Shown here in pieces: positions 1-54,876 of a DNA stretch of 54,876 bases; the first letter of the stretch is position 1, and the number at the start of each line of letters is the position of its first letter. The notes beneath the pieces were generated by a model, which was not told the origin of the DNA, did not search any database, and saw only the letters and a program-made list of their open reading frames with translations. The stretch covers positions 1-54,876 of the forward strand of contig JAFZRU010000060.1 of assembly GCA_017619755.1 (NCBI GenBank), given 5' to 3'. A program made the position numbers and the translations under genes. This DNA comes from Prevotella sp. GTDB taxonomy: Bacteria; Bacteroidota; Bacteroidia; Bacteroidales; Bacteroidaceae.

Positions 1-1111
1 GACCGCAGCTATCACCAAGGTGCTTGCTGAGAAGATCGAGGCCAACAAGGACAAAGTGAAGTCCTTCGACCAGATTGACAACGCTCCTGAGGAGAAAGAG
101 CGTGGTATTACTATCAACACCGCACACGTGGAGTATGAGACTGAGAAGCGTCACTATGCTCACGTTGACTGCCCGGGACACGCTGACTATGTGAAGAACA
201 TGGTTACTGGTGCTGCCCAGATGGACGGTGCTATCCTCGTGGTTGCCGCTACTGATGGTCCTATGCCTCAGACCCGTGAGCACGTGCTGCTCGCCCGTCA
301 GGTGAACGTTCCCCGCCTCGTGGTGTTCCTCAACAAGTGCGACATGGTCGACGACGAGGAGATGCTCGAACTCGTGGAGATGGAGGTTCAGGAGATTCTC
401 GCTCAGTATGAGTTTGAGGACGACACTCCTATCATCCGTGGTTCCGCCCTCGGCGCACTCAATGGTGTTGCCAAGTGGGAGGAGAAGGTGATGGAGCTGA
501 TGGACACCTGCGACGAATGGATCCAGGAGCCCCCACGCGACATCGACAAGCCCTTCTTGATGCCTGTTGAGGACGTGTTCTCCATCACCGGCCGTGGCAC
601 TGTGGCCACTGGACGTATCGAGACTGGTGTCATCCATGTGGGCGACCCCGTGGAACTCCTCGGCCTCGGTGAGGACAAGAAGTCCGTCGTTACCGGCGTG
701 GAAATGTTCCGCAAGCTCCTCGACGAGGGCCAGGCTGGTGACAACGTTGGTCTGCTCCTCCGTGGTATTGACAAGAACGAGATCAAGCGCGGTATGGTGC
801 TCTGCCATCCGGGTCAGATCAAGCCCTTCAAGAAGTTCAAGGCTTCCATCTACGTGCTGAAGAAGGAAGAGGGTGGCCGTCACACTCCGTTCGGCAACAA
901 GTATCGTCCTCAGTTCTACCTCCGCACCATGGACTGCACCGGTGAGATTTCTCTCCCCGAAGGTGTTGAGATGGTGATGCCTGGTGACAACGTGGAGATC
1001 ACTGTTGAGCTCATCTACGCTGTGGCTCTCAACCAAGGTCTGCGTTTCGCTATCCGCGAAGGTGGCCGCACCGTTGGCTCAGGTCAGATTACAGAGGTCT
1101 TCGAAGACTAA
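1..1111 (+). CDS. tuf: Elongation factor Tu, 5'-truncated by the window edge
   Basis: EF-Tu is the GTPase that delivers aminoacyl-tRNA to the ribosomal A site. The reading frame is open from base 2 ([11 protein letters not shown]), so the gene starts outside the window; about 25 to 30 N-terminal residues, including the first GTP-binding loop, are missing. Visible signatures are the switch region with [14 protein letters not shown], the G3 motif [12 protein letters not shown], the G4 motif NKCDMVD, and the beta-barrel domains 2 and 3 ending in [16 protein letters not shown] at base 20 is internal and not a start. The gene is followed by an intrinsic terminator and tRNA-Trp, the usual Bacteroidetes order. 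Identity is certain; only the start is unseen. Confidence 0.98.
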
Positions 1112-1182
1112 TGACAAGCAAGGTGAAAGCCGGAGAGGTGAAAGCCTCACCGGTCTTCCCACCGAAAGTCTAAAGAATAAGT

Positions 1183-1213
1183 GTTCCCGCGACAGTGGGC
1201 GCGGGAACTTTTT
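1183..1213 (+). terminator. Intrinsic terminator after tuf
   Basis: An 8-bp perfect GC-rich stem (GTTCCCGC at 1183-1190 with GCGGGAAC at 1201-1208) is followed at once by five T residues (1209-1213). The T-run abuts the first base of tRNA-Trp. This should separate tuf transcription from the tRNA-secE-nusG-ribosomal protein operon, or act as a partial terminator if there is read-through. Confidence 0.85.
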
Positions 1214-1286
1214 ACGGGAATAGCTCAGTTGGTAGAGCATCGGTCTCCAAAACCGAGGGTCGTGGGTTCGAGTCCTCCTTCCCGTG
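1214..1286 (+). tRNA. trnW: tRNA-Trp (anticodon CCA)
   Basis: The cloverleaf can be folded by eye: acceptor ACGGGAA with TTCCCGT, D stem GCTC/GAGC, anticodon stem TCGGT/ACCGA around the loop CTCCAAA (anticodon CCA), and T loop TTCGAGT. The discriminator is G at 1286. The 3' CCA is not encoded (the next bases are CTA). The T stem GTGGG/CCTCC contains one T-C mismatch and one G-T pair, which is slightly unusual. Location between tuf and secE is the standard arrangement. Confidence 0.95.
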
Positions 1287-1304
1287 CTACAAAGGAAAAA
1301 AGAT

Positions 1305-1499
1305 ATGTTTAAGAGATTTGTAAACTACTGCAAGGAGTGTTACAACGAACTTGCGCATAAGACCACTTGGCCCACTTACAAGGAGCTCTCTCACAGTGCG
1401 ATGGTTGTTTTGTCTGCTTCCCTTATCATCGCCATTGTGGTGTTCCTTATGGACGTGGTGTTTAAGAATGTTATGCTATTCATCTATAACTTAGCTTGA
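1305..1499 (+). CDS. secE: Preprotein translocase subunit SecE
   Basis: SecE is the small essential subunit that clamps SecY in the inner-membrane protein-export channel. The product is 64 residues, typical of the short single-span form. It has an amphipathic N-terminal part containing the conserved KTTWPTYKEL motif, then one hydrophobic membrane segment (roughly residues 32-58). The ATG at 1305 is chosen because it follows a purine-rich ribosome site (AAAGGAAAAAAG) and because the upstream in-frame GTG (1284) lies inside the tRNA. nusG begins 3 bases after the stop, so the two are co-transcribed. Confidence 0.95.
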   Translation: MFKRFVNYCKECYNELAHKTTWPTYKELSHSAMVVLSASLIIAIVVFLMDVVFKNVMLFIYNLA

Positions 1500-1502
1500 C
1501 AG

Positions 1503-2048
1503 ATGGCTCAGACAGGTAAGAACTGGTATGTGCTTAAGACCGTCAGCGGCAAGGAGGCCAAAGTGAAGGAATACATCGAGGCCGAGCTTAAGCACAACCC
1601 ACAGTTGTCGCAGTATGTTTCCCAGGTGGTCATCCCCACCGAGAAGCACGCCACCCAGCGTAGCGACGGGAAACGCGTGGTCAAGGAGAAAGTATCTCTC
1701 CCTGGCTATATCTTCGTGGAGGCTGAGATGAAGGGCGACGTGGCGCACACCCTGCGCTTCATGCCCAACGTCATGGGTTTCCTCGGAGGGCTGGACAACC
1801 CCTCTCCTGTCAAACAGTCTGAAATCAACCGCATGCTTGGCAACGCCGAGGAGACCGAGATAGAAAACGAGGTAGCAATACCTTTCATGGTCAACGAGAC
1901 GGTCAAGGTGACGGAAGGCCCGTTCAACGGCTTCTCAGGCGTCATCGAAGAGGTGAACGCGGAGAAGCGCAAGCTCAAGGTGATGGTCAAGATCTTCGGG
2001 CGCAAAACGCCGCTCGAACTTGGTTTCATGCAAGTGGTAAAGGAATGA
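1503..2048 (+). CDS. nusG: Transcription termination/antitermination protein NusG
   Basis: NusG binds the RNA polymerase clamp and links it to Rho or to the ribosome. The 181-residue product has the usual two domains: an N-terminal NGN domain beginning KNWYVLKTVSGKEAKVKEYIE with the PGYIFVEAEM strand, and a C-terminal KOW domain (about residues 128-181) with VKVTEGPFNGFSGVIEEVN. Length and motifs match the family. The start lies 3 bases after secE. It sits in the conserved secE-nusG-rplK order. Confidence 0.97.
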   Translation: MAQTGKNWYVLKTVSGKEAKVKEYIEAELKHNPQLSQYVSQVVIPTEKHATQRSDGKRVVKEKVSLPGYIFVEAEMKGDVAHTLRFMPNVMGFLGGLDNPSPVKQSEINRMLGNAEETEIENEVAIPFMVNETVKVTEGPFNGFSGVIEEVNAEKRKLKVMVKIFGRKTPLELGFMQVVKE

Positions 2049-2105
2049 GGGATGGTTACGCATCCGGAGTTCTTTTATAATTTCAAACTTTAATCAAACA
2101 ATCAA

Positions 2106-2546
2106 ATGGCTAAAGAAGTTGCTGGAATAATCAAATTACAGATTAAGGGCGGCGCTGCTAATCCTTCACCCCCTGTTGGACCGGCTCTTGGTTCCAAGGG
2201 CATCAACATCATGGGATTCTGCAAGGAATTCAACGCCAGGACCCAGGATAAGGCCGGGAAAATCCTTCCCGTCGTTATCACTTATTACAACGACAAGTCT
2301 TTCAGCTTTGTAATCAAGACTCCACCTGCCGCCATTCAACTGTTGGAGGCAGCCAAGGCAAAGGGAGGTTCGGCCGAGCCCAACCGCAAGAAGGTGGCAT
2401 CGGTCACCTGGGAACAGGTGCGCGCCATCGCCGAGGACAAGATGCCCGACCTCAATTGCTTCACCATCGAGTCTGCCATGAAGCTTGTCGCCGGCACGGC
2501 TAGGAGCATGGGTATCACTGTAAAAGGCGAATTCCCTGGTAAATAA
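2106..2546 (+). CDS. rplK: 50S ribosomal protein L11
   Basis: L11 binds 23S rRNA at the GTPase-associated centre and supports elongation factor function and stringent-response signalling. The 146-residue product shows the family signatures [28 protein letters not shown] at the N terminus and GTARSMGI near the C terminus. The N-terminal sequence [11 protein letters not shown] is that of a normal start at the ATG after an AT-rich leader. Same operon as nusG (57-bp gap) and rplA (21-bp gap). Confidence 0.98.
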
Positions 2547-2567
2547 TCATCTTCAATTTTAGGAACT

Positions 2568-3260
2568 ATGAGTAAACTGACAAAAAACCAGAAAGCCGCA
2601 GCCGCCAAGATTGAAGCAGGGAAGGCATATACATTGAAAGAGGCCACAGAGCTTGTCAAGGAAATCACCATGACCAAATTCGACGCCTCTGTGGACATTG
2701 ACATGCGCCTCGGCGTGGACCCCCGCAAAGCCAACCAAATGGTGCGCGGCGTGGTGTCTCTCCCCTGTGGAACCGGTAAAGTCGTGCGAGTGCTTTGCCT
2801 CTGCACACCCGACCAGGAGGAGGCCGCCAAGGCTGCCGGAGCCGACTATGTGGGCTTGGAGGAGTATATTGACAAAATCAAGGGTGGATGGACTGACGTA
2901 GATGTCATCATCACCATGCCCTCTTGCATGGGCAAGGTAGGCCCCCTGGGTCGCATCCTCGGCCCCCGCGGCTTGATGCCCAACCCGAAGAGCGGCACCG
3001 TGACCATGGACGTGGCAAAGGCCGTGAAGGAGGTCAAGCAGGGCAAAATCGACTTCAAGGTGGACAAAACCGGTATCGTGCATGCTTCCATCGGGAAGGT
3101 TTCTTTCACTCCCGACCAGATTATGCAGAACGCCAAGGAGTTCATCGCTACTATCATCAAGCTGAAGCCGGCTGCTGCTAAAGGTACGTATATCAAGAGT
3201 ATCTTTATTTCAAGCACCATGAGCCTGGGAATCAAAGTCGATCCCAAGTCGGTAGAATAA
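2568..3260 (+). CDS. rplA: 50S ribosomal protein L1
   Basis: L1 forms the mobile L1 stalk at the ribosomal E site and in many bacteria represses translation of its own operon. The 230-residue product has the expected length and the conserved block [29 protein letters not shown] (about residues 119-147), followed by the C-terminal motif [18 protein letters not shown]. It lies between rplK and rplJ with short gaps. I did not identify a specific L1-binding leader. Confidence 0.98.
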
Positions 3261-3281
3261 ACGCTAATCAAGAAGTGTAAC

Positions 3282-3800
3282 ATGAAGAAGGAAATAAAAG
3301 ATACAATCATCGTTGAGCTCGGCGAGAAACTCAAGGAGTATCCGCATTTCTACCTGGTCGATGTGACCGGACTGAATGCCGATGCCACCAGCAAGTTGCG
3401 CCGCAAGTGCTTCAAGAGCGAGATCAAGATGGTGGTAGTGAAAAACAAACTCCTGCACAAGGCACTCGAGGCTTCTGAGATTGACTTCTCAGAGATGTAC
3501 AGCGCCCTGAAGGGAAACACTGCCGTCTTGTTCTGCCAGACAGCCAATGAGCCCGCCAAGCTGCTCAAGGACTACACCAAGGAGGGAATACCCGCACTGA
3601 AGGCCGCATACGCCGAGGAGGGAATTTTCGTTGGTGCCGACAAACTCGAGGAGCTGGCATCCATCAAGAGCAAGAACGAACTCATCGCCGACGTGGTGGC
3701 ATTGCTGCAGTCGCCTGCGAAGAACGTCATCTCTGCTCTGCAGTCAGGCGCAAACACCATCCATGGTGTGCTCAAGACTTTAGGCGAGCGTCCTGAATAA
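3282..3800 (+). CDS. rplJ: 50S ribosomal protein L10
   Basis: L10 anchors the L7/L12 dimers on the ribosomal stalk. The 172-residue product begins MKKEIKDTIIVELGEKLKEYPHFYLVDVTGLNA and has the typical N-terminal rRNA-binding domain followed by the C-terminal helix that holds L7/L12 (end LQSGANTIHGVLKTLGERPE). The gap to rplA is only 21 bp, so there is no room for a long L10 leader structure there. Confidence 0.97.
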   Translation: MKKEIKDTIIVELGEKLKEYPHFYLVDVTGLNADATSKLRRKCFKSEIKMVVVKNKLLHKALEASEIDFSEMYSALKGNTAVLFCQTANEPAKLLKDYTKEGIPALKAAYAEEGIFVGADKLEELASIKSKNELIADVVALLQSPAKNVISALQSGANTIHGVLKTLGERPE

Positions 3801-3852
3801 CTTTTAAAGTCACTTTCATCAACATTAACAAACAATTAAAATCTTAAATAAA

Positions 3853-4230
3853 ATGGCAGACATCAAAGCTATTGCCGAGCAATTGGTAAATTTGACAGTA
3901 AAGGAAGTTAACGAGTTGGCAACCGTCCTCAAGGAGGAATATGGCATCGAGCCTGCAGCCGCAGCCGTGGCCGTGGCCGCCGGACCTGCCGGACCCGCCG
4001 CTCCCGCCGAGGAAGAGAAGACTGAGTTCAACGTGGTTCTCGCAGAGGTTGGCCCCAACAAGCTGAAGGTGGTCAAGGCTGTGAAAGAGGCTTGCGGCCT
4101 CGGCCTGAAGGAAGCCAAGGAACTGGTTGACGGTGCTCCCTCCACTCTCAAGGAAGGTCTCTCAAAGGCTGAAGCAGAGAACCTGCAGAAGACCATCGAG
4201 GCCGAGGGTGCCAAGATCGAGCTCAAGTAA
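3853..4230 (+). CDS. rplL: 50S ribosomal protein L7/L12
   Basis: L7/L12 is the multi-copy acidic stalk protein that recruits and activates translational GTPases. The 125-residue product has the N-terminal dimerisation helices ([34 protein letters not shown]), an Ala/Pro/Gly-rich hinge (about residues 36-54) and the C-terminal domain with [30 protein letters not shown]. It is the last ribosomal protein gene before a strong hairpin and rpoB. Confidence 0.98.
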
Positions 4231-4281
4231 GCTGAAACTACAAGGAGCCGGTACATAACGGCTACCCCTCTCGAAATCAAC

Positions 4282-4319
4282 GGTTAAGGGTCTCCCGGTA
4301 GGAGATTCTTAACCTTTTT
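4282..4319 (+). terminator. Strong hairpin with T-run between rplL and rpoB (probable attenuator)
   Basis: A 14-bp stem (4282-4295 with 4301-4314, two G-T wobbles, loop CGGTA) is followed by five T residues (4315-4319). This has every feature of an intrinsic terminator. Because rpoB follows only 53 bases later with no clear promoter seen in between, partial read-through is the likely job: it would set a lower output for rpoBC than for the ribosomal proteins, as the classical rplL-rpoB attenuator does in other bacteria. Confidence 0.8.
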
Positions 4320-4371
4320 GTGTCTTACAAATCCATTTCCCGTTTTCCACGGGACATAACTTTCACTATTA

Positions 4372-7300
4372 ATGGCCACCAAAATCATCAACAACAGGGT
4401 AAACTTCGCCAGCGTCAAGAATCCCATGCCCACCCCGGACTTCCTTGACGTTCAACTCAAGTCCTTCCAGGACTTCCTGCAGCTCGACACCCCGCCGGAG
4501 CTGAGGAAGTATGATGGCTTGTACAAGGTGTTCGCTGAGAATTTCCCCATCACCGACACGAGAAACAACTTCGTGCTGGAGTTTCTCGACTATTTCATTG
4601 ACCCGCCGAGATATTCCATCGACGAGTGCCTGGAGCGCGGCCTCACCTACAGCGTGCCTCTCAAGGCAAAGATGAAACTCTATTGCACCGACCCGGAGCA
4701 TGTCGATTTCAAAATCGTCACATCAGACGTCTTCTTAGGCACCATACCCTATATGACAAGCAATGGCACCTTCATCATCAACGGTGCTGAGCGTGTCGTC
4801 GTCTCCCAGCTCCACCGCTCGCCCGGCGTGTTCTTCAGCCAGGGCATCCATGCCAACGGCACCGTGCTTTACTCCGCACGCATCATTCCGTTCAAGGGTT
4901 CATGGATTGAGTTCGCCACCGACATCAACAATGTTATGTATGCCTACATCGACCGTAAGAAGAAGTTGCCCGTGACCACCTTGCTCAGAGCCATCGGCTA
5001 CGAGAATGACAAGGACATCCTCAACATCTTCGACTTGGCAGAGGAGGTGAAGATCAGCCGCAAGAACCTCAAGGAGGTGGTGGGAAGGAAACTTGCCGGC
5101 CATGTGCTCAAGACGTGGACAGAGGACTTCTCCGACGAGTTCACCGGAGAGGTGGTGACCATCGAGCGCAACGAGGTGATTTTCCCACGCGAGACGCTTG
5201 TCACACAAGAGGTGGCAGAGGAAATCATCGAAAGCGGAACGACTTCGGTGCTGCTGCACAAAAACGACGACCAGTCGAGCAAGTACACCATCATCTTCAA
5301 CACGCTCTCGAAAGACCCGAGCAAGTCGGAAAAGGAAGCCGTGCAATACATCTACCGGCAGTTGCGCAATGCCGACCCGGCAGACGACGCCAGTGCACGA
5401 GAAGTCATACAAAACCTCTTCTTCTCCGACAAACGTTACGACTTGGGCGAGGTGGGACGCTACCGCATCAACAAGAAGCTCGGTCGCGACACTGACATGG
5501 ACATTCGCATCCTCACCAAGGAAGACATCATAGAAATCATCAAATACCTCATACAGCTGGTTAACTCCAACGCCACCGTGGACGATATCGACCACCTCTC
5601 CAACCGCCGCGTGCGCACCGTGGGAGAGCAGTTGGCCAACCAGTTCTCCATCGGACTGGCGCGTATGAGCCGCACCATCAGGGAGCGCATGAACGTGCGC
5701 GACAACGAGACGTTCACGCCCACCGACCTCATCAACGCCAAGACCATCTCCAGCGTCATCAACACCTTCTTCGGCACCAACCCGCTCAGCCAATTCATGG
5801 ACCAGACCAACCCGTTGGCCGAAGTGACGCACAAGAGACGTCTTTCCGCACTTGGCCCTGGAGGTCTCTCCAGAGAGAGGGCAGGTTTCGAGGTGCGCGA
5901 CGTGCACTACACACACTACGGACGCCTGTGCCCCATCGAGAGCCCCGAGGGTCCCAACATCGGCCTTATCTCGTCGCTCTGCGTCTATGCCACCATCAAC
6001 GAACTGGGCTTCATCGAGACACCTTATAGGAAGGTCACCGACGAGGTGGTTGACTTGGACAACGACCATGTGGTTTACATGACCGCCGAGGAAGAGTCGG
6101 AGCATTACATCGGGCAGGGCAACGCGCCCCTGCGCGACGACGGAACCTTCATTCGCGACGTGGTGAAATGCCGTCTCGACGCTGACTTCCCCGTCGTGCC
6201 ACCATCCAACGTCTCGTTCATGGATGTCTCGCCACAACAGATAGCATCCGTTTCGGCTGCTCTCATTCCGTTCCTCGAGCACGATGACGGTCACCGCGCA
6301 CTCATGGGATGTAACATGATGAGGCAGGCCGTTCCGCTGCTGCACAACGACGCACCCATTGTGGGCACTGGTTTGGAGAAGCAGGTGTGCGAGGACTCGC
6401 GTACGATGATCGTCGCAGAGGGTGAGGGCGTCATCGAGTTCGTCGATGCCACCACCATTCGCATCCTCTACGACCGCACGGAGGACGAGGAGTTCGTCAG
6501 CTTCGACGAGCCTACCAAGGAATACCGCATTCCAAAGTTCCGCCGCACCAACCAGAACATGACCATCGACCTGAAACCCATCTGCAACAAGGGCGACCGC
6601 GTTCACAAGGGACAGATTCTCACCGAGGGTTATGCCACGGAGAATGGCGAACTGGCCTTGGGACGCAACCTGCTCGTGGCCTATATGCCATGGAAGGGAT
6701 ACAACTATGAGGATGCCATCGTGCTTTCCGAGAGGCTTGTCAGGGAAGATGTCCTCACCAGCGTGCACGTGGACGAATACCAACTCGACGTCAGGGAGAC
6801 GAAAAGAGGTATGGAGGAGTTCACGTCCGACATTCCCAACGTCAGCGAGGAAGCCACCAAGGACCTCGACATCAACGGCATCATCCGTGTTGGTGCACGC
6901 GTGGAGCCGGGAGACATCCTCATTGGAAAAATCTCACCCAAGGGTGAGAGCGACCCCTCGCCGGAGGAGAAACTGCTTCGTGCCATCTTCGGTGACAAGG
7001 CCGGCGATGTGAAGGACTCATCACTCAAGGCCAACCCATCGCTCAGCGGTGTCGTCATCGACAAAAAACTCTTCTCACGCGCTGTCAAAACACGTGAGTC
7101 GAGAAAACTCGACAAGGTGCAGCTCGCCAAAATCGACGAGGAATACGAGGCCAAGAACGAAGACCTTAAGGACATCCTCGTTGACAAACTCCTCAAACTC
7201 ATCAAGGGGAAGATTTCACAGGGCGTGAAGGACTATGCCGACACTGAAATCATCACCAAAGGCTCTCACTTCACCGTCGTCAACCTCAAGAACCTCAACT

Positions 7301-8184
7301 ACGAGGGCATACAGTCCAACAACTGGACCAACGACGAGCACGCCAACATGCTCATCTCCAAACTCATCATGAACTACATACGCAAGGCCAAACTCCTCGA
7401 TGCCGAGCTCAAGAGGAGAAAGTTCGCCATCACCATTGGCGACGAACTGCCCTCCGGCATCTTGCAGATGGCTAAAGTGTATGTGGCTAAGAAGCGCAAA
7501 ATCGGTGTGGGTGACAAATTGGCCGGCCGACATGGCAACAAGGGCATCGTTTCGAAAGTCGTCAGGCAGGAGGACATGCCGTTCCTCGAGGACGGAAGAC
7601 CCGTCGATTTGGTGCTCAACCCGCTTGGTGTGCCTTCTCGAATGAACTTGGGGCAAATCTTCGAGGCCATCCTCGGAGCTGCCGGAAAGCGCCTTGGGGT
7701 CAAGTTCGCAACACCCATCTTCGACGGAGCCAAACTCGACGACCTCTCTGAGTGGACTGACAAAGCCGGGCTGCCACGCCTCTGCTCCACACACCTGTAT
7801 GACGGAGAGACGGGCGAGAAATTCGACCAGCCTGCCACCGTCGGCATCACCTACTTCCTCAAACTCGGACACATGGTGGAGGACAAGATGCACGCCAGGA
7901 GCATCGGCCCGTACTCCCTCATCACACAGCAGCCTCTCGGAGGAAAGGCACAGTTTGGTGGACAGCGTTTCGGAGAGATGGAGGTGTGGGCCTTGGAGGC
8001 CTTCGGAGCCAGCCACGTGCTGCAGGAAATCCTCACCGTCAAGTCCGACGACGTCGTGGGAAGAAGCAAAGCCTATGAGGCCATTGTCAAGGGAGAGCCA
8101 ATGCCCATGCCCGGCATTCCCGAATCTCTCAACGTGCTGCTGCACGAACTCCGCGGACTGGGATTAAGTATCAAACTCGACTAA
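4372..8184 (+). CDS. rpoB: DNA-directed RNA polymerase subunit beta
   Basis: RpoB forms half of the RNA polymerase active-site cleft. The 1270-residue product carries all the standard blocks: the rifampicin-pocket region (about residues 470-500) with [41 protein letters not shown], the adjoining [27 protein letters not shown]-like [11 protein letters not shown], and the C-terminal [21 protein letters not shown]. Asp, His and Ser at the common rifampicin-resistance positions are the wild-type residues. The C-terminal end ([14 protein letters not shown]) is intact. rpoC begins 13 bp downstream. Confidence 0.99.
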
Positions 8185-8197
8185 ATCGATATCACAC

Positions 8198-12568
<4,371 letters not shown>

Positions 12569-12573
12569 CCAAG

Positions 12574-12596
12574 GTGGCGGAGCCCGGCTCCGCCAC
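12574..12596 (+). terminator. Hairpin after rpoC, possible weak terminator
   Basis: A perfect 10-bp stem (GTGGCGGAGC with GCTCCGCCAC, 3-base loop) lies 5 bases after the rpoC stop codon and is followed by only three T residues. It sits 18 bp before the DUF3467 start, so it probably allows read-through or serves as an RNA 3'-end stabiliser rather than a full terminator. Confidence 0.5.
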
Positions 12597-12613
12597 TTTC
12601 AACACATTTCAAT

Positions 12614-12934
12614 ATGGATAATCAGAAACCGCAGGGCAAACAGCTGCAAATAGAGGTAGCTCCCGACGTGGCGCAGGGTGTGTATGTGAATTTCGCACTC
12701 ATCGCCCATTCCAGCTCGGAGTTCGTTGTGGACCTCGCCTCCATGCTGCCCGGCCTTCAGAAGGCCACGGTGAGGACCAGGGCCATCCTCTCGCCGGAGC
12801 ACGCCAAGAGGCTCGCCATGGCATTGCAGGAGAACATCGCAAGGTATGAGCAGGAGTTTGGGAAAATCCAACTCCCCAACGCGCAGCCACGCACCATCTC
12901 CCCGTTCAACATCGGAAACAAAGGGGAGGCGTGA
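12614..12934 (+). CDS. DUF3467 family protein
   Basis: A 106-residue soluble protein of unknown role, matching the DUF3467 family by its pattern: a beta-strand-rich core (QLQIEVAPDVAQGVYVNFALIAHSSSEFVVDLASMLPG) followed by a helix (ILSPEHAKRLAMALQENIARYEQEFG). The segment with S-SEF-VVDF/L is the hallmark I rely on. In Bacteroidetes this gene characteristically trails rpoC, which suggests co-expression with RNA polymerase; no function is established from the sequence. It ends before a perfect bidirectional hairpin. Confidence 0.85.
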   Translation: MDNQKPQGKQLQIEVAPDVAQGVYVNFALIAHSSSEFVVDLASMLPGLQKATVRTRAILSPEHAKRLAMALQENIARYEQEFGKIQLPNAQPRTISPFNIGNKGEA

Positions 12935-12951
12935 CACCACTCCCGTCACAC

Positions 12952-12993
12952 AAACAGCGGCCCGCCATCGTACACGATGGCGGGCCGCTGTTT
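12952..12993. terminator. Perfect 19-bp bidirectional terminator
   Basis: A 19-bp perfect stem (12952-12970 with 12975-12993) has a 4-base loop TACA, a GC-rich centre and AAA/TTT at its ends. It lies between the convergent DUF3467 gene (plus) and the ATP-grasp gene (minus, stop at 12999), so it can terminate both transcripts. Confidence 0.85.
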
Positions 12994-12998
12994 GAACA

Positions 12999-13874
12999 CT
13001 ATTCTATGGGCAAGTGAATTTTCTCGCCTAACATCTTGTCAAATTCCAAAGTCTTTTTGGGGTCTATGCCACTGGCAGGATAAAAAGTATATTCTCCGAA
13101 ATAGATGTGTCCATCGACATTGTATAAGTCGATGCGAACAAAGGGAAAACCTTCTGAAAGCTTTCTCGCCAATTGAAGCATTTTGTCCAGGTTGCTTGGA
13201 GCAGGGTATGGAAATGGTTTTTCAGCAAGCATACTGTCTTCATTGTAAGGACGGATATTCCAATCGGTATCGAGAAAATAATATTTCACCTCGCCGGATT
13301 GTCTTCCCGTACAAAGTAAAATACATGCCACTTCACCATTGCAACAGTAGAATTTGTAGTCCATGACATCCTTTCCAAGATACTCCTCAGCGATAATTCG
13401 TCGCTTGACATTCTTGTATGGCCATTCGCGGTATCTGTTGAAAATGCTGCTGTTCATCGACTCCACCAATTTTTTTTTGGCAACTTTATGGTCGAAATTG
13501 TTTTTATTATGGCAAACCACAACCCCCGTGTTTCCACCGCCATGGGTGGTCTTGAGCACAAACTTGTCGGGCAATTTGCCAAAGTCGATGTTTTCTGCAT
13601 CATCCCATGTCTCCAATGTGGGGCAAACATATTCAGATCCTATTATTTGTCTGACGTGGTCTTTCACTTCCAATTTGTCCACCAACATGGTGAATTTTGG
13701 ATTTTTCTGATTCAACTTGAGCCATTGCAGCTTTTCACTGAACAAGACTGGGTGGCCAAGATGCAGTCGCTTTCCCATTGTGAGATAGTAAAGCAGGTGC
13801 AAGTAAATGCGGTCGGGAAACAAAAAGGCCAACCGCATCAACACCCTTGACAGTTGATATCTGATAAATGTCAT
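12999..13874 (-). CDS. TupA-like ATP-grasp protein of a surface-glycan cluster
   Basis: The 291-residue product resembles the TupA-like ATP-grasp family, which is found in capsule, teichuronic-acid and other glycan loci, where it probably joins a carboxylate to an amine or sugar. Seen: an N-terminal segment YLTMGKRLHLGHPVLFSEKLQWLKL, the ATP-grasp strand FVLKTTHGGGNTGVVV, IAEEYLGKDVMDYKFYCCNGEV, and the C-terminal acidic metal site (VRIDLYNVDGHIYFGEYTFYPASG). The ATG at 13874 overlaps the stop of the upstream licD gene (ATGA), which fixes the start and implies translational coupling. A longer frame (to 13925) would run inside licD. Function beyond the fold is inferred. Confidence 0.8.
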   Translation of the reverse strand: MTFIRYQLSRVLMRLAFLFPDRIYLHLLYYLTMGKRLHLGHPVLFSEKLQWLKLNQKNPKFTMLVDKLEVKDHVRQIIGSEYVCPTLETWDDAENIDFGKLPDKFVLKTTHGGGNTGVVVCHNKNNFDHKVAKKKLVESMNSSIFNRYREWPYKNVKRRIIAEEYLGKDVMDYKFYCCNGEVACILLCTGRQSGEVKYYFLDTDWNIRPYNEDSMLAEKPFPYPAPSNLDKMLQLARKLSEGFPFVRIDLYNVDGHIYFGEYTFYPASGIDPKKTLEFDKMLGEKIHLPIE

Positions 13875-14806
13875 AATGACGTGATTTTTTTTATCATATT
13901 CCACCGGTGTTTCCAGTCGTCCCATCGATGCTCCTTCCTGACGGTGGGCAGCAACTCCTTGTATGAACGTTCGGTGTCGAGTGCAAGGAAGTTACCATGG
14001 TAGCTTCCTGAATGCACCGGGGTCATATAGTCGCCATATTGTGTGCGAAGGATGGAGTCATAGCCCCCGGGAACGGGCATCATCATATCCTCGAAAGGCA
14101 GGTAAATGGTTTCGTCATACCAGTGCTTGTCTCGTTTGAAATGGGGCAGGTCGTAAATGAATGCAGAGCAAGCCACAAAGCGATGGTCGGATATCTTGTA
14201 TTGCCGATAGAGGTCTTCCATTTCCTTGTAAATCTTGCGGGGTCCCTTGAGGCGCACATGCCATTTGTCACGGATGGCAGTCAACAGTTCAATGGGATGG
14301 CAGGGAGAAACATCGCCGCCCCAATAGTTGAATAGTTCCAGACGCATCCGTTTGCCTTTGATGTTCAATTGGTCGGACGCTCCCGCTTCTTCAGGTATGG
14401 CATCGTATGGAAAAATATCGATGAAGATGCCTTGGTGGAAGTTGAAACGATAGGACTTGCGAGTGATGCCTGCTGTTCCGTCCATTCTCAATTTGCTGAA
14501 ACCGTTCCAGAACGTATCGGTGTAGCCGTTCTGGAAAAAGAAGGGGGGCTTGAATTCCTCTCTTGCCACCTCCACCAACTTGTCGTAGTCGTCGCGCAAC
14601 ATGGCGATGTCGATGTCGTCATCCCAGGGCATAAATCCATGATCTCTTACCGTGCCTAACAAGGTGCCTCCGTCGGCCCAAGCGCGCAGGTGGTGCTTCT
14701 CGCACACCTCCAACAGCTTCTTGAGTATTTCCATCTCCAAAGCCCATACTTTTTTCATCTCCTTGGAAATGGTGTAGCCTCGACGTGTCTCTTGTTCCAA
14801 ATTCAT
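13871..14806 (-). CDS. LicD family protein (phosphotransferase-like), second copy
   Basis: LicD proteins transfer phosphocholine or related groups to cell-surface glycans and share a nucleotidyltransferase-like fold. The signature GTLLGTVRDHGFMPWDDDIDIAM, with the metal-binding DDDID, lies near residue 50. The C-terminal half has aromatic-rich blocks typical of the family. Two starts are possible: ATG at 14806 (used here) or GTG at 14836, which overlaps the stop of the upstream licD by one base (TAGTG) and adds 10 residues. It overlaps the ATP-grasp gene by 4 bp. The donor group cannot be told from sequence; phosphocholine, phosphoethanolamine or a sugar phosphate are possible. Confidence 0.85.
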   Translation of the reverse strand: MNLEQETRRGYTISKEMKKVWALEMEILKKLLEVCEKHHLRAWADGGTLLGTVRDHGFMPWDDDIDIAMLRDDYDKLVEVAREEFKPPFFFQNGYTDTFWNGFSKLRMDGTAGITRKSYRFNFHQGIFIDIFPYDAIPEEAGASDQLNIKGKRMRLELFNYWGGDVSPCHPIELLTAIRDKWHVRLKGPRKIYKEMEDLYRQYKISDHRFVACSAFIYDLPHFKRDKHWYDETIYLPFEDMMMPVPGGYDSILRTQYGDYMTPVHSGSYHGNFLALDTERSYKELLPTVRKEHRWDDWKHRWNMIKKITSL

Positions 14807-14835
14807 CTTTTGAGTTCTTGAAGATGCCCCAAACA

Positions 14836-15750
14836 CTATGTTATTTGCTCCTTATCACCGTTTCCCGTGTTATCCTGGGGAGGTCTGTGGTCTTCGTTCC
14901 AGTAACAATGGAATTCATGAAAAGGCACTCTTTCTTCCACGGGAGGCAATTCCATATAATCATCATATCTTTGCCTGAGAAAAGTCTCATAGGCACTGAT
15001 GATGGAATACGTATGGTCTTCGAATGGCACGTCCATCGTTTTCTCAAAGAGGTTGACATGGAACACATGCTTCCATCTGAGATTGGGAGTGGCAAAGTAA
15101 GTTCCGTTTTCACGGTATTTGAATTGATAAAGATAATCCCGATATTTCTTCTGAAAGAAGCGGGTGATGGGGAAATAGTTGTAGCTGGAATGGCGCAGAA
15201 CCCATGAACGTGTCCTGGAGAAAAACAGTCTGACTTTCAAAAGACGCTTGGCCTTGCTGAAGAAAGCCTCGATGTCCGACTGTTCGTCGGGCAATCCCAC
15301 GATGGGGTAGGTGTCGATGCAGACGCCGTCTCCGCGATAGGTCAGGCCCTCTTGTGAATAGGTATGCTTGTGCACCAACCGCGGGAAAGGGTATTGGTAG
15401 TCTTTGTTGGTGTCGATGTCTGAAATGCGGACGTTTTCCGAATGGAAAGTTTTCTTGAAAATTTCCATATCGGGCAAGGGCATCATGATGTCCATGTCGT
15501 CGTCCCATGGAATGAAGCCCTTGTGCCTGATGGCGCCCAGTAACGTGCCGTATGCGAGGGAGTATCTCAAATGGTTTTTCTTGCAGAAGGCGTCCACCTC
15601 GTCAAGCATCTGCATTTGTATCTTCCTTTTTTCTTCCAAAGAAAGTTCTTTTGGAGGAGTAGTCATTTTCAATGTCTCGCACCACTTTGTTGATGATATA
15701 AGATTTGGCAACGGGTGCTGCCGGAAAGATGCTTTATAGGAATCAAACAT
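14836..15750 (-). CDS. LicD family protein (phosphotransferase-like), first copy
   Basis: This second LicD-family protein has the motif YGTLLGAIRHKGFIPWDDDMDIMMP (about residues 67-91), with the same acidic metal site as its downstream neighbour. The two proteins are clearly different in sequence, so this is not a recent duplication. Start: ATG at 15750 is preceded by an AAGG-type ribosome site; an internal ATG at 15666 would still keep the whole domain. It is first in a three-gene operon (licD, licD, ATP-grasp) with a recognisable promoter at 15795-15826. Likely role: decoration of a capsule or lipopolysaccharide. Confidence 0.85.
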   Translation of the reverse strand: MFDSYKASFRQHPLPNLISSTKWCETLKMTTPPKELSLEEKRKIQMQMLDEVDAFCKKNHLRYSLAYGTLLGAIRHKGFIPWDDDMDIMMPLPDMEIFKKTFHSENVRISDIDTNKDYQYPFPRLVHKHTYSQEGLTYRGDGVCIDTYPIVGLPDEQSDIEAFFSKAKRLLKVRLFFSRTRSWVLRHSSYNYFPITRFFQKKYRDYLYQFKYRENGTYFATPNLRWKHVFHVNLFEKTMDVPFEDHTYSIISAYETFLRQRYDDYMELPPVEERVPFHEFHCYWNEDHRPPQDNTGNGDKEQIT

Positions 15751-15794
15751 GCCTTGGGGTGCGGTTCAAAGCAGTGAAATCCGAAAAAGCGTGG

Positions 15795-15826
15795 CAAAGG
15801 TAGCAATAAATCGTGAATATGCCAAA
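15795..15826 (-). promoter_or_regulatory. Bacteroidetes-type promoter of the licD operon
   Basis: On the minus strand, TTTG (15823-15826) and TACCTTTG (15795-15802) are separated by 20 bases, which fits the Bacteroidetes sigma consensus of TTTG, 19 to 21 bases, TAnnTTTG. It lies 45 bases upstream of the first licD start codon. Confidence 0.75.
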
Positions 15827-15868
15827 AGTATTATGACTTTTAATTTGTTATGACAGGGGGTGATGCTT

Positions 15869-16537
15869 TTATGGTGTTGGTGCTTTTTCGCTCGTTGACT
15901 GAATCTTGCAAACACTTTTCAGAAAAGGCGAGCGGAGCAAGTCGGAGGGGAACATGCAGTGCACCTCCATCCATGGTGTGTTGATGTGGTGGCGCTCCTT
16001 GCCCATTAGTTCCACGCCCGCCCGGCGATAGGCGTGAACTACAAGCTCTGTGCAATACATGAGAGTGGTGTCTTGGTCGTCATAGTGGTGGTCGAAGAGG
16101 GTGTGTCGCCGGTAGGCTTCCATGGCCGTCTTGGCTGCAGCGGCGCCCGCCACGGAGTCTGTGGGGCGCAGTATTTCCCCTGATTTTGCACGAGCCGTGG
16201 AGAAGAACTCCTCCGGTGTCTCCATCTTCACTCGGTCGGGGTCTCCGTCGTAGTCCGGCTCGTCCGGCACGGCATGCACCACCATCGCCACGCCGCACGA
16301 GTCCACCACGATGCCGGTGTGCGAGTATTCGCCCTGGCGGTCGAGTGCTGTCACGGCATGGCTGGCCACGCTGTTGCCCATGCGCATCACCACGTCGCCC
16401 GCTTGGAGGTGGAGGGAGGAGGGCAGGAGCGTACCGGCCTTGTTGTCACTGTCACCGCCGCACGCTATGGCCAATGCGCACAGGAGGAAGGTGAAAATCC
16501 TTCTTATATTACCATCCAAACATACTATATCTTGCAT
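15869..16537 (-). CDS. YiiX/YebB-like papain-fold hydrolase lipoprotein (C92 type)
   Basis: The 222-residue product looks like a permuted NlpC/P60-type cysteine hydrolase. It has an N-terminal signal ending in a lipobox (ALAIACGG, lipidated Cys near residue 26). Next comes the permuted catalytic order: the segment GDVVMR, then His at about residue 73 in EYSHTGIVV, then Cys at about residue 162 in MYCTELVVHAYRRAG. Such enzymes act on amide or ester bonds in cell-wall or lipid substrates; the substrate here is unknown. It stands between the Fic gene and the licD promoter and has no obvious operon partner. The start (ATG at 16537) gives a slightly long pre-signal region. Confidence 0.8.
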   Translation of the reverse strand: MQDIVCLDGNIRRIFTFLLCALAIACGGDSDNKAGTLLPSSLHLQAGDVVMRMGNSVASHAVTALDRQGEYSHTGIVVDSCGVAMVVHAVPDEPDYDGDPDRVKMETPEEFFSTARAKSGEILRPTDSVAGAAAAKTAMEAYRRHTLFDHHYDDQDTTLMYCTELVVHAYRRAGVELMGKERHHINTPWMEVHCMFPSDLLRSPFLKSVCKIQSTSEKAPTP

Positions 16538-16572
16538 ATATGTGGCGGAGTAAATGAGAAATTACCTTATGG

Positions 16573-17463
16573 TTAGTATTTGATTTTGAAGTAATCCAAT
16601 AAGGCTTTGTATTTGTCTTGGGCCGTTAGGCAGGTGTCAATCAAGCAGCCATTGATTTTTCCCCATTCGCGTAGTCCGCGATGGTAAAACATTTTCAGTT
16701 CGTCGGTAATGATGAAAGGAATATGTCTATGGTTTAAGCACTCTTTGAACATCAGTAGTCTGCCCACACGCCCATTGCCGTCTTGGAAAGGATGGATGGC
16801 CTCGAAGTGCACATGGAAGTCGAGAATGTCTTCAAAGGAGTGCGTCTTCTGCATATTGTAGCTTTTTAACAGTGCTTTCATCTCGCGATGAACATCTTTT
16901 GGAAGGGTGTTCTCCATGCCGCCCACCTCGTTAGGAAGACGCTTGTAATCTCCAGCGGCAAACCAATCCTTCTGACTATCGGAAGTGCTATTTTTTAACA
17001 ACAAGTGGAGTTGTTTTATATAGTTTTCGGTCAAAACCTCTTCTGCGTGTTCAATGATATGGTCAATGCAACGGAAGTGGTTGATGGTTTCAACGATGTC
17101 ATCCACGTTTACAGCTGTGTCGGTAATGCCAATCGTGTTGGTTTCGAAGATATGGCGAGTTTGGTCGTGAGTCAGACGGCTGCCCTCAATATGATTTGAA
17201 TTGTAGGTCAGGTCAATCTGAGTACGGTGGTAGATACTTCCTTTTAACTTTGATGCTTTCTGCTCTCTCAAAGCATCTAATAACGGTGATGCTTTTACCT
17301 TTGTCGAATACCGTTTGGGCAAAACGGCATCTGCGGGGATGTTCCAAGTCTTCCCTGTTAGGAAAGCCCCTTCAACCTTCCCTTTTGCGCAATAGTTGCG
17401 GGCGGTACGCTCTGAGATGCCATATTTTTCGGCAAATTGACTGACTAATATATAATTCATCAT
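16573..17463 (-). CDS. fic: Fic family protein with N-terminal HTH and built-in inhibitory motif
   Basis: Fic enzymes usually transfer AMP from ATP to a hydroxyl group of a target protein. The core HPFQDGNGRVGR (about residues 224-235) is complete. A motif SNHIEG (about residues 89-94) matches the S/T-xxx-E-G/N inhibitory helix placed before the Fic core, so activity is probably self-restrained. The N-terminal 60 residues (ILVSQFAEKYGISERTARNYCAKGKVEG) look like an excisionase- or MerR-type helix-turn-helix. ATG at 17463 is preferred because it follows AGGGAG; ATG 17460 and GTG 17487 are alternatives. The promoter is overlapped by a perfect palindrome, suggesting autoregulation. Target protein unknown. 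Confidence 0.9.
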   Translation of the reverse strand: MMNYILVSQFAEKYGISERTARNYCAKGKVEGAFLTGKTWNIPADAVLPKRYSTKVKASPLLDALREQKASKLKGSIYHRTQIDLTYNSNHIEGSRLTHDQTRHIFETNTIGITDTAVNVDDIVETINHFRCIDHIIEHAEEVLTENYIKQLHLLLKNSTSDSQKDWFAAGDYKRLPNEVGGMENTLPKDVHREMKALLKSYNMQKTHSFEDILDFHVHFEAIHPFQDGNGRVGRLLMFKECLNHRHIPFIITDELKMFYHRGLREWGKINGCLIDTCLTAQDKYKALLDYFKIKY

Positions 17464-17499
17464 CTCCCTATCGGCAAATTTCTGCACCGATTCTGCCTA

Positions 17500-17530
17500 C
17501 AAAGATAGTGGTTTTTGCCGATATCGGCAA
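17500..17530 (-). promoter_or_regulatory. fic promoter overlapped by a 16-bp perfect palindrome (operator)
   Basis: On the minus strand TTG (17528-17530), a 20-base spacer and TATCTTTG (17500-17507) form a Bacteroidetes-type promoter. The perfect palindrome TTGCCGATATCGGCAA (17515-17530) covers the upstream element and half of the spacer. A third half-site, TTGCCGATA, occurs again at 17470-17478 next to the ribosome-binding site. This arrangement is that of a repressor operator; the helix-turn-helix of the Fic protein is the obvious candidate to bind it (inference). Confidence 0.7.
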
Positions 17531-17547
17531 GTTTTGGCATAAAATTA

Positions 17548-18025
17548 TCATATCCCCCTTTCCGCCCAGTCTCCTCTGTCCAGGTTCCTGTAACTGATGG
17601 CCTCCGTGATGTGGTGGCTGAGTACCTTTTCAGAGCCTTCGAGGTCGGCGATGGTCCTGGAGACCTTGAGGATGCGCGTGTATGCCCTGGCAGAGAGTTT
17701 GAGGCGCTCCATGGCCATCCTCAGCATGTCGAGGCTTTGGGCGTCTGGGGCGGCGTATTGGTGCACCATGCGCTCCGTCATCTGGGCGTTGCAATGAATG
17801 CCTTTGTGGTTGCGGAAGCGCTCTTCTTGTATCTTTCGTGCCGCAATGACACGTTCGCGTATGGCAGCCGACGGCTCTCCGGGTTGCATCTGGCTGAGTT
17901 TGGCGAAAGGCACGGCCTGTATCTCACACTGAATGTCGATGCGGTCGAGCAGCGGCCCGGAGATTTTGCGGTTGAACTATGGCTGTTGCTGCACATCAAG
18001 GGCTTGTTTGTAGAACTCAGTGAGT
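17548..18025 (-). pseudogene. Decayed 3' copy of yifB/comM
   Basis: This stretch duplicates the 3' third of the intact yifB gene at 22063-23613 in the same orientation. The match runs from 17552 to 18025 (equivalent to 22070-22693) at roughly 90 percent identity with no small indels. One clean 150-bp in-frame deletion is present, exactly between two GATTTT copies (22480 and 22630 in the intact gene). The frame also carries a stop codon (QQQP-stop-FNRKI) just before the deletion point. The open part encodes about 121 residues ending in LDRGDWAERGI. No start or Walker motif remains, so it cannot make a working ATPase. It marks the left edge of the Septu island. Confidence 0.88.
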
Positions 18026-18043
18026 ACAATATTTCTAAAAAAC

Positions 18044-18074
18044 TTGCACAATTGAAAGTTTTTATTTACCTTTG
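18044..18074 (+). promoter_or_regulatory. Promoter at the left junction of the island
   Basis: TTG (18044-18046), a 20-base spacer and TACCTTTG (18067-18074) fit the Bacteroidetes promoter consensus. It begins only 19 bases after the yifB remnant ends and points into the island, towards the gene at 18285. The 200-base leader between holds only a tiny frame (11 residues at about 18129) and no ribosome-site-supported gene. Confidence 0.6.
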
Positions 18075-18284
18075 CACTACTATGCAGAAGAATTGAAAGC
18101 CTACAATTAAAGTAAAATCTGATAGATTATGAATGTATTTGTAGACAGAGATCATCAAGATTGATAATAGTAGCTATCCAAGCGTACTATAGAATGTCCG
18201 AAGCATAAGAACAATTATTTAACAATCTATTGCAGAACCTTTTTAATTTTTTTCGATTCCAATTAATCAAATTAAACAGATAAT

Positions 18285-19085
18285 ATGAATGATTATAGTG
18301 TACAAGATGAATATTTAATGGGTGAAAATGTAAACTTCATTGTTGAACTGTATCAATCCCAATTAAATCCTTTGCCAGAAGGAGTGGTAAGATATAAAGA
18401 CCTGCAAGCTGCTGCAGATATGCTTGGAGAACCCCTCTTTGTATCAAAGGGGGAAGATGTGTATGCTCTTTATGAACAGACGTCAAAAATGAAATTGTTT
18501 GAGAAGAATCTTTTGTTAAATTTTTCTGCAGTTAGAGATAGGTATATGGAAGTCCTTAAAGAAGCATTATACTCACTTGAAAAGAAGCATTTTTTTTCTG
18601 ATAAGTTTGGATATAAAGGAATCATAGTTTTGCTAGTAGGATTTGATGAACATCTTGATCGATATTACCACGTGTTTTATCCCCATAGTTATGAGTATAT
18701 AAAAAATGATATAAAAGATAAAGTCGAATTATTATGGGATAATAGACATGGAAATGAATATCGTAGCAAATCTATTAAAGAAGATGGTTTTTATCATATA
18801 TCCGAATATCCTTCTATTGAGGAAAAAACTTTTTGGTATGCAAGTACATATACAAGGGAATTTTTGGAGGCTTTGAATAAAACAATAGAAGATTATGGTG
18901 ATAATGAATTAGATATTGATTCCGGTTTAAGATACAAAGGATTCGATGGTATAAAAATTGATGAGGAAAATGAAACTATTGAATTTTGTGTTTGGGATTC
19001 ATATAGTGATTTAATACACTATAGATTTGTAGCCGAAATTAGGGAATATTATAAAACTTATGACTCAGATTATGATTGTATCTGA
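18285..19085 (+). CDS. AT-rich hypothetical protein in the yifB island
   Basis: I do not recognise this 266-residue protein. It is acidic and rich in Tyr, Phe, Asp and Glu, has no signal peptide, no clear membrane segment and no catalytic motif I can name. A hydrophobic strand GIIVLLVGFDEH sits near residue 120. The C-terminal part (EFCVWDSYSDLIHYRFVAEIREYYKTYDSDYDCI) suggests a mixed alpha/beta soluble fold. Its base composition is far richer in AT than the flanking core genes, indicating horizontal acquisition. It is transcribed on the plus strand, opposite to the Septu-like pair, and has its own promoter at 18044-18074. A role in defence or as an immunity protein is possible but unproven. 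Confidence 0.65.
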   Translation: MNDYSVQDEYLMGENVNFIVELYQSQLNPLPEGVVRYKDLQAAADMLGEPLFVSKGEDVYALYEQTSKMKLFEKNLLLNFSAVRDRYMEVLKEALYSLEKKHFFSDKFGYKGIIVLLVGFDEHLDRYYHVFYPHSYEYIKNDIKDKVELLWDNRHGNEYRSKSIKEDGFYHISEYPSIEEKTFWYASTYTREFLEALNKTIEDYGDNELDIDSGLRYKGFDGIKIDEENETIEFCVWDSYSDLIHYRFVAEIREYYKTYDSDYDCI

Positions 19086-19409
19086 ATATTATGATACTAA
19101 TTCTGCTAACTTTGTTAATGGTAGTAGAACTACATCTTCATAGATAAAGCGAAAGCCTTGCACAAAGGAAGAATTTGATAAAGCTAAAGAAGAAGGAATA
19201 AAAAAGTAAATGTGAGAAATATACCTACCCGAACCACTCTTTTTGATTTGGTGCTTCTCATACTTATCTTTATTGGTGCAGGATTCCTTTTTCCTGGTAT
19301 GATAGGTGGAATTACATTGAAAATTACAGGTTATGCGAACGAAAAAGACCACGAGGAACCCAACCAAGCAATTTCTCGACCCTTTTTATCCCGAACTCAG
19401 GTTAATAAG
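19086..19409 (+). other. Gap with gene debris, no supportable intact gene
   Basis: From 19092 a frame reads DTNSANFVNGSRTTSS, a stop, then IKRKPCTKEEFDKAKEEGIKK and a second stop at about 19209. This looks like the end of a decayed coding sequence. A GTG frame at 19212-19415 (67 residues, with a hydrophobic stretch DLVLLILIFIGAGFLFPG) overlaps that stop and has no clear ribosome site. Neither is convincing as a functional gene. The region is AT-rich like the gene before it. Confidence 0.4.
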
Positions 19410-19610
19410 TCATAAGCCGGAAGAGAACGCTGGTGATGCGAAGCACATGCTCTGTTTAACCTTCTTTGGCTGAGTCTCGGTTACGAAACGTTCCATCCAC
19501 CCATCAACAAGGGCAAAGTCCTTATTGAAAGCGTGTGGAGTCTCCTGCTCGTAGCCATTGTGTAGAAGAAGCCAATCGACGATTATCTTTTCAAGACCTG
19601 TTTCTGACAA
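19410..19610 (-). pseudogene. N-terminal remnant of a type I restriction HsdR subunit
   Basis: The 66-residue frame resembles only the start of HsdR proteins: LEKIIVDWLLLHNGYEQETPHAFNKDFALVDGWMERFVTETQPKK matches their usual opening (EDxIVxxLxxxNGY...DxxxALxxxxxxxFixxTQP). After that it runs into unrelated residues and a stop, so all nuclease and helicase domains are gone. The only start codon in frame is TTG at 19610. It begins 19 bases after the HNH gene and in the same direction, so it may be the residue of a former defence gene of this island. It is not derived from the hsdR at 43385, which has a different N terminus. Confidence 0.6.
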
Positions 19611-19628
19611 TCCATAGTGAAAGTCATT

Positions 19629-20402
19629 CTAAAACCAAATATTTTGATACAAGAACATACCTGAGAATGATTCTTTGGGTTGGGCATAAAGAGACTTTAC
19701 AGCATCAATCGCCTTAATTCTATCCATTCCCTGTAAGATGTATGCATCATAAAGAACTTTTGCCTGAAACCATTTACGCTTTCTCGCGTCTAACAAATCC
19801 GTTCTTGCAGGAGTTCTCTCCACGGAACGCCCATTCAGGTCAAAGGTATCAATTGTCTTTCTTCCTTTATCTGATACTTTCTCGTCTATCACTGCCGCCA
19901 CAGCTATATATTGGTTAAATCGCAAGAATTGTCCGGGTTCTTCAAGTGTTGGGTTGATAATCAGTGGCACTTCATTAGAGATATTCTTATGTACGATGTC
20001 ACGCATTGCAGGGTCTCTTAATGGAAACAGATTACCTTTACGTGCCACACTATTACACTTGTCGCAGCTACACAGCATATTTGTCCATTCATAAGCTAAC
20101 CAATAATAACCAGGTTTATGCAATGTGTCACCTTCATTCTCTTTCCAACCAGTTTTAGGTCGATAATGTTCAACAACTCCATAATCACCAGCCATAGTTA
20201 TTTCGCAGTATGCGCATTTGTTATTTTGATCTTGTAGCAGTTGGGACTTTACGCCTCTGCCATTGTAAATATTGCCGTCAAAATCATCCGAGCCAGGCAG
20301 TACGCCCTTTTGAATCATATTATCAATAGCATTGCGTGCATCATTCGCCCTTCTTTCTGTCAAAACATCAGGTATCTGATTGGACTTGTCTATTTTTATC
20401 AT
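19629..20402 (-). CDS. ptuB: HNH endonuclease, PtuB-like (Septu defence)
   Basis: This 257-residue protein has the layout of the HNH nucleases paired with AAA ATPases in Septu and related retron-associated systems. Key elements are CAYC (residues 63-66), VEHYRPKT (77-84) with the HNH histidine, the aromatic stretch YYWLAYEWTNM, and CSCDKCNS (111-118) followed by KGNLFPL. The two Cys pairs should bind a structural zinc. The start overlaps the ATPase stop by 4 bp (ATGA), so the two are made together. In such systems the nuclease is thought to be held by the ATPase and released on phage infection. The name rests on motif pattern and gene pairing, not on a database search. Confidence 0.82.
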   Translation of the reverse strand: MIKIDKSNQIPDVLTERRANDARNAIDNMIQKGVLPGSDDFDGNIYNGRGVKSQLLQDQNNKCAYCEITMAGDYGVVEHYRPKTGWKENEGDTLHKPGYYWLAYEWTNMLCSCDKCNSVARKGNLFPLRDPAMRDIVHKNISNEVPLIINPTLEEPGQFLRFNQYIAVAAVIDEKVSDKGRKTIDTFDLNGRSVERTPARTDLLDARKRKWFQAKVLYDAYILQGMDRIKAIDAVKSLYAQPKESFSGMFLYQNIWF

Positions 20403-21754
20403 TTCCCTTGTATTTTTGCAATGGTTGACTTTATGATTTCCACATCATGAGATGTGTAACGTTCAAGTTTTGTTCCTAATTCGTCAAATTCTCTTTTCTC
20501 AGCCTCAGACATTGTTGTCGCTAACAGTAATTCCTCATATCTCTTGCTGTCTTTGAGATACTCGTTATTTCTCACATTCTCAAGGCCGAAGAGATCACTT
20601 AGCAACACAAGGCTTACATCATATTTCTCGTATTGGGCAGTATTAACATTTGCATCTATCACACCATGGTCAAGCTTAACTACTTGTACTAAATCCAAAG
20701 CGCCAAGTATCACGTTAGGACTATGTGTGCTAATGATGAATTGTACATTTGTAAAAATACTGTTTAATCTTCTGAGAATCTCTCTTTGAAGTTTCGGATG
20801 TAAATGTAAGTCTATCTCATCAATGAATACAATACCATAAGCACTTAACAGGTCAGGAAGCCCTGAGACTTCTGACGTTGGGTTAGCTTCAGCTATACGA
20901 GCTGCAATGTCAGCCACCATGGCAATAGATATGCGATAACCATCGCTCATCCTGTCTATGCGTTTTTCCATAGGATTTTGTGGATCAGAAACGTCATCCA
21001 TTACAAAGCGTAATGGGCCTGTTTCAACTCTTGGTCTTACCAGTTTTTCCTTTTCAAAAAACACTTCCAATGCTCTTCTGACTGCGTCGAGAGTTTGGGA
21101 TGTATATTCCCTGTCCCACAATCTTACGCGTTCGCGACGTTCAAGATCCTCGTTTCTCTCAAACCAAGTAAAGAATCGTTTGAAATTTGTACTTGGCTCT
21201 AATGCATCTTGATAGCTATACCAACGAGGGAAGACATCATTAAAATCTCTTCTTCTCTCAGGAACTTCAATGCGACCTCTTTCCGTGCCATAATAAGCAA
21301 GGATAGGCAATGCAATCGTCCTATCATTGTCAATATCTGACTTAACAGCAAGAGAATATTCTTTAATAGGCTTCAACAAAGAATCTGGAATTTGTGTTTG
21401 ATTACCTTTACGATTCATGCATACTTCAAGGAGACCAGAATTCTCAGTAAGATTTGTTTCCATTGGGTGTTCACCTTGGCTTGCTGACAAAGAAATACCA
21501 CAATGCATATAATTGGCCTGCCTTTCGTTCGTCTCGTTACGAACATCATCTAATCTAAAGTCTTTCTTTGAAACATTAGGAAAATGCTCAAAAAATTGGC
21601 TTAAAAGAACAGAGCACGCATCAAGTAGTGAAGTCTTGCCTGCTCCATTATCCCCCAAAAGAACGGTGATATTCTTTCGTGGGTCAAACACAATTGTCTG
21701 TTCTTTGTCTCCAAATAAACGGAGATTCATAACTGTTAATTTATTTAGTCTCAT
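20399..21754 (-). CDS. ptuA: AAA family ATPase, PtuA-like (Septu defence)
   Basis: The 451-residue product is an SMC/ABC-type ATPase of the OLD-like group found as PtuA. It has Walker A GDNGAGKT (residues 34-41), a signature-like segment RMSDGYRISI, Walker B IVFIDEIDLHLHP (about residue 308) and the H-loop ISTHSP (about residue 338). No TOPRIM nuclease domain is apparent after the ATPase core, unlike OLD/GajA proteins, which agrees with a separate HNH partner. The ATG at 21754 is chosen because RLNKLTVMNLRLFG is the usual opening strand; the frame extends upstream to 21832 without similarity. It is first in the ptuAB pair and lies inside the yifB-flanked island. Confidence 0.82.
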   Translation of the reverse strand: MRLNKLTVMNLRLFGDKEQTIVFDPRKNITVLLGDNGAGKTSLLDACSVLLSQFFEHFPNVSKKDFRLDDVRNETNERQANYMHCGISLSASQGEHPMETNLTENSGLLEVCMNRKGNQTQIPDSLLKPIKEYSLAVKSDIDNDRTIALPILAYYGTERGRIEVPERRRDFNDVFPRWYSYQDALEPSTNFKRFFTWFERNEDLERRERVRLWDREYTSQTLDAVRRALEVFFEKEKLVRPRVETGPLRFVMDDVSDPQNPMEKRIDRMSDGYRISIAMVADIAARIAEANPTSEVSGLPDLLSAYGIVFIDEIDLHLHPKLQREILRRLNSIFTNVQFIISTHSPNVILGALDLVQVVKLDHGVIDANVNTAQYEKYDVSLVLLSDLFGLENVRNNEYLKDSKRYEELLLATTMSEAEKREFDELGTKLERYTSHDVEIIKSTIAKIQGK

Positions 21755-22062
21755 ATTTATATAATTTATTAGAGGATTATGACGGTTGTCATCGGTATCT
21801 GTACATTCCTGATAGCGGCTGCTAATATGCAATCTTTCTTTTTCTCTATTACTGATTAAATTTGAGATTTGAGGTTTGAGGATGGAATTCGTAGGAATTT
21901 GAGATGAAACGACGAGTCATTTCCTAACTCTATTGCGTAAGGTTCGCATCGCTTGCAACGATAATTCTTCAAAATTCTTTTCATCAGCTAATGAATTCTC
22001 AAATTCTTAAATTCGTGATAATTAATACTTTTACATAATTTGTGAGGATAGAGAAACTTCAG
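21755..22062. other. AT-rich spacer between ptuA and yifB
   Basis: No credible gene was seen. The stretch is AT-rich with short repeats of an AATTTGAG-like motif around 21865-21905 and AATTCTCAAATTC-like words around 21990-22015. A clear TAnnTTTG element for ptuA could not be found. The right edge of the island is at about 22069, where similarity between the two yifB copies ends. Confidence 0.5.
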
Positions 22063-23613
22063 TTATAAGATCCCCCTTTCCGCCCAGTCGCCTCTGTCCA
22101 AGTTCCTGTAACCTATGGCCTCTGCGATGTGGTGGCTGAGCACCTTTTCCGAGCCTTCCAGGTCGGCGATGGTTCTGGAGACCTTGAGGATGCGTGTGTA
22201 TGCCCTGGCGGAGAGCTTGAGACGCTCCATGGCCATTCGCAACATGTCGAGGCTTTGGGCGTCGGGAACGGCATATTGATGCACCATTCGCTCCGTCATT
22301 TGCGCGTTGCAGTGCACGCCTCTGTGGTTGCGGAAGCGCTCCTCTTGTATCTTTCGTGCCGCAATGACACGTTCGCGTATGGCCGCCGACGGCTCTCCCG
22401 GCTCCATCTGGCTGAGTTCGGCGAAAGGCACCGCCTGAATCTCACATTGTATGTCGATGCGGTCAAGCAGAGGCCCGGAGATTTTACTCATGTAACGTTG
22501 TATCTGCCCGGGTGTGCAGACGCAGGTGTGGTTGGGGTCGCCGTAATATCCACATGGGCATGGGTTGGTGGAGGCCACGAACATGAACGAGCATGGATAT
22601 TCCACGGTATATTTCGCCCTTGCTACGGTGATTTTGCGGTCTTCCAATGGTTGTCGCAGCACTTCGAGGGTTTGTTTGGAGAACTCCGTGAGTTCGTCTA
22701 AGAACAATACGCCGTTGTGTGCGAGCGACACCTCACCCGGCTGAGCGGACGAGGTGCCTCCGCAGAGACCCACCTGCGAGATGGTGTGGTGAGGGCTTCG
22801 GAAGGGCCTTTGTGAGATGAGTGACGTGTCGCGGCTGAGTTTTCCCGCCACGGAGTGCACCTGTGTGGTCTCCAAGCTCTCTGCCAACGACAATGGGGGC
22901 AGGATGCTGGGCAAACGCTTGGCCATCATCGACTTTCCGCTCCCCGGCGGGCCAATCATGATGAGGTTGTGCCCCCCGGCGGCGGCCACCTCAAGGGCCC
23001 GTTTCACGTTCTCTTGTCCGCGTACGTCGGAGAAGTCGAGGTCGAAGCTTGCCTGGTGCTCGTAAAACTCTTTTCTGGTGTCCACGAACACCGGTTCTGG
23101 CTTGCTGACACCACTAAGCATTTCTATCACCTGCGTGATGTTGTCCATGCCATACACTTCAAGGTTGTTCACCACGGCGGCCTCCCGTTCGTTTTGTCTT
23201 GGCACGATGAGCCCCTTGAATTTCTCTTTTCTGGCGCGTATGGCGATGGGAAGTGCCGCTCGCACGGGCTTGAGTTTGCCGTCGAGACCCAGCTCGCCCA
23301 CCATCATATAGTCTCCCAGACGATTGGCGGGCAGTTTTTCGTGTGCGGCGAGCATGCCGATTGCGATGGGCAGGTCGTAGCTGCTGCCTTCCTTGCGTAT
23401 GTCGGCGGGGGAGAGGTTGATGGTGAGCGAGGCCACCGCGAGGCGGTATCCCACGTTGGGCAGGGCTGCGCTAATGCGGGCGTAGCTCTCCTTCACGGCG
23501 GTGTCGGCCATGCCGGAGAGGTTGAACATGACGCCTCGCGTCATGTTCACCTCGATGGTGATGGTGGTGGCCTCCAAGCCCACCACGGCTGCGCAGTAGG
23601 TTTTTGCCAGCAT
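22063..23613 (-). CDS. yifB: YifB/ComM family Mg chelatase-like AAA+ ATPase, intact copy
   Basis: ComM (YifB) is a hexameric helicase that drives branch migration during natural transformation and recombination. The 516-residue product has the N-terminal Lon-protease-like domain (TITIEVNMTRGVMFNLSGMADTAVKES), the AAA+ core with Walker A GPPGSGKS (about residue 222), LDELTEF (Walker B region), the Cys cluster CPCGYYGDPNHTCVC, and the Mg_chelatase C-terminal domain ending YRNLDRGDWAERGIL. Length is normal. It is the last gene of a four-gene minus-strand operon. Its 3' end is duplicated 4.5 kb away (17548-18025), making this a likely integration site, as comM is in Acinetobacter. Confidence 0.95.
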   Translation of the reverse strand: MLAKTYCAAVVGLEATTITIEVNMTRGVMFNLSGMADTAVKESYARISAALPNVGYRLAVASLTINLSPADIRKEGSSYDLPIAIGMLAAHEKLPANRLGDYMMVGELGLDGKLKPVRAALPIAIRARKEKFKGLIVPRQNEREAAVVNNLEVYGMDNITQVIEMLSGVSKPEPVFVDTRKEFYEHQASFDLDFSDVRGQENVKRALEVAAAGGHNLIMIGPPGSGKSMMAKRLPSILPPLSLAESLETTQVHSVAGKLSRDTSLISQRPFRSPHHTISQVGLCGGTSSAQPGEVSLAHNGVLFLDELTEFSKQTLEVLRQPLEDRKITVARAKYTVEYPCSFMFVASTNPCPCGYYGDPNHTCVCTPGQIQRYMSKISGPLLDRIDIQCEIQAVPFAELSQMEPGEPSAAIRERVIAARKIQEERFRNHRGVHCNAQMTERMVHQYAVPDAQSLDMLRMAMERLKLSARAYTRILKVSRTIADLEGSEKVLSHHIAEAIGYRNLDRGDWAERGIL

Positions 23614-23649
23614 GATGATGGTGGTGTGAGTTTCTTCGTCACGGTGTGC

Positions 23650-26025
23650 TTAGCATCCGGAGCCGTAGGAAACATCCTCGTTGTCAACGGGTTTTTGCTT
23701 GAGTGGTGCGATGATTTCGTCCATCCACGAAGGCTTGCCCGTATTGGGGTGTTCTTTCAGCATCTGCTGCCACTCTTCGTCGTTGAGGCGTTGTTGGTAG
23801 ATGGGTCTTGTGAACTCGCGGTAGGAGAACACGCCGCCTCGCATGAGGCGCAGGTATCCGTCCACCTCCACGATGACGTATATCTCGTTTGCCGGTCCGA
23901 CGGCCTCAAAGAGAATCGACTTCTCTGGGTTGTTGTCGCCGTTGGATGTGAGGACGTCGGCCACGAGGGCGATGGACTTGTCTGTGCCTTGCACGTCGCT
24001 CCACCCCATGAGTTGTTGGTCGGGCTCCTTGATGATGTTGAGTGAGAGGTCCTCGAAGGTGGCGCCGATGTATCTGAGGCGTTCGTATTCTTGGTCGGTG
24101 ATTTTTCCTCCCGACAGTTCGCGCTTGCTGATGTCCTCCAAGAAGATGGCTATTTCGAAGATGGCGTCAATGCTACTCTCGATGTCCTCGTTGAGCAGTT
24201 GGTGGTTTTTGAAGACGCGCCGTGTGTCGTTGAGCAGTTCCACGGCTTTCTCCCAGAAGGCAATGTTGGGCTCCACGTAACTGGTCACGATGGGTGCTGG
24301 CAGACTACCGTCGCCACATTCTGCCATCATGGGTTGCTTGGCATAGAGGATGGCGTCGTGCTTCAGCTCCGCCCATGAGGCGAGGGTGGCGTTGAGGTTT
24401 TTCTTGTCCCATTGCGGCGTGCGCATGAAATAGGGTAGGCGGTTGTCGCTGAAGGTGTTGAGTGCGTTGAGGGTGGCCAGCCATTCATTGGCCACGCACG
24501 CCTTCCAGTCGATGGTGCCCATGGTTTTCTTCATTCTCTCCAAGTTGGGGGTGAACTGTTCCCATCGTTTGTCTTGCTTGAGTTCTCCGATGAGGATGCG
24601 CTCTGCCGCCGTGCTTCCCAAGGCGGCCATCACGTCGAGGCCCATGGGCACGGCTCGCTTGGTGGGGTCGTTGTCCACGTCCACCATCTCCTGCAGCACC
24701 TCGGCGTCGGGTTGGTAACGCTGCGGCATGAAGTTGATTTTGCAGTGTGCGGTACGCTCGAATTTGGGCCTGATGCGTGTCTGCCGGTCGCCGACGGCTT
24801 CCACCTCCTTGCGCAGGGCCTCCATGGCTTTGGGCTTGGTGGCAAGGATGGAGGGGGTGGCTCCCTGTCTTTGCATGATGGCTCCCACTTGTGGGATGGT
24901 GATGTTGTCAGGCGTTCCCATGATGTAGGTGATGGGTTCGAACACGCGGTCGAAGGCTTGCTTGCAGCGTGTGTCGCCGGCGAGGGTGTGTGCGATGAGT
25001 GAGGCGCGCAACAGTTGTTGGTCGTTGTCGGTGCCGAAATAGACGGTCTGCAGCCACATCATCGAGCGGAAATAGCGAGCGGCCTTTTCCGAGCGGGTGT
25101 AGTGGCCGCGGGGCTTGAAGAGGGAGTAGGGGAATTTCACGTCCAAGGATTCGAGGAACTGCGAGTAGGTGTCCTCCGTGTCCATGCTGTGGCTCACTTC
25201 CTCTGCAGCCATCTGCTGGTAAGCCTCTGGGATGGAGAGTGTTTGCTGAGTGAGCAACTGGTAGGCGATGGCGAAGTAGGCGGTGTTCCACTGTGCCGCC
25301 TCCCTGACGGCTTTCTCCTTGGCTGTCTGGGCTGTTTGGTTCATCTTTCCGTGCATCTCCTTGCACAAGGTGGCGATGGCGTCGCTCAGCTTGCTCTCTT
25401 CCACCTTGCGCATCGTGGCGTCGAAGAAGAGATGGTAGAGTTGCAGGTAGAGGTCGGTGGTGACGAAGCTGGGGAAGAGCGTGTAGTCGTTTTTCTCGTA
25501 GATTTGGAAGAGTTGCTCGTGGTCGGCCTCCACGATGGCGAAACCGTCGCGTTGGAGGCGGCTCTTGAGTTCTTCGGGAAACACCTCGAGCTGGAATGGG
25601 TTGATGAGGTTGTCGAGATTGACGCGCCCCTTCGGGGATTTGAGGTTGTTTTTGAGCAGTTCGTTTTCACGTGCCTTGAGCTTCTCCATGAATACCGACT
25701 GCTGTTTGGTGTATGTCACAGGCGCAGGGTTATCGGCGAGTTCGCGCTCCCAGGCCAAGGAGTCATACCATGAGGTGGTGTTGAAGAGCATGCGCAGTTC
25801 GCTGCTCTTGAAGAGGTAGCCTTGCCGTGCGGCGAAGGCGTTGCGCAATGCCCGTAGTTCACAGACGGATAGCTGCGAGATATCCATGTTCATGTCGATG
25901 TTGCCGTTGAGGCGCTCCACGTTGATGTGTCCCTTCCCCGGCAGGGTGATGGGTTTCACCTCTTGCGCTGTCGCCATGGTTGCGATGGTGATGGCGAGCA
26001 GCAGAAAGCATGTCTTTTTCATCAT
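23650..26025 (-). CDS. Exported YARHG and DUF3160 domain protein
   Basis: The 791-residue protein starts with a signal peptide (KKTCFLLLAITIATMATAQ). A YARHG-type domain follows at about residues 50-95 (LRALRNAFAARQGYLFKSSELRMLFNTTSWYDSL), where the family motif appears as FAARQGY. The remainder (about 145-785) matches the DUF3160 family, seen in NPFQLEVFPEELKSRLQRDGFAIVEADHEQLFQIYEKNDYTLFPSFVTTDLYLQLYH and the late block EPNIAFWEKAVELLND. Both domains occur in extracytoplasmic proteins of unknown function. The product ends with CGSGC-like SYGSGC. It is in an operon with yifB 36 bp downstream. Confidence 0.85.
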   Translation of the reverse strand: MMKKTCFLLLAITIATMATAQEVKPITLPGKGHINVERLNGNIDMNMDISQLSVCELRALRNAFAARQGYLFKSSELRMLFNTTSWYDSLAWERELADNPAPVTYTKQQSVFMEKLKARENELLKNNLKSPKGRVNLDNLINPFQLEVFPEELKSRLQRDGFAIVEADHEQLFQIYEKNDYTLFPSFVTTDLYLQLYHLFFDATMRKVEESKLSDAIATLCKEMHGKMNQTAQTAKEKAVREAAQWNTAYFAIAYQLLTQQTLSIPEAYQQMAAEEVSHSMDTEDTYSQFLESLDVKFPYSLFKPRGHYTRSEKAARYFRSMMWLQTVYFGTDNDQQLLRASLIAHTLAGDTRCKQAFDRVFEPITYIMGTPDNITIPQVGAIMQRQGATPSILATKPKAMEALRKEVEAVGDRQTRIRPKFERTAHCKINFMPQRYQPDAEVLQEMVDVDNDPTKRAVPMGLDVMAALGSTAAERILIGELKQDKRWEQFTPNLERMKKTMGTIDWKACVANEWLATLNALNTFSDNRLPYFMRTPQWDKKNLNATLASWAELKHDAILYAKQPMMAECGDGSLPAPIVTSYVEPNIAFWEKAVELLNDTRRVFKNHQLLNEDIESSIDAIFEIAIFLEDISKRELSGGKITDQEYERLRYIGATFEDLSLNIIKEPDQQLMGWSDVQGTDKSIALVADVLTSNGDNNPEKSILFEAVGPANEIYVIVEVDGYLRLMRGGVFSYREFTRPIYQQRLNDEEWQQMLKEHPNTGKPSWMDEIIAPLKQKPVDNEDVSYGSGC

Positions 26026-26061
26026 TTCCTTAATTAAATGTAGGTTGACGTTGTTGTTTTC

Positions 26062-26571
26062 TTATTTGTTGAAAGCCGCCATGGCCTCTTCCCTTGTGAC
26101 GTTGGCGGCGATGAAGCGTGTGAATCCGAGGCCGAAGTCGCGCCAGTGGTGCTCCACGACGGCGTATCGCCCGTTGTCGGTGGCTTGCAAGGAGAGCACC
26201 TTGCCTTCCTTGATGCGGAAGTCGATGAGGCGTCCCCCAAGGCGTGAGCCCATCCATTGAGCCCGTATCCGCCCGTGGTGGTTTTTGAAGATGAAGAGGC
26301 GCTTGGCCTCCACCGGGTCGTAACGGGTGGTTTTCACCACCCCCACGAGTGCCTCGGGCTTGCCGTCGCCGTCCACGTCGCCCACCTGCAACTGATAGAC
26401 GGGGAACTGCAGCTTCCACCGGTCGATGGGGTGCCCCTTGTCGTTCAGTACGAGGTAGGAGAGGGTGTCGCCCAATGTCTCCAAGGTGAACTGCTGCGCT
26501 TTAGTGCCCGTGGTGGTCAGGAGGAGGATCAGCGGAAGTATGTGACGTGTCAGTCCTCCCCATACAGCCAC
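26062..26571 (-). CDS. Small secreted protein with VCBS/FG-GAP-like segment
   Basis: About 169 residues with a signal peptide (RHILPLILLLTTTGTKAQQ). The segment VGDVDGDGKPEALVGVVK has the calcium-loop pattern D-x-D-x-D-G typical of FG-GAP/VCBS repeats, here as a single copy. Otherwise I do not recognise it. The start is set at GTG 26571, just after the stop of the upstream gene; the only longer start is a TTG at 26598 inside that gene. Genes of this type beside DUF3160 and thioredoxin-like proteins point to a cell-envelope role, which is inference. Confidence 0.65.
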   Translation of the reverse strand: MAVWGGLTRHILPLILLLTTTGTKAQQFTLETLGDTLSYLVLNDKGHPIDRWKLQFPVYQLQVGDVDGDGKPEALVGVVKTTRYDPVEAKRLFIFKNHHGRIRAQWMGSRLGGRLIDFRIKEGKVLSLQATDNGRYAVVEHHWRDFGLGFTRFIAANVTREEAMAAFNK

Positions 26572-26581
26572 GAGTTTTTTT

Positions 26582-27748
26582 CTACAGATATTTGGCAATG
26601 TCGGCTTCGAGGTCTTTTATTTGCTGCGGACCCATCACTACTTGGTTGTCCCTGTTGATGATATAGTCCACCGGCAGGGTGTTTGCCTGGTAGAGATAGA
26701 CGTTGGAGGCTCCCCGGTCGTCGCGCACGGAAATCCATGGCAACGCGGCGGTTTGTGTCTTCCAGAAATGGTCGTCTTCGTCGAGCGACACTTGGTAGAT
26801 TTCAAGGCCGCGGTCGTGGTATTTGTTGTATATTTCGCGCAGGGCGAGTATGCGGGCCTGGCTTCCATCCGCAGAGAAGGCGTGGAAGTCGAGCAGCACC
26901 ACCTTTCCCGTCAGGTCGGTGAGGCTTCGCTTCACTCCCTTGTTGTCGGGCAGGGTGATGTCGATGAGGTTGGCCTCTGTCACCTTGTCGGCATCCACCA
27001 TGATGCCCTCACTCTCCGCTTTGAGTATGCGCCTCGTTTTCATGGCTTCGATGGCGATGTTGTGCAGGTTCTGGCACCTGAGTGAGTTGGGGTGGTAGGT
27101 GTCCCAGCATGTGGCAACGGCGGAGAACGGCTTCACATCGTCGATGTCTCGCCGTGGGTCGAACACCATCATGTACGAGTTTCCCACGGCAATGCCTTGG
27201 AAGAGGGCGAAATAGGAGTAGGCTTTCATCGGCTCCTTGTAGATGTAGTTGGTCATGACGTCCTGCTTGTATGCCTCTACGATTTTTTTGATGCTGTCCG
27301 TCACGGCCTTGGCTCCCAAGTCGGGTGCCCGCAGCACCTGGTTGGCGGTGGCTTGCAACTCCATCTGCTTGAGCGACAGTTCTTTGATTTTCTGGTTGTC
27401 GGCACCTCCGTCGATGGTGTAGTTGGATGCCATGGTGGGGTAGGATGCGTTCACCGTCACCACCTGCGTGCTGTCCACGCAGAAATTGATGATTTGCCTG
27501 GCGATGCGAAGCCGGTAGAACTCCGGTGTCTCTTTGGGAGCGTCGGTCGTGAGTGTGAACGTGCCATCGGCCCCCAGTCTTGCAGAGTCAACCACTTGTG
27601 GTCCGTCGAGTGCAAGGTTTTCGAGGTAGAGTATGGAGTCGGCTGCCTCGGTGATGCAGCCCTCCACCTTGAAGCCGCCCTTTCCGCAGGAGGCCATCAT
27701 GCATGCCGCGACAATGGCGGCTATCAGCATTGTCTTTGTCTTTCTCAT
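26582..27748 (-). CDS. TlpA-like lipoprotein with thioredoxin fold but no CxxC
   Basis: The 388-residue product starts at ATG 27748 with a lipoprotein signal (MLIAAIVAACMMASCGKGG). The N-terminal half is like DUF4369 (FKVEGCITEAADSILYLENLALDGPQVVDSARLGADGTF). The C-terminal half (about residues 250-388) follows the AhpC/TlpA pattern: ITLPDNKGVKRSLTDLTGKVVLLDFHAF. At the position where active thioredoxins have WCxxC, it has SADGSQ (about residue 286 onwards), so both catalytic Cys are missing and it cannot act as a classical disulfide reductase. It heads a four-gene operon from a well-formed promoter. Confidence 0.85.
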   Translation of the reverse strand: MRKTKTMLIAAIVAACMMASCGKGGFKVEGCITEAADSILYLENLALDGPQVVDSARLGADGTFTLTTDAPKETPEFYRLRIARQIINFCVDSTQVVTVNASYPTMASNYTIDGGADNQKIKELSLKQMELQATANQVLRAPDLGAKAVTDSIKKIVEAYKQDVMTNYIYKEPMKAYSYFALFQGIAVGNSYMMVFDPRRDIDDVKPFSAVATCWDTYHPNSLRCQNLHNIAIEAMKTRRILKAESEGIMVDADKVTEANLIDITLPDNKGVKRSLTDLTGKVVLLDFHAFSADGSQARILALREIYNKYHDRGLEIYQVSLDEDDHFWKTQTAALPWISVRDDRGASNVYLYQANTLPVDYIINRDNQVVMGPQQIKDLEADIAKYL

Positions 27749-27772
27749 TGTGTTGTTGGTGTATATGTGGTG

Positions 27773-27803
27773 CAAAAATACGCAAAGTCGGACGAATGGC
27801 AAA
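27773..27803 (-). promoter_or_regulatory. Bacteroidetes-type promoter of the TlpA-like/yifB operon
   Basis: On the minus strand TTTG (27800-27803), a 19-base spacer and TATTTTTG (27773-27780) match the consensus. It is 25 bases upstream of the ATG at 27748. Confidence 0.75.
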
Positions 27804-27814
27804 ATAATTCGCAC

Positions 27815-27851
27815 AAAAAATCGGACGCCGGCTGTCGGCGTCCGATTTTTT
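27815..27851 (-). terminator. Terminator after the BACON/OB-fold lipoprotein gene
   Basis: A stem of about 16 bp (27815-27830 with 27836-27851, loop GCTGT) has a GC-rich inner part (CGGACGCCG) and A/T runs at its foot, giving a T-run on either strand. It lies 17 bases beyond the stop of the minus-strand gene ending at 27868 and just upstream of the next promoter. Confidence 0.85.
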
Positions 27852-27867
27852 ATGGGTTGCGAAGTCT

Positions 27868-29385
27868 CTATTGGCCTTTCTCGTGGGAGAAGTAGATGCC
27901 TCCACAGAGTTCGATGGTGTCCTTGTAGGTGTCCTTGTAGCCAATCATGGTGAGCTTGTCGCCCACCTCGATGCCGGCGGCGGCGAGGAAGTCTTTGCGG
28001 AAGTCGCCTGTGGCGCCCCATCCCGGGTAGCATCCATATACATACAGCCTGTTCTCACCGTCGGTGATGTAGAGGTTGCCGTAGGTGGTGTTGGCTATCT
28101 CGTCGATGGTGCCTGTGACCATGTAATAGACATCCTTGGAGTTTTCTTTCTGGAGGAATTCAGATATGCTCACCTCTTCCACGGCGATGTGTTTCTCCAC
28201 CACACCGGACACCAGTTCGATGGTGCCGTTGTATTCGTCGTGTTTGCCCACGAGTGTGACGATGTCGCCCTCTTTCACGCCCATAGCTTCGAATCCGGCG
28301 AGGTTATAGACATACAACTCTCCGGAGAAGTCCTTGATGTAGAAGCGTCCTCGTGAGGCGTTGGCAATTTGCGACACCACGCCTGTGACGCGGTATTGTG
28401 AGTCGCCTTTCGGTGCGTCGTTGAAATCCTCGATGGTCACCTCCATGATGGCTCCCTTCTGGATGACGGTGGTTTCAGCGGTGTAGTTCTTGAATCCGTC
28501 GGTGGTGTTGAAGGTGAGTGTGGCGCTTCGGTCTCCACCGTCGTTCTTGTCGGCATGGAAAGCCACGATGGTGGTGGTGCCGATGATGTTCACACCGTTG
28601 ACGTGGAGCCACTCCTTGGCGTTGTCGGGAATGTTCACCGACACGCCGTTGCCCTTGTTCTCAAGCACGACGTTGAAGTCTCCGCCCTCCAAAGGCAGGG
28701 TGTTGTCGGCGATGTCGAGGGAGTCCACTTTGATGAGCGACTTCTCGATGCTGAGCACAGCCACGTCCACAAGTTCCACGGTGCCGTTGTAGGTGGTTTT
28801 GGGGCCTTCCACGGTGAGGATGTCGCCCACCTCGATGCCCCATGCGGCGATGGAGTTGTTCTGTCCGTTCTTGCCGTTCTTGTCAAGTGTGCCGTAGATG
28901 TAAATTTCCCCTGTCTCGTCCTGCAGGTACCAGTTGCCGTAGATGGTGTTGGAGATGCGTGTCACGGTGCCTTTGGCACGGTAGGTTTTGGCATCGTCGC
29001 CGGCGATGATTTCGGCGCAGGTGGAGATGGGCAGATCCGTCTTCTTGGTCACTTGTATGACGTTGATTCTCTGTGACTTGCTACCACAGTTGAGGAGGAT
29101 GGATGCCGAAAGGGATTCGGTGGTGGCATCGGCAGAGAATGTGACTTTCGTCTCTCCTGCGCTGCCTTGTGCGGGTGTGACGGTGAGCCATTCGGGAATG
29201 TTGTTGATGGCCCAGGCGTCTTTGGCGTTGACAGTCACTTCCACGGAGCCTCCATTGGCAGGCAGGGCGATGATAGACTGCGACACCTTTACTTCGTCCA
29301 AATAGGTGGGCTCGAAGTCTTCCGAGCAGCTCGCCATCAGGGTGAGCATTGCCACGAGCATGGGGATGAAATATTTGATTCTCAT
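27868..29385 (-). CDS. BACON and OB-fold domain surface lipoprotein
   Basis: The 505-residue product has a lipoprotein signal (MLVAMLTLMASCSEDFEP). Then comes a BACON-type Ig-like domain (about residues 25-110, with ALPANGGSVEVTVNAKDAWAINNIPEWLTVTPAQGSAGETKVTFSADA). Three repeated OB-fold-like modules of the DUF5689 kind follow; each reads roughly YRAKGTVTRISNTIYGNWYLQDETGEIYIYG...GIEVGDILTVEGPKTTYNGTVELVDV. A second BACON-like module separates the first and second. ATG 29385 is chosen because the signal peptide begins there. It follows the TonB receptor gene, so it probably helps capture its ligand at the surface. Ligand unknown. Confidence 0.8.
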   Translation of the reverse strand: MRIKYFIPMLVAMLTLMASCSEDFEPTYLDEVKVSQSIIALPANGGSVEVTVNAKDAWAINNIPEWLTVTPAQGSAGETKVTFSADATTESLSASILLNCGSKSQRINVIQVTKKTDLPISTCAEIIAGDDAKTYRAKGTVTRISNTIYGNWYLQDETGEIYIYGTLDKNGKNGQNNSIAAWGIEVGDILTVEGPKTTYNGTVELVDVAVLSIEKSLIKVDSLDIADNTLPLEGGDFNVVLENKGNGVSVNIPDNAKEWLHVNGVNIIGTTTIVAFHADKNDGGDRSATLTFNTTDGFKNYTAETTVIQKGAIMEVTIEDFNDAPKGDSQYRVTGVVSQIANASRGRFYIKDFSGELYVYNLAGFEAMGVKEGDIVTLVGKHDEYNGTIELVSGVVEKHIAVEEVSISEFLQKENSKDVYYMVTGTIDEIANTTYGNLYITDGENRLYVYGCYPGWGATGDFRKDFLAAAGIEVGDKLTMIGYKDTYKDTIELCGGIYFSHEKGQ

Positions 29386-29448
29386 ATCGTTGAAATCATT
29401 ATGTTCTTGTTGTTTCTGTTTGATAGCCAAGCGTGGTTGAGCTCATCT

Positions 29449-32400
29449 TTAGTTGAAGAAATACTTGATGCCGATGGAGGCATACCAGCATTGTCCGATA
29501 GAGTGGTAGGGTTGCCAGGTCTTGGATCTGCCGTCCACCGTTCCGGGTGTGGAGAAGACGGCGTAGCCGTCTGCATCGACGCCCTCGTACTTGAGTATTC
29601 TCGAATACTGCACGTCGCCGCTGCTGCTATAGTCGAGGTTGGCGATTTTACTCACTCCCCAGCTGGAGTTGAAGAGGTTGAGCAGGTTCTTCAGGTCGAA
29701 GCCGAGTTGCAGGGTGTGCTTGGTGTTGCCGGCATTCACCTTGAAGTCGTGCTTGTAGCTGATGTCGATGCGGTGCACCCAGGGTGAGAAGTGGCTGTAT
29801 GCCTCCGCATATTCTCCCCTGTGGTTCTTCAGGTAGTCGTTGTTGTTGAGGAAAGCGACGAAATTCTCTTGGTCGTCTTGTGAGACGAAGCGGAAATTGC
29901 CCTTGCCAGTCCAGTTGCCGGCGGCGTCGAAGTTGCCTGCCAGGTCTGCTGCTGTGGGGATGTAGATGGCGTCGTATGCGTAGCCGTCGCCGTTCATGTC
30001 GTTCACGGTGAGGTAGGAGGTGTTGTATCCTCCACGCCAGGTCTCATAGATGAGGCTGTAGTGGTTGTTGCTCTTGTCGTGAATGGTGGCGCTGGCCATG
30101 ATGCGGTCGGGTGTGACATACTGCGAGTTGTGCAGCACCACGTTGTTGGGGCCTTCTGCGCAGGGGATGTATGTGAAAGCCGACGAGGCGTCGCTGCCGG
30201 GCATACCGGTCTTCTCCTTCGACACGATGTGTGTATAGGCAGCCATGAGGCTGATCCAGTCGGTGGGCTGTGCGTTGAGAGTGAGGTTGAAGGACCATCC
30301 GTAGCCCTTGCTGGTGTTGTCGAGCACGAAGGCGTTGGGCATGGCCTTGGTCTTACCGTTTTGGTCTGTGTAGGTGTATTTGAAGTCTTGGTAGAGCGGG
30401 CGGTTGTCGGCGCCGTTGAAGCGTGCGAAGCCTCCCACGTCCTTGATGCTCCAGTCGGAGATGCACACGGCGTTGACGGTCTTGTTGAAGATGGCCTCGG
30501 CGGTAATGGAGAAGGGGAATGGGACGGGGAACTGGTAGTCCACGGCGATGGAGCTCTTCCACACTTGCGGCATCTTGAAGTCAGGGTTGACGGCTTGTAT
30601 GGCGGAGCCGGCCACGCCTTCTTCCGGGGAGATGTCAGCCGGTCCGAGTCCGTTGGCGATGATGTAGTCTCTCAACGTGTTGTGTGCCATCAGCGGGTTG
30701 TTGGTTCCTGCGAACTGTGACATATCGGCATTCGACTTGTTCCATGCTCCGCGATACTGCACCATGTTGGAATTGGTGGGCATATTAGTGAAGAACACGA
30801 GTGGCAGTCTTCCTGAGAAGAGTCCTGAACCACCGCGCACCTTGAGGCTCTTGTCTCCGAAGACGTCCCATGTGAAGCCCACGCGGGGCGACACGGTGAA
30901 GTAGGAGTCTGGCCACTTGCCGGTGTCGATGTGGCGGCCGTTGTAGTCGAAGTCATAGATGGCTTTGTTGGTCATCAGGTCGTCGTTGTTGAAGAAGAGC
31001 CCTTCGAGGCGCAGTCCGTAGGTGAGCTTGAATGTCGGGTTGACAGCCCACTCGTCTTGTGCGTAGATGCCGAGTTTGTTAAACTGCACACGTGCGGCTG
31101 GTTCTTGCTCTCCGCCATAACCATAGGTGAGGGCGACGACTTCGGGTGTGCTGTTGAAGAGCCTTTCTGGCACCAGCGTGCCGTTGCTGTACATGTCATT
31201 AGTGATGTTGAAGCGGTAGTATCCGGTTCCGTTGCGCATGTACATGTTGTCGGCCATTTGGTATTCGTAACTCAGTCCACCCATGATTTTGTGGTTGCCG
31301 GCATAGTAGGTCACGTCGTCTTTGATATTCCAAATGGTGTTGTGTACGGCGTTGTTCCAAGTGAAGAGCTCATAGCCCAAGGCCATGTAGTTGTTGTCGT
31401 CCTTGGTGATGTCGATGAAGGGGAAGACGGAGGAGTCGGAGTCTCTTATGTCATCGAGTTTGGAGTAGGTGGCAAGCAGCTGGTTGGAGAGCTTGTCAGT
31501 CAGTCTGCTGTTCAAGTCGAGTGAGAAGGAGTGGACCAGGTTGTCCATGGCGTACATGGAGTTGGCGAAGGACATGGACGACTTCGACATACGAGCGTCC
31601 GACATACGTGTGCCTCCGTCCATCGAAGAGGCGTTGGGGGAGTTCCAGATGCGGTTTTTCGTGTAGTTGTACCTCAGTGCCAGGTGGTGGTTGTTGTTGA
31701 TGTTCCAATCCAAGCGTGCAAGTATTTTGTAGTTGCTCTCGTCGGCGGGGAAACTGCGGTAGCTGCCGGTGTCGTAACCGTATTTCTGCATGATGTAGTC
31801 TGATACAGCTTGCAGGTCATCCTCTGTGGTACGTGAGATGTAGTTGTCGGGGTCGGGTGGGTTGTTGTTGCTTGCTCCGCGCCATCGGTTGGCGATGGTG
31901 GGTCTTTTTGTCATCTCTCCGTTGGCGAAGAAGAAGAGTTTGTTTTTGATGATGGGGCCTCCGAATGTGAAGCCGTAAATGGTTTCTTGGCTTTTCTCCC
32001 TTGCGCTGTTGATTTGCATGCGGTCAACGGCGTCGCCCTGCATGTTTTCGTTCTTGTGGTAGATGTAAGCGCTGCCCTTGAAGGTGTTGGTGCCAGACTT
32101 GGTGATGGCGTTGACGCCACCGCCGATGAAATTGGTCTGCCTCACGTCGTAGGGCGAGATGACCACTTGGAGTTCCTCGATGGCTTCGATGGAGATGGGG
32201 TTGCCACCGCCGGGGAGTTTGTCGCTCAAGCCGAAGTTGTTGTTGAAGTTGGCGCCATCTACTGTGAAGTTGGCGGTACGTCCGTCGGTTCCTGCGAAGC
32301 TCATGCCGTTGCCGCCGTATGGTGAGAGGCGTGTGACGTCGGTGATGCTTCTGCTGATGGTGGGCAGGTTGGCGATTTGCGAGTTGGTGATGTTGGTGGA

Positions 32401-32805
32401 GGCACCTGTCTTCTCCGCCGCAAATTTCGAGGCCTTGCCAGAGATGACAACTTCGGAGAGAAGGTTGGCGTCTTCTTTGAGCCACACGTCGAGATTGTAG
32501 GTCTCGCCAAGCACGAGGGTGATGTTTTTCAACGTCTTTGTCTCAAAGCCTATGTATGAGACGGTGACGGAGTAGGGACCGCCAGTACGCATACCTTGGA
32601 TGTTGAAGCGGCCATGGATGTTCGACACAGCGGTGTAGAGCGTTCCGGAGGGTTCGTGCTTAGCTTGCACGGTGGCTCCGATGACAGGCTCGCCGCTCTC
32701 TTTCAGTGTCACCTGTCCGCTGAGTGCGGAGGTGGTGATTTGCGCCATCACGCTGGTGGTGAGCGTCAGCATGAGGGCTGCCAGAAAGGATAGTCTTTTC
32801 TGCAT
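29449..32805 (-). CDS. Oar-like TonB-dependent outer-membrane receptor
   Basis: The 1118-residue protein has a signal peptide (FLAALMLTLTTSVMAQ), an N-terminal carboxypeptidase-like regulatory domain (about residues 22-115, GQVTLKESGEPVIGATVQAKHEPSGTLYTAVSNIHGRF), a plug domain with VVISGKASKFAAEKTGASTNI and FTVDGANFNNNFGLSD, and a long beta-barrel ending in an aromatic residue (IGIKYFFN). The signature VNAITKSGTNTFKGSAYIY is typical of the Oar-like class of TonB receptors. It is followed by a BACON lipoprotein gene. The only promoter trace is TAATTTTG at 32871-32878 (minus). The substrate, possibly a peptide or glycan, is not shown by the sequence. Confidence 0.9.
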   Translation of the reverse strand: MQKRLSFLAALMLTLTTSVMAQITTSALSGQVTLKESGEPVIGATVQAKHEPSGTLYTAVSNIHGRFNIQGMRTGGPYSVTVSYIGFETKTLKNITLVLGETYNLDVWLKEDANLLSEVVISGKASKFAAEKTGASTNITNSQIANLPTISRSITDVTRLSPYGGNGMSFAGTDGRTANFTVDGANFNNNFGLSDKLPGGGNPISIEAIEELQVVISPYDVRQTNFIGGGVNAITKSGTNTFKGSAYIYHKNENMQGDAVDRMQINSAREKSQETIYGFTFGGPIIKNKLFFFANGEMTKRPTIANRWRGASNNNPPDPDNYISRTTEDDLQAVSDYIMQKYGYDTGSYRSFPADESNYKILARLDWNINNNHHLALRYNYTKNRIWNSPNASSMDGGTRMSDARMSKSSMSFANSMYAMDNLVHSFSLDLNSRLTDKLSNQLLATYSKLDDIRDSDSSVFPFIDITKDDNNYMALGYELFTWNNAVHNTIWNIKDDVTYYAGNHKIMGGLSYEYQMADNMYMRNGTGYYRFNITNDMYSNGTLVPERLFNSTPEVVALTYGYGGEQEPAARVQFNKLGIYAQDEWAVNPTFKLTYGLRLEGLFFNNDDLMTNKAIYDFDYNGRHIDTGKWPDSYFTVSPRVGFTWDVFGDKSLKVRGGSGLFSGRLPLVFFTNMPTNSNMVQYRGAWNKSNADMSQFAGTNNPLMAHNTLRDYIIANGLGPADISPEEGVAGSAIQAVNPDFKMPQVWKSSIAVDYQFPVPFPFSITAEAIFNKTVNAVCISDWSIKDVGGFARFNGADNRPLYQDFKYTYTDQNGKTKAMPNAFVLDNTSKGYGWSFNLTLNAQPTDWISLMAAYTHIVSKEKTGMPGSDASSAFTYIPCAEGPNNVVLHNSQYVTPDRIMASATIHDKSNNHYSLIYETWRGGYNTSYLTVNDMNGDGYAYDAIYIPTAADLAGNFDAAGNWTGKGNFRFVSQDDQENFVAFLNNNDYLKNHRGEYAEAYSHFSPWVHRIDISYKHDFKVNAGNTKHTLQLGFDLKNLLNLFNSSWGVSKIANLDYSSSGDVQYSRILKYEGVDADGYAVFSTPGTVDGRSKTWQPYHSIGQCWYASIGIKYFFN

Positions 32806-33132
32806 AGTGAAAAATGTAAAAAATTATAAATTAATGCCCAAAAATATGCTTGTCCAAATCTGTTCGGGTGCAAAATTAACAAAAATTCACCATAAAAAGG
32901 TGAATAAAATGTTAAAAATTCGTGTTGTTGACGGATAACTGATAAATATCAAGAGGAGGCGAACAAAATGTAAAATGCGTTTTACACATTGATTCGGCAA
33001 AAGATTACTGGATTTTCATATCTTTTATGCTGTTTTCTCCCCCAGCTTCTTCTTTGCAACCGAGTTGCGTTTTTTTCGAGATACCTTTGCAGTCGAATTT
33101 CATTCAAACGGATAACAAATGATAGAATAGAC
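32806..33132. other. Divergent intergenic region with two possible promoter elements
   Basis: This spacer separates the minus-strand TonB receptor from the plus-strand methyltransferase. It contains TAATTTTG on the minus strand (32871-32878), and TACCTTTG on the plus strand (33082-33089). Neither has a partner element at the ideal 19-21 base spacing. The rest is AT-rich with no coding potential. Confidence 0.5.
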
Positions 33133-33801
33133 ATGACAGACAAGATCAAGAAATCGTATCGTTTTAGCAAGAGTTTTTACGATGACGCGATTACGCAAGG
33201 TAAATGGTGGAGCAAACTGTATTTCAAATTGCTCTGGGGAGGTGTCGATGACAACGAGATAGCCCGCAGGGTGTTGGGATGGATCCCCGATGACTTCCCC
33301 GGCAAGTTGCTCGACGTACCCGTTGGCACGGCGGTGTTTACAACTAAGAAATACAGTCGTATGAAAAATGCCGACATTACTTGCTTGGACTACAGTCGCG
33401 ATATGCTGGAACAGGCTGAAAGCAGATTCCGCGAGGCGGGCATCTCCCATGTCAAGACGATGCAGGGCGATGTAGGTGCACTGCCCTTCGCCGACGAGTC
33501 TTTCGACAAGGTGCTTTGTATGAACGGCCTCCATGTTTTTCCCGACAAGGATAGGGCATACGCCGAAATATTGCGCACACTGAAACTGGGTGGTGAGTTG
33601 CTGGCATGTTTCTACGTGGCTGGTGAGCAGAGGGTGGCCGATTGGCTCGCACGTACCGTTATGACCCGTATGGGATGGTTCACGCCACCCTTCGACACAG
33701 CCGAAGACGTGAGGCGCAGGTTGGAGCCGCACTATGACATCCTCGACTTCCGTGTGGAGGGCGCAATGCTTTATTTCAGAGCAAAAAAAGTAGAGCAGTA
33801 A
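33133..33801 (+). CDS. Class I SAM-dependent methyltransferase
   Basis: The 222-residue protein belongs to the Methyltransf_11/UbiE-like group. Motif I appears as KLLDVPVGTAVFTTKKYS, with a change from the usual G-x-G-x-G to PVGTAVF. Motif II is ITCLDYSRDMLEQAESRF, followed by MQGDVGALPFADESFDKVLCMNGLHVF and LRTLKLGGELLACFYV. The acceptor substrate is not evident. ATG at 33133 is preferred; the frame is open upstream to 32989 but without similarity. It is a single-gene unit, preceded by a TACCTTTG element. Confidence 0.85.
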   Translation: MTDKIKKSYRFSKSFYDDAITQGKWWSKLYFKLLWGGVDDNEIARRVLGWIPDDFPGKLLDVPVGTAVFTTKKYSRMKNADITCLDYSRDMLEQAESRFREAGISHVKTMQGDVGALPFADESFDKVLCMNGLHVFPDKDRAYAEILRTLKLGGELLACFYVAGEQRVADWLARTVMTRMGWFTPPFDTAEDVRRRLEPHYDILDFRVEGAMLYFRAKKVEQ

Positions 33802-34102
33802 CAAACCGTCCTGCCAGGACAGGCTTATGGCAGCGGTCGAGGCCTCCATTTTGACATTTTTCGACCTGCGGTTGAAATCTACGCTAATATTTGTTCAGCG
33901 AATCACAAAAGTAGTCGCCTTTGGCGAGAAATCGAACAAATCTATTCAAATCTTTCAAATCTTTTTCCTATTTGTTTGATTTGTACTGATTTGTATAATT
34001 TGACTTACGTCGACCGTTGGTTCTGCCCGTTAGGGCACTCCATAAACGAATCGTTGAAGAGTGTAGATTTCAACAGCAAGAAATAATCAGGATAGTGTGC
34101 TA
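33802..34102. other. Non-coding stretch after the methyltransferase gene
   Basis: Between the methyltransferase and the Cys-rich pseudogene there is only AT-rich sequence with two tiny hairpins (TCGCC-TTT-GGCGA at about 33913 and GCCCG-TTA-GGGC at about 34028). No frame with coding character was seen. Confidence 0.4.
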
Positions 34103-34277
34103 ATGAAAAGAGGAAAAAGGATATGCAACACTTTCAAGGAGGTGCGCATGCCAGTGGCGAAGGCCAACGACATCAAATATGCATCCATGGAGAGCCGCTA
34201 AGAAGGTGACTGCGCCGACATCTACTTGAAATGCGAGGCCGAGATGTAATGGATAGAACAACAGCTGCTGCTTAACT
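34103..34277 (+). pseudogene. Broken small Cys-rich protein gene
   Basis: The ATG at 34103 opens a frame MKRGKRICNTFKEVRMPVAKANDIKYASMESR that stops at 34201. In another frame the sequence goes on EGDCADIYLKCEAEM, a stop, then WIEQQLLLN. Joined, these resemble a small Bacteroidetes family whose members begin M-K-x-G-K-x-I-C-x-x-L-K-x-x-R and contain E-C-x-x-E-G-x-C-x-G-T-C-P-x-C-E-A-E-x-x-x-L-E. Here the CxxC and the flanking region are damaged by a frameshift and two stops. I know the pattern but not a function for it. Confidence 0.5.
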
Positions 34278-34392
34278 CGTTACAAAGCACACTCCTTTTT
34301 TAGGGATTTCCCCCTCACAAAATAGGGAATAATCCTCGTTAATAGAAGTGAAAAAAACATAATTTTGCAAAAACAATCTAATTAGCTTAATT

Positions 34393-37300
34393 ATGCGGAA
34401 AATATTTCTATTCATATTGGCCATGGCACCATTGTTTGCTTTGGCACAAGTGGAAGACGAACGCTTGAAACTGACAGCCTTGCAAACCAATTTCGAACAG
34501 TTCGCCAAGAAAAATCCACAGGAGAGGGTTTATCTTCATTTCGACAACACCTCTTATTATAAATGTGAGCATATCTATTACAAGGCTTTCGTGGTGGATG
34601 ACGCCACGCTGAAAGCCTCCGACCTCAGCCGCATCCTTTATGTCGAACTGGTAAATCCCATCGGATACCCCATCGAGACGCAGAAACTGATGGTGAGAAA
34701 CGGGCAAGCCAACGGTTCCTTCCACCTCAAGGACACCCTCAACGCCGGGTTCTACGAGGTAAGGGCCTACACCGCATGGATGCTCAACTTCGCCCCCGGC
34801 AACGGCCACGGGTGGGACGCCTTCACCGGCATTCTCGCCAAGGAATTCTATGGAGAGCGCTTCCAACACTACCTGCGGGGAAACGCCGGCATCTTCAGCA
34901 GGGTGTTCCCCGTTTATGAAAAAGTGGAAAAGGGGCATTACGAACAGAGGAGCATCCCCGTTTTGCCGAAAATCACCGCCCCGGTGGAGGCAGGCACCAA
35001 GGATCGCTTGAAAATCGACTTCTATCCCGAAGGAGGCAACATGGTGCGCGACGTGCCGACAAGGGTAGCTTTCCAGGCGCACACCACGGACGGCCGTACG
35101 CTCAACATAGAAGGGACTATCCTCAGGAAAGGCAAGGAGATAGGAACTTTCAAGACCGACTACGCCGGAAGGGGAGTGTTCTCCATCACCACCGACGAGA
35201 GCGACGAGAGTGATGACGAATGGGCGAGGGGACTGAAACTGAAGGTCAACTACGAGGGAAAGGATTACACCTTCTCGCTTCCAAAGGCTCATGAAAAAGG
35301 CGTCGTGCTCAACGTGACGAGGGCTGGCGGGGGATGGAAGGCCGTCATCTCCAGGAACGACAAGACCACGGGGCTGCAGCTCGGTGTCAATGTCACCTCT
35401 CGGGGACGGACGCTCAAGAGCGGCATCGTAGATTTGAGGAATGAGAAAAGTCAGCAGATGACGGTCGGCGACGACGAATTGCAGACAGGTGTCAATGTCT
35501 TCACCCTCTACAACGCGGAGGGGAAGGTGGTGGCGCAAAGACTCGTCTTTGTCAACAAACACGATATGGACGGCATGAGAATCAAAGTGGAGATGCCTGA
35601 AAACGACGACCAACTCACCCCCAACCAGTTGATGGAAATTCAATGCCAGGTGGTGGACAAGGATGGCAACCCTGTCAAGGGCAGGAACCGCTTCGCCGTC
35701 GCCGTCACCGACAAGCGCTTCCACGATGACACCTACGCCGACGATAACATGCTCTCCTACCTCCTCCTCTCCAGCGAGGTGAAGGGATTCATCCCGCATC
35801 CCGAATACTATTTCGAAAGCGACGACCAAGAGCACAGGGCAGCCCTCGACCAGCTTCTCATGGTCCAGGGATGGACAAGGTATGAGTTTGAGCGCATGAT
35901 GGACGAAGGTGCTAAGTGGGAGCCCCTCTTCGCTGTGGAGCGAGGCCTCAATTTCAGGGGAAGGCTCGTCGATGACCACGGCACCTACGACTACGCCTTG
36001 TGGAAGAAGGTTGACAAGCCCTTGTGGGTGTACAACGAACTCACCACGCCCTACAACGGCAACGTGGATGCGGAAATCCAGACCGACTCCCTCGGTTTCT
36101 TCATGTTCAACCTCAACCCCTTCTATGGAACGGGAAGGATGTCGTTCACCGTCAACAAGGAAAGTGCGGAGAAAATCGGAAAGGCCGCGGCTGGCGTGAA
36201 AGGACACAACATCACCCCGTACACCAAGGGCGTGCCCATGCACTGGATTGACAAGCACATCATCCCCCTCAACCCCTATTCTCCCGTGGCGAGAAACTAT
36301 GACTACTATGAGACATGGGCGCTCAACGAGGAGGTGGATAAAAACATCTTCCGCGACGGATGGATGGCGAGGAAAACCAAACAAGACAACATCACCTACT
36401 ACGACGAAAAAACCAAGACCTACATCCTCAGCGAGGTCGTCAAGGAGAAGAAACGCCATTGGGCAGACATTTCGGGAAGAAAACCAGTAGCCGTCATTGA
36501 TGTGGATGACATGATGACCTATCTCTCCAACATTTTCGGTTCCATCAACGAGTTCCACTATTCAGAGAGCTACCTCGGGATGGATGTGGGGGATAACTTC
36601 AACCTCGTGGGCAACGATGCCGAAAAGGGAGGATGGTGGAACCCCGGGGCGGAAAGAGACGGCAGCGTGCAGAACAATTTCGCCGACGACCGCTTCTTCA
36701 CCGATATGATACGCTTCAAGAGAGACGAGGAAGGGAAGGGAGATAGCACCCAGAGGCCCACCCCTTCATCCTCCTACCTCGCCAAGAAAACCAATTCGCG
36801 GCGCATCTACAACAGGTTGCAGGGACAGAAGGAATACAAGTTCGACCAAACCTATTTGGCGTATTACAATTTCTACAAACTCTTCATGCTCATCGGCATC
36901 TATGGCACCAACTACACCATGGTGGATGGCGACTTGCTCGGCCCCAACTCCGGTTTCCTTTCTCCTGGAAGATATGGTGAAGACAAGAACCTGCCCCCGG
37001 GGATGAAGTTCTTCCCGCACGACATCAACTTCAAGAGGATGCTGCTCTATGCCGACGTGGCAGACCGCTCGCTCATCCACAGGAAATGGACACACCACGA
37101 CCAACTCGGGCATTTCGACCCGAAGAATGCGGCGAACTATGACAAGCCACTGACATCCATTACGGAGTTTGAGACAGAGGAACTTTATCCCAACAGCCAA
37201 CCGGCTCCCATCCTCTATGGCTTCCGCATCAACTTCCAGGGACTGAGCGAACCTGACGAGTTCTACAACGTGGACTACAGCAAGGAACCGCTGCCCGAGC

Positions 37301-37461
37301 AGGGCGACTACAGGCGGACCGTCTATTGGAACCCGGGTGTCGTGACCGATGCCAACGGAAGGGCCACCGTCTCCTTCTACAACAACAGCTTTAGCGAGGG
37401 CGTGAGGGTCTCCGCAGAGGGCTTGGGCGACGATGGCTTCATTTTGATGGAAAAACAATGA
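34393..37461 (+). CDS. Large exported macroglobulin-like (MG2-type) protein
   Basis: The 1022-residue protein has a signal peptide (RKIFLFILAMAPLFALAQ). A first domain has the pattern ERVYLHFDNTSYYKCEHIYYKAFVVDD, typical of MG-type domains in bacterial alpha-2-macroglobulin-like proteins. No thioester CLEQ motif is present, so it is not a classical trapping macroglobulin. Several Ig-like beta domains seem to follow, and it ends with a strand-rich segment (YWNPGVVTDANGRATVSFYNNSFSEGVRVSAEGLGDDG). Such proteins commonly pair with TonB or carboxypeptidase-like surface proteins. The stop overlaps the next start by 4 bp. A TAATTTTG element at 34360-34367 may be its promoter. Confidence 0.75.
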   Translation: MRKIFLFILAMAPLFALAQVEDERLKLTALQTNFEQFAKKNPQERVYLHFDNTSYYKCEHIYYKAFVVDDATLKASDLSRILYVELVNPIGYPIETQKLMVRNGQANGSFHLKDTLNAGFYEVRAYTAWMLNFAPGNGHGWDAFTGILAKEFYGERFQHYLRGNAGIFSRVFPVYEKVEKGHYEQRSIPVLPKITAPVEAGTKDRLKIDFYPEGGNMVRDVPTRVAFQAHTTDGRTLNIEGTILRKGKEIGTFKTDYAGRGVFSITTDESDESDDEWARGLKLKVNYEGKDYTFSLPKAHEKGVVLNVTRAGGGWKAVISRNDKTTGLQLGVNVTSRGRTLKSGIVDLRNEKSQQMTVGDDELQTGVNVFTLYNAEGKVVAQRLVFVNKHDMDGMRIKVEMPENDDQLTPNQLMEIQCQVVDKDGNPVKGRNRFAVAVTDKRFHDDTYADDNMLSYLLLSSEVKGFIPHPEYYFESDDQEHRAALDQLLMVQGWTRYEFERMMDEGAKWEPLFAVERGLNFRGRLVDDHGTYDYALWKKVDKPLWVYNELTTPYNGNVDAEIQTDSLGFFMFNLNPFYGTGRMSFTVNKESAEKIGKAAAGVKGHNITPYTKGVPMHWIDKHIIPLNPYSPVARNYDYYETWALNEEVDKNIFRDGWMARKTKQDNITYYDEKTKTYILSEVVKEKKRHWADISGRKPVAVIDVDDMMTYLSNIFGSINEFHYSESYLGMDVGDNFNLVGNDAEKGGWWNPGAERDGSVQNNFADDRFFTDMIRFKRDEEGKGDSTQRPTPSSSYLAKKTNSRRIYNRLQGQKEYKFDQTYLAYYNFYKLFMLIGIYGTNYTMVDGDLLGPNSGFLSPGRYGEDKNLPPGMKFFPHDINFKRMLLYADVADRSLIHRKWTHHDQLGHFDPKNAANYDKPLTSITEFETEELYPNSQPAPILYGFRINFQGLSEPDEFYNVDYSKEPLPEQGDYRRTVYWNPGVVTDANGRATVSFYNNSFSEGVRVSAEGLGDDGFILMEKQ

Positions 37462-38636
37462 AGATGAAACATACCGTGCGCCTTTTATGGCCGCTGATAC
37501 TGATGGGGCTGATGCTGCACGTGGGAGTGGCGTCAGCCCAGTTGCATGTCATATCGAAAGTCGTCAGCAAGAAGACGGGCGAGGCGCTGCCTCTTGCCTC
37601 CGTTTATATCGATGGCGAAAAGAACACCATCTCCAACATGGAAGGGGAGTTTTCCATCGATGCCAACCCCTCCGACGTCCTTCGCATTTCATACTTGGGA
37701 TACAAGACTGTCAGGATTCCCGCATCCAATGTGGGGAGGAAGGTGGCCTTGGAGACAGAGGAAGGCACCCTCGACGAGGTGGTGGTGCATAGTTCGGAAT
37801 ACTATGTGGACAAGGTGAGGAGCAAGCAGCGAAGCGAGTTCCGCAAATGGAGGTGGGAGCGCTACCAATTCTTCTACAGGCAGACAACGTTCACCGACAA
37901 CAAATGCACAACTTTCCTTGAAACCTTCTTTACCGGCCTCTCCGCCATACAAGTGCGTGACCTCATCCTACTCACGGGGAGATACTGGACCGTGGCCAGT
38001 TCGCTCACGGTCAACCCGCTCAATTACTACACCTTCGCACAGGTGCCGGTGGCCGACACCAATTTTGAGTTGGGTGAACAGCTCGTGCCGCTCATCGGTT
38101 TTTACAAGAGGTATTACCAGGTGGATTGCCGTGCGATGACCGATGGTGAGCGCAACATATATGTGCTGCATTTCGTGCCAAGGGACATGGAGCAATGGTC
38201 GGTGGAGGGCGACCTCTATGTCGATGCCGAGACGTTCCAACTGCTGCGGTACAAGGGGTTCGGGCACAAAGACAACGTGAAGAACATCATCAGGGGACAA
38301 CAGCATGTGGTGCCGGCAGACTACTCCTTCGAGGTCAACTACATGCAGGAAAACGGGTTCACCGAGGTGCAGAGCGTGCATTTCGATGTGTATTTCGAAG
38401 ACTTTGGCAAGAAATACCACACCTCGGGGCTGTTGTTCAACGTGGGGGAGCGCTTCTCGCAGGGAAAGAAAAAACTGGGGTTCAGCGACAACCTCTTGCG
38501 TGAAATCTCACAAAAAGGCTACGACCCGCAATTCTGGCGCGACAACGAGATTGTGAAGCGTACACCCGTGGAGGAGGAAGTCATAGAACTTGTCGAAAGC
38601 GACAACCTTTTCGGTGTCTTCGGAAACCAGAAATAG
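37458..38636 (+). CDS. Carboxypeptidase-like regulatory domain exported protein
   Basis: The 392-residue product begins with a signal peptide (LLWPLILMGLMLHVGVASAQ). A carboxypeptidase-D regulatory-like domain follows (about residues 30-105: SKVVSKKTGEALPLASVYIDGEKNTISNMEGEFSIDANPSDVLRISYLGYKTV), then a TonB-plug-like linker LDEVVVHSSEYYVDKVR and a C-terminal domain of unknown fold. No barrel is present, so it is not a receptor. It is translationally coupled (ATGA) to the macroglobulin-like gene and probably works with it at the cell surface. Confidence 0.8.
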   Translation: MKMKHTVRLLWPLILMGLMLHVGVASAQLHVISKVVSKKTGEALPLASVYIDGEKNTISNMEGEFSIDANPSDVLRISYLGYKTVRIPASNVGRKVALETEEGTLDEVVVHSSEYYVDKVRSKQRSEFRKWRWERYQFFYRQTTFTDNKCTTFLETFFTGLSAIQVRDLILLTGRYWTVASSLTVNPLNYYTFAQVPVADTNFELGEQLVPLIGFYKRYYQVDCRAMTDGERNIYVLHFVPRDMEQWSVEGDLYVDAETFQLLRYKGFGHKDNVKNIIRGQQHVVPADYSFEVNYMQENGFTEVQSVHFDVYFEDFGKKYHTSGLLFNVGERFSQGKKKLGFSDNLLREISQKGYDPQFWRDNEIVKRTPVEEEVIELVESDNLFGVFGNQK

Positions 38637-38744
38637 GGTGTTCGGTGTTACGCAAACAATTTGGTAACGAAAATAAATATGTTGGGATAAAATAAAAAAC
38701 ACGAATTACCACGAATTAATCATTAATTCCTTGGTTCCCAAATT

Positions 38745-38777
38745 TATATGGTAATTATATGGTAATTACATAGTAAT
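38745..38777. repeat. 11-bp tandem repeat, three copies
   Basis: The unit TATATGGTAAT occurs twice in exact tandem (38745-38755 and 38756-38766), then once as TACATAGTAAT (38767-38777). Confidence 0.8.
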
Positions 38778-38804
38778 TATGATTCTTTTATTTGACTAAT
38801 TCGG

Positions 38805-38870
38805 GAGAATTGAGTATATTTTCAATGAGAATTGAGTAAAATTGCAGCGAGATTTGAGTAAAATCTACAA
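38805..38870. repeat. 22-bp tandem repeat, three degenerate copies
   Basis: Three consecutive 22-base units begin GAGAATTGAGTA (38805), GAGAATTGAGTA (38827) and GAGATTTGAGTA (38849). The first twelve positions are nearly identical and the rest diverge. There are no spacers of a second sequence type, so it is not a CRISPR array. Confidence 0.75.
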
Positions 38871-38928
38871 TCATTTTACGACCCTAACGGGGTTGTCTTT
38901 ATACAATAAATAACCATCTGTGGCGCAA

Positions 38929-39040
38929 GGAATTACATAAAGTAATTCCCTACAGAGGATGCCGGTTCTTGGCGTTAGAGCCCGTTGCGCACGTAGGGCA
39001 TTACTTTATGTAATGCCTAACGCCAAGATGCCCGGTGCAA
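38929..39040. repeat. Cluster of nested palindromes
   Basis: Three inverted repeats lie close together: GGAATTAC with GTAATTCC (38929-38949), GGCATTAC with GTAATGCC (about 38997-39017), and CTTGGCGTTAG with CTAACGCCAAG (11 bp, enclosing the second). The first two share the core ATTACnnnnnGTAAT. The layout recalls repeated extragenic palindromic elements and could form a large cruciform or RNA structure. Confidence 0.6.
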
Positions 39041-39614
39041 CTAAACACCGCGACGCCCGTTGCGCCAACCTCCCTTTGGTGGATTTCGCCCTGCTGGGCG
39101 AGCGGATGGACATAAAGTCCACCCCTACGGACGCACCAACCTCTTGGGGTGTATGTTGCATCGGTTTCATCAATAGCCATTCGCTTGTTTTTATTTCCTT
39201 TTCTTATGATGACATAGATAGACAGATGGTGGAGAACCATATCCTTGATGGCTGATCTGTTACAAGTAACAGTTGAAGTCTGTAACAATTCAGCGATAAT
39301 TTATTTCAACACGAATTTCCACGCGCTCGACTTTGTCGCTTCGCTCGTCGAAGAATTAATCATAAATTGTGTTGGAATGGACGTAAATCATTATATTTTC
39401 CCATTTTTGCACGTCTTTGGGTAAAAATTTACGACAAAATTTACGGTAATTATATGTTAAATTGTTATTCGCTGAATAATTACAAATAAGGAGTAACAGC
39501 ATAAAATAGCTTAAAATGAGGGCTGTTTTTACCATATTTCGAATTGTTTTTATAAATTTGCGTTGAAATTGAATTTGTTCAGCGTATGAAAGACTTAAAT
39601 AGGCACATAATTGT

Positions 39615-41117
39615 ATGATTACAGGCGAGATAAAATCGAAGATAGACCTAATATGGGAGGACTTCTGGACGGGTGGCATCACCAACAGCATCAGCGTGTT
39701 GGAGCAGATGACCTATCTGTTCTTTATGAAGATGCTCGACGATGCGCAGGTCAAGGCCGAGAGCAATGCCAACCTGCTTGGCACTACGCTGGTGAACCCC
39801 ACCTTCCCTGTCGGCCAGAGCTGGCACAACCCGGAAACAGACCAGGACATACCCTATGAGCGGCTGCGCTGGCATGTGTTCAAAAACGACGATGGCACGT
39901 CGATGTTCCATAATGTGCGCATGAATGTGTTCCCGTTCATCAAGAACCTGAACAGCGGGCGCGAGTCGGCCTACAGCCGCTTCATGGAGAACGCCACCTT
40001 CCTCATTCCCAATGCCCGAACCTTGGTGAAGGTCGTGGAGGGCGTGGATGGTCTCGACATGAACAACCGCGACACGATGGGCGATGTGTATGAGTATGTT
40101 TTGGGAAAAATGGCTGCAAGCGGCACCAACGGTCAGTTCCGCACACCCAGGCATATTATCCACATGATGGTGGAACTGATGAAACCCAATATGAAGGATG
40201 TCATCTGCGACCCGGCCATGGGTAGCGCTGGCTTCATCGTGGAGAGTGCCAAGTACATCAAGAGCCACTATGCGCAGGAACTGATGCGACGTGAGAACCA
40301 GGAGCACTACCGCAACCACATGTTTCATGGCTTCGATACCGACCAGACCATGCTCCGCATCGGAGCCATGAACCTGATGCTCCACAATGTAGATAATCCC
40401 GACATAGAGTATAAGGACAGCCTCTCTACCGACAACACCGATGCCGAGCGTTACACGCTATGCCTTGCCAATCCACCCTTTGCCGGCAACATCGACAAGG
40501 AGGTTATTGCCAAGTCGCTCACCAAGATTGCTCCTACAAAGAAAACGGAACTGCTTTTTGTGGCTCTCTTCACTCGTATGCTCCAGTTGGGAGGCCGCTG
40601 TGCCAGCATCGTTCCCGACGGCGTTCTGTTCGGTACATCGTCGGGCCACAAGGCCGTGCGCAAGGAACTGGTCGATAATCAGCGGCTGCAAGCCGTCATC
40701 TCCATGCCCAGCGGTGTGTTCAAGCCCTACGCTGGAGTAAGCACCGCTATTCTCATCTTCACCAAGACTAACAGCGGCGGCACGGATAAGGTGTGGTTCT
40801 ATGACATGCGAGCCGACGGTTTCTCGCTCGACGACAAGCGCAATCCCATCAACGACAACGATATTCCCGACATCATCCGTCGCTATGAGCACTTGGAAGA
40901 TGAAGCCACCCGCACCCGCAAAGACCAGTCGTTCTTAGTTCCTGTCGATGAGATTCGCCAGAACGACTACGACCTCTCCATCAATAAATATAAAGAAGTA
41001 GAGCGGGTGAAGGTGGAGTATGAGCCGACGGCAACCATCCTCGCCCGGTTGGAAGAGACGGAGCAACAGATACAGCAAGGGTTGAACGAACTGAAAGAAA
41101 TGTTGAAGGAGGAATAA
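39615..41117 (+). CDS. hsdM: Type I restriction-modification system, methyltransferase subunit
   Basis: HsdM supplies the N6-adenine methyltransferase activity of the type I complex. The 500-residue product has an N-terminal helical domain (IDLIWEDFWTGGITNSISVLEQMTYLFFMKMLDD), the SAM-binding motif DPAMGSAGF (about residue 198) and the catalytic motif NPPF (about residue 286, in LANPPFAG). The segment GQFRTPRHIIHMMVELMKP is characteristic. A TAAATTTG element lies upstream. It leads the operon that continues with hsdS, a three-gene DUF cassette and hsdR. Confidence 0.95.
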   Translation: MITGEIKSKIDLIWEDFWTGGITNSISVLEQMTYLFFMKMLDDAQVKAESNANLLGTTLVNPTFPVGQSWHNPETDQDIPYERLRWHVFKNDDGTSMFHNVRMNVFPFIKNLNSGRESAYSRFMENATFLIPNARTLVKVVEGVDGLDMNNRDTMGDVYEYVLGKMAASGTNGQFRTPRHIIHMMVELMKPNMKDVICDPAMGSAGFIVESAKYIKSHYAQELMRRENQEHYRNHMFHGFDTDQTMLRIGAMNLMLHNVDNPDIEYKDSLSTDNTDAERYTLCLANPPFAGNIDKEVIAKSLTKIAPTKKTELLFVALFTRMLQLGGRCASIVPDGVLFGTSSGHKAVRKELVDNQRLQAVISMPSGVFKPYAGVSTAILIFTKTNSGGTDKVWFYDMRADGFSLDDKRNPINDNDIPDIIRRYEHLEDEATRTRKDQSFLVPVDEIRQNDYDLSINKYKEVERVKVEYEPTATILARLEETEQQIQQGLNELKEMLKEE

Positions 41118-41182
41118 TTGGATGGGTATTTAGGGTGGCGACATTAAAAAATGATTAACTTTGCAAATAAAATCAATTACAG

Positions 41183-41323
41183 ATGATATTCTTAAACCAA
41201 TTTCACAAAGAGGCAGTGGAGAGGAAAATGCGGAAAATAGCAGAATCTATGAAGTCGCCGATGAACTCTATCGACGCTGCAAACTATATGAAGAGCAATT
41301 TCGAGATGGCCAAGAATATGTAA
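41183..41323 (+). CDS. Possible small ORF between hsdM and hsdS
   Basis: Two overlapping short frames fill this gap. The frame given here starts with ATG and encodes 46 residues (MIFLNQFHKEAVERKMRKIAESMKSPMNSIDAANYMKSNFEMAKNM). The alternative, 41161-41352, has only a TTG start and encodes 63 residues ending in VTKRKEEENG, and it overlaps the hsdS start by 8 bp. A TAACTTTG element at 41156-41163 would place a transcript start just before the ATG. I recognise neither product. It may be a real small gene or a decayed fragment. Confidence 0.3.
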   Translation: MIFLNQFHKEAVERKMRKIAESMKSPMNSIDAANYMKSNFEMAKNM

Positions 41324-41344
41324 CCAAAAGAAAGGAGGAGGAAA

Positions 41345-42448
41345 ATGGATAGAACGAAGTGGGAAAGGAAACGGATAGAAGAGGTCTGTGAAAAGGCATC
41401 TTCAAACATAGTACTCAATAAGATTGAAGGCAATGTTGGGGATTATCCTCTTTACGGTGCCAGTGGCTATGTAAAGTCTGTTGACTTCTTCCACATGGAA
41501 CGGCCATACGTAGGCATCGTGAAGGATGGGGCTGGTGTCGGACGTGTTGGCATTTATCCCGCAAGGTCATCGTTAGTGGGGACGATGCAGTATATCCTTC
41601 CTAAGAAAGACTGCTTGCTTCAATATCTGTCATACGGACTACAGTCACTTCATCTTGACAAGCATATGTCGGGTGCCACCATACCACATATCTATTTCAA
41701 GAACTACGGAAAGGAAATGATTCCCTTTCCGCCTCTCCCCCATCAGAAGGCCATCGTTGCCGAACTTGACAAACTTAACGATGTGATTGCCTTGAAGCGC
41801 AAGCAACTGGCAGACCTCGACAGCCTTGCTCAGTCACTTTTCTACGAAATGTTTGGTGATCCACAGGTTAATGAGAAAGGATGGGAGGTGAAGAAACTTG
41901 GAGAAGTGTGTGAAATAGGAACTGGAAGTACCCCGGACCGGAATAACAATTCATATTATAAAGGAAATAATCCATGGGTAAAATCAACAGAAGTATGTAA
42001 TTGTGCCATATACGATGTGCAAGAACACATTAGCGACGATGCTCTGATAAAAACAAACTGTAGATTATATCCTATAAATACCATTTTGATGGCAATGTAT
42101 GGTCAAGGAAAAACTCGCGGGCAAATTGCAATTCTGAAAATTGTTGCAAGCACAAATCAGGCTGTTGCTGCAATATTGCCTTCTAATTGTTTTAAACCTG
42201 AGTATCTTTATGAGCACTTACGTCTAATGTATGAGAATATTAGATTGATGGCAAGAGGCGGTAACCAAGCAAATTTAAATTTGTCCCTTGTTAAATCTAT
42301 AAAAGTAATGCTTCCTCCTCTTCCCCTCCAGCAATCTTTCGCCGCAAAGATTACGAAGATAGAGGCCGAGAAGCAGCGTGTAAAGTCCTCTCTTAAAGAC
42401 TTGGAAACTCTGTTGGCATCACGTATGCAATACTGGTTTGACAACTAA
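41345..42448 (+). CDS. hsdS: Type I restriction-modification system, specificity subunit
   Basis: HsdS chooses the bipartite DNA target. The 367-residue product has two target-recognition halves: residues 1-130 (WERKRIEEVCEKASS...GNVGDYPLYGASGYVKSVD) and about 175-325 (GWEVKKLGEVCEIGTGSTPDRNNNSYYKGNNPWVKSTEV). Each is followed by a conserved helix: PPLPHQKAIVAELDKLNDVIALKRKQLADLDSL (about 133-165) and PPLPLQQSFAAKITKIEAEKQRVKSSLKDLETLL (to the C terminus). The first half has normal GC, whereas the second recognition domain is much richer in AT, as if it had been exchanged. A strong ribosome site (AGGAGGAGG) precedes the ATG. Confidence 0.93.
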   Translation: MDRTKWERKRIEEVCEKASSNIVLNKIEGNVGDYPLYGASGYVKSVDFFHMERPYVGIVKDGAGVGRVGIYPARSSLVGTMQYILPKKDCLLQYLSYGLQSLHLDKHMSGATIPHIYFKNYGKEMIPFPPLPHQKAIVAELDKLNDVIALKRKQLADLDSLAQSLFYEMFGDPQVNEKGWEVKKLGEVCEIGTGSTPDRNNNSYYKGNNPWVKSTEVCNCAIYDVQEHISDDALIKTNCRLYPINTILMAMYGQGKTRGQIAILKIVASTNQAVAAILPSNCFKPEYLYEHLRLMYENIRLMARGGNQANLNLSLVKSIKVMLPPLPLQQSFAAKITKIEAEKQRVKSSLKDLETLLASRMQYWFDN

Positions 42449-42479
42449 TTGTAATTGATAACACAAAAGAAGAAATATA

Positions 42480-42698
42480 ATGGATAAGAAAACTCTGGAG
42501 TTTGTTACCTACTGCATCGGCAAGCTTTCACATGAGCTGCACATGTCGCAGAAAGAAATCTATGGCCGCCTAAAGCGGTCTGGCATTCTCTATGACTATA
42601 TCGTGCCTTCCTACGACGTGCTGCATACCTTCAGTTCACGTTACTTGATGGAAGACCTTACAGAGTACATGAAGGAGAAAGGAGTGTTGGCATTATGA
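42480..42698 (+). CDS. DUF3791 family small protein (first copy)
   Basis: This 72-residue protein matches the DUF3791 pattern: LEFVTYCIGKLSHELHMSQKEIYGRLKRSGILYDYIVPSYDVLHTFSSRYLMEDLTEYMKEKG. DUF3791 genes are commonly next to DUF3990 genes, as here. The next start overlaps its stop by 4 bp (ATGA). It lies 31 bp after hsdS. As the small partner of an ADP-ribosyltransferase-like protein it is a plausible antitoxin; that is inference from context. Confidence 0.82.
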   Translation: MDKKTLEFVTYCIGKLSHELHMSQKEIYGRLKRSGILYDYIVPSYDVLHTFSSRYLMEDLTEYMKEKGVLAL

Positions 42699-43165
42699 AA
42701 CTCTATCATTCATCGTTTGTCGTGGTGAGTCAGCCCGACACGATACACTCACGTGACTACCTTGACTTCGGCAAAGGTTTCTATCTCACCTCTATCTACG
42801 ATCAGGCCGTCCGCTATGCGGAACGATTCAAGCGTCGTGGCAGGGATGCTTGGCTCAACACTTACGAGTTGAACTACCAACCGGAAGATTGGAAGATTTT
42901 GGCCTTTGAAGCCTATGATGTCGCATGGCTGGACTTTGTATCAGCCTGTCGTGCAGGCAATGATGTAAGCGACTACGACATGGTAGTAGGCGGTATTGCT
43001 AACGATCGTGTCATCCTGACGCTTGACAGATACTTCGCCGGAGAAATTTCACAGGAAGAAGCTCTCGGATTACTAAGATTCGAGAAGCCAAACATTCAGT
43101 ATTGTATTCGTTCGGAAAGAATGATTAGCCAGTGTCTCACGTATTTAGAGAGCAAGGAACTATGA
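42695..43165 (+). CDS. DUF3990 family protein, ADP-ribosyltransferase-like
   Basis: The 156-residue product matches DUF3990, a family placed in the ADP-ribosyltransferase clan. Visible ART-like features are an N-terminal LYHSS (residues 3-7), DFGKGFYLTSIYDQAVRYA (24-42), YDMVVGGIANDRV (94-106) and the C-terminal QYCIRSE (135-141). A bacterial enzyme of this fold would use NAD to modify a protein, nucleic acid or small molecule. It overlaps the DUF3791 genes on both sides by 4 bp, so the three proteins are produced in fixed ratio. Most likely a toxin of a toxin-antitoxin-like module; activity is not proven. Confidence 0.82.
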   Translation: MKLYHSSFVVVSQPDTIHSRDYLDFGKGFYLTSIYDQAVRYAERFKRRGRDAWLNTYELNYQPEDWKILAFEAYDVAWLDFVSACRAGNDVSDYDMVVGGIANDRVILTLDRYFAGEISQEEALGLLRFEKPNIQYCIRSERMISQCLTYLESKEL

Positions 43166-43380
43166 GCGAAGAGTCCAAACAGATACTAAGGAGTGCGCAA
43201 TGCGCAAGAATCATTCTTTGCATCAGCGAGATGTATAATGTGTCTGTACCAGAGGCTACAGACATCTACTATGAGTCGGAAACGGCAAACCTTATAGAAG
43301 AGGGTGTTGCCGATCTGCATTGCCGCAGTGACAAATATCTTGCTACTCTTGTTTGGGAAGAGCACCAAGAAAAGAACTAA
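43162..43380 (+). CDS. DUF3791-like small protein (second copy)
   Basis: This 72-residue protein resembles DUF3791 members of the type that contain YxxxxVPEATDIYYESETANLIEEGVADLHCRSDKYLATLVWEE. It is the same length as the first DUF3791 protein but clearly diverged from it. ATG at 43162 is fixed by the ATGA overlap with the DUF3990 stop; an upstream in-frame ATG at 43132 lies inside DUF3990. hsdR begins 4 bases after its stop, which ties the cassette to the restriction operon. Confidence 0.75.
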   Translation: MSEESKQILRSAQCARIILCISEMYNVSVPEATDIYYESETANLIEEGVADLHCRSDKYLATLVWEEHQEKN

Positions 43381-43384
43381 TGAT

Positions 43385-46300
43385 ATGGGAAACTTCGATT
43401 TCATCAAAACGGTTCCTGAGACCGAAGAACTGCAGGAGTATTGCAAGCAGGCAGAACGCACGGCACAGATAAGTCCAAAGCTGAGCGTGATGAACTGCCG
43501 CTGGGCATTGGAGTGGATGGTGATCCAGCTGCTGCAGATGAAGAACGTCAACTGTGACGGACTGTCGCTGAGCCAGATGATAGATCACGAAGAGTTCCGT
43601 ATGTTCATTGGTGCCGACCCCATCTTTTGGCGTGATATAAAATATGTGCGCACGATGGGCAACCGTGGAGCGCACATAGAACAAGACCCCACGAAGCGCA
43701 TCACACCGCAGCAGGCCCTCTACACGCTGATAGACTTGCACTATGTGCTGGGCTATATCCTGCAGTCGCTACGGTTAGTAAATCGCATCAAACCGTTTGA
43801 CCGCGACCTGGTTGGCAAGCGCGAGCGTATTGCCGTGGTTCAGCCCATCAAGGAGCCAGAGCCGAAGCCACAGTTTCAGGCGCAGGTGCCACCGACGAAT
43901 GTGGCTGCGCCGAGAGAAGACCTCCATCTGCCAGAGAGTCCACTATCAGAGGCGGAGACCCGCCACCAGTTCATCGATATGATGCTCACCGAAGCCGGAT
44001 GGGAAGTAGCCCCCCTCGATACCCCCGAAGGAGGGACGATGAAAGGCGTAGTAAAACCATCGTGTGCCTGCGTAGAGATAGAGGTGACGGGAATGCCCGA
44101 CGCACCATCGGGCAAGGGCTATGCCGACTACGTGCTGTTCGATGCCGCCCTGCGCCCCTTGGCTGTCATCGAGGCCAAGCGCACCTCGGTGAATGTGGAG
44201 AAAGGCCGTCAGCAAGCCAAGCTCTATGCCGACTGTCTGGAACAGCGTTATGGCGTGAGGCCCGTCATCTACACCAGCAATGGTTTTACCACAAGAGTCA
44301 TTGACGGACTGGGCTATCCTGAGCGTGAGGTGTTTGGCTTCCACTCGGAAGAAGACCTAATGCTGCTGCACCAACGCCGTCGGGAGCGTCGCCGGATAGC
44401 CGACCTGAGCATCCGCGATGACATCACCAACCGCGAATACCAGAAACGTGCCATCCGCAGCGTGTGCGACCACCTGCAGAAGATGCACCGCTCCTCGCTC
44501 ATCATCATGGCAACAGGTACGGGCAAGACCCGTGTGGCCGTCTCGTTGACCGACCTGCTGATGCGCAATAAATGGGTGAAAAACGTGCTGTTCCTTGCCG
44601 ACCGAACATCATTGGTGAAGCAGGCCAAGACCAAGGGCTTCGCGAAGTACCTGACCGATGCGACCTTCTGCGAGTTGAACGAGCAGGGGCCGGATAGCAA
44701 ATCCGACCCAACTGTGCTCAATGCCCGTGTGATGCTCTCCACCTATCAGACCATGATTAACTATGTGGAAGCCGACGAAAAACCTTTTTCCATTGGCCGT
44801 TTCGACCTGATTATCATCGACGAAGCCCACCGCTCGGTGTTCGGCAAATACGGTGCCATCTTCGACTACTTCGACGCCTTCCTCATCGGACTGACGGCAA
44901 CGCCACGCGACGAGGTGGCCCGTTCGACCTACAACCTGTTGCAGATGGACCCTGAGAACACTTTCGCCTACGAATATGAGGAAGCCATCCGTGACGGCTA
45001 CTTGGTGCCTTATCACGGTTTCGTCCGTAAGAGTCAGATACTGGAAAAGGGAATAGAGGTGGCTACGCTGGCTGCCGAAGACAGAGAGCAGTTACAGCCC
45101 GTGTTCGACTACGAAAAGACGAAATACGAGATAGACCCCAATGAGGATTACGAGCGCAACATTGAGAGCAAAGAGATATTCAGCTACATCTTCAACATAG
45201 ACACCATCGACAAGATGTTGCAGGATCTGATGGAGAACGGATTGAAGGTGCAGAGCGGCAACAAGATAGGAAAGAGCATCATCTTCTGCTACAACCACCA
45301 ACATGCCGAACTGGTGGTGGAACGCTTTGGTGCGCTCTACCCGGAGTTTGGCCCTGAATTCTGCCGACTCATCGACAACTATGTGGAGCACTCACAGACG
45401 CTCATCGACAGCTTTGAGGAGCGTGACAGTCTGCCGCAGGTGTCGGTCTCGGTGTATATGCTCGATACAGGCATCGATGTGCCTGACATCCTGAACCTGG
45501 TGTTCTTCAAGCCCGTGCTCAGTGGCATCCGCTTCAAGCAGATGATTGGACGTGGCACACGACTGTCACCCGGCATCTTCGGCTACGGGCAGGACAAGCG
45601 GGAGTTCTATATCTTCGACTGGTGCGGTAACTTTGAGTACTTCAAGGAGAATCCCAACGGCACAGAGAGTGTGGCTACACAATCGCTGGCCGAGCGGCTC
45701 TTTTGTATGCGAGTGGACATTGCTGTGGCATTCCAGACGGCTGAGCATCAAGTGTCGGATTGCAAATCCGGCACAACAGAAGAGAAAGCCTTGCACGACC
45801 AGTTGAAAGCACTGCTGTTCCAACAAGTCGGCGAAATCAAGGACACACACATTAGTACGCGCCGCGTATGGCCGACGGTGGTAAAATACCGCGACAAGGC
45901 AGCATGGACCTGTCTCTCTGCCGTTGACGCTCAGGAACTGAAAGACATCATTTCGCCGCTCATCGTCAAGAAGATAGATGATGAGAGTGCTGAGAAGTTC
46001 GACCTGATACTGCTGAAGATAGAATTGGGCAAACTCATAAAGGAAGTTGATACTATTCCTTCCGAGAACCGTGTCTTTATGATTGCCAAGAAACTGCAAG
46101 AAAAGGCTTCCATACCAGTCATAGCCCAGCATCTTGATATGATAAAGGCCGTGCAACGAAGAGGATTCTTTGAGAATGCCTCTATGTCGATGTTGGAACG
46201 AGTACGTCAGGAGTTGCGTGAGTTGGTGAAGAATCTGGAAAGCAGTCAGTCAAAGCAGTTCACATTGAACATTGAGGACATTGTTACCGATGGTGGCGAG

Positions 46301-46780
46301 GCAGCTGCCGTCAGCATGAGCGGCAACACCTACAAGCAACGTGTGCTGGACTATCTGAGTGAGCATCGTGACGATGCCGTGTTCCAGAAGATTTTCCATT
46401 TAGAGCAGCTGTCGGCTGATGACATCAGCCAGTTGGAGCATATTATGTGGGAGGAACTGGGCAGTCGTGAGGAGTATGTGCGTTACACACAGTCCGAGAA
46501 CATGAACGTGGCCATGTTCATTCGCTCTGTCATCAAGGTTGACCGCCAACTGGCACTACAGAAGTTCACCGAGTTCTTGAACGGTTCTACGCTGAACGCC
46601 CTGCAGATGGACTATCTGAAGGACATCATCTCCTACGTCTGCGAGAATGGTGACATAGAGCCGCAGACGCTGATGAGCGTTTCGCCATTCAGCGACATCA
46701 ACATCATCGACCTCTTTGATGACAAGGCCGTCCACGTAGGCAAGTATGTAAATTTGCTGCACCATGTAATAACTGCATAA
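43385..46780 (+). CDS. hsdR: Type I restriction-modification system, restriction subunit
   Basis: HsdR is the DNA translocase and nuclease of the type I complex. The 1131-residue product has an N-terminal DUF4145-like domain (LQEYCKQAERTAQISPKLSVMNCRWALEWMVIQLLQ), the nuclease core with VIEAKR (about residue 261), the SF2 helicase motifs MATGTGKTR (about 374) and DEAH (about 478), LTATPRDE, MLDTGIDVPDI and QMIGRGTRLSPG, and a C-terminal EcoEI-type region. ATG 43385 follows the previous stop by 4 bases. All key motifs are intact, so the enzyme is probably active. Confidence 0.95.
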   Translation: MGNFDFIKTVPETEELQEYCKQAERTAQISPKLSVMNCRWALEWMVIQLLQMKNVNCDGLSLSQMIDHEEFRMFIGADPIFWRDIKYVRTMGNRGAHIEQDPTKRITPQQALYTLIDLHYVLGYILQSLRLVNRIKPFDRDLVGKRERIAVVQPIKEPEPKPQFQAQVPPTNVAAPREDLHLPESPLSEAETRHQFIDMMLTEAGWEVAPLDTPEGGTMKGVVKPSCACVEIEVTGMPDAPSGKGYADYVLFDAALRPLAVIEAKRTSVNVEKGRQQAKLYADCLEQRYGVRPVIYTSNGFTTRVIDGLGYPEREVFGFHSEEDLMLLHQRRRERRRIADLSIRDDITNREYQKRAIRSVCDHLQKMHRSSLIIMATGTGKTRVAVSLTDLLMRNKWVKNVLFLADRTSLVKQAKTKGFAKYLTDATFCELNEQGPDSKSDPTVLNARVMLSTYQTMINYVEADEKPFSIGRFDLIIIDEAHRSVFGKYGAIFDYFDAFLIGLTATPRDEVARSTYNLLQMDPENTFAYEYEEAIRDGYLVPYHGFVRKSQILEKGIEVATLAAEDREQLQPVFDYEKTKYEIDPNEDYERNIESKEIFSYIFNIDTIDKMLQDLMENGLKVQSGNKIGKSIIFCYNHQHAELVVERFGALYPEFGPEFCRLIDNYVEHSQTLIDSFEERDSLPQVSVSVYMLDTGIDVPDILNLVFFKPVLSGIRFKQMIGRGTRLSPGIFGYGQDKREFYIFDWCGNFEYFKENPNGTESVATQSLAERLFCMRVDIAVAFQTAEHQVSDCKSGTTEEKALHDQLKALLFQQVGEIKDTHISTRRVWPTVVKYRDKAAWTCLSAVDAQELKDIISPLIVKKIDDESAEKFDLILLKIELGKLIKEVDTIPSENRVFMIAKKLQEKASIPVIAQHLDMIKAVQRRGFFENASMSMLERVRQELRELVKNLESSQSKQFTLNIEDIVTDGGEAAAVSMSGNTYKQRVLDYLSEHRDDAVFQKIFHLEQLSADDISQLEHIMWEELGSREEYVRYTQSENMNVAMFIRSVIKVDRQLALQKFTEFLNGSTLNALQMDYLKDIISYVCENGDIEPQTLMSVSPFSDINIIDLFDDKAVHVGKYVNLLHHVITA

Positions 46781-46879
46781 GTCAAATAATCAGCTTGCTA
46801 TTATCATAGTAACAGATTTGGTTATGCAAAAAAAGTTGTTTTTTTCTTTGTCTTGATATTTTTATTTACCTTTGCAGGC

Positions 46880-47230
46880 GTGAAGAGAAAAGGAAGCCGC
46901 CGGAGACTATTGGCATGGTTGCTATTGTCGGTGTTCGTGCCGATGTTGCTCTTGTCGTCGTTGCATACGCACTACGTGTCGCAGGATGTAACGGCAACAT
47001 GCAAGGAGTGCCTTCACCATCCGCATCATTCCCACTTTGACGCCTCCTCTTTTCAGGTGAGCCATTGCGTGTTGTGCCAGTTCACCGTCATTCCTTTTGT
47101 TGTCGCCGCCGCCATCAGTCTTGGTTCGGTGGTCTTTTCCCGGAAGACATGCTTGGGAGTTTCCTTGCAGGCGGTAGTGACTGTCACAGTCTTCCGTTGG
47201 AACGGCAGGGCTCCGCCCTTTTGCAAGTGA
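46880..47230 (+). CDS. His/Cys-rich small membrane protein upstream of a metal receptor
   Basis: About 116 residues. A basic start (KRKGSRRR) and a membrane segment (LLAWLLLSVFVPMLLLSS) are followed by a His/Cys-rich stretch, HTHYVSQDVTATCKECLHHPHHSHFD, then HCVLCQF and a second hydrophobic segment. Such residues suggest metal binding in the periplasm. The frame extends to 46853, but a TACCTTTG element at 46867-46874 would put that start before transcription begins, so GTG 46880 is preferred. Proteins of this shape occur in front of TonB-dependent metal receptors in Bacteroidetes, as here. Exact metal unknown. Confidence 0.6.
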   Translation: MKRKGSRRRLLAWLLLSVFVPMLLLSSLHTHYVSQDVTATCKECLHHPHHSHFDASSFQVSHCVLCQFTVIPFVVAAAISLGSVVFSRKTCLGVSLQAVVTVTVFRWNGRAPPFCK

Positions 47231-47521
47231 CATTCGTGCTTTTTTGTCATCGATGAATCAGCAGAAGCGCTTGTCACTTTTGCTCCCATTCACTTTGATT
47301 CCAAGCATATTGAAAAGAATGATTATCCGTATATATCCGTAAGGGATGAATAGAGAAGCACTTGTGATATTTCGTTGGAACAGCAACCCCGCCCTCTTGG
47401 CGTTTTGGGGAATCACTTGCGGAATGATGCGGATAATCATATTGAAAAATTCTCTAATTCTCTAATTCTTGATATAAAAGATAGAATAGTTCAGCTACAT
47501 TATATTATAGGCATATTCAAT
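47231..47521. other. Leader region of the metal-type TonB receptor
   Basis: No gene was seen. An 11-bp inverted repeat, ATGATTATCCG (47319-47329) and CGGATAATCAT (47430-47440), is separated by 100 bases; the word ATATTGAAAA lies next to both arms. This may form a leader RNA structure or contain operator half-sites. No riboswitch class could be recognised. Confidence 0.4.
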
Positions 47522-49813
47522 ATGAAATATATACATAGCATATTGCTGCTGTTGTGCCTCTGTACAGGTATGACAGCAGCCACCCCGTCCGACAATGTCA
47601 CCCTTTCCGGCACAGTCACCGACAAGGTGGACGGTGAGCCGCTCATCGGCGTCACCCTCTACATACCCGAACTCAAGTCCACCACCATCACCGACATCAA
47701 CGGCCATTATGTTTTCGACCGGCTGCCCAGTAAGACCGTCACGCTGCAAGTGAGCTACGTGGGGCATCAGACCATCATCGAGGAGGTGAACCTTGCCGTC
47801 ACCCGCCAACGCGATTTCACCATGCTTGAGAGCAATGCGATGATCAACGAGGTGGTGGTCACCGGTGTCGCAGGAAGCCAGTTGCTCAAGGATTCTCCTA
47901 CACCAGTGGCCATCCTCACCCTACGCGACCTTCAGACCACCTCGTCCACCAACATCATCGACGCCATCGCCCGGCGCCCCGGACTTGCACAGCTCACCAC
48001 GGGCAGCGGCATCTCCAAGCCCGTCATCCGCGGGCTGGGGTACAACCGCGTCGTCACCGTCGCCGACGGCATACGCCAGGAGGGACAGCAGTGGGGCGAC
48101 GAGCACGGCATCGAACTCGACGCGCAGCGCGTAAACAGCATCGAAATCCTCAAAGGCCCCGCCTCGCTCATGTATGGCTCCGACGCCATGGCCGGCGTGG
48201 TGGTCTTCCATCACCGTCCGGCATTGCCTGCCGGTCAGGTGCGCGGCTCAGCAACAACCGAATATCAGACCAACAACGGATTGGCGGCCTGGTCGCTCAA
48301 CATGGGCGGCAACCACCATGGCACTGTTTGGGATTTGCGGTATTCGGAGAAGATGGCCCACACCTACAAGAACAAGGCCGACGGATATGTGCCAGGGACG
48401 CAGTTCGGAGAGCGGGCACTTAGTGCATTGGCCGGCCTCAACCGACGTTGGGGATACAGTCACTTGCTGCTCAGCCATTACCACCTCACGCCCACCATGA
48501 CGGAGGTGGAGGAGGAAGAAGATGGTGAGGACGATGGGGAAGCCGAAGCGCATTTTAGCACCAAGTCCTACAAGCACGGCCTCCCTTACCAGCAAATACA
48601 CCATTACAAGGCGGTGAGCGACAACTCCGTTTATGTGGGCGACGGCACGCTCAAACTCCTCGTGGGGTACCAGAACAACCGCCGTCAGGAATATGAGGAG
48701 GCCCCTGGCGTAGTAGGTCTCGACTTCATGCTCCACACCCTCACCTACGACGTGCGATATGCTTGGCAGAAAGATGGAGGATTGAAACTCAATGGTGGAG
48801 TGGGTGGCATGTGGCAGCGGTCGCTCAACAAAGGCGAGGAATATCTCATTCCCGCCTATGCCCTTTGCGACGTGGGGGCATACGCCACCGCCGGTTACAA
48901 GGCTGGGGAGTGGACCCTCAGTGGCGGCATGAGGATGGACCACCGGCACGTGCATGCCTTCGAACTTCCCGGGCGATTCAGTCGTTTGTCAAGGAATTTC
49001 GACGCCCTCACCGGAAGCCTTGGTGCGGTGAGAAGACTTGGGGAGAATATGACCCTCAAGATGAACATCGCCAGGGGGTTCCGTGCTCCCAACCTCAGCG
49101 AATTAGGAAGCAATGGCGAGCATGAGGGTACCTTCAGATACGAGGTGGGAAATGGTGCCCTACATCCGGAATACAGTTGGCAGGCAGATGCCGGGTGGGA
49201 CTACAATTCGCCCATCGTATCGGCACAGTTGGCACTCTTCGTCAACATCATCGACAACTACATCTTCGCACGCCGCGACGGAAACACCACGGAAGGTGTG
49301 CCAAGGTATGTCTTCACGCAGGGTGACGCACGGCTGATGGGAGGGGAGGCCACCATTGACTTCCATCCCGTGGAGAGGTTGCATTTTGAAAACAGTTTCT
49401 CGTTTGTCGATGCCCGGCAACTCCACCAACCCGCCGACCGCAAATACTTGCCGCGCACGCCGGCACCGCGATGGGTGGCCGAACTGAGCTACGACCTTGT
49501 GCGTGACGGCAAGACCCTCAACAACACTTTCGTCAAAATAGGGATGGAGTGCTACATGCGTCAAAACCATGCTTACACAGCCGACGACACGGAGAAACCC
49601 ACTCCCTCCTATACCTTGTTCAATTTCACCACCGGCACGGAAATCCTGCGGCATCATCGTAACATTTGCACACTGAGCCTCAACATCGACAACCTCACCG
49701 ACAGGGCATACCAAAGCCATCTCAGTCGGTTGAAATATGCCGGAGAAAAAGGCTTTTGCAATATGGGAAGAAACTTTTCCATCAAAGCCACCTTCCCGTT
49801 AGTGATAAAATAG
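47522..49813 (+). CDS. TonB-dependent receptor, ZnuD-like
   Basis: The 763-residue receptor has a signal peptide (IHSILLLLCLCTGMTAA), a carboxypeptidase-like regulatory domain (about residues 28-110), a plug with VVVTGVAGSQLLKDSPTPVAILTLRDL and IEILKGPASLMYGSDAMAGVVVFHHRPALP, and a beta-barrel ending in NMGRNFSIKATFPLVIK. An acidic loop (TEVEEEEDGEDDGEAEAHF, about residues 326-345) and many His residues are like the loops of zinc receptors such as ZnuD. With the His/Cys-rich membrane protein upstream, metal uptake is likely. ATG 47522 is used; the longer frame has no signal peptide. Confidence 0.85.
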   Translation: MKYIHSILLLLCLCTGMTAATPSDNVTLSGTVTDKVDGEPLIGVTLYIPELKSTTITDINGHYVFDRLPSKTVTLQVSYVGHQTIIEEVNLAVTRQRDFTMLESNAMINEVVVTGVAGSQLLKDSPTPVAILTLRDLQTTSSTNIIDAIARRPGLAQLTTGSGISKPVIRGLGYNRVVTVADGIRQEGQQWGDEHGIELDAQRVNSIEILKGPASLMYGSDAMAGVVVFHHRPALPAGQVRGSATTEYQTNNGLAAWSLNMGGNHHGTVWDLRYSEKMAHTYKNKADGYVPGTQFGERALSALAGLNRRWGYSHLLLSHYHLTPTMTEVEEEEDGEDDGEAEAHFSTKSYKHGLPYQQIHHYKAVSDNSVYVGDGTLKLLVGYQNNRRQEYEEAPGVVGLDFMLHTLTYDVRYAWQKDGGLKLNGGVGGMWQRSLNKGEEYLIPAYALCDVGAYATAGYKAGEWTLSGGMRMDHRHVHAFELPGRFSRLSRNFDALTGSLGAVRRLGENMTLKMNIARGFRAPNLSELGSNGEHEGTFRYEVGNGALHPEYSWQADAGWDYNSPIVSAQLALFVNIIDNYIFARRDGNTTEGVPRYVFTQGDARLMGGEATIDFHPVERLHFENSFSFVDARQLHQPADRKYLPRTPAPRWVAELSYDLVRDGKTLNNTFVKIGMECYMRQNHAYTADDTEKPTPSYTLFNFTTGTEILRHHRNICTLSLNIDNLTDRAYQSHLSRLKYAGEKGFCNMGRNFSIKATFPLVIK

Positions 49814-49829
49814 GAGAGGGAGAGTGGTT

Positions 49830-49876
49830 GTAGTGCCTATGGTGGCTATAGTATCTATAGTGACTATAGGCACTAT
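49830..49876 (+). terminator. Possible hairpin terminator after the TonB receptor
   Basis: The outer arms GTAGTGCCTAT (49830-49840) and ATAGGCACTAT (49866-49876) pair over about 10 bp, and the inside holds a second small inverted repeat (CTATAG twice). A short pyrimidine run (CTTT) follows. It is less convincing than the other terminators in the window. Confidence 0.4.
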
Positions 49877-49930
49877 CTTTATCATATTCTCTGAAAAGTG
49901 GCGCAAGAAGACAAAAAAACACGTTTTTGT

Positions 49931-49961
49931 TTTGTTTTCATTCTGATTTGTGCTATCTTTG
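49931..49961 (+). promoter_or_regulatory. Bacteroidetes-type promoter of the secreted-protein gene
   Basis: TTTG (49931-49934), a 19-base spacer and TATCTTTG (49954-49961) match the consensus. The start codon at 50030 is 68 bases downstream. Confidence 0.75.
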
Positions 49962-50029
49962 TGGCATGCTCCGAGGATGTGCCATGACACACCTTCGGTC
50001 ACGTTTCACTTTCAAAACCTTATAACAAG

Positions 50030-51592
50030 ATGACAACACGACTACTAACCGCTTGCCTGGCCGCCTTGTGCGCGGTGGGAGCGATGGCACAAGACTATGA
50101 CATCACCAAAATCTATCTGCGCAACGCCGGTTTCGACGACCATTTCGACTACACCATCGACGACACTGGAAACGTGGCACAGGAAATCCTTGACGTGGAC
50201 GGATGGACGAAAGACATCAGCGTCAACTACACCATCACCGGCGTCTATCAAATCGGCACGAAGAAAACCTTCAATGGGGCAGCCGTGCCGGCAACGGCAC
50301 AAGACGGCAGCACCAACGGAGGCGTGCTTGCCCTGAGCACCGGATGGAACCAGTCGATGCTCTTCTACCAGGCGGTGGAACTGCCCAAGGGCAAATACTC
50401 CCTTGTCACCGCCTTCTACAACAGTGCAGACAAGACCGCCGGGAAGAGCCGCGTGGCCTGGCTGCCCAACAGGCAAACTGAGCATGCCTCGACGCTCGAA
50501 GGCTTTCCCACCGGCCAGTGGTTGACCGACACCGTACGCTTTGAACTTGACGCTCCCACCAGGGGTAAGATACAGGTGGGTTTTCAAGCCAACGAAAACT
50601 CGGGCTCTGCCAACTTCGCCAAGCCATGCCTTGACTTCGTGAAACTACTCCGCGACACCGATGTCAGCAAGGAGGAGATGGACGTTTACAAGCAGCAGTT
50701 GCAAACAGTCATTGACCAGGCTCAGAAGGCATACGGCGACGGTAGTGGCGTCGGTGCCGACGACCTTTTGGCCGCTATCTCAGCCGCCAAAGCCGTTATG
50801 GACGACGACACCGCTACCACCGACCAAGTGGATGCCGCCGTCGAAGCTTTGGAGGAGGCCCTCGACAAATATTTGTGGGAGAACCCCACCGGCAACATGC
50901 CCACCGTCACCACCAACCCAAGTTATGCTCGTGGAGCCACCATGGCCTTCGGGCGAATGGGATATTCCGGCGTGACCGCTTCTGAGGTGACGGAGCAGGG
51001 CTTCTGTTGGAGCGAAAGCCCTGTGCCTACCATCAACGACCACCGCACCACCCGATACCTCACCAACAACGGACGCATCTACTGGCTTGAAGACCTCCAA
51101 CCGGCCACTTGCTACTATATGAGAGCATACGTCATCACCAAGGGAAGGCAGGTGGGATATGGCGACGTCATCAGGTTCTACACCATCCCGAAAGGGCAAA
51201 TCTCCTTCACCATCAGGGAGAGCAACGACGCAGGGGCCAATGCACGCATCACCGCGGCTGCACAACAAGCCATCGATTGGTGGAACAACCTTACGGAGAT
51301 GAAGGGCTTCAGGCCCAGCATCGGCTACAACTCCGGAGTGCCAACAGCCGAATGTTCCTACGGGGGATGGATGAGCGTGGGTTCCAACCAGTCGTACCAG
51401 AAGGCCGGCACCATCATGCATGAGATGCTGCATGGAATAGGCGTCATACCATGGGCCGACACGGAGTGGAGCCGCTTCAACCTCCGCTCTGGAACGTCCA
51501 CCGCCTCAGGGAGCGTCACCGGTTCCGGTTTGTGGCTTGGCGACCGTGTCACCGACGTGTTGCGCTTCTGGGACAACAACGTCACCGAGTAA
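50030..51592 (+). CDS. Secreted metalloprotease-like protein, N-terminal part (split gene)
   Basis: The 520-residue frame has a signal peptide (TTRLLTACLAALCAVGAMAQ), a carbohydrate-binding-like beta domain, a helical FIVAR-type segment (about residues 215-285, ending AVEALEEALDKYL), a fibronectin-like domain (about 290-390), and a protease-like domain with HEMLHGIG at about residue 464, followed by PWADTEWSRF. The HExxHxxG pattern is that of a zinc metallopeptidase. The frame ends at TAA 51590-51592 in the middle of this domain, and the same frame continues at once (LNGDYQHMWPYGINGA). It is therefore the first half of one gene of about 1041 codons. A CAA to TAA change is the simplest cause. 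Confidence 0.8.
   Translation: MTTRLLTACLAALCAVGAMAQDYDITKIYLRNAGFDDHFDYTIDDTGNVAQEILDVDGWTKDISVNYTITGVYQIGTKKTFNGAAVPATAQDGSTNGGVLALSTGWNQSMLFYQAVELPKGKYSLVTAFYNSADKTAGKSRVAWLPNRQTEHASTLEGFPTGQWLTDTVRFELDAPTRGKIQVGFQANENSGSANFAKPCLDFVKLLRDTDVSKEEMDVYKQQLQTVIDQAQKAYGDGSGVGADDLLAAISAAKAVMDDDTATTDQVDAAVEALEEALDKYLWENPTGNMPTVTTNPSYARGATMAFGRMGYSGVTASEVTEQGFCWSESPVPTINDHRTTRYLTNNGRIYWLEDLQPATCYYMRAYVITKGRQVGYGDVIRFYTIPKGQISFTIRESNDAGANARITAAAQQAIDWWNNLTEMKGFRPSIGYNSGVPTAECSYGGWMSVGSNQSYQKAGTIMHEMLHGIGVIPWADTEWSRFNLRSGTSTASGSVTGSGLWLGDRVTDVLRFWDNNVTE
51590..51592 (+). other. In-frame nonsense codon splitting the metalloprotease-like gene
   Basis: TAA is found between FWDNNVTE and LNGDYQHMW. The downstream frame is in phase, starts with no ribosome site of its own, and carries on the same domain, so this is an internal stop and not a gene end. 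It could be a mutation, a strain variant or a sequencing error. Confidence 0.8.
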
Positions 51593-51613
51593 CTGAACGG
51601 GGACTACCAGCAC

Positions 51614-53155
51614 ATGTGGCCATACGGCATCAACGGAGCCTCCGAAGACAACGGCACCGACGTGCTGTATATCGGCAACTCCCTCGTCTGCCAGGCGTTG
51701 GGCGAGGATGGATTGCAGCACACCTACAGCCTCTTCGCCGAGCCCTACCACGCCTTCGAGCAACAGGAAGGGGTGAAATACTACATCAAGAACGAGGACA
51801 GCGAGCGTGGACTATATACCGCATACCTCATGCCCACCAACAGCAACACGCTTGTGTGGAGGAACATGACCACCGACGAGGCCGCCGCCAACGACAGTTG
51901 CGCATGGCTCCTCAGTTTCACACCAGCCAATCAGTATTACCAACTGCGCAACGCCGCCACGGGGCAGTACATGACCTACACGGCCAGCAGCATCCGCACC
52001 ATCGCCACCGCCACGGCGGGAGGGAACGAGAATTTCCAACTGATGAAAGGAAGAGTAGATGTGGGTTCGAAAGGCGTGAGGGGGTATTGGATCATACACC
52101 CGACAAGTAATTGGACACCAGCCTGTCTGCAAGCCAATGTCGGAGGAGCCACCACTGCCGCCACCTTCAACATCGCCAATGGAGCCACCATCCAGCGGTG
52201 GCTCATCCTCGACGAGCAGGAGATGCGCTCGCTCAACCAACTGCTCCTTGCCGACATGCTTGCCAGCGTGAACAGCAAGCTCTCGCAAATCAAGGCGCTA
52301 AGGGATGTGCCGCACACCGAGGATCAAAACGGGGTGGACGATGCCATGGACGCCTTATTGGCCAGCATAGAGCAACGGATGGGTACCGCCACCACCACCG
52401 GCGAGTTGCAGGCACTTCTCGACGAGGCGGAGCAGGCGGCCTTTGACTTCCTCGCCAACGTCACACCGAGCGACATGCAGCAGCCTTTCGACCTCACTTA
52501 CATGCTTGTCAACCCCGACATGGACAGCACCGACGGATGGTCGGACTCACCCACCATCAACTATTCGTGTGCGGAATACTACGAGAAGACTTTTGTTTTC
52601 AACCAGACCGTGAACAACCTTCCCGCTGGTACCTACCAACTGAGATGCAATGCGTTCCAAAGGCCGGGAAAGGCGGAGGAGTGCACCACGAGAAGCACCA
52701 CGGCATCCATCTACGCCGGAAGCAAGAGCGAGAAACTCGCACATATCAACTCCGATGCGCAGAGCACCAAACTTGGGGGCAACGAGTCGTATGTGGGAGG
52801 GAAATACTTCCCCAACAACATGCAGGCGGCAAGCATCTATTTCGCAAAGGGATTGTATGAGAACCGCCTCACCTCTATTGTGGAAAATGACGGAGGGCAA
52901 CTCAAGGTGGGCATCAGATGCTCCAGCATGCCAAGCTACTATTGGGTCATCTTCGACCATTTCCGCCTGTGCTACTACGGTTCGCTTTCGCCCGAGGACG
53001 TGGATGCCGTGGACACCCACTTGATGGGTGTGCCCATTACCGCGAGGAAGGGTGTTTACAGCATCGACGGAAGACGAGTGGCTGAAGAGGCTTCTGATTT
53101 GGAGAGACTACCCGCCGGCATCTACATCATCGACGGGAAGAAGGTGGTGAGATGA
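51614..53155 (+). CDS. Secreted metalloprotease-like protein, C-terminal part (split gene)
   Basis: The 513-residue frame continues the preceding gene (MWPYGINGASEDNGTDVLYIGNSLVCQALGEDGLQHTYSLFAEPYHAF). It then has a ricin- or lectin-like region (KYYIKNEDSERGLYTAYL...YYQLRNAATGQYMTY), a helical FIVAR-like stretch (about residues 205-280) and a carbohydrate-binding-like beta domain (FDLTYMLVNPDMDSTDGW...LPAGTYQLRCNAFQRPG). The end, GVYSIDGRRVAEEASDLERLPAGIYIIDGKKVVR, resembles a type IX secretion sorting tail. It has no signal peptide, so on its own it would not be exported. The ATG at 51614 is simply the first Met after the stop. Confidence 0.75.
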   Translation: MWPYGINGASEDNGTDVLYIGNSLVCQALGEDGLQHTYSLFAEPYHAFEQQEGVKYYIKNEDSERGLYTAYLMPTNSNTLVWRNMTTDEAAANDSCAWLLSFTPANQYYQLRNAATGQYMTYTASSIRTIATATAGGNENFQLMKGRVDVGSKGVRGYWIIHPTSNWTPACLQANVGGATTAATFNIANGATIQRWLILDEQEMRSLNQLLLADMLASVNSKLSQIKALRDVPHTEDQNGVDDAMDALLASIEQRMGTATTTGELQALLDEAEQAAFDFLANVTPSDMQQPFDLTYMLVNPDMDSTDGWSDSPTINYSCAEYYEKTFVFNQTVNNLPAGTYQLRCNAFQRPGKAEECTTRSTTASIYAGSKSEKLAHINSDAQSTKLGGNESYVGGKYFPNNMQAASIYFAKGLYENRLTSIVENDGGQLKVGIRCSSMPSYYWVIFDHFRLCYYGSLSPEDVDAVDTHLMGVPITARKGVYSIDGRRVAEEASDLERLPAGIYIIDGKKVVR

Positions 53156-53188
53156 GACTATCGACAACCTATTACCAACAACAATACA

Positions 53189-54661
53189 ATGAGAAAGAAA
53201 ATCTTGCTAATGGCGGTTTTCGCACTGGCGGCTATCACCGCCTCCGCCCAAACCGACTACCAAAAATTCTGTCGTGACCTGCCTTTCGGCATGCCACAAG
53301 TGACACCACCGTCCATCCCCGCCAACCAAGTGACCCTCACCGCATACGGAGCGGTGGGAGATGGGGAGACGCTCTGCACGGAGGCCTTTGCCAAGGCCAT
53401 CGACGCCCTTTCGAAAAAGGGTGGCGGACGCCTCGTCGTGCCAAGGGGAATCTGGCACACCGGCCCCATCGTGCTCAAGAGCAACATCGACCTCCACCTT
53501 GACATGGGGGCCGTCATCCTTTTCGCCGCTGACGAAACACTCTACCCGCTCATCAACACCTCTTTCGAGGGACTTGACACACGAAGGTGCCAGTCGCCAC
53601 TCAGCGGCTTCAACCTGCACGACGTGGCCATCACCGGTCAGGGGGTGATTGACGGAAACGGACGTTATTGGAGACCTTTGAAGAAGGCGAAGGTCACGGA
53701 GGCGCAATGGAAGGAATTCACATCAGGAAAGGGTGTGGAAACCAAGAAAGGATACTGGGTGCCTTCGGAGGGATATGCCAAAGGGGAGGCCTCTGCCAAC
53801 ATGAACGTGCCGCAGGGGATGGACAGTCCCGAGGCATGGGAGAGCATCAAGCGCTTCCTCAGACCCGTCATGGTAAGCCTTGTGGGGTGCAAGAACGTGC
53901 TGCTGCAGGATGTCATCTTCCAGAACTCGCCGGCATGGAACCTCCACCCGCTGATGTGCGAGAACGTCATCATCGACCATGTGCTGGCTCGTAATCCGGC
54001 ATACGCACAGAACGGCGATGCACTCGATTTGGAATCGTGCAAAAACGTGCTCATCGTCGATTCCAAGTTTGACGCCGGTGACGACGGTATCTGCATCAAG
54101 AGTGGAAAAGACGCCGACGGCAGGAAGAGGGGAATACCATGTGAGAATGTCGTGGTAGATGGCTGCACCGTCTTCGCTGGCCATGGCGGCTTCGTCGTGG
54201 GTTCCGAGATGAGCGGGGGCGTGAGAAACATCATGGTGCGCAACTGCCAGTTCCTCGGCACCGACGTGGGCTTGCGCTTTAAGAGCACCAGGGGCAGGGG
54301 AGGCATTGTGGAGAACATCTACGTGGACGGCATCTCTATGACCGACATCAAGACCGACGCCATCACCTTCAACATGTACTACGGAGGGAAGTCGGTGGCT
54401 GAGATGCTCGCCGACGGAGACAACCCTGACAACACCTCCAAGATGCCGGTGGACGAGACAACGCCCATCTTCAGGAACATCGACATCAAAAACGTGGTGT
54501 GCAACGGTGCAGGAAGGGCCATGGAGTTCAACGGGTTGCCGGAAATGCCTATGGACGGCATTTCGCTCACCAACATCAACATCATCGCCAAGAAGGACGC
54601 TGAGTTCCACAACTACAAAAACCTGAAAAAGGAAAACGTCAACATCAAGTTGGAGGAATAA
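53189..54661 (+). CDS. Polygalacturonase-like glycoside hydrolase family 28
   Basis: GH28 enzymes hydrolyse alpha-1,4-galacturonan in pectin. The 490-residue product has a signal peptide (KKILLMAVFALAAITASAQ), an N-terminal pectate-lyase-type strand (VTLTAYGAVGDGETLCTEAFAKAID) and a parallel beta-helix with the catalytic GH28 motifs: NGDALD (about residue 275), DAGDDGICIKSG (about 296), GHGGFVVGSE (about 331) and RFKS (about 363). The motifs are complete. The gene is 33 bp after the split metalloprotease-like gene and may share its transcript. It ends in a strong terminator. Confidence 0.93.
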   Translation: MRKKILLMAVFALAAITASAQTDYQKFCRDLPFGMPQVTPPSIPANQVTLTAYGAVGDGETLCTEAFAKAIDALSKKGGGRLVVPRGIWHTGPIVLKSNIDLHLDMGAVILFAADETLYPLINTSFEGLDTRRCQSPLSGFNLHDVAITGQGVIDGNGRYWRPLKKAKVTEAQWKEFTSGKGVETKKGYWVPSEGYAKGEASANMNVPQGMDSPEAWESIKRFLRPVMVSLVGCKNVLLQDVIFQNSPAWNLHPLMCENVIIDHVLARNPAYAQNGDALDLESCKNVLIVDSKFDAGDDGICIKSGKDADGRKRGIPCENVVVDGCTVFAGHGGFVVGSEMSGGVRNIMVRNCQFLGTDVGLRFKSTRGRGGIVENIYVDGISMTDIKTDAITFNMYYGGKSVAEMLADGDNPDNTSKMPVDETTPIFRNIDIKNVVCNGAGRAMEFNGLPEMPMDGISLTNINIIAKKDAEFHNYKNLKKENVNIKLEE

Positions 54662-54686
54662 CTCGCAGGCGAAACGTTTGGGACTA

Positions 54687-54724
54687 ACATTTCGGGGGAT
54701 GGCATTTGCCATCCCCCGAAATGT
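54687..54724 (+). terminator. Strong terminator after the GH28 gene
   Basis: A perfect stem (54687-54704 with 54707-54724; the innermost pairs are probably open, leaving a 4-base loop) contains a GGGGGATGGC core. It is followed by GTGTTGATTTTTA. It separates the GH28 gene from the right-hand frame. Confidence 0.85.
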
Positions 54725-54831
54725 GTGTTGATTTTTATTGGTGTCCGATAAAAACTGAAAATCGTAATTTTTGGTTCACAAGTAGCTGATAGTCAATTGT
54801 CGGACAGGCAAATTTGAAAACCAAGCCCCCT

Positions 54832-54876
54832 ATGAAACCATTTGATACAATAGATGCGAAATCTCGTGCCAAAGAC
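54832..54876 (+). CDS. Partial reading frame at the right edge (possibly a transposase)
   Basis: ATG at 54832 opens a frame of 15 codons (MKPFDTIDAKSRAKD) that runs off the window. Upstream, GTGTCCGATAAAA (about 54740) and TTGTCGGACA (about 54797) resemble the ends of insertion sequences seen in Bacteroidales, so an IS may begin here. Too little is visible to decide. Confidence 0.3.
   Translation, partial: MKPFDTIDAKSRAKD

What the first reader, a model, noticed from the sequence alone, without database searches (positions are those of the whole stretch)
42480..43380. DUF3791-DUF3990-DUF3791 cassette embedded in a type I restriction operon
Sequence: three genes with ATGA overlaps lie between hsdS and hsdR, with 31 and 4 bp at the outer edges, so they are in one operon with restriction-modification genes. 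Knowledge: DUF3990 belongs to the ADP-ribosyltransferase clan, and DUF3791 genes often accompany it. Inference: this is an NAD-dependent toxin with one or two small antidotes that either keeps the restriction locus from being lost or kills the cell when restriction is blocked by a phage inhibitor. The double DUF3791 layout flanking the enzyme is unusual and may represent an undescribed guard system.
Basis: partly seen in the sequence, partly recalled or inferred. Interest (0 to 1): 0.8.

Follow-up and report, generated by a model that had tools for sequence, protein, structure and literature searches.

The report
Toxin-antitoxin cassette inside a restriction operon
Three small overlapping genes, most likely an NAD-using toxin and two small antidote-like partners, sit inside a bacterial DNA-restriction operon; the trio is a common, already catalogued but apparently untested defence candidate that mostly occurs outside such operons and has landed in them several times.

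Summary
Between hsdS and hsdR lie DUF3791 (A, 42480-42698), DUF3990 (B, 42695-43165) and a third small gene (C, 43162-43380), with ATGA overlaps and outer gaps of 31 and 4 bp. C misses the Pfam DUF3791 cut-off but is a remote relative. The trio is not undescribed: PADLOC-DB lists it as PDC-M13 A/B/C. The double layout is the rule: 127 of 130 full-length B copies have A upstream, 124 of 130 have C downstream. B's predicted fold is closest to RES-type toxins (ParT, MbcT). In 22 broken copies of B, A stays intact in 19, as for a toxin beside its antidote. In 119 of 123 surveyed loci no hsd-like gene was detected within 520 bp. Embedding in type I R-M operons is rare (2 of 123) but recurrent: the window, L004, L172 (same hsdS-hsdR slot, another R-M family) and Moraxella plasmids (hsdM-hsdS slot). 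The window's B is closest to a copy outside R-M, so a specialised restriction guard is not favoured. Published precedents are DarTG2, an ADP-ribosylating toxin-antitoxin pair in the same slot in E. coli, and PrrC in EcoprrI. Toxicity and phage defence remain untested.

The parts
42480..42698 (+). gene A: DUF3791, 72 aa, predicted four-helix protein; putative antidote or regulator
   Evidence: Pfam PF12668 80 bits; PADLOC PDC-M13A 86.7 bits; AlphaFold2 pLDDT 90.3, four helices
42695..43165 (+). gene B: DUF3990, 156 aa, ADP-ribosyltransferase fold; putative toxin. Conserved H5, Y30, Q135
43162..43380 (+). gene C: 72 aa, remote DUF3791 relative; putative second antidote or partner
   Evidence: PADLOC PDC-M13C 82.2 bits; Pfam DUF3791 only 12.8 bits; A-C profile match Prob 93.8
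39615..41117 (+). hsdM, type I methyltransferase subunit (host operon)
   Evidence: N6_Mtase 233.8 bits and HsdM_N 46 bits
41161..41352 (+). 63-aa ORF between hsdM and hsdS, TTG start, unknown; may not be a gene
   Evidence: ORF; no family at its cut-off
41345..42448 (+). hsdS, specificity subunit (host operon)
   Evidence: Methylase_S 138.5 bits, two stretches
43385..46780 (+). hsdR, restriction subunit (host operon); starts 4 bp after the C stop
   Evidence: ResIII 134 bits, HSDR_N, EcoEI_R_C; REase_I

Best explanation
The three genes are one self-contained toxin-antitoxin-like module, PDC-M13. B is an NAD-consuming ADP-ribosyltransferase-fold toxin. A (DUF3791) and C (its remote relative) bind and hold it in check; one of them may also be the sensor or autoregulator. 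When A or C is lost or displaced, for example in phage infection, B is freed and arrests the cell. The module moves as a three-gene unit. Here it has landed between hsdS and hsdR and is expressed from the hsd operon, so restriction and a suicide or arrest response are switched on together without B necessarily sensing restriction. Shown: gene order, overlaps, predicted fold, conserved residues, decay pattern, occurrence outside R-M loci and recurrent embedding. Inferred: toxicity, neutralisation by A and C, NAD chemistry, anti-phage role, mobility and co-transcription.
Confidence: 0.62

Rival explanations
1. Restriction guard, PrrC-like: B is held by, or senses, the Hsd complex and is released when a phage inhibitor blocks restriction.
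For: L172 has the same slot and L004 also puts the cassette directly before hsdR; the hsdR start follows C by 11 bp in L172 and overlaps its stop by 1 bp in L004. In the flank survey 4 of 7 R-M hits lie within 520 bp of a cassette, simulated p = 0.0007, threshold chosen after seeing the data. PrrC in EcoprrI works this way (PMC3874165, PMC12707154 passages).
Against: In 119 of 123 surveyed loci no hsd-like gene was detected within 520 bp, and A, B and C are nearly always there. The embedded B proteins do not form a group; the window's sister L003, 87% identical, lies outside R-M. Between Moraxella plasmids A, B and C stay 91-100% identical while hsdS differs to about 44%.
Confidence: 0.12
2. 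Addiction: the module serves mainly its own maintenance, or that of the hsd operon or plasmid, by killing cells that lose it.
For: Copies in 71 of 72,556 plasmid records, 28 conjugative, 8 mobilizable, 35 non-mobilizable; patchy distribution, 72 of 151 genomes of the family; copies that lost B but keep A and C, as expected for escape from addiction; insertion unit that matches the three genes.
Against: PADLOC lists it as a defence candidate and R-M hits cluster near it. The data do not really separate addiction from defence; both may hold.
Confidence: 0.2
3. B is not a toxin but a mild modifying enzyme, for example of a host protein or small molecule, with A and C as subunits or regulators.
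For: No experiment shows toxicity; Gln stands where a catalytic Glu is expected (inference); the ADP-ribosyltransferase fold covers many functions.
Against: Decay hits B while A and C survive; nearest folds are TA toxins; a predicted Rhs effector of Serratia (Rhs5) has DUF3990 as its C-terminal domain (PMC4524185 passage).
Confidence: 0.1

Closest known systems
PDC-M13 (PADLOC-DB v2.0.0 phage defence candidate)
   Same: All three genes match its A, B and C models (86.7, 173.7 and 82.2 bits). The Moraxella order B-C-A also matches PDC-M13 models, there named by position.
   Different: Nothing in the parts; this copy lies inside a type I R-M operon, which was detected for only 2 of 123 other copies surveyed. 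No experimental test of it was seen in the searches.
DarTG2 embedded in a type I R-M operon of enteropathogenic E. coli (RRDM island, PMC12255303, passages)
   Same: An ADP-ribosylating TA module between hsdS and hsdR in one defence operon.
   Different: DarT and DarG are other families; the island has its own repressor RptR. No RptR-like gene was looked for here.
RES-Xre toxin-antitoxin systems (ParST, MbcTA, Xre-RES)
   Different: No RES family match; conserved residues are H-Y-Q rather than R-E-S (R-E-S from PMC12457610 passages); partners are DUF3791, not Xre-type, and there are two of them.
PrrC in the EcoprrI type IC operon (PMC3874165, PMC12707154, PMC2610378, passages)
   Same: A latent toxin gene embedded in a type I R-M operon.
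   Different: PrrC is an anticodon nuclease held by the Hsd complex; here the toxin-like gene has its own small partners and mostly occurs without a detected Hsd neighbour.

Membership tests
PDC-M13 (PADLOC) | Adjacent genes matching the A, B and C models | tested here: met
   86.7, 173.7 and 82.2 bits, adjacent and overlapping
PDC-M13 (PADLOC) | Phage defence activity | not testable with these tools
   No experiment possible; validation is described as pending for most PDCs of the core set (PMC12988326 passage)
DUF3990 (PF13151), ADP-ribosyl clan | Family score over cut-off | tested here: met
   156.7 bits, cut-off 32.2; clan membership from PMC7955679 passage
ADP-ribosyltransferase of the H-Y-E type | His, Tyr and an acidic or Gln residue on successive strands (motif recalled) | tested here: inconclusive
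   H5, Y30, Q135 near-invariant on strands 2-7, 29-32, 135-138; their match to catalytic positions is inferred from order, not from coordinates; no Glu
Type II toxin-antitoxin system | Toxin harmful alone, neutralised by partner protein | not testable with these tools
   Only indirect: decay pattern and gene coupling
RES-Xre toxin-antitoxin | RES domain toxin and Xre-type antitoxin | tested here: not met
   No RES or Xre Pfam match for A, B or C at E 1 (A's only other match was KilAC, 13.5 bits, below cut-off); fold similarity only
DarTG | DarT domain and macrodomain antitoxin | tested here: not met
   No such Pfam match at E 1
PrrC/RloC anticodon nuclease | ABC-ATPase plus anticodon nuclease in one protein (partly recalled) | tested here: not met
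   Gene sizes 72, 156, 72 aa and families; PrrC from the PMC2610378 abstract start and passages
Type I R-M operon | hsdM, hsdS and hsdR side by side on one strand | tested here: met

The most novel reading that the evidence does not exclude
A dual-lock toxin: two related small proteins, A and C, both must hold the ADP-ribosyltransferase B, and one of them is the infection sensor. In restriction operons such as this one the lock is keyed to the state of the Hsd complex, so blocking restriction frees B.
Probability: 0.12. Interest if true: 0.75.

Novelty: new member of a known kind. Interest (0 to 1): 0.4.

Why it matters
PDC-M13 is among the more frequent candidate defence systems in rumen genomes (3,324 hits, PMC13356809 passages) and no test of it was seen, as far as the searches reach. 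The natural copies that lost B but kept A and C make the toxin-antidote idea directly testable, and the repeated landing in type I restriction operons, in two phyla and two slots, allows a test of whether embedding means joint action or only shared expression.

Tried and rejected
Rejected: that two DUF3791-like genes around DUF3990 are unusual. Rejected: that the cassette goes with this R-M family; of 393 genomes of the order 27 have a hsdR match at E 1e-100 or better, and in the 26 besides the window no cassette was found in the flanks held, about 1.5 kb where the contig allows (one weak A-like hit of 13.8 bits in L128 lies inside the hsdR frame and was set aside). Rejected: natural A-B or B-C fusions; none was printed for the loci scanned. 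An earlier look for Methylase_S near PDC-M13B in 72 genomes, compared by eye, showed only the window and one pair 7.6 kb apart (G113 contig 3), but its list was cut short and missed L172, so I rely. The 60 loci were picked by hand from the list, mostly high-ranking and away from contig ends; G113 contig 3 is not among them. The one search hit in L208 was dropped because the protein looks like an RlmL-type RNA methyltransferase (start of sequence; recalled). The profiles found no hsdR in L172, which Pfam did, so can miss genes; several contigs also end near the cassette. Led nowhere: NCBIfam and PHROGs; solved-structure sequence searches; fold search with A; viral contigs with the Moraxella B. 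PDC-M13 models over 395 genomes of the phylum matched in 4 and 6. The neighbour tally over 110 proteins gave counts per family only and was not used.

The decay counts use 158 distinct B copies; 28 were not full-length and 6 of these were dropped for lack of flank. Loci L232-L251 were fetched because many are fragments, so the share of broken copies is not a frequency. The 104 rows hold 96 different sequences, since some loci were fetched twice.

Full report
Observation. The window (contig 8 of a 3.7 Mb genome) holds a type I restriction-modification operon: hsdM 39615-41117, hsdS 41345-42448, hsdR 43385-46780. Between hsdS and hsdR lie A (42480-42698), B (42695-43165) and C (43162-43380), with ATGA overlaps inside and 31 and 4 bp outside. 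A is DUF3791 (80 bits) and B DUF3990 (156.7 bits). C reaches only 12.8 bits against DUF3791, cut-off 25. With widened profiles A and C align over 54 columns (Prob 93.8, E 1.8e-7; reversed control E 0.27), so C is a remote relative. The first comparison with narrower profiles was weaker (Prob 16.5, E 0.0015).

Already catalogued. All three genes match the PADLOC candidate PDC-M13: A 86.7 bits, B 173.7 bits, C 82.2 bits. PDC systems are candidates found by 'guilt-by-embedding', and validation is said to be pending for most of the core set (PMC12988326, passages). The source preprint (Payne et al. 2024) was not held; I saw it only as a reference. One paper in the library names PDC-M13 and counts it 3,324 times in rumen genomes (PMC13356809, passages). 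DUF3990 or DUF3791 occur in five papers; I read passages of two and saw three only as listings. None of what I saw tests this module.

The layout is the rule. A search of genome contigs gave 63 loci with B relatives. In the window's family 72 of 151 sampled genomes have a PDC-M13B match, fragments included.

Decay pattern. Of 28 copies of B that are not full-length, 22 have more than 350 bp on both sides. A is intact upstream in 19, C downstream in 17, both in 14, intact meaning profile coverage of 0.8 or more. Several lost most of B between an intact A and C. Conversely, A is undetected beside three of 130 full-length B copies (L049, L248, L249), and C beside six. If lesions fell by length alone, B would take 69% of hits in A plus B: 19 of 19 gives p = 8e-4; counting the three as losses of A gives p about 0.02-0.05. 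Copies were treated as independent, which is approximate. The host genome itself has such a remnant on contig 54: intact A, a fragment of B and a damaged C. This is what a toxin beside its antidotes should look like, though not proof.

Outside R-M against embedded. In L003, the nearest kin, the DNA match (82%) covers 42480-43385 and nothing else of the searched stretch 41801-44000; the two neighbours of L003 that were scanned are metabolic genes. A TAnnTTTG motif lies within 150 nt upstream of A in 45 of 62 A genes of the loci, against 9% of mononucleotide shuffles and 1 of 63 at the start of B; the window and L172 have none. Against a simple rule, embedded L004 does have one, and L053 has none. 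So copies often seem to carry their own promoter, and the window copy probably depends on the hsd operon. I scanned 123 loci (63 and 60, without the window; 1.95 Mb) with profiles for hsdM, hsdS and hsdR. Seven R-M hits remain in the flanks after dropping L208: L004, L009, L053, two in L055, L172, L192. Two are type I operons that contain the cassette: L004 (hsdM-hsdS-extra genes-A-B-C-hsdR) and L172 (hsdM-hsdS-A-B-C-hsdR; hsdS is in two overlapping frames and hsdR runs into masked bases). Two stand beside it: L009 (type IIG enzyme 29 bp after C) and L053 (hsdM about 240 bp after C). Four of seven within 520 bp has a simulated probability of 0.0007; the threshold was chosen after seeing the data. 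So R-M neighbours look more frequent than chance, but in 119 of 123 loci none was detected within 520 bp. The profiles can miss genes, and some contigs end early.

A second phylum. Moraxella osloensis plasmids carry hsdM-B-C-A-hsdS, each overlapping the next, with hsdR 265 bp further on in L146, so another order and slot (three of five records viewed). All three genes match PDC-M13 models. Compared with L146, two other plasmids have A, B and C 91-100% identical, hsdM and hsdR 95-97% over the parts held, and hsdS only about 44%.

Independence of embeddings. On a tree of 98 B rows the four embedded ones need four changes; the window pairs with L003 (87% identity, support 100/87) inside a clade of five that also holds L004, L009 and L011. 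Three of these five are R-M-linked; five rows are too few to decide whether that clade has a preference. The place of the Moraxella row is unsure (long branch).

Mechanism. The best reading is a self-contained toxin-antitoxin-like module whose toxin has an NAD-using fold, co-expressed here with restriction. A restriction guard like PrrC (PMC3874165, PMC12707154, PMC2610378, passages) remains possible, but the same parts persist without a detected R-M neighbour in most surveyed loci. The nearest published arrangement is DarTG2 between hsdS and hsdR in enteropathogenic E. coli; its authors describe that site as a potential recombination hotspot for defence systems (PMC12255303, passages). This finding adds another ADP-ribosyltransferase-type module to that slot.

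Novelty and score. The parts and the candidate system are known, and an embedded ADP-ribosyltransferase TA has a precedent. New here, as far as searched, are the decay pattern, the near-universal A-B-C layout and the four separate embeddings. I score it moderate.

Noticed in passing
genome contig 54, about 4778-5354 (L114): A second PDC-M13 copy in the same genome is decayed: intact A, only about 49 residues of B left, C damaged by a stop.
   Followed up: partly
window 41161-41352: A 63-aa ORF with TTG start lies between hsdM and hsdS and overlaps hsdS by 8 bp; no family match at cut-off.
   Followed up: no
L004 7302-9712: Further unknown genes (334 and 254 aa) lie between hsdS and the cassette in the L004 restriction operon, without Pfam or PADLOC match; possibly another embedded system.
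   Followed up: partly
L035 833-2667: Two divergent A-B-C cassettes stand in tandem; L014 and L049 also hold a second, divergent copy within about 8 kb.
   Followed up: no
L149 (plasmid pBF9343) 4555-6615: DUF3791-DUF3990-small gene is followed at once by a zeta toxin family gene on a conjugative Bacteroides plasmid.
   Followed up: no
L146, L147, L252 (Moraxella plasmids): hsdS is divergent, and annotated as two half genes in two plasmids, while the cassette, hsdM and hsdR are nearly identical, which suggests exchange of specificity around a stable cassette.
   Followed up: partly
L057 10720-11808: A protein with an HSDR_N_2 domain that matches the single-gene candidate PDC-S57 starts 21 bp after the cassette.
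   Followed up: partly
phage records H1-H5: Five unannotated phage records from human faeces encode B relatives at 28-43% identity.
   Followed up: no
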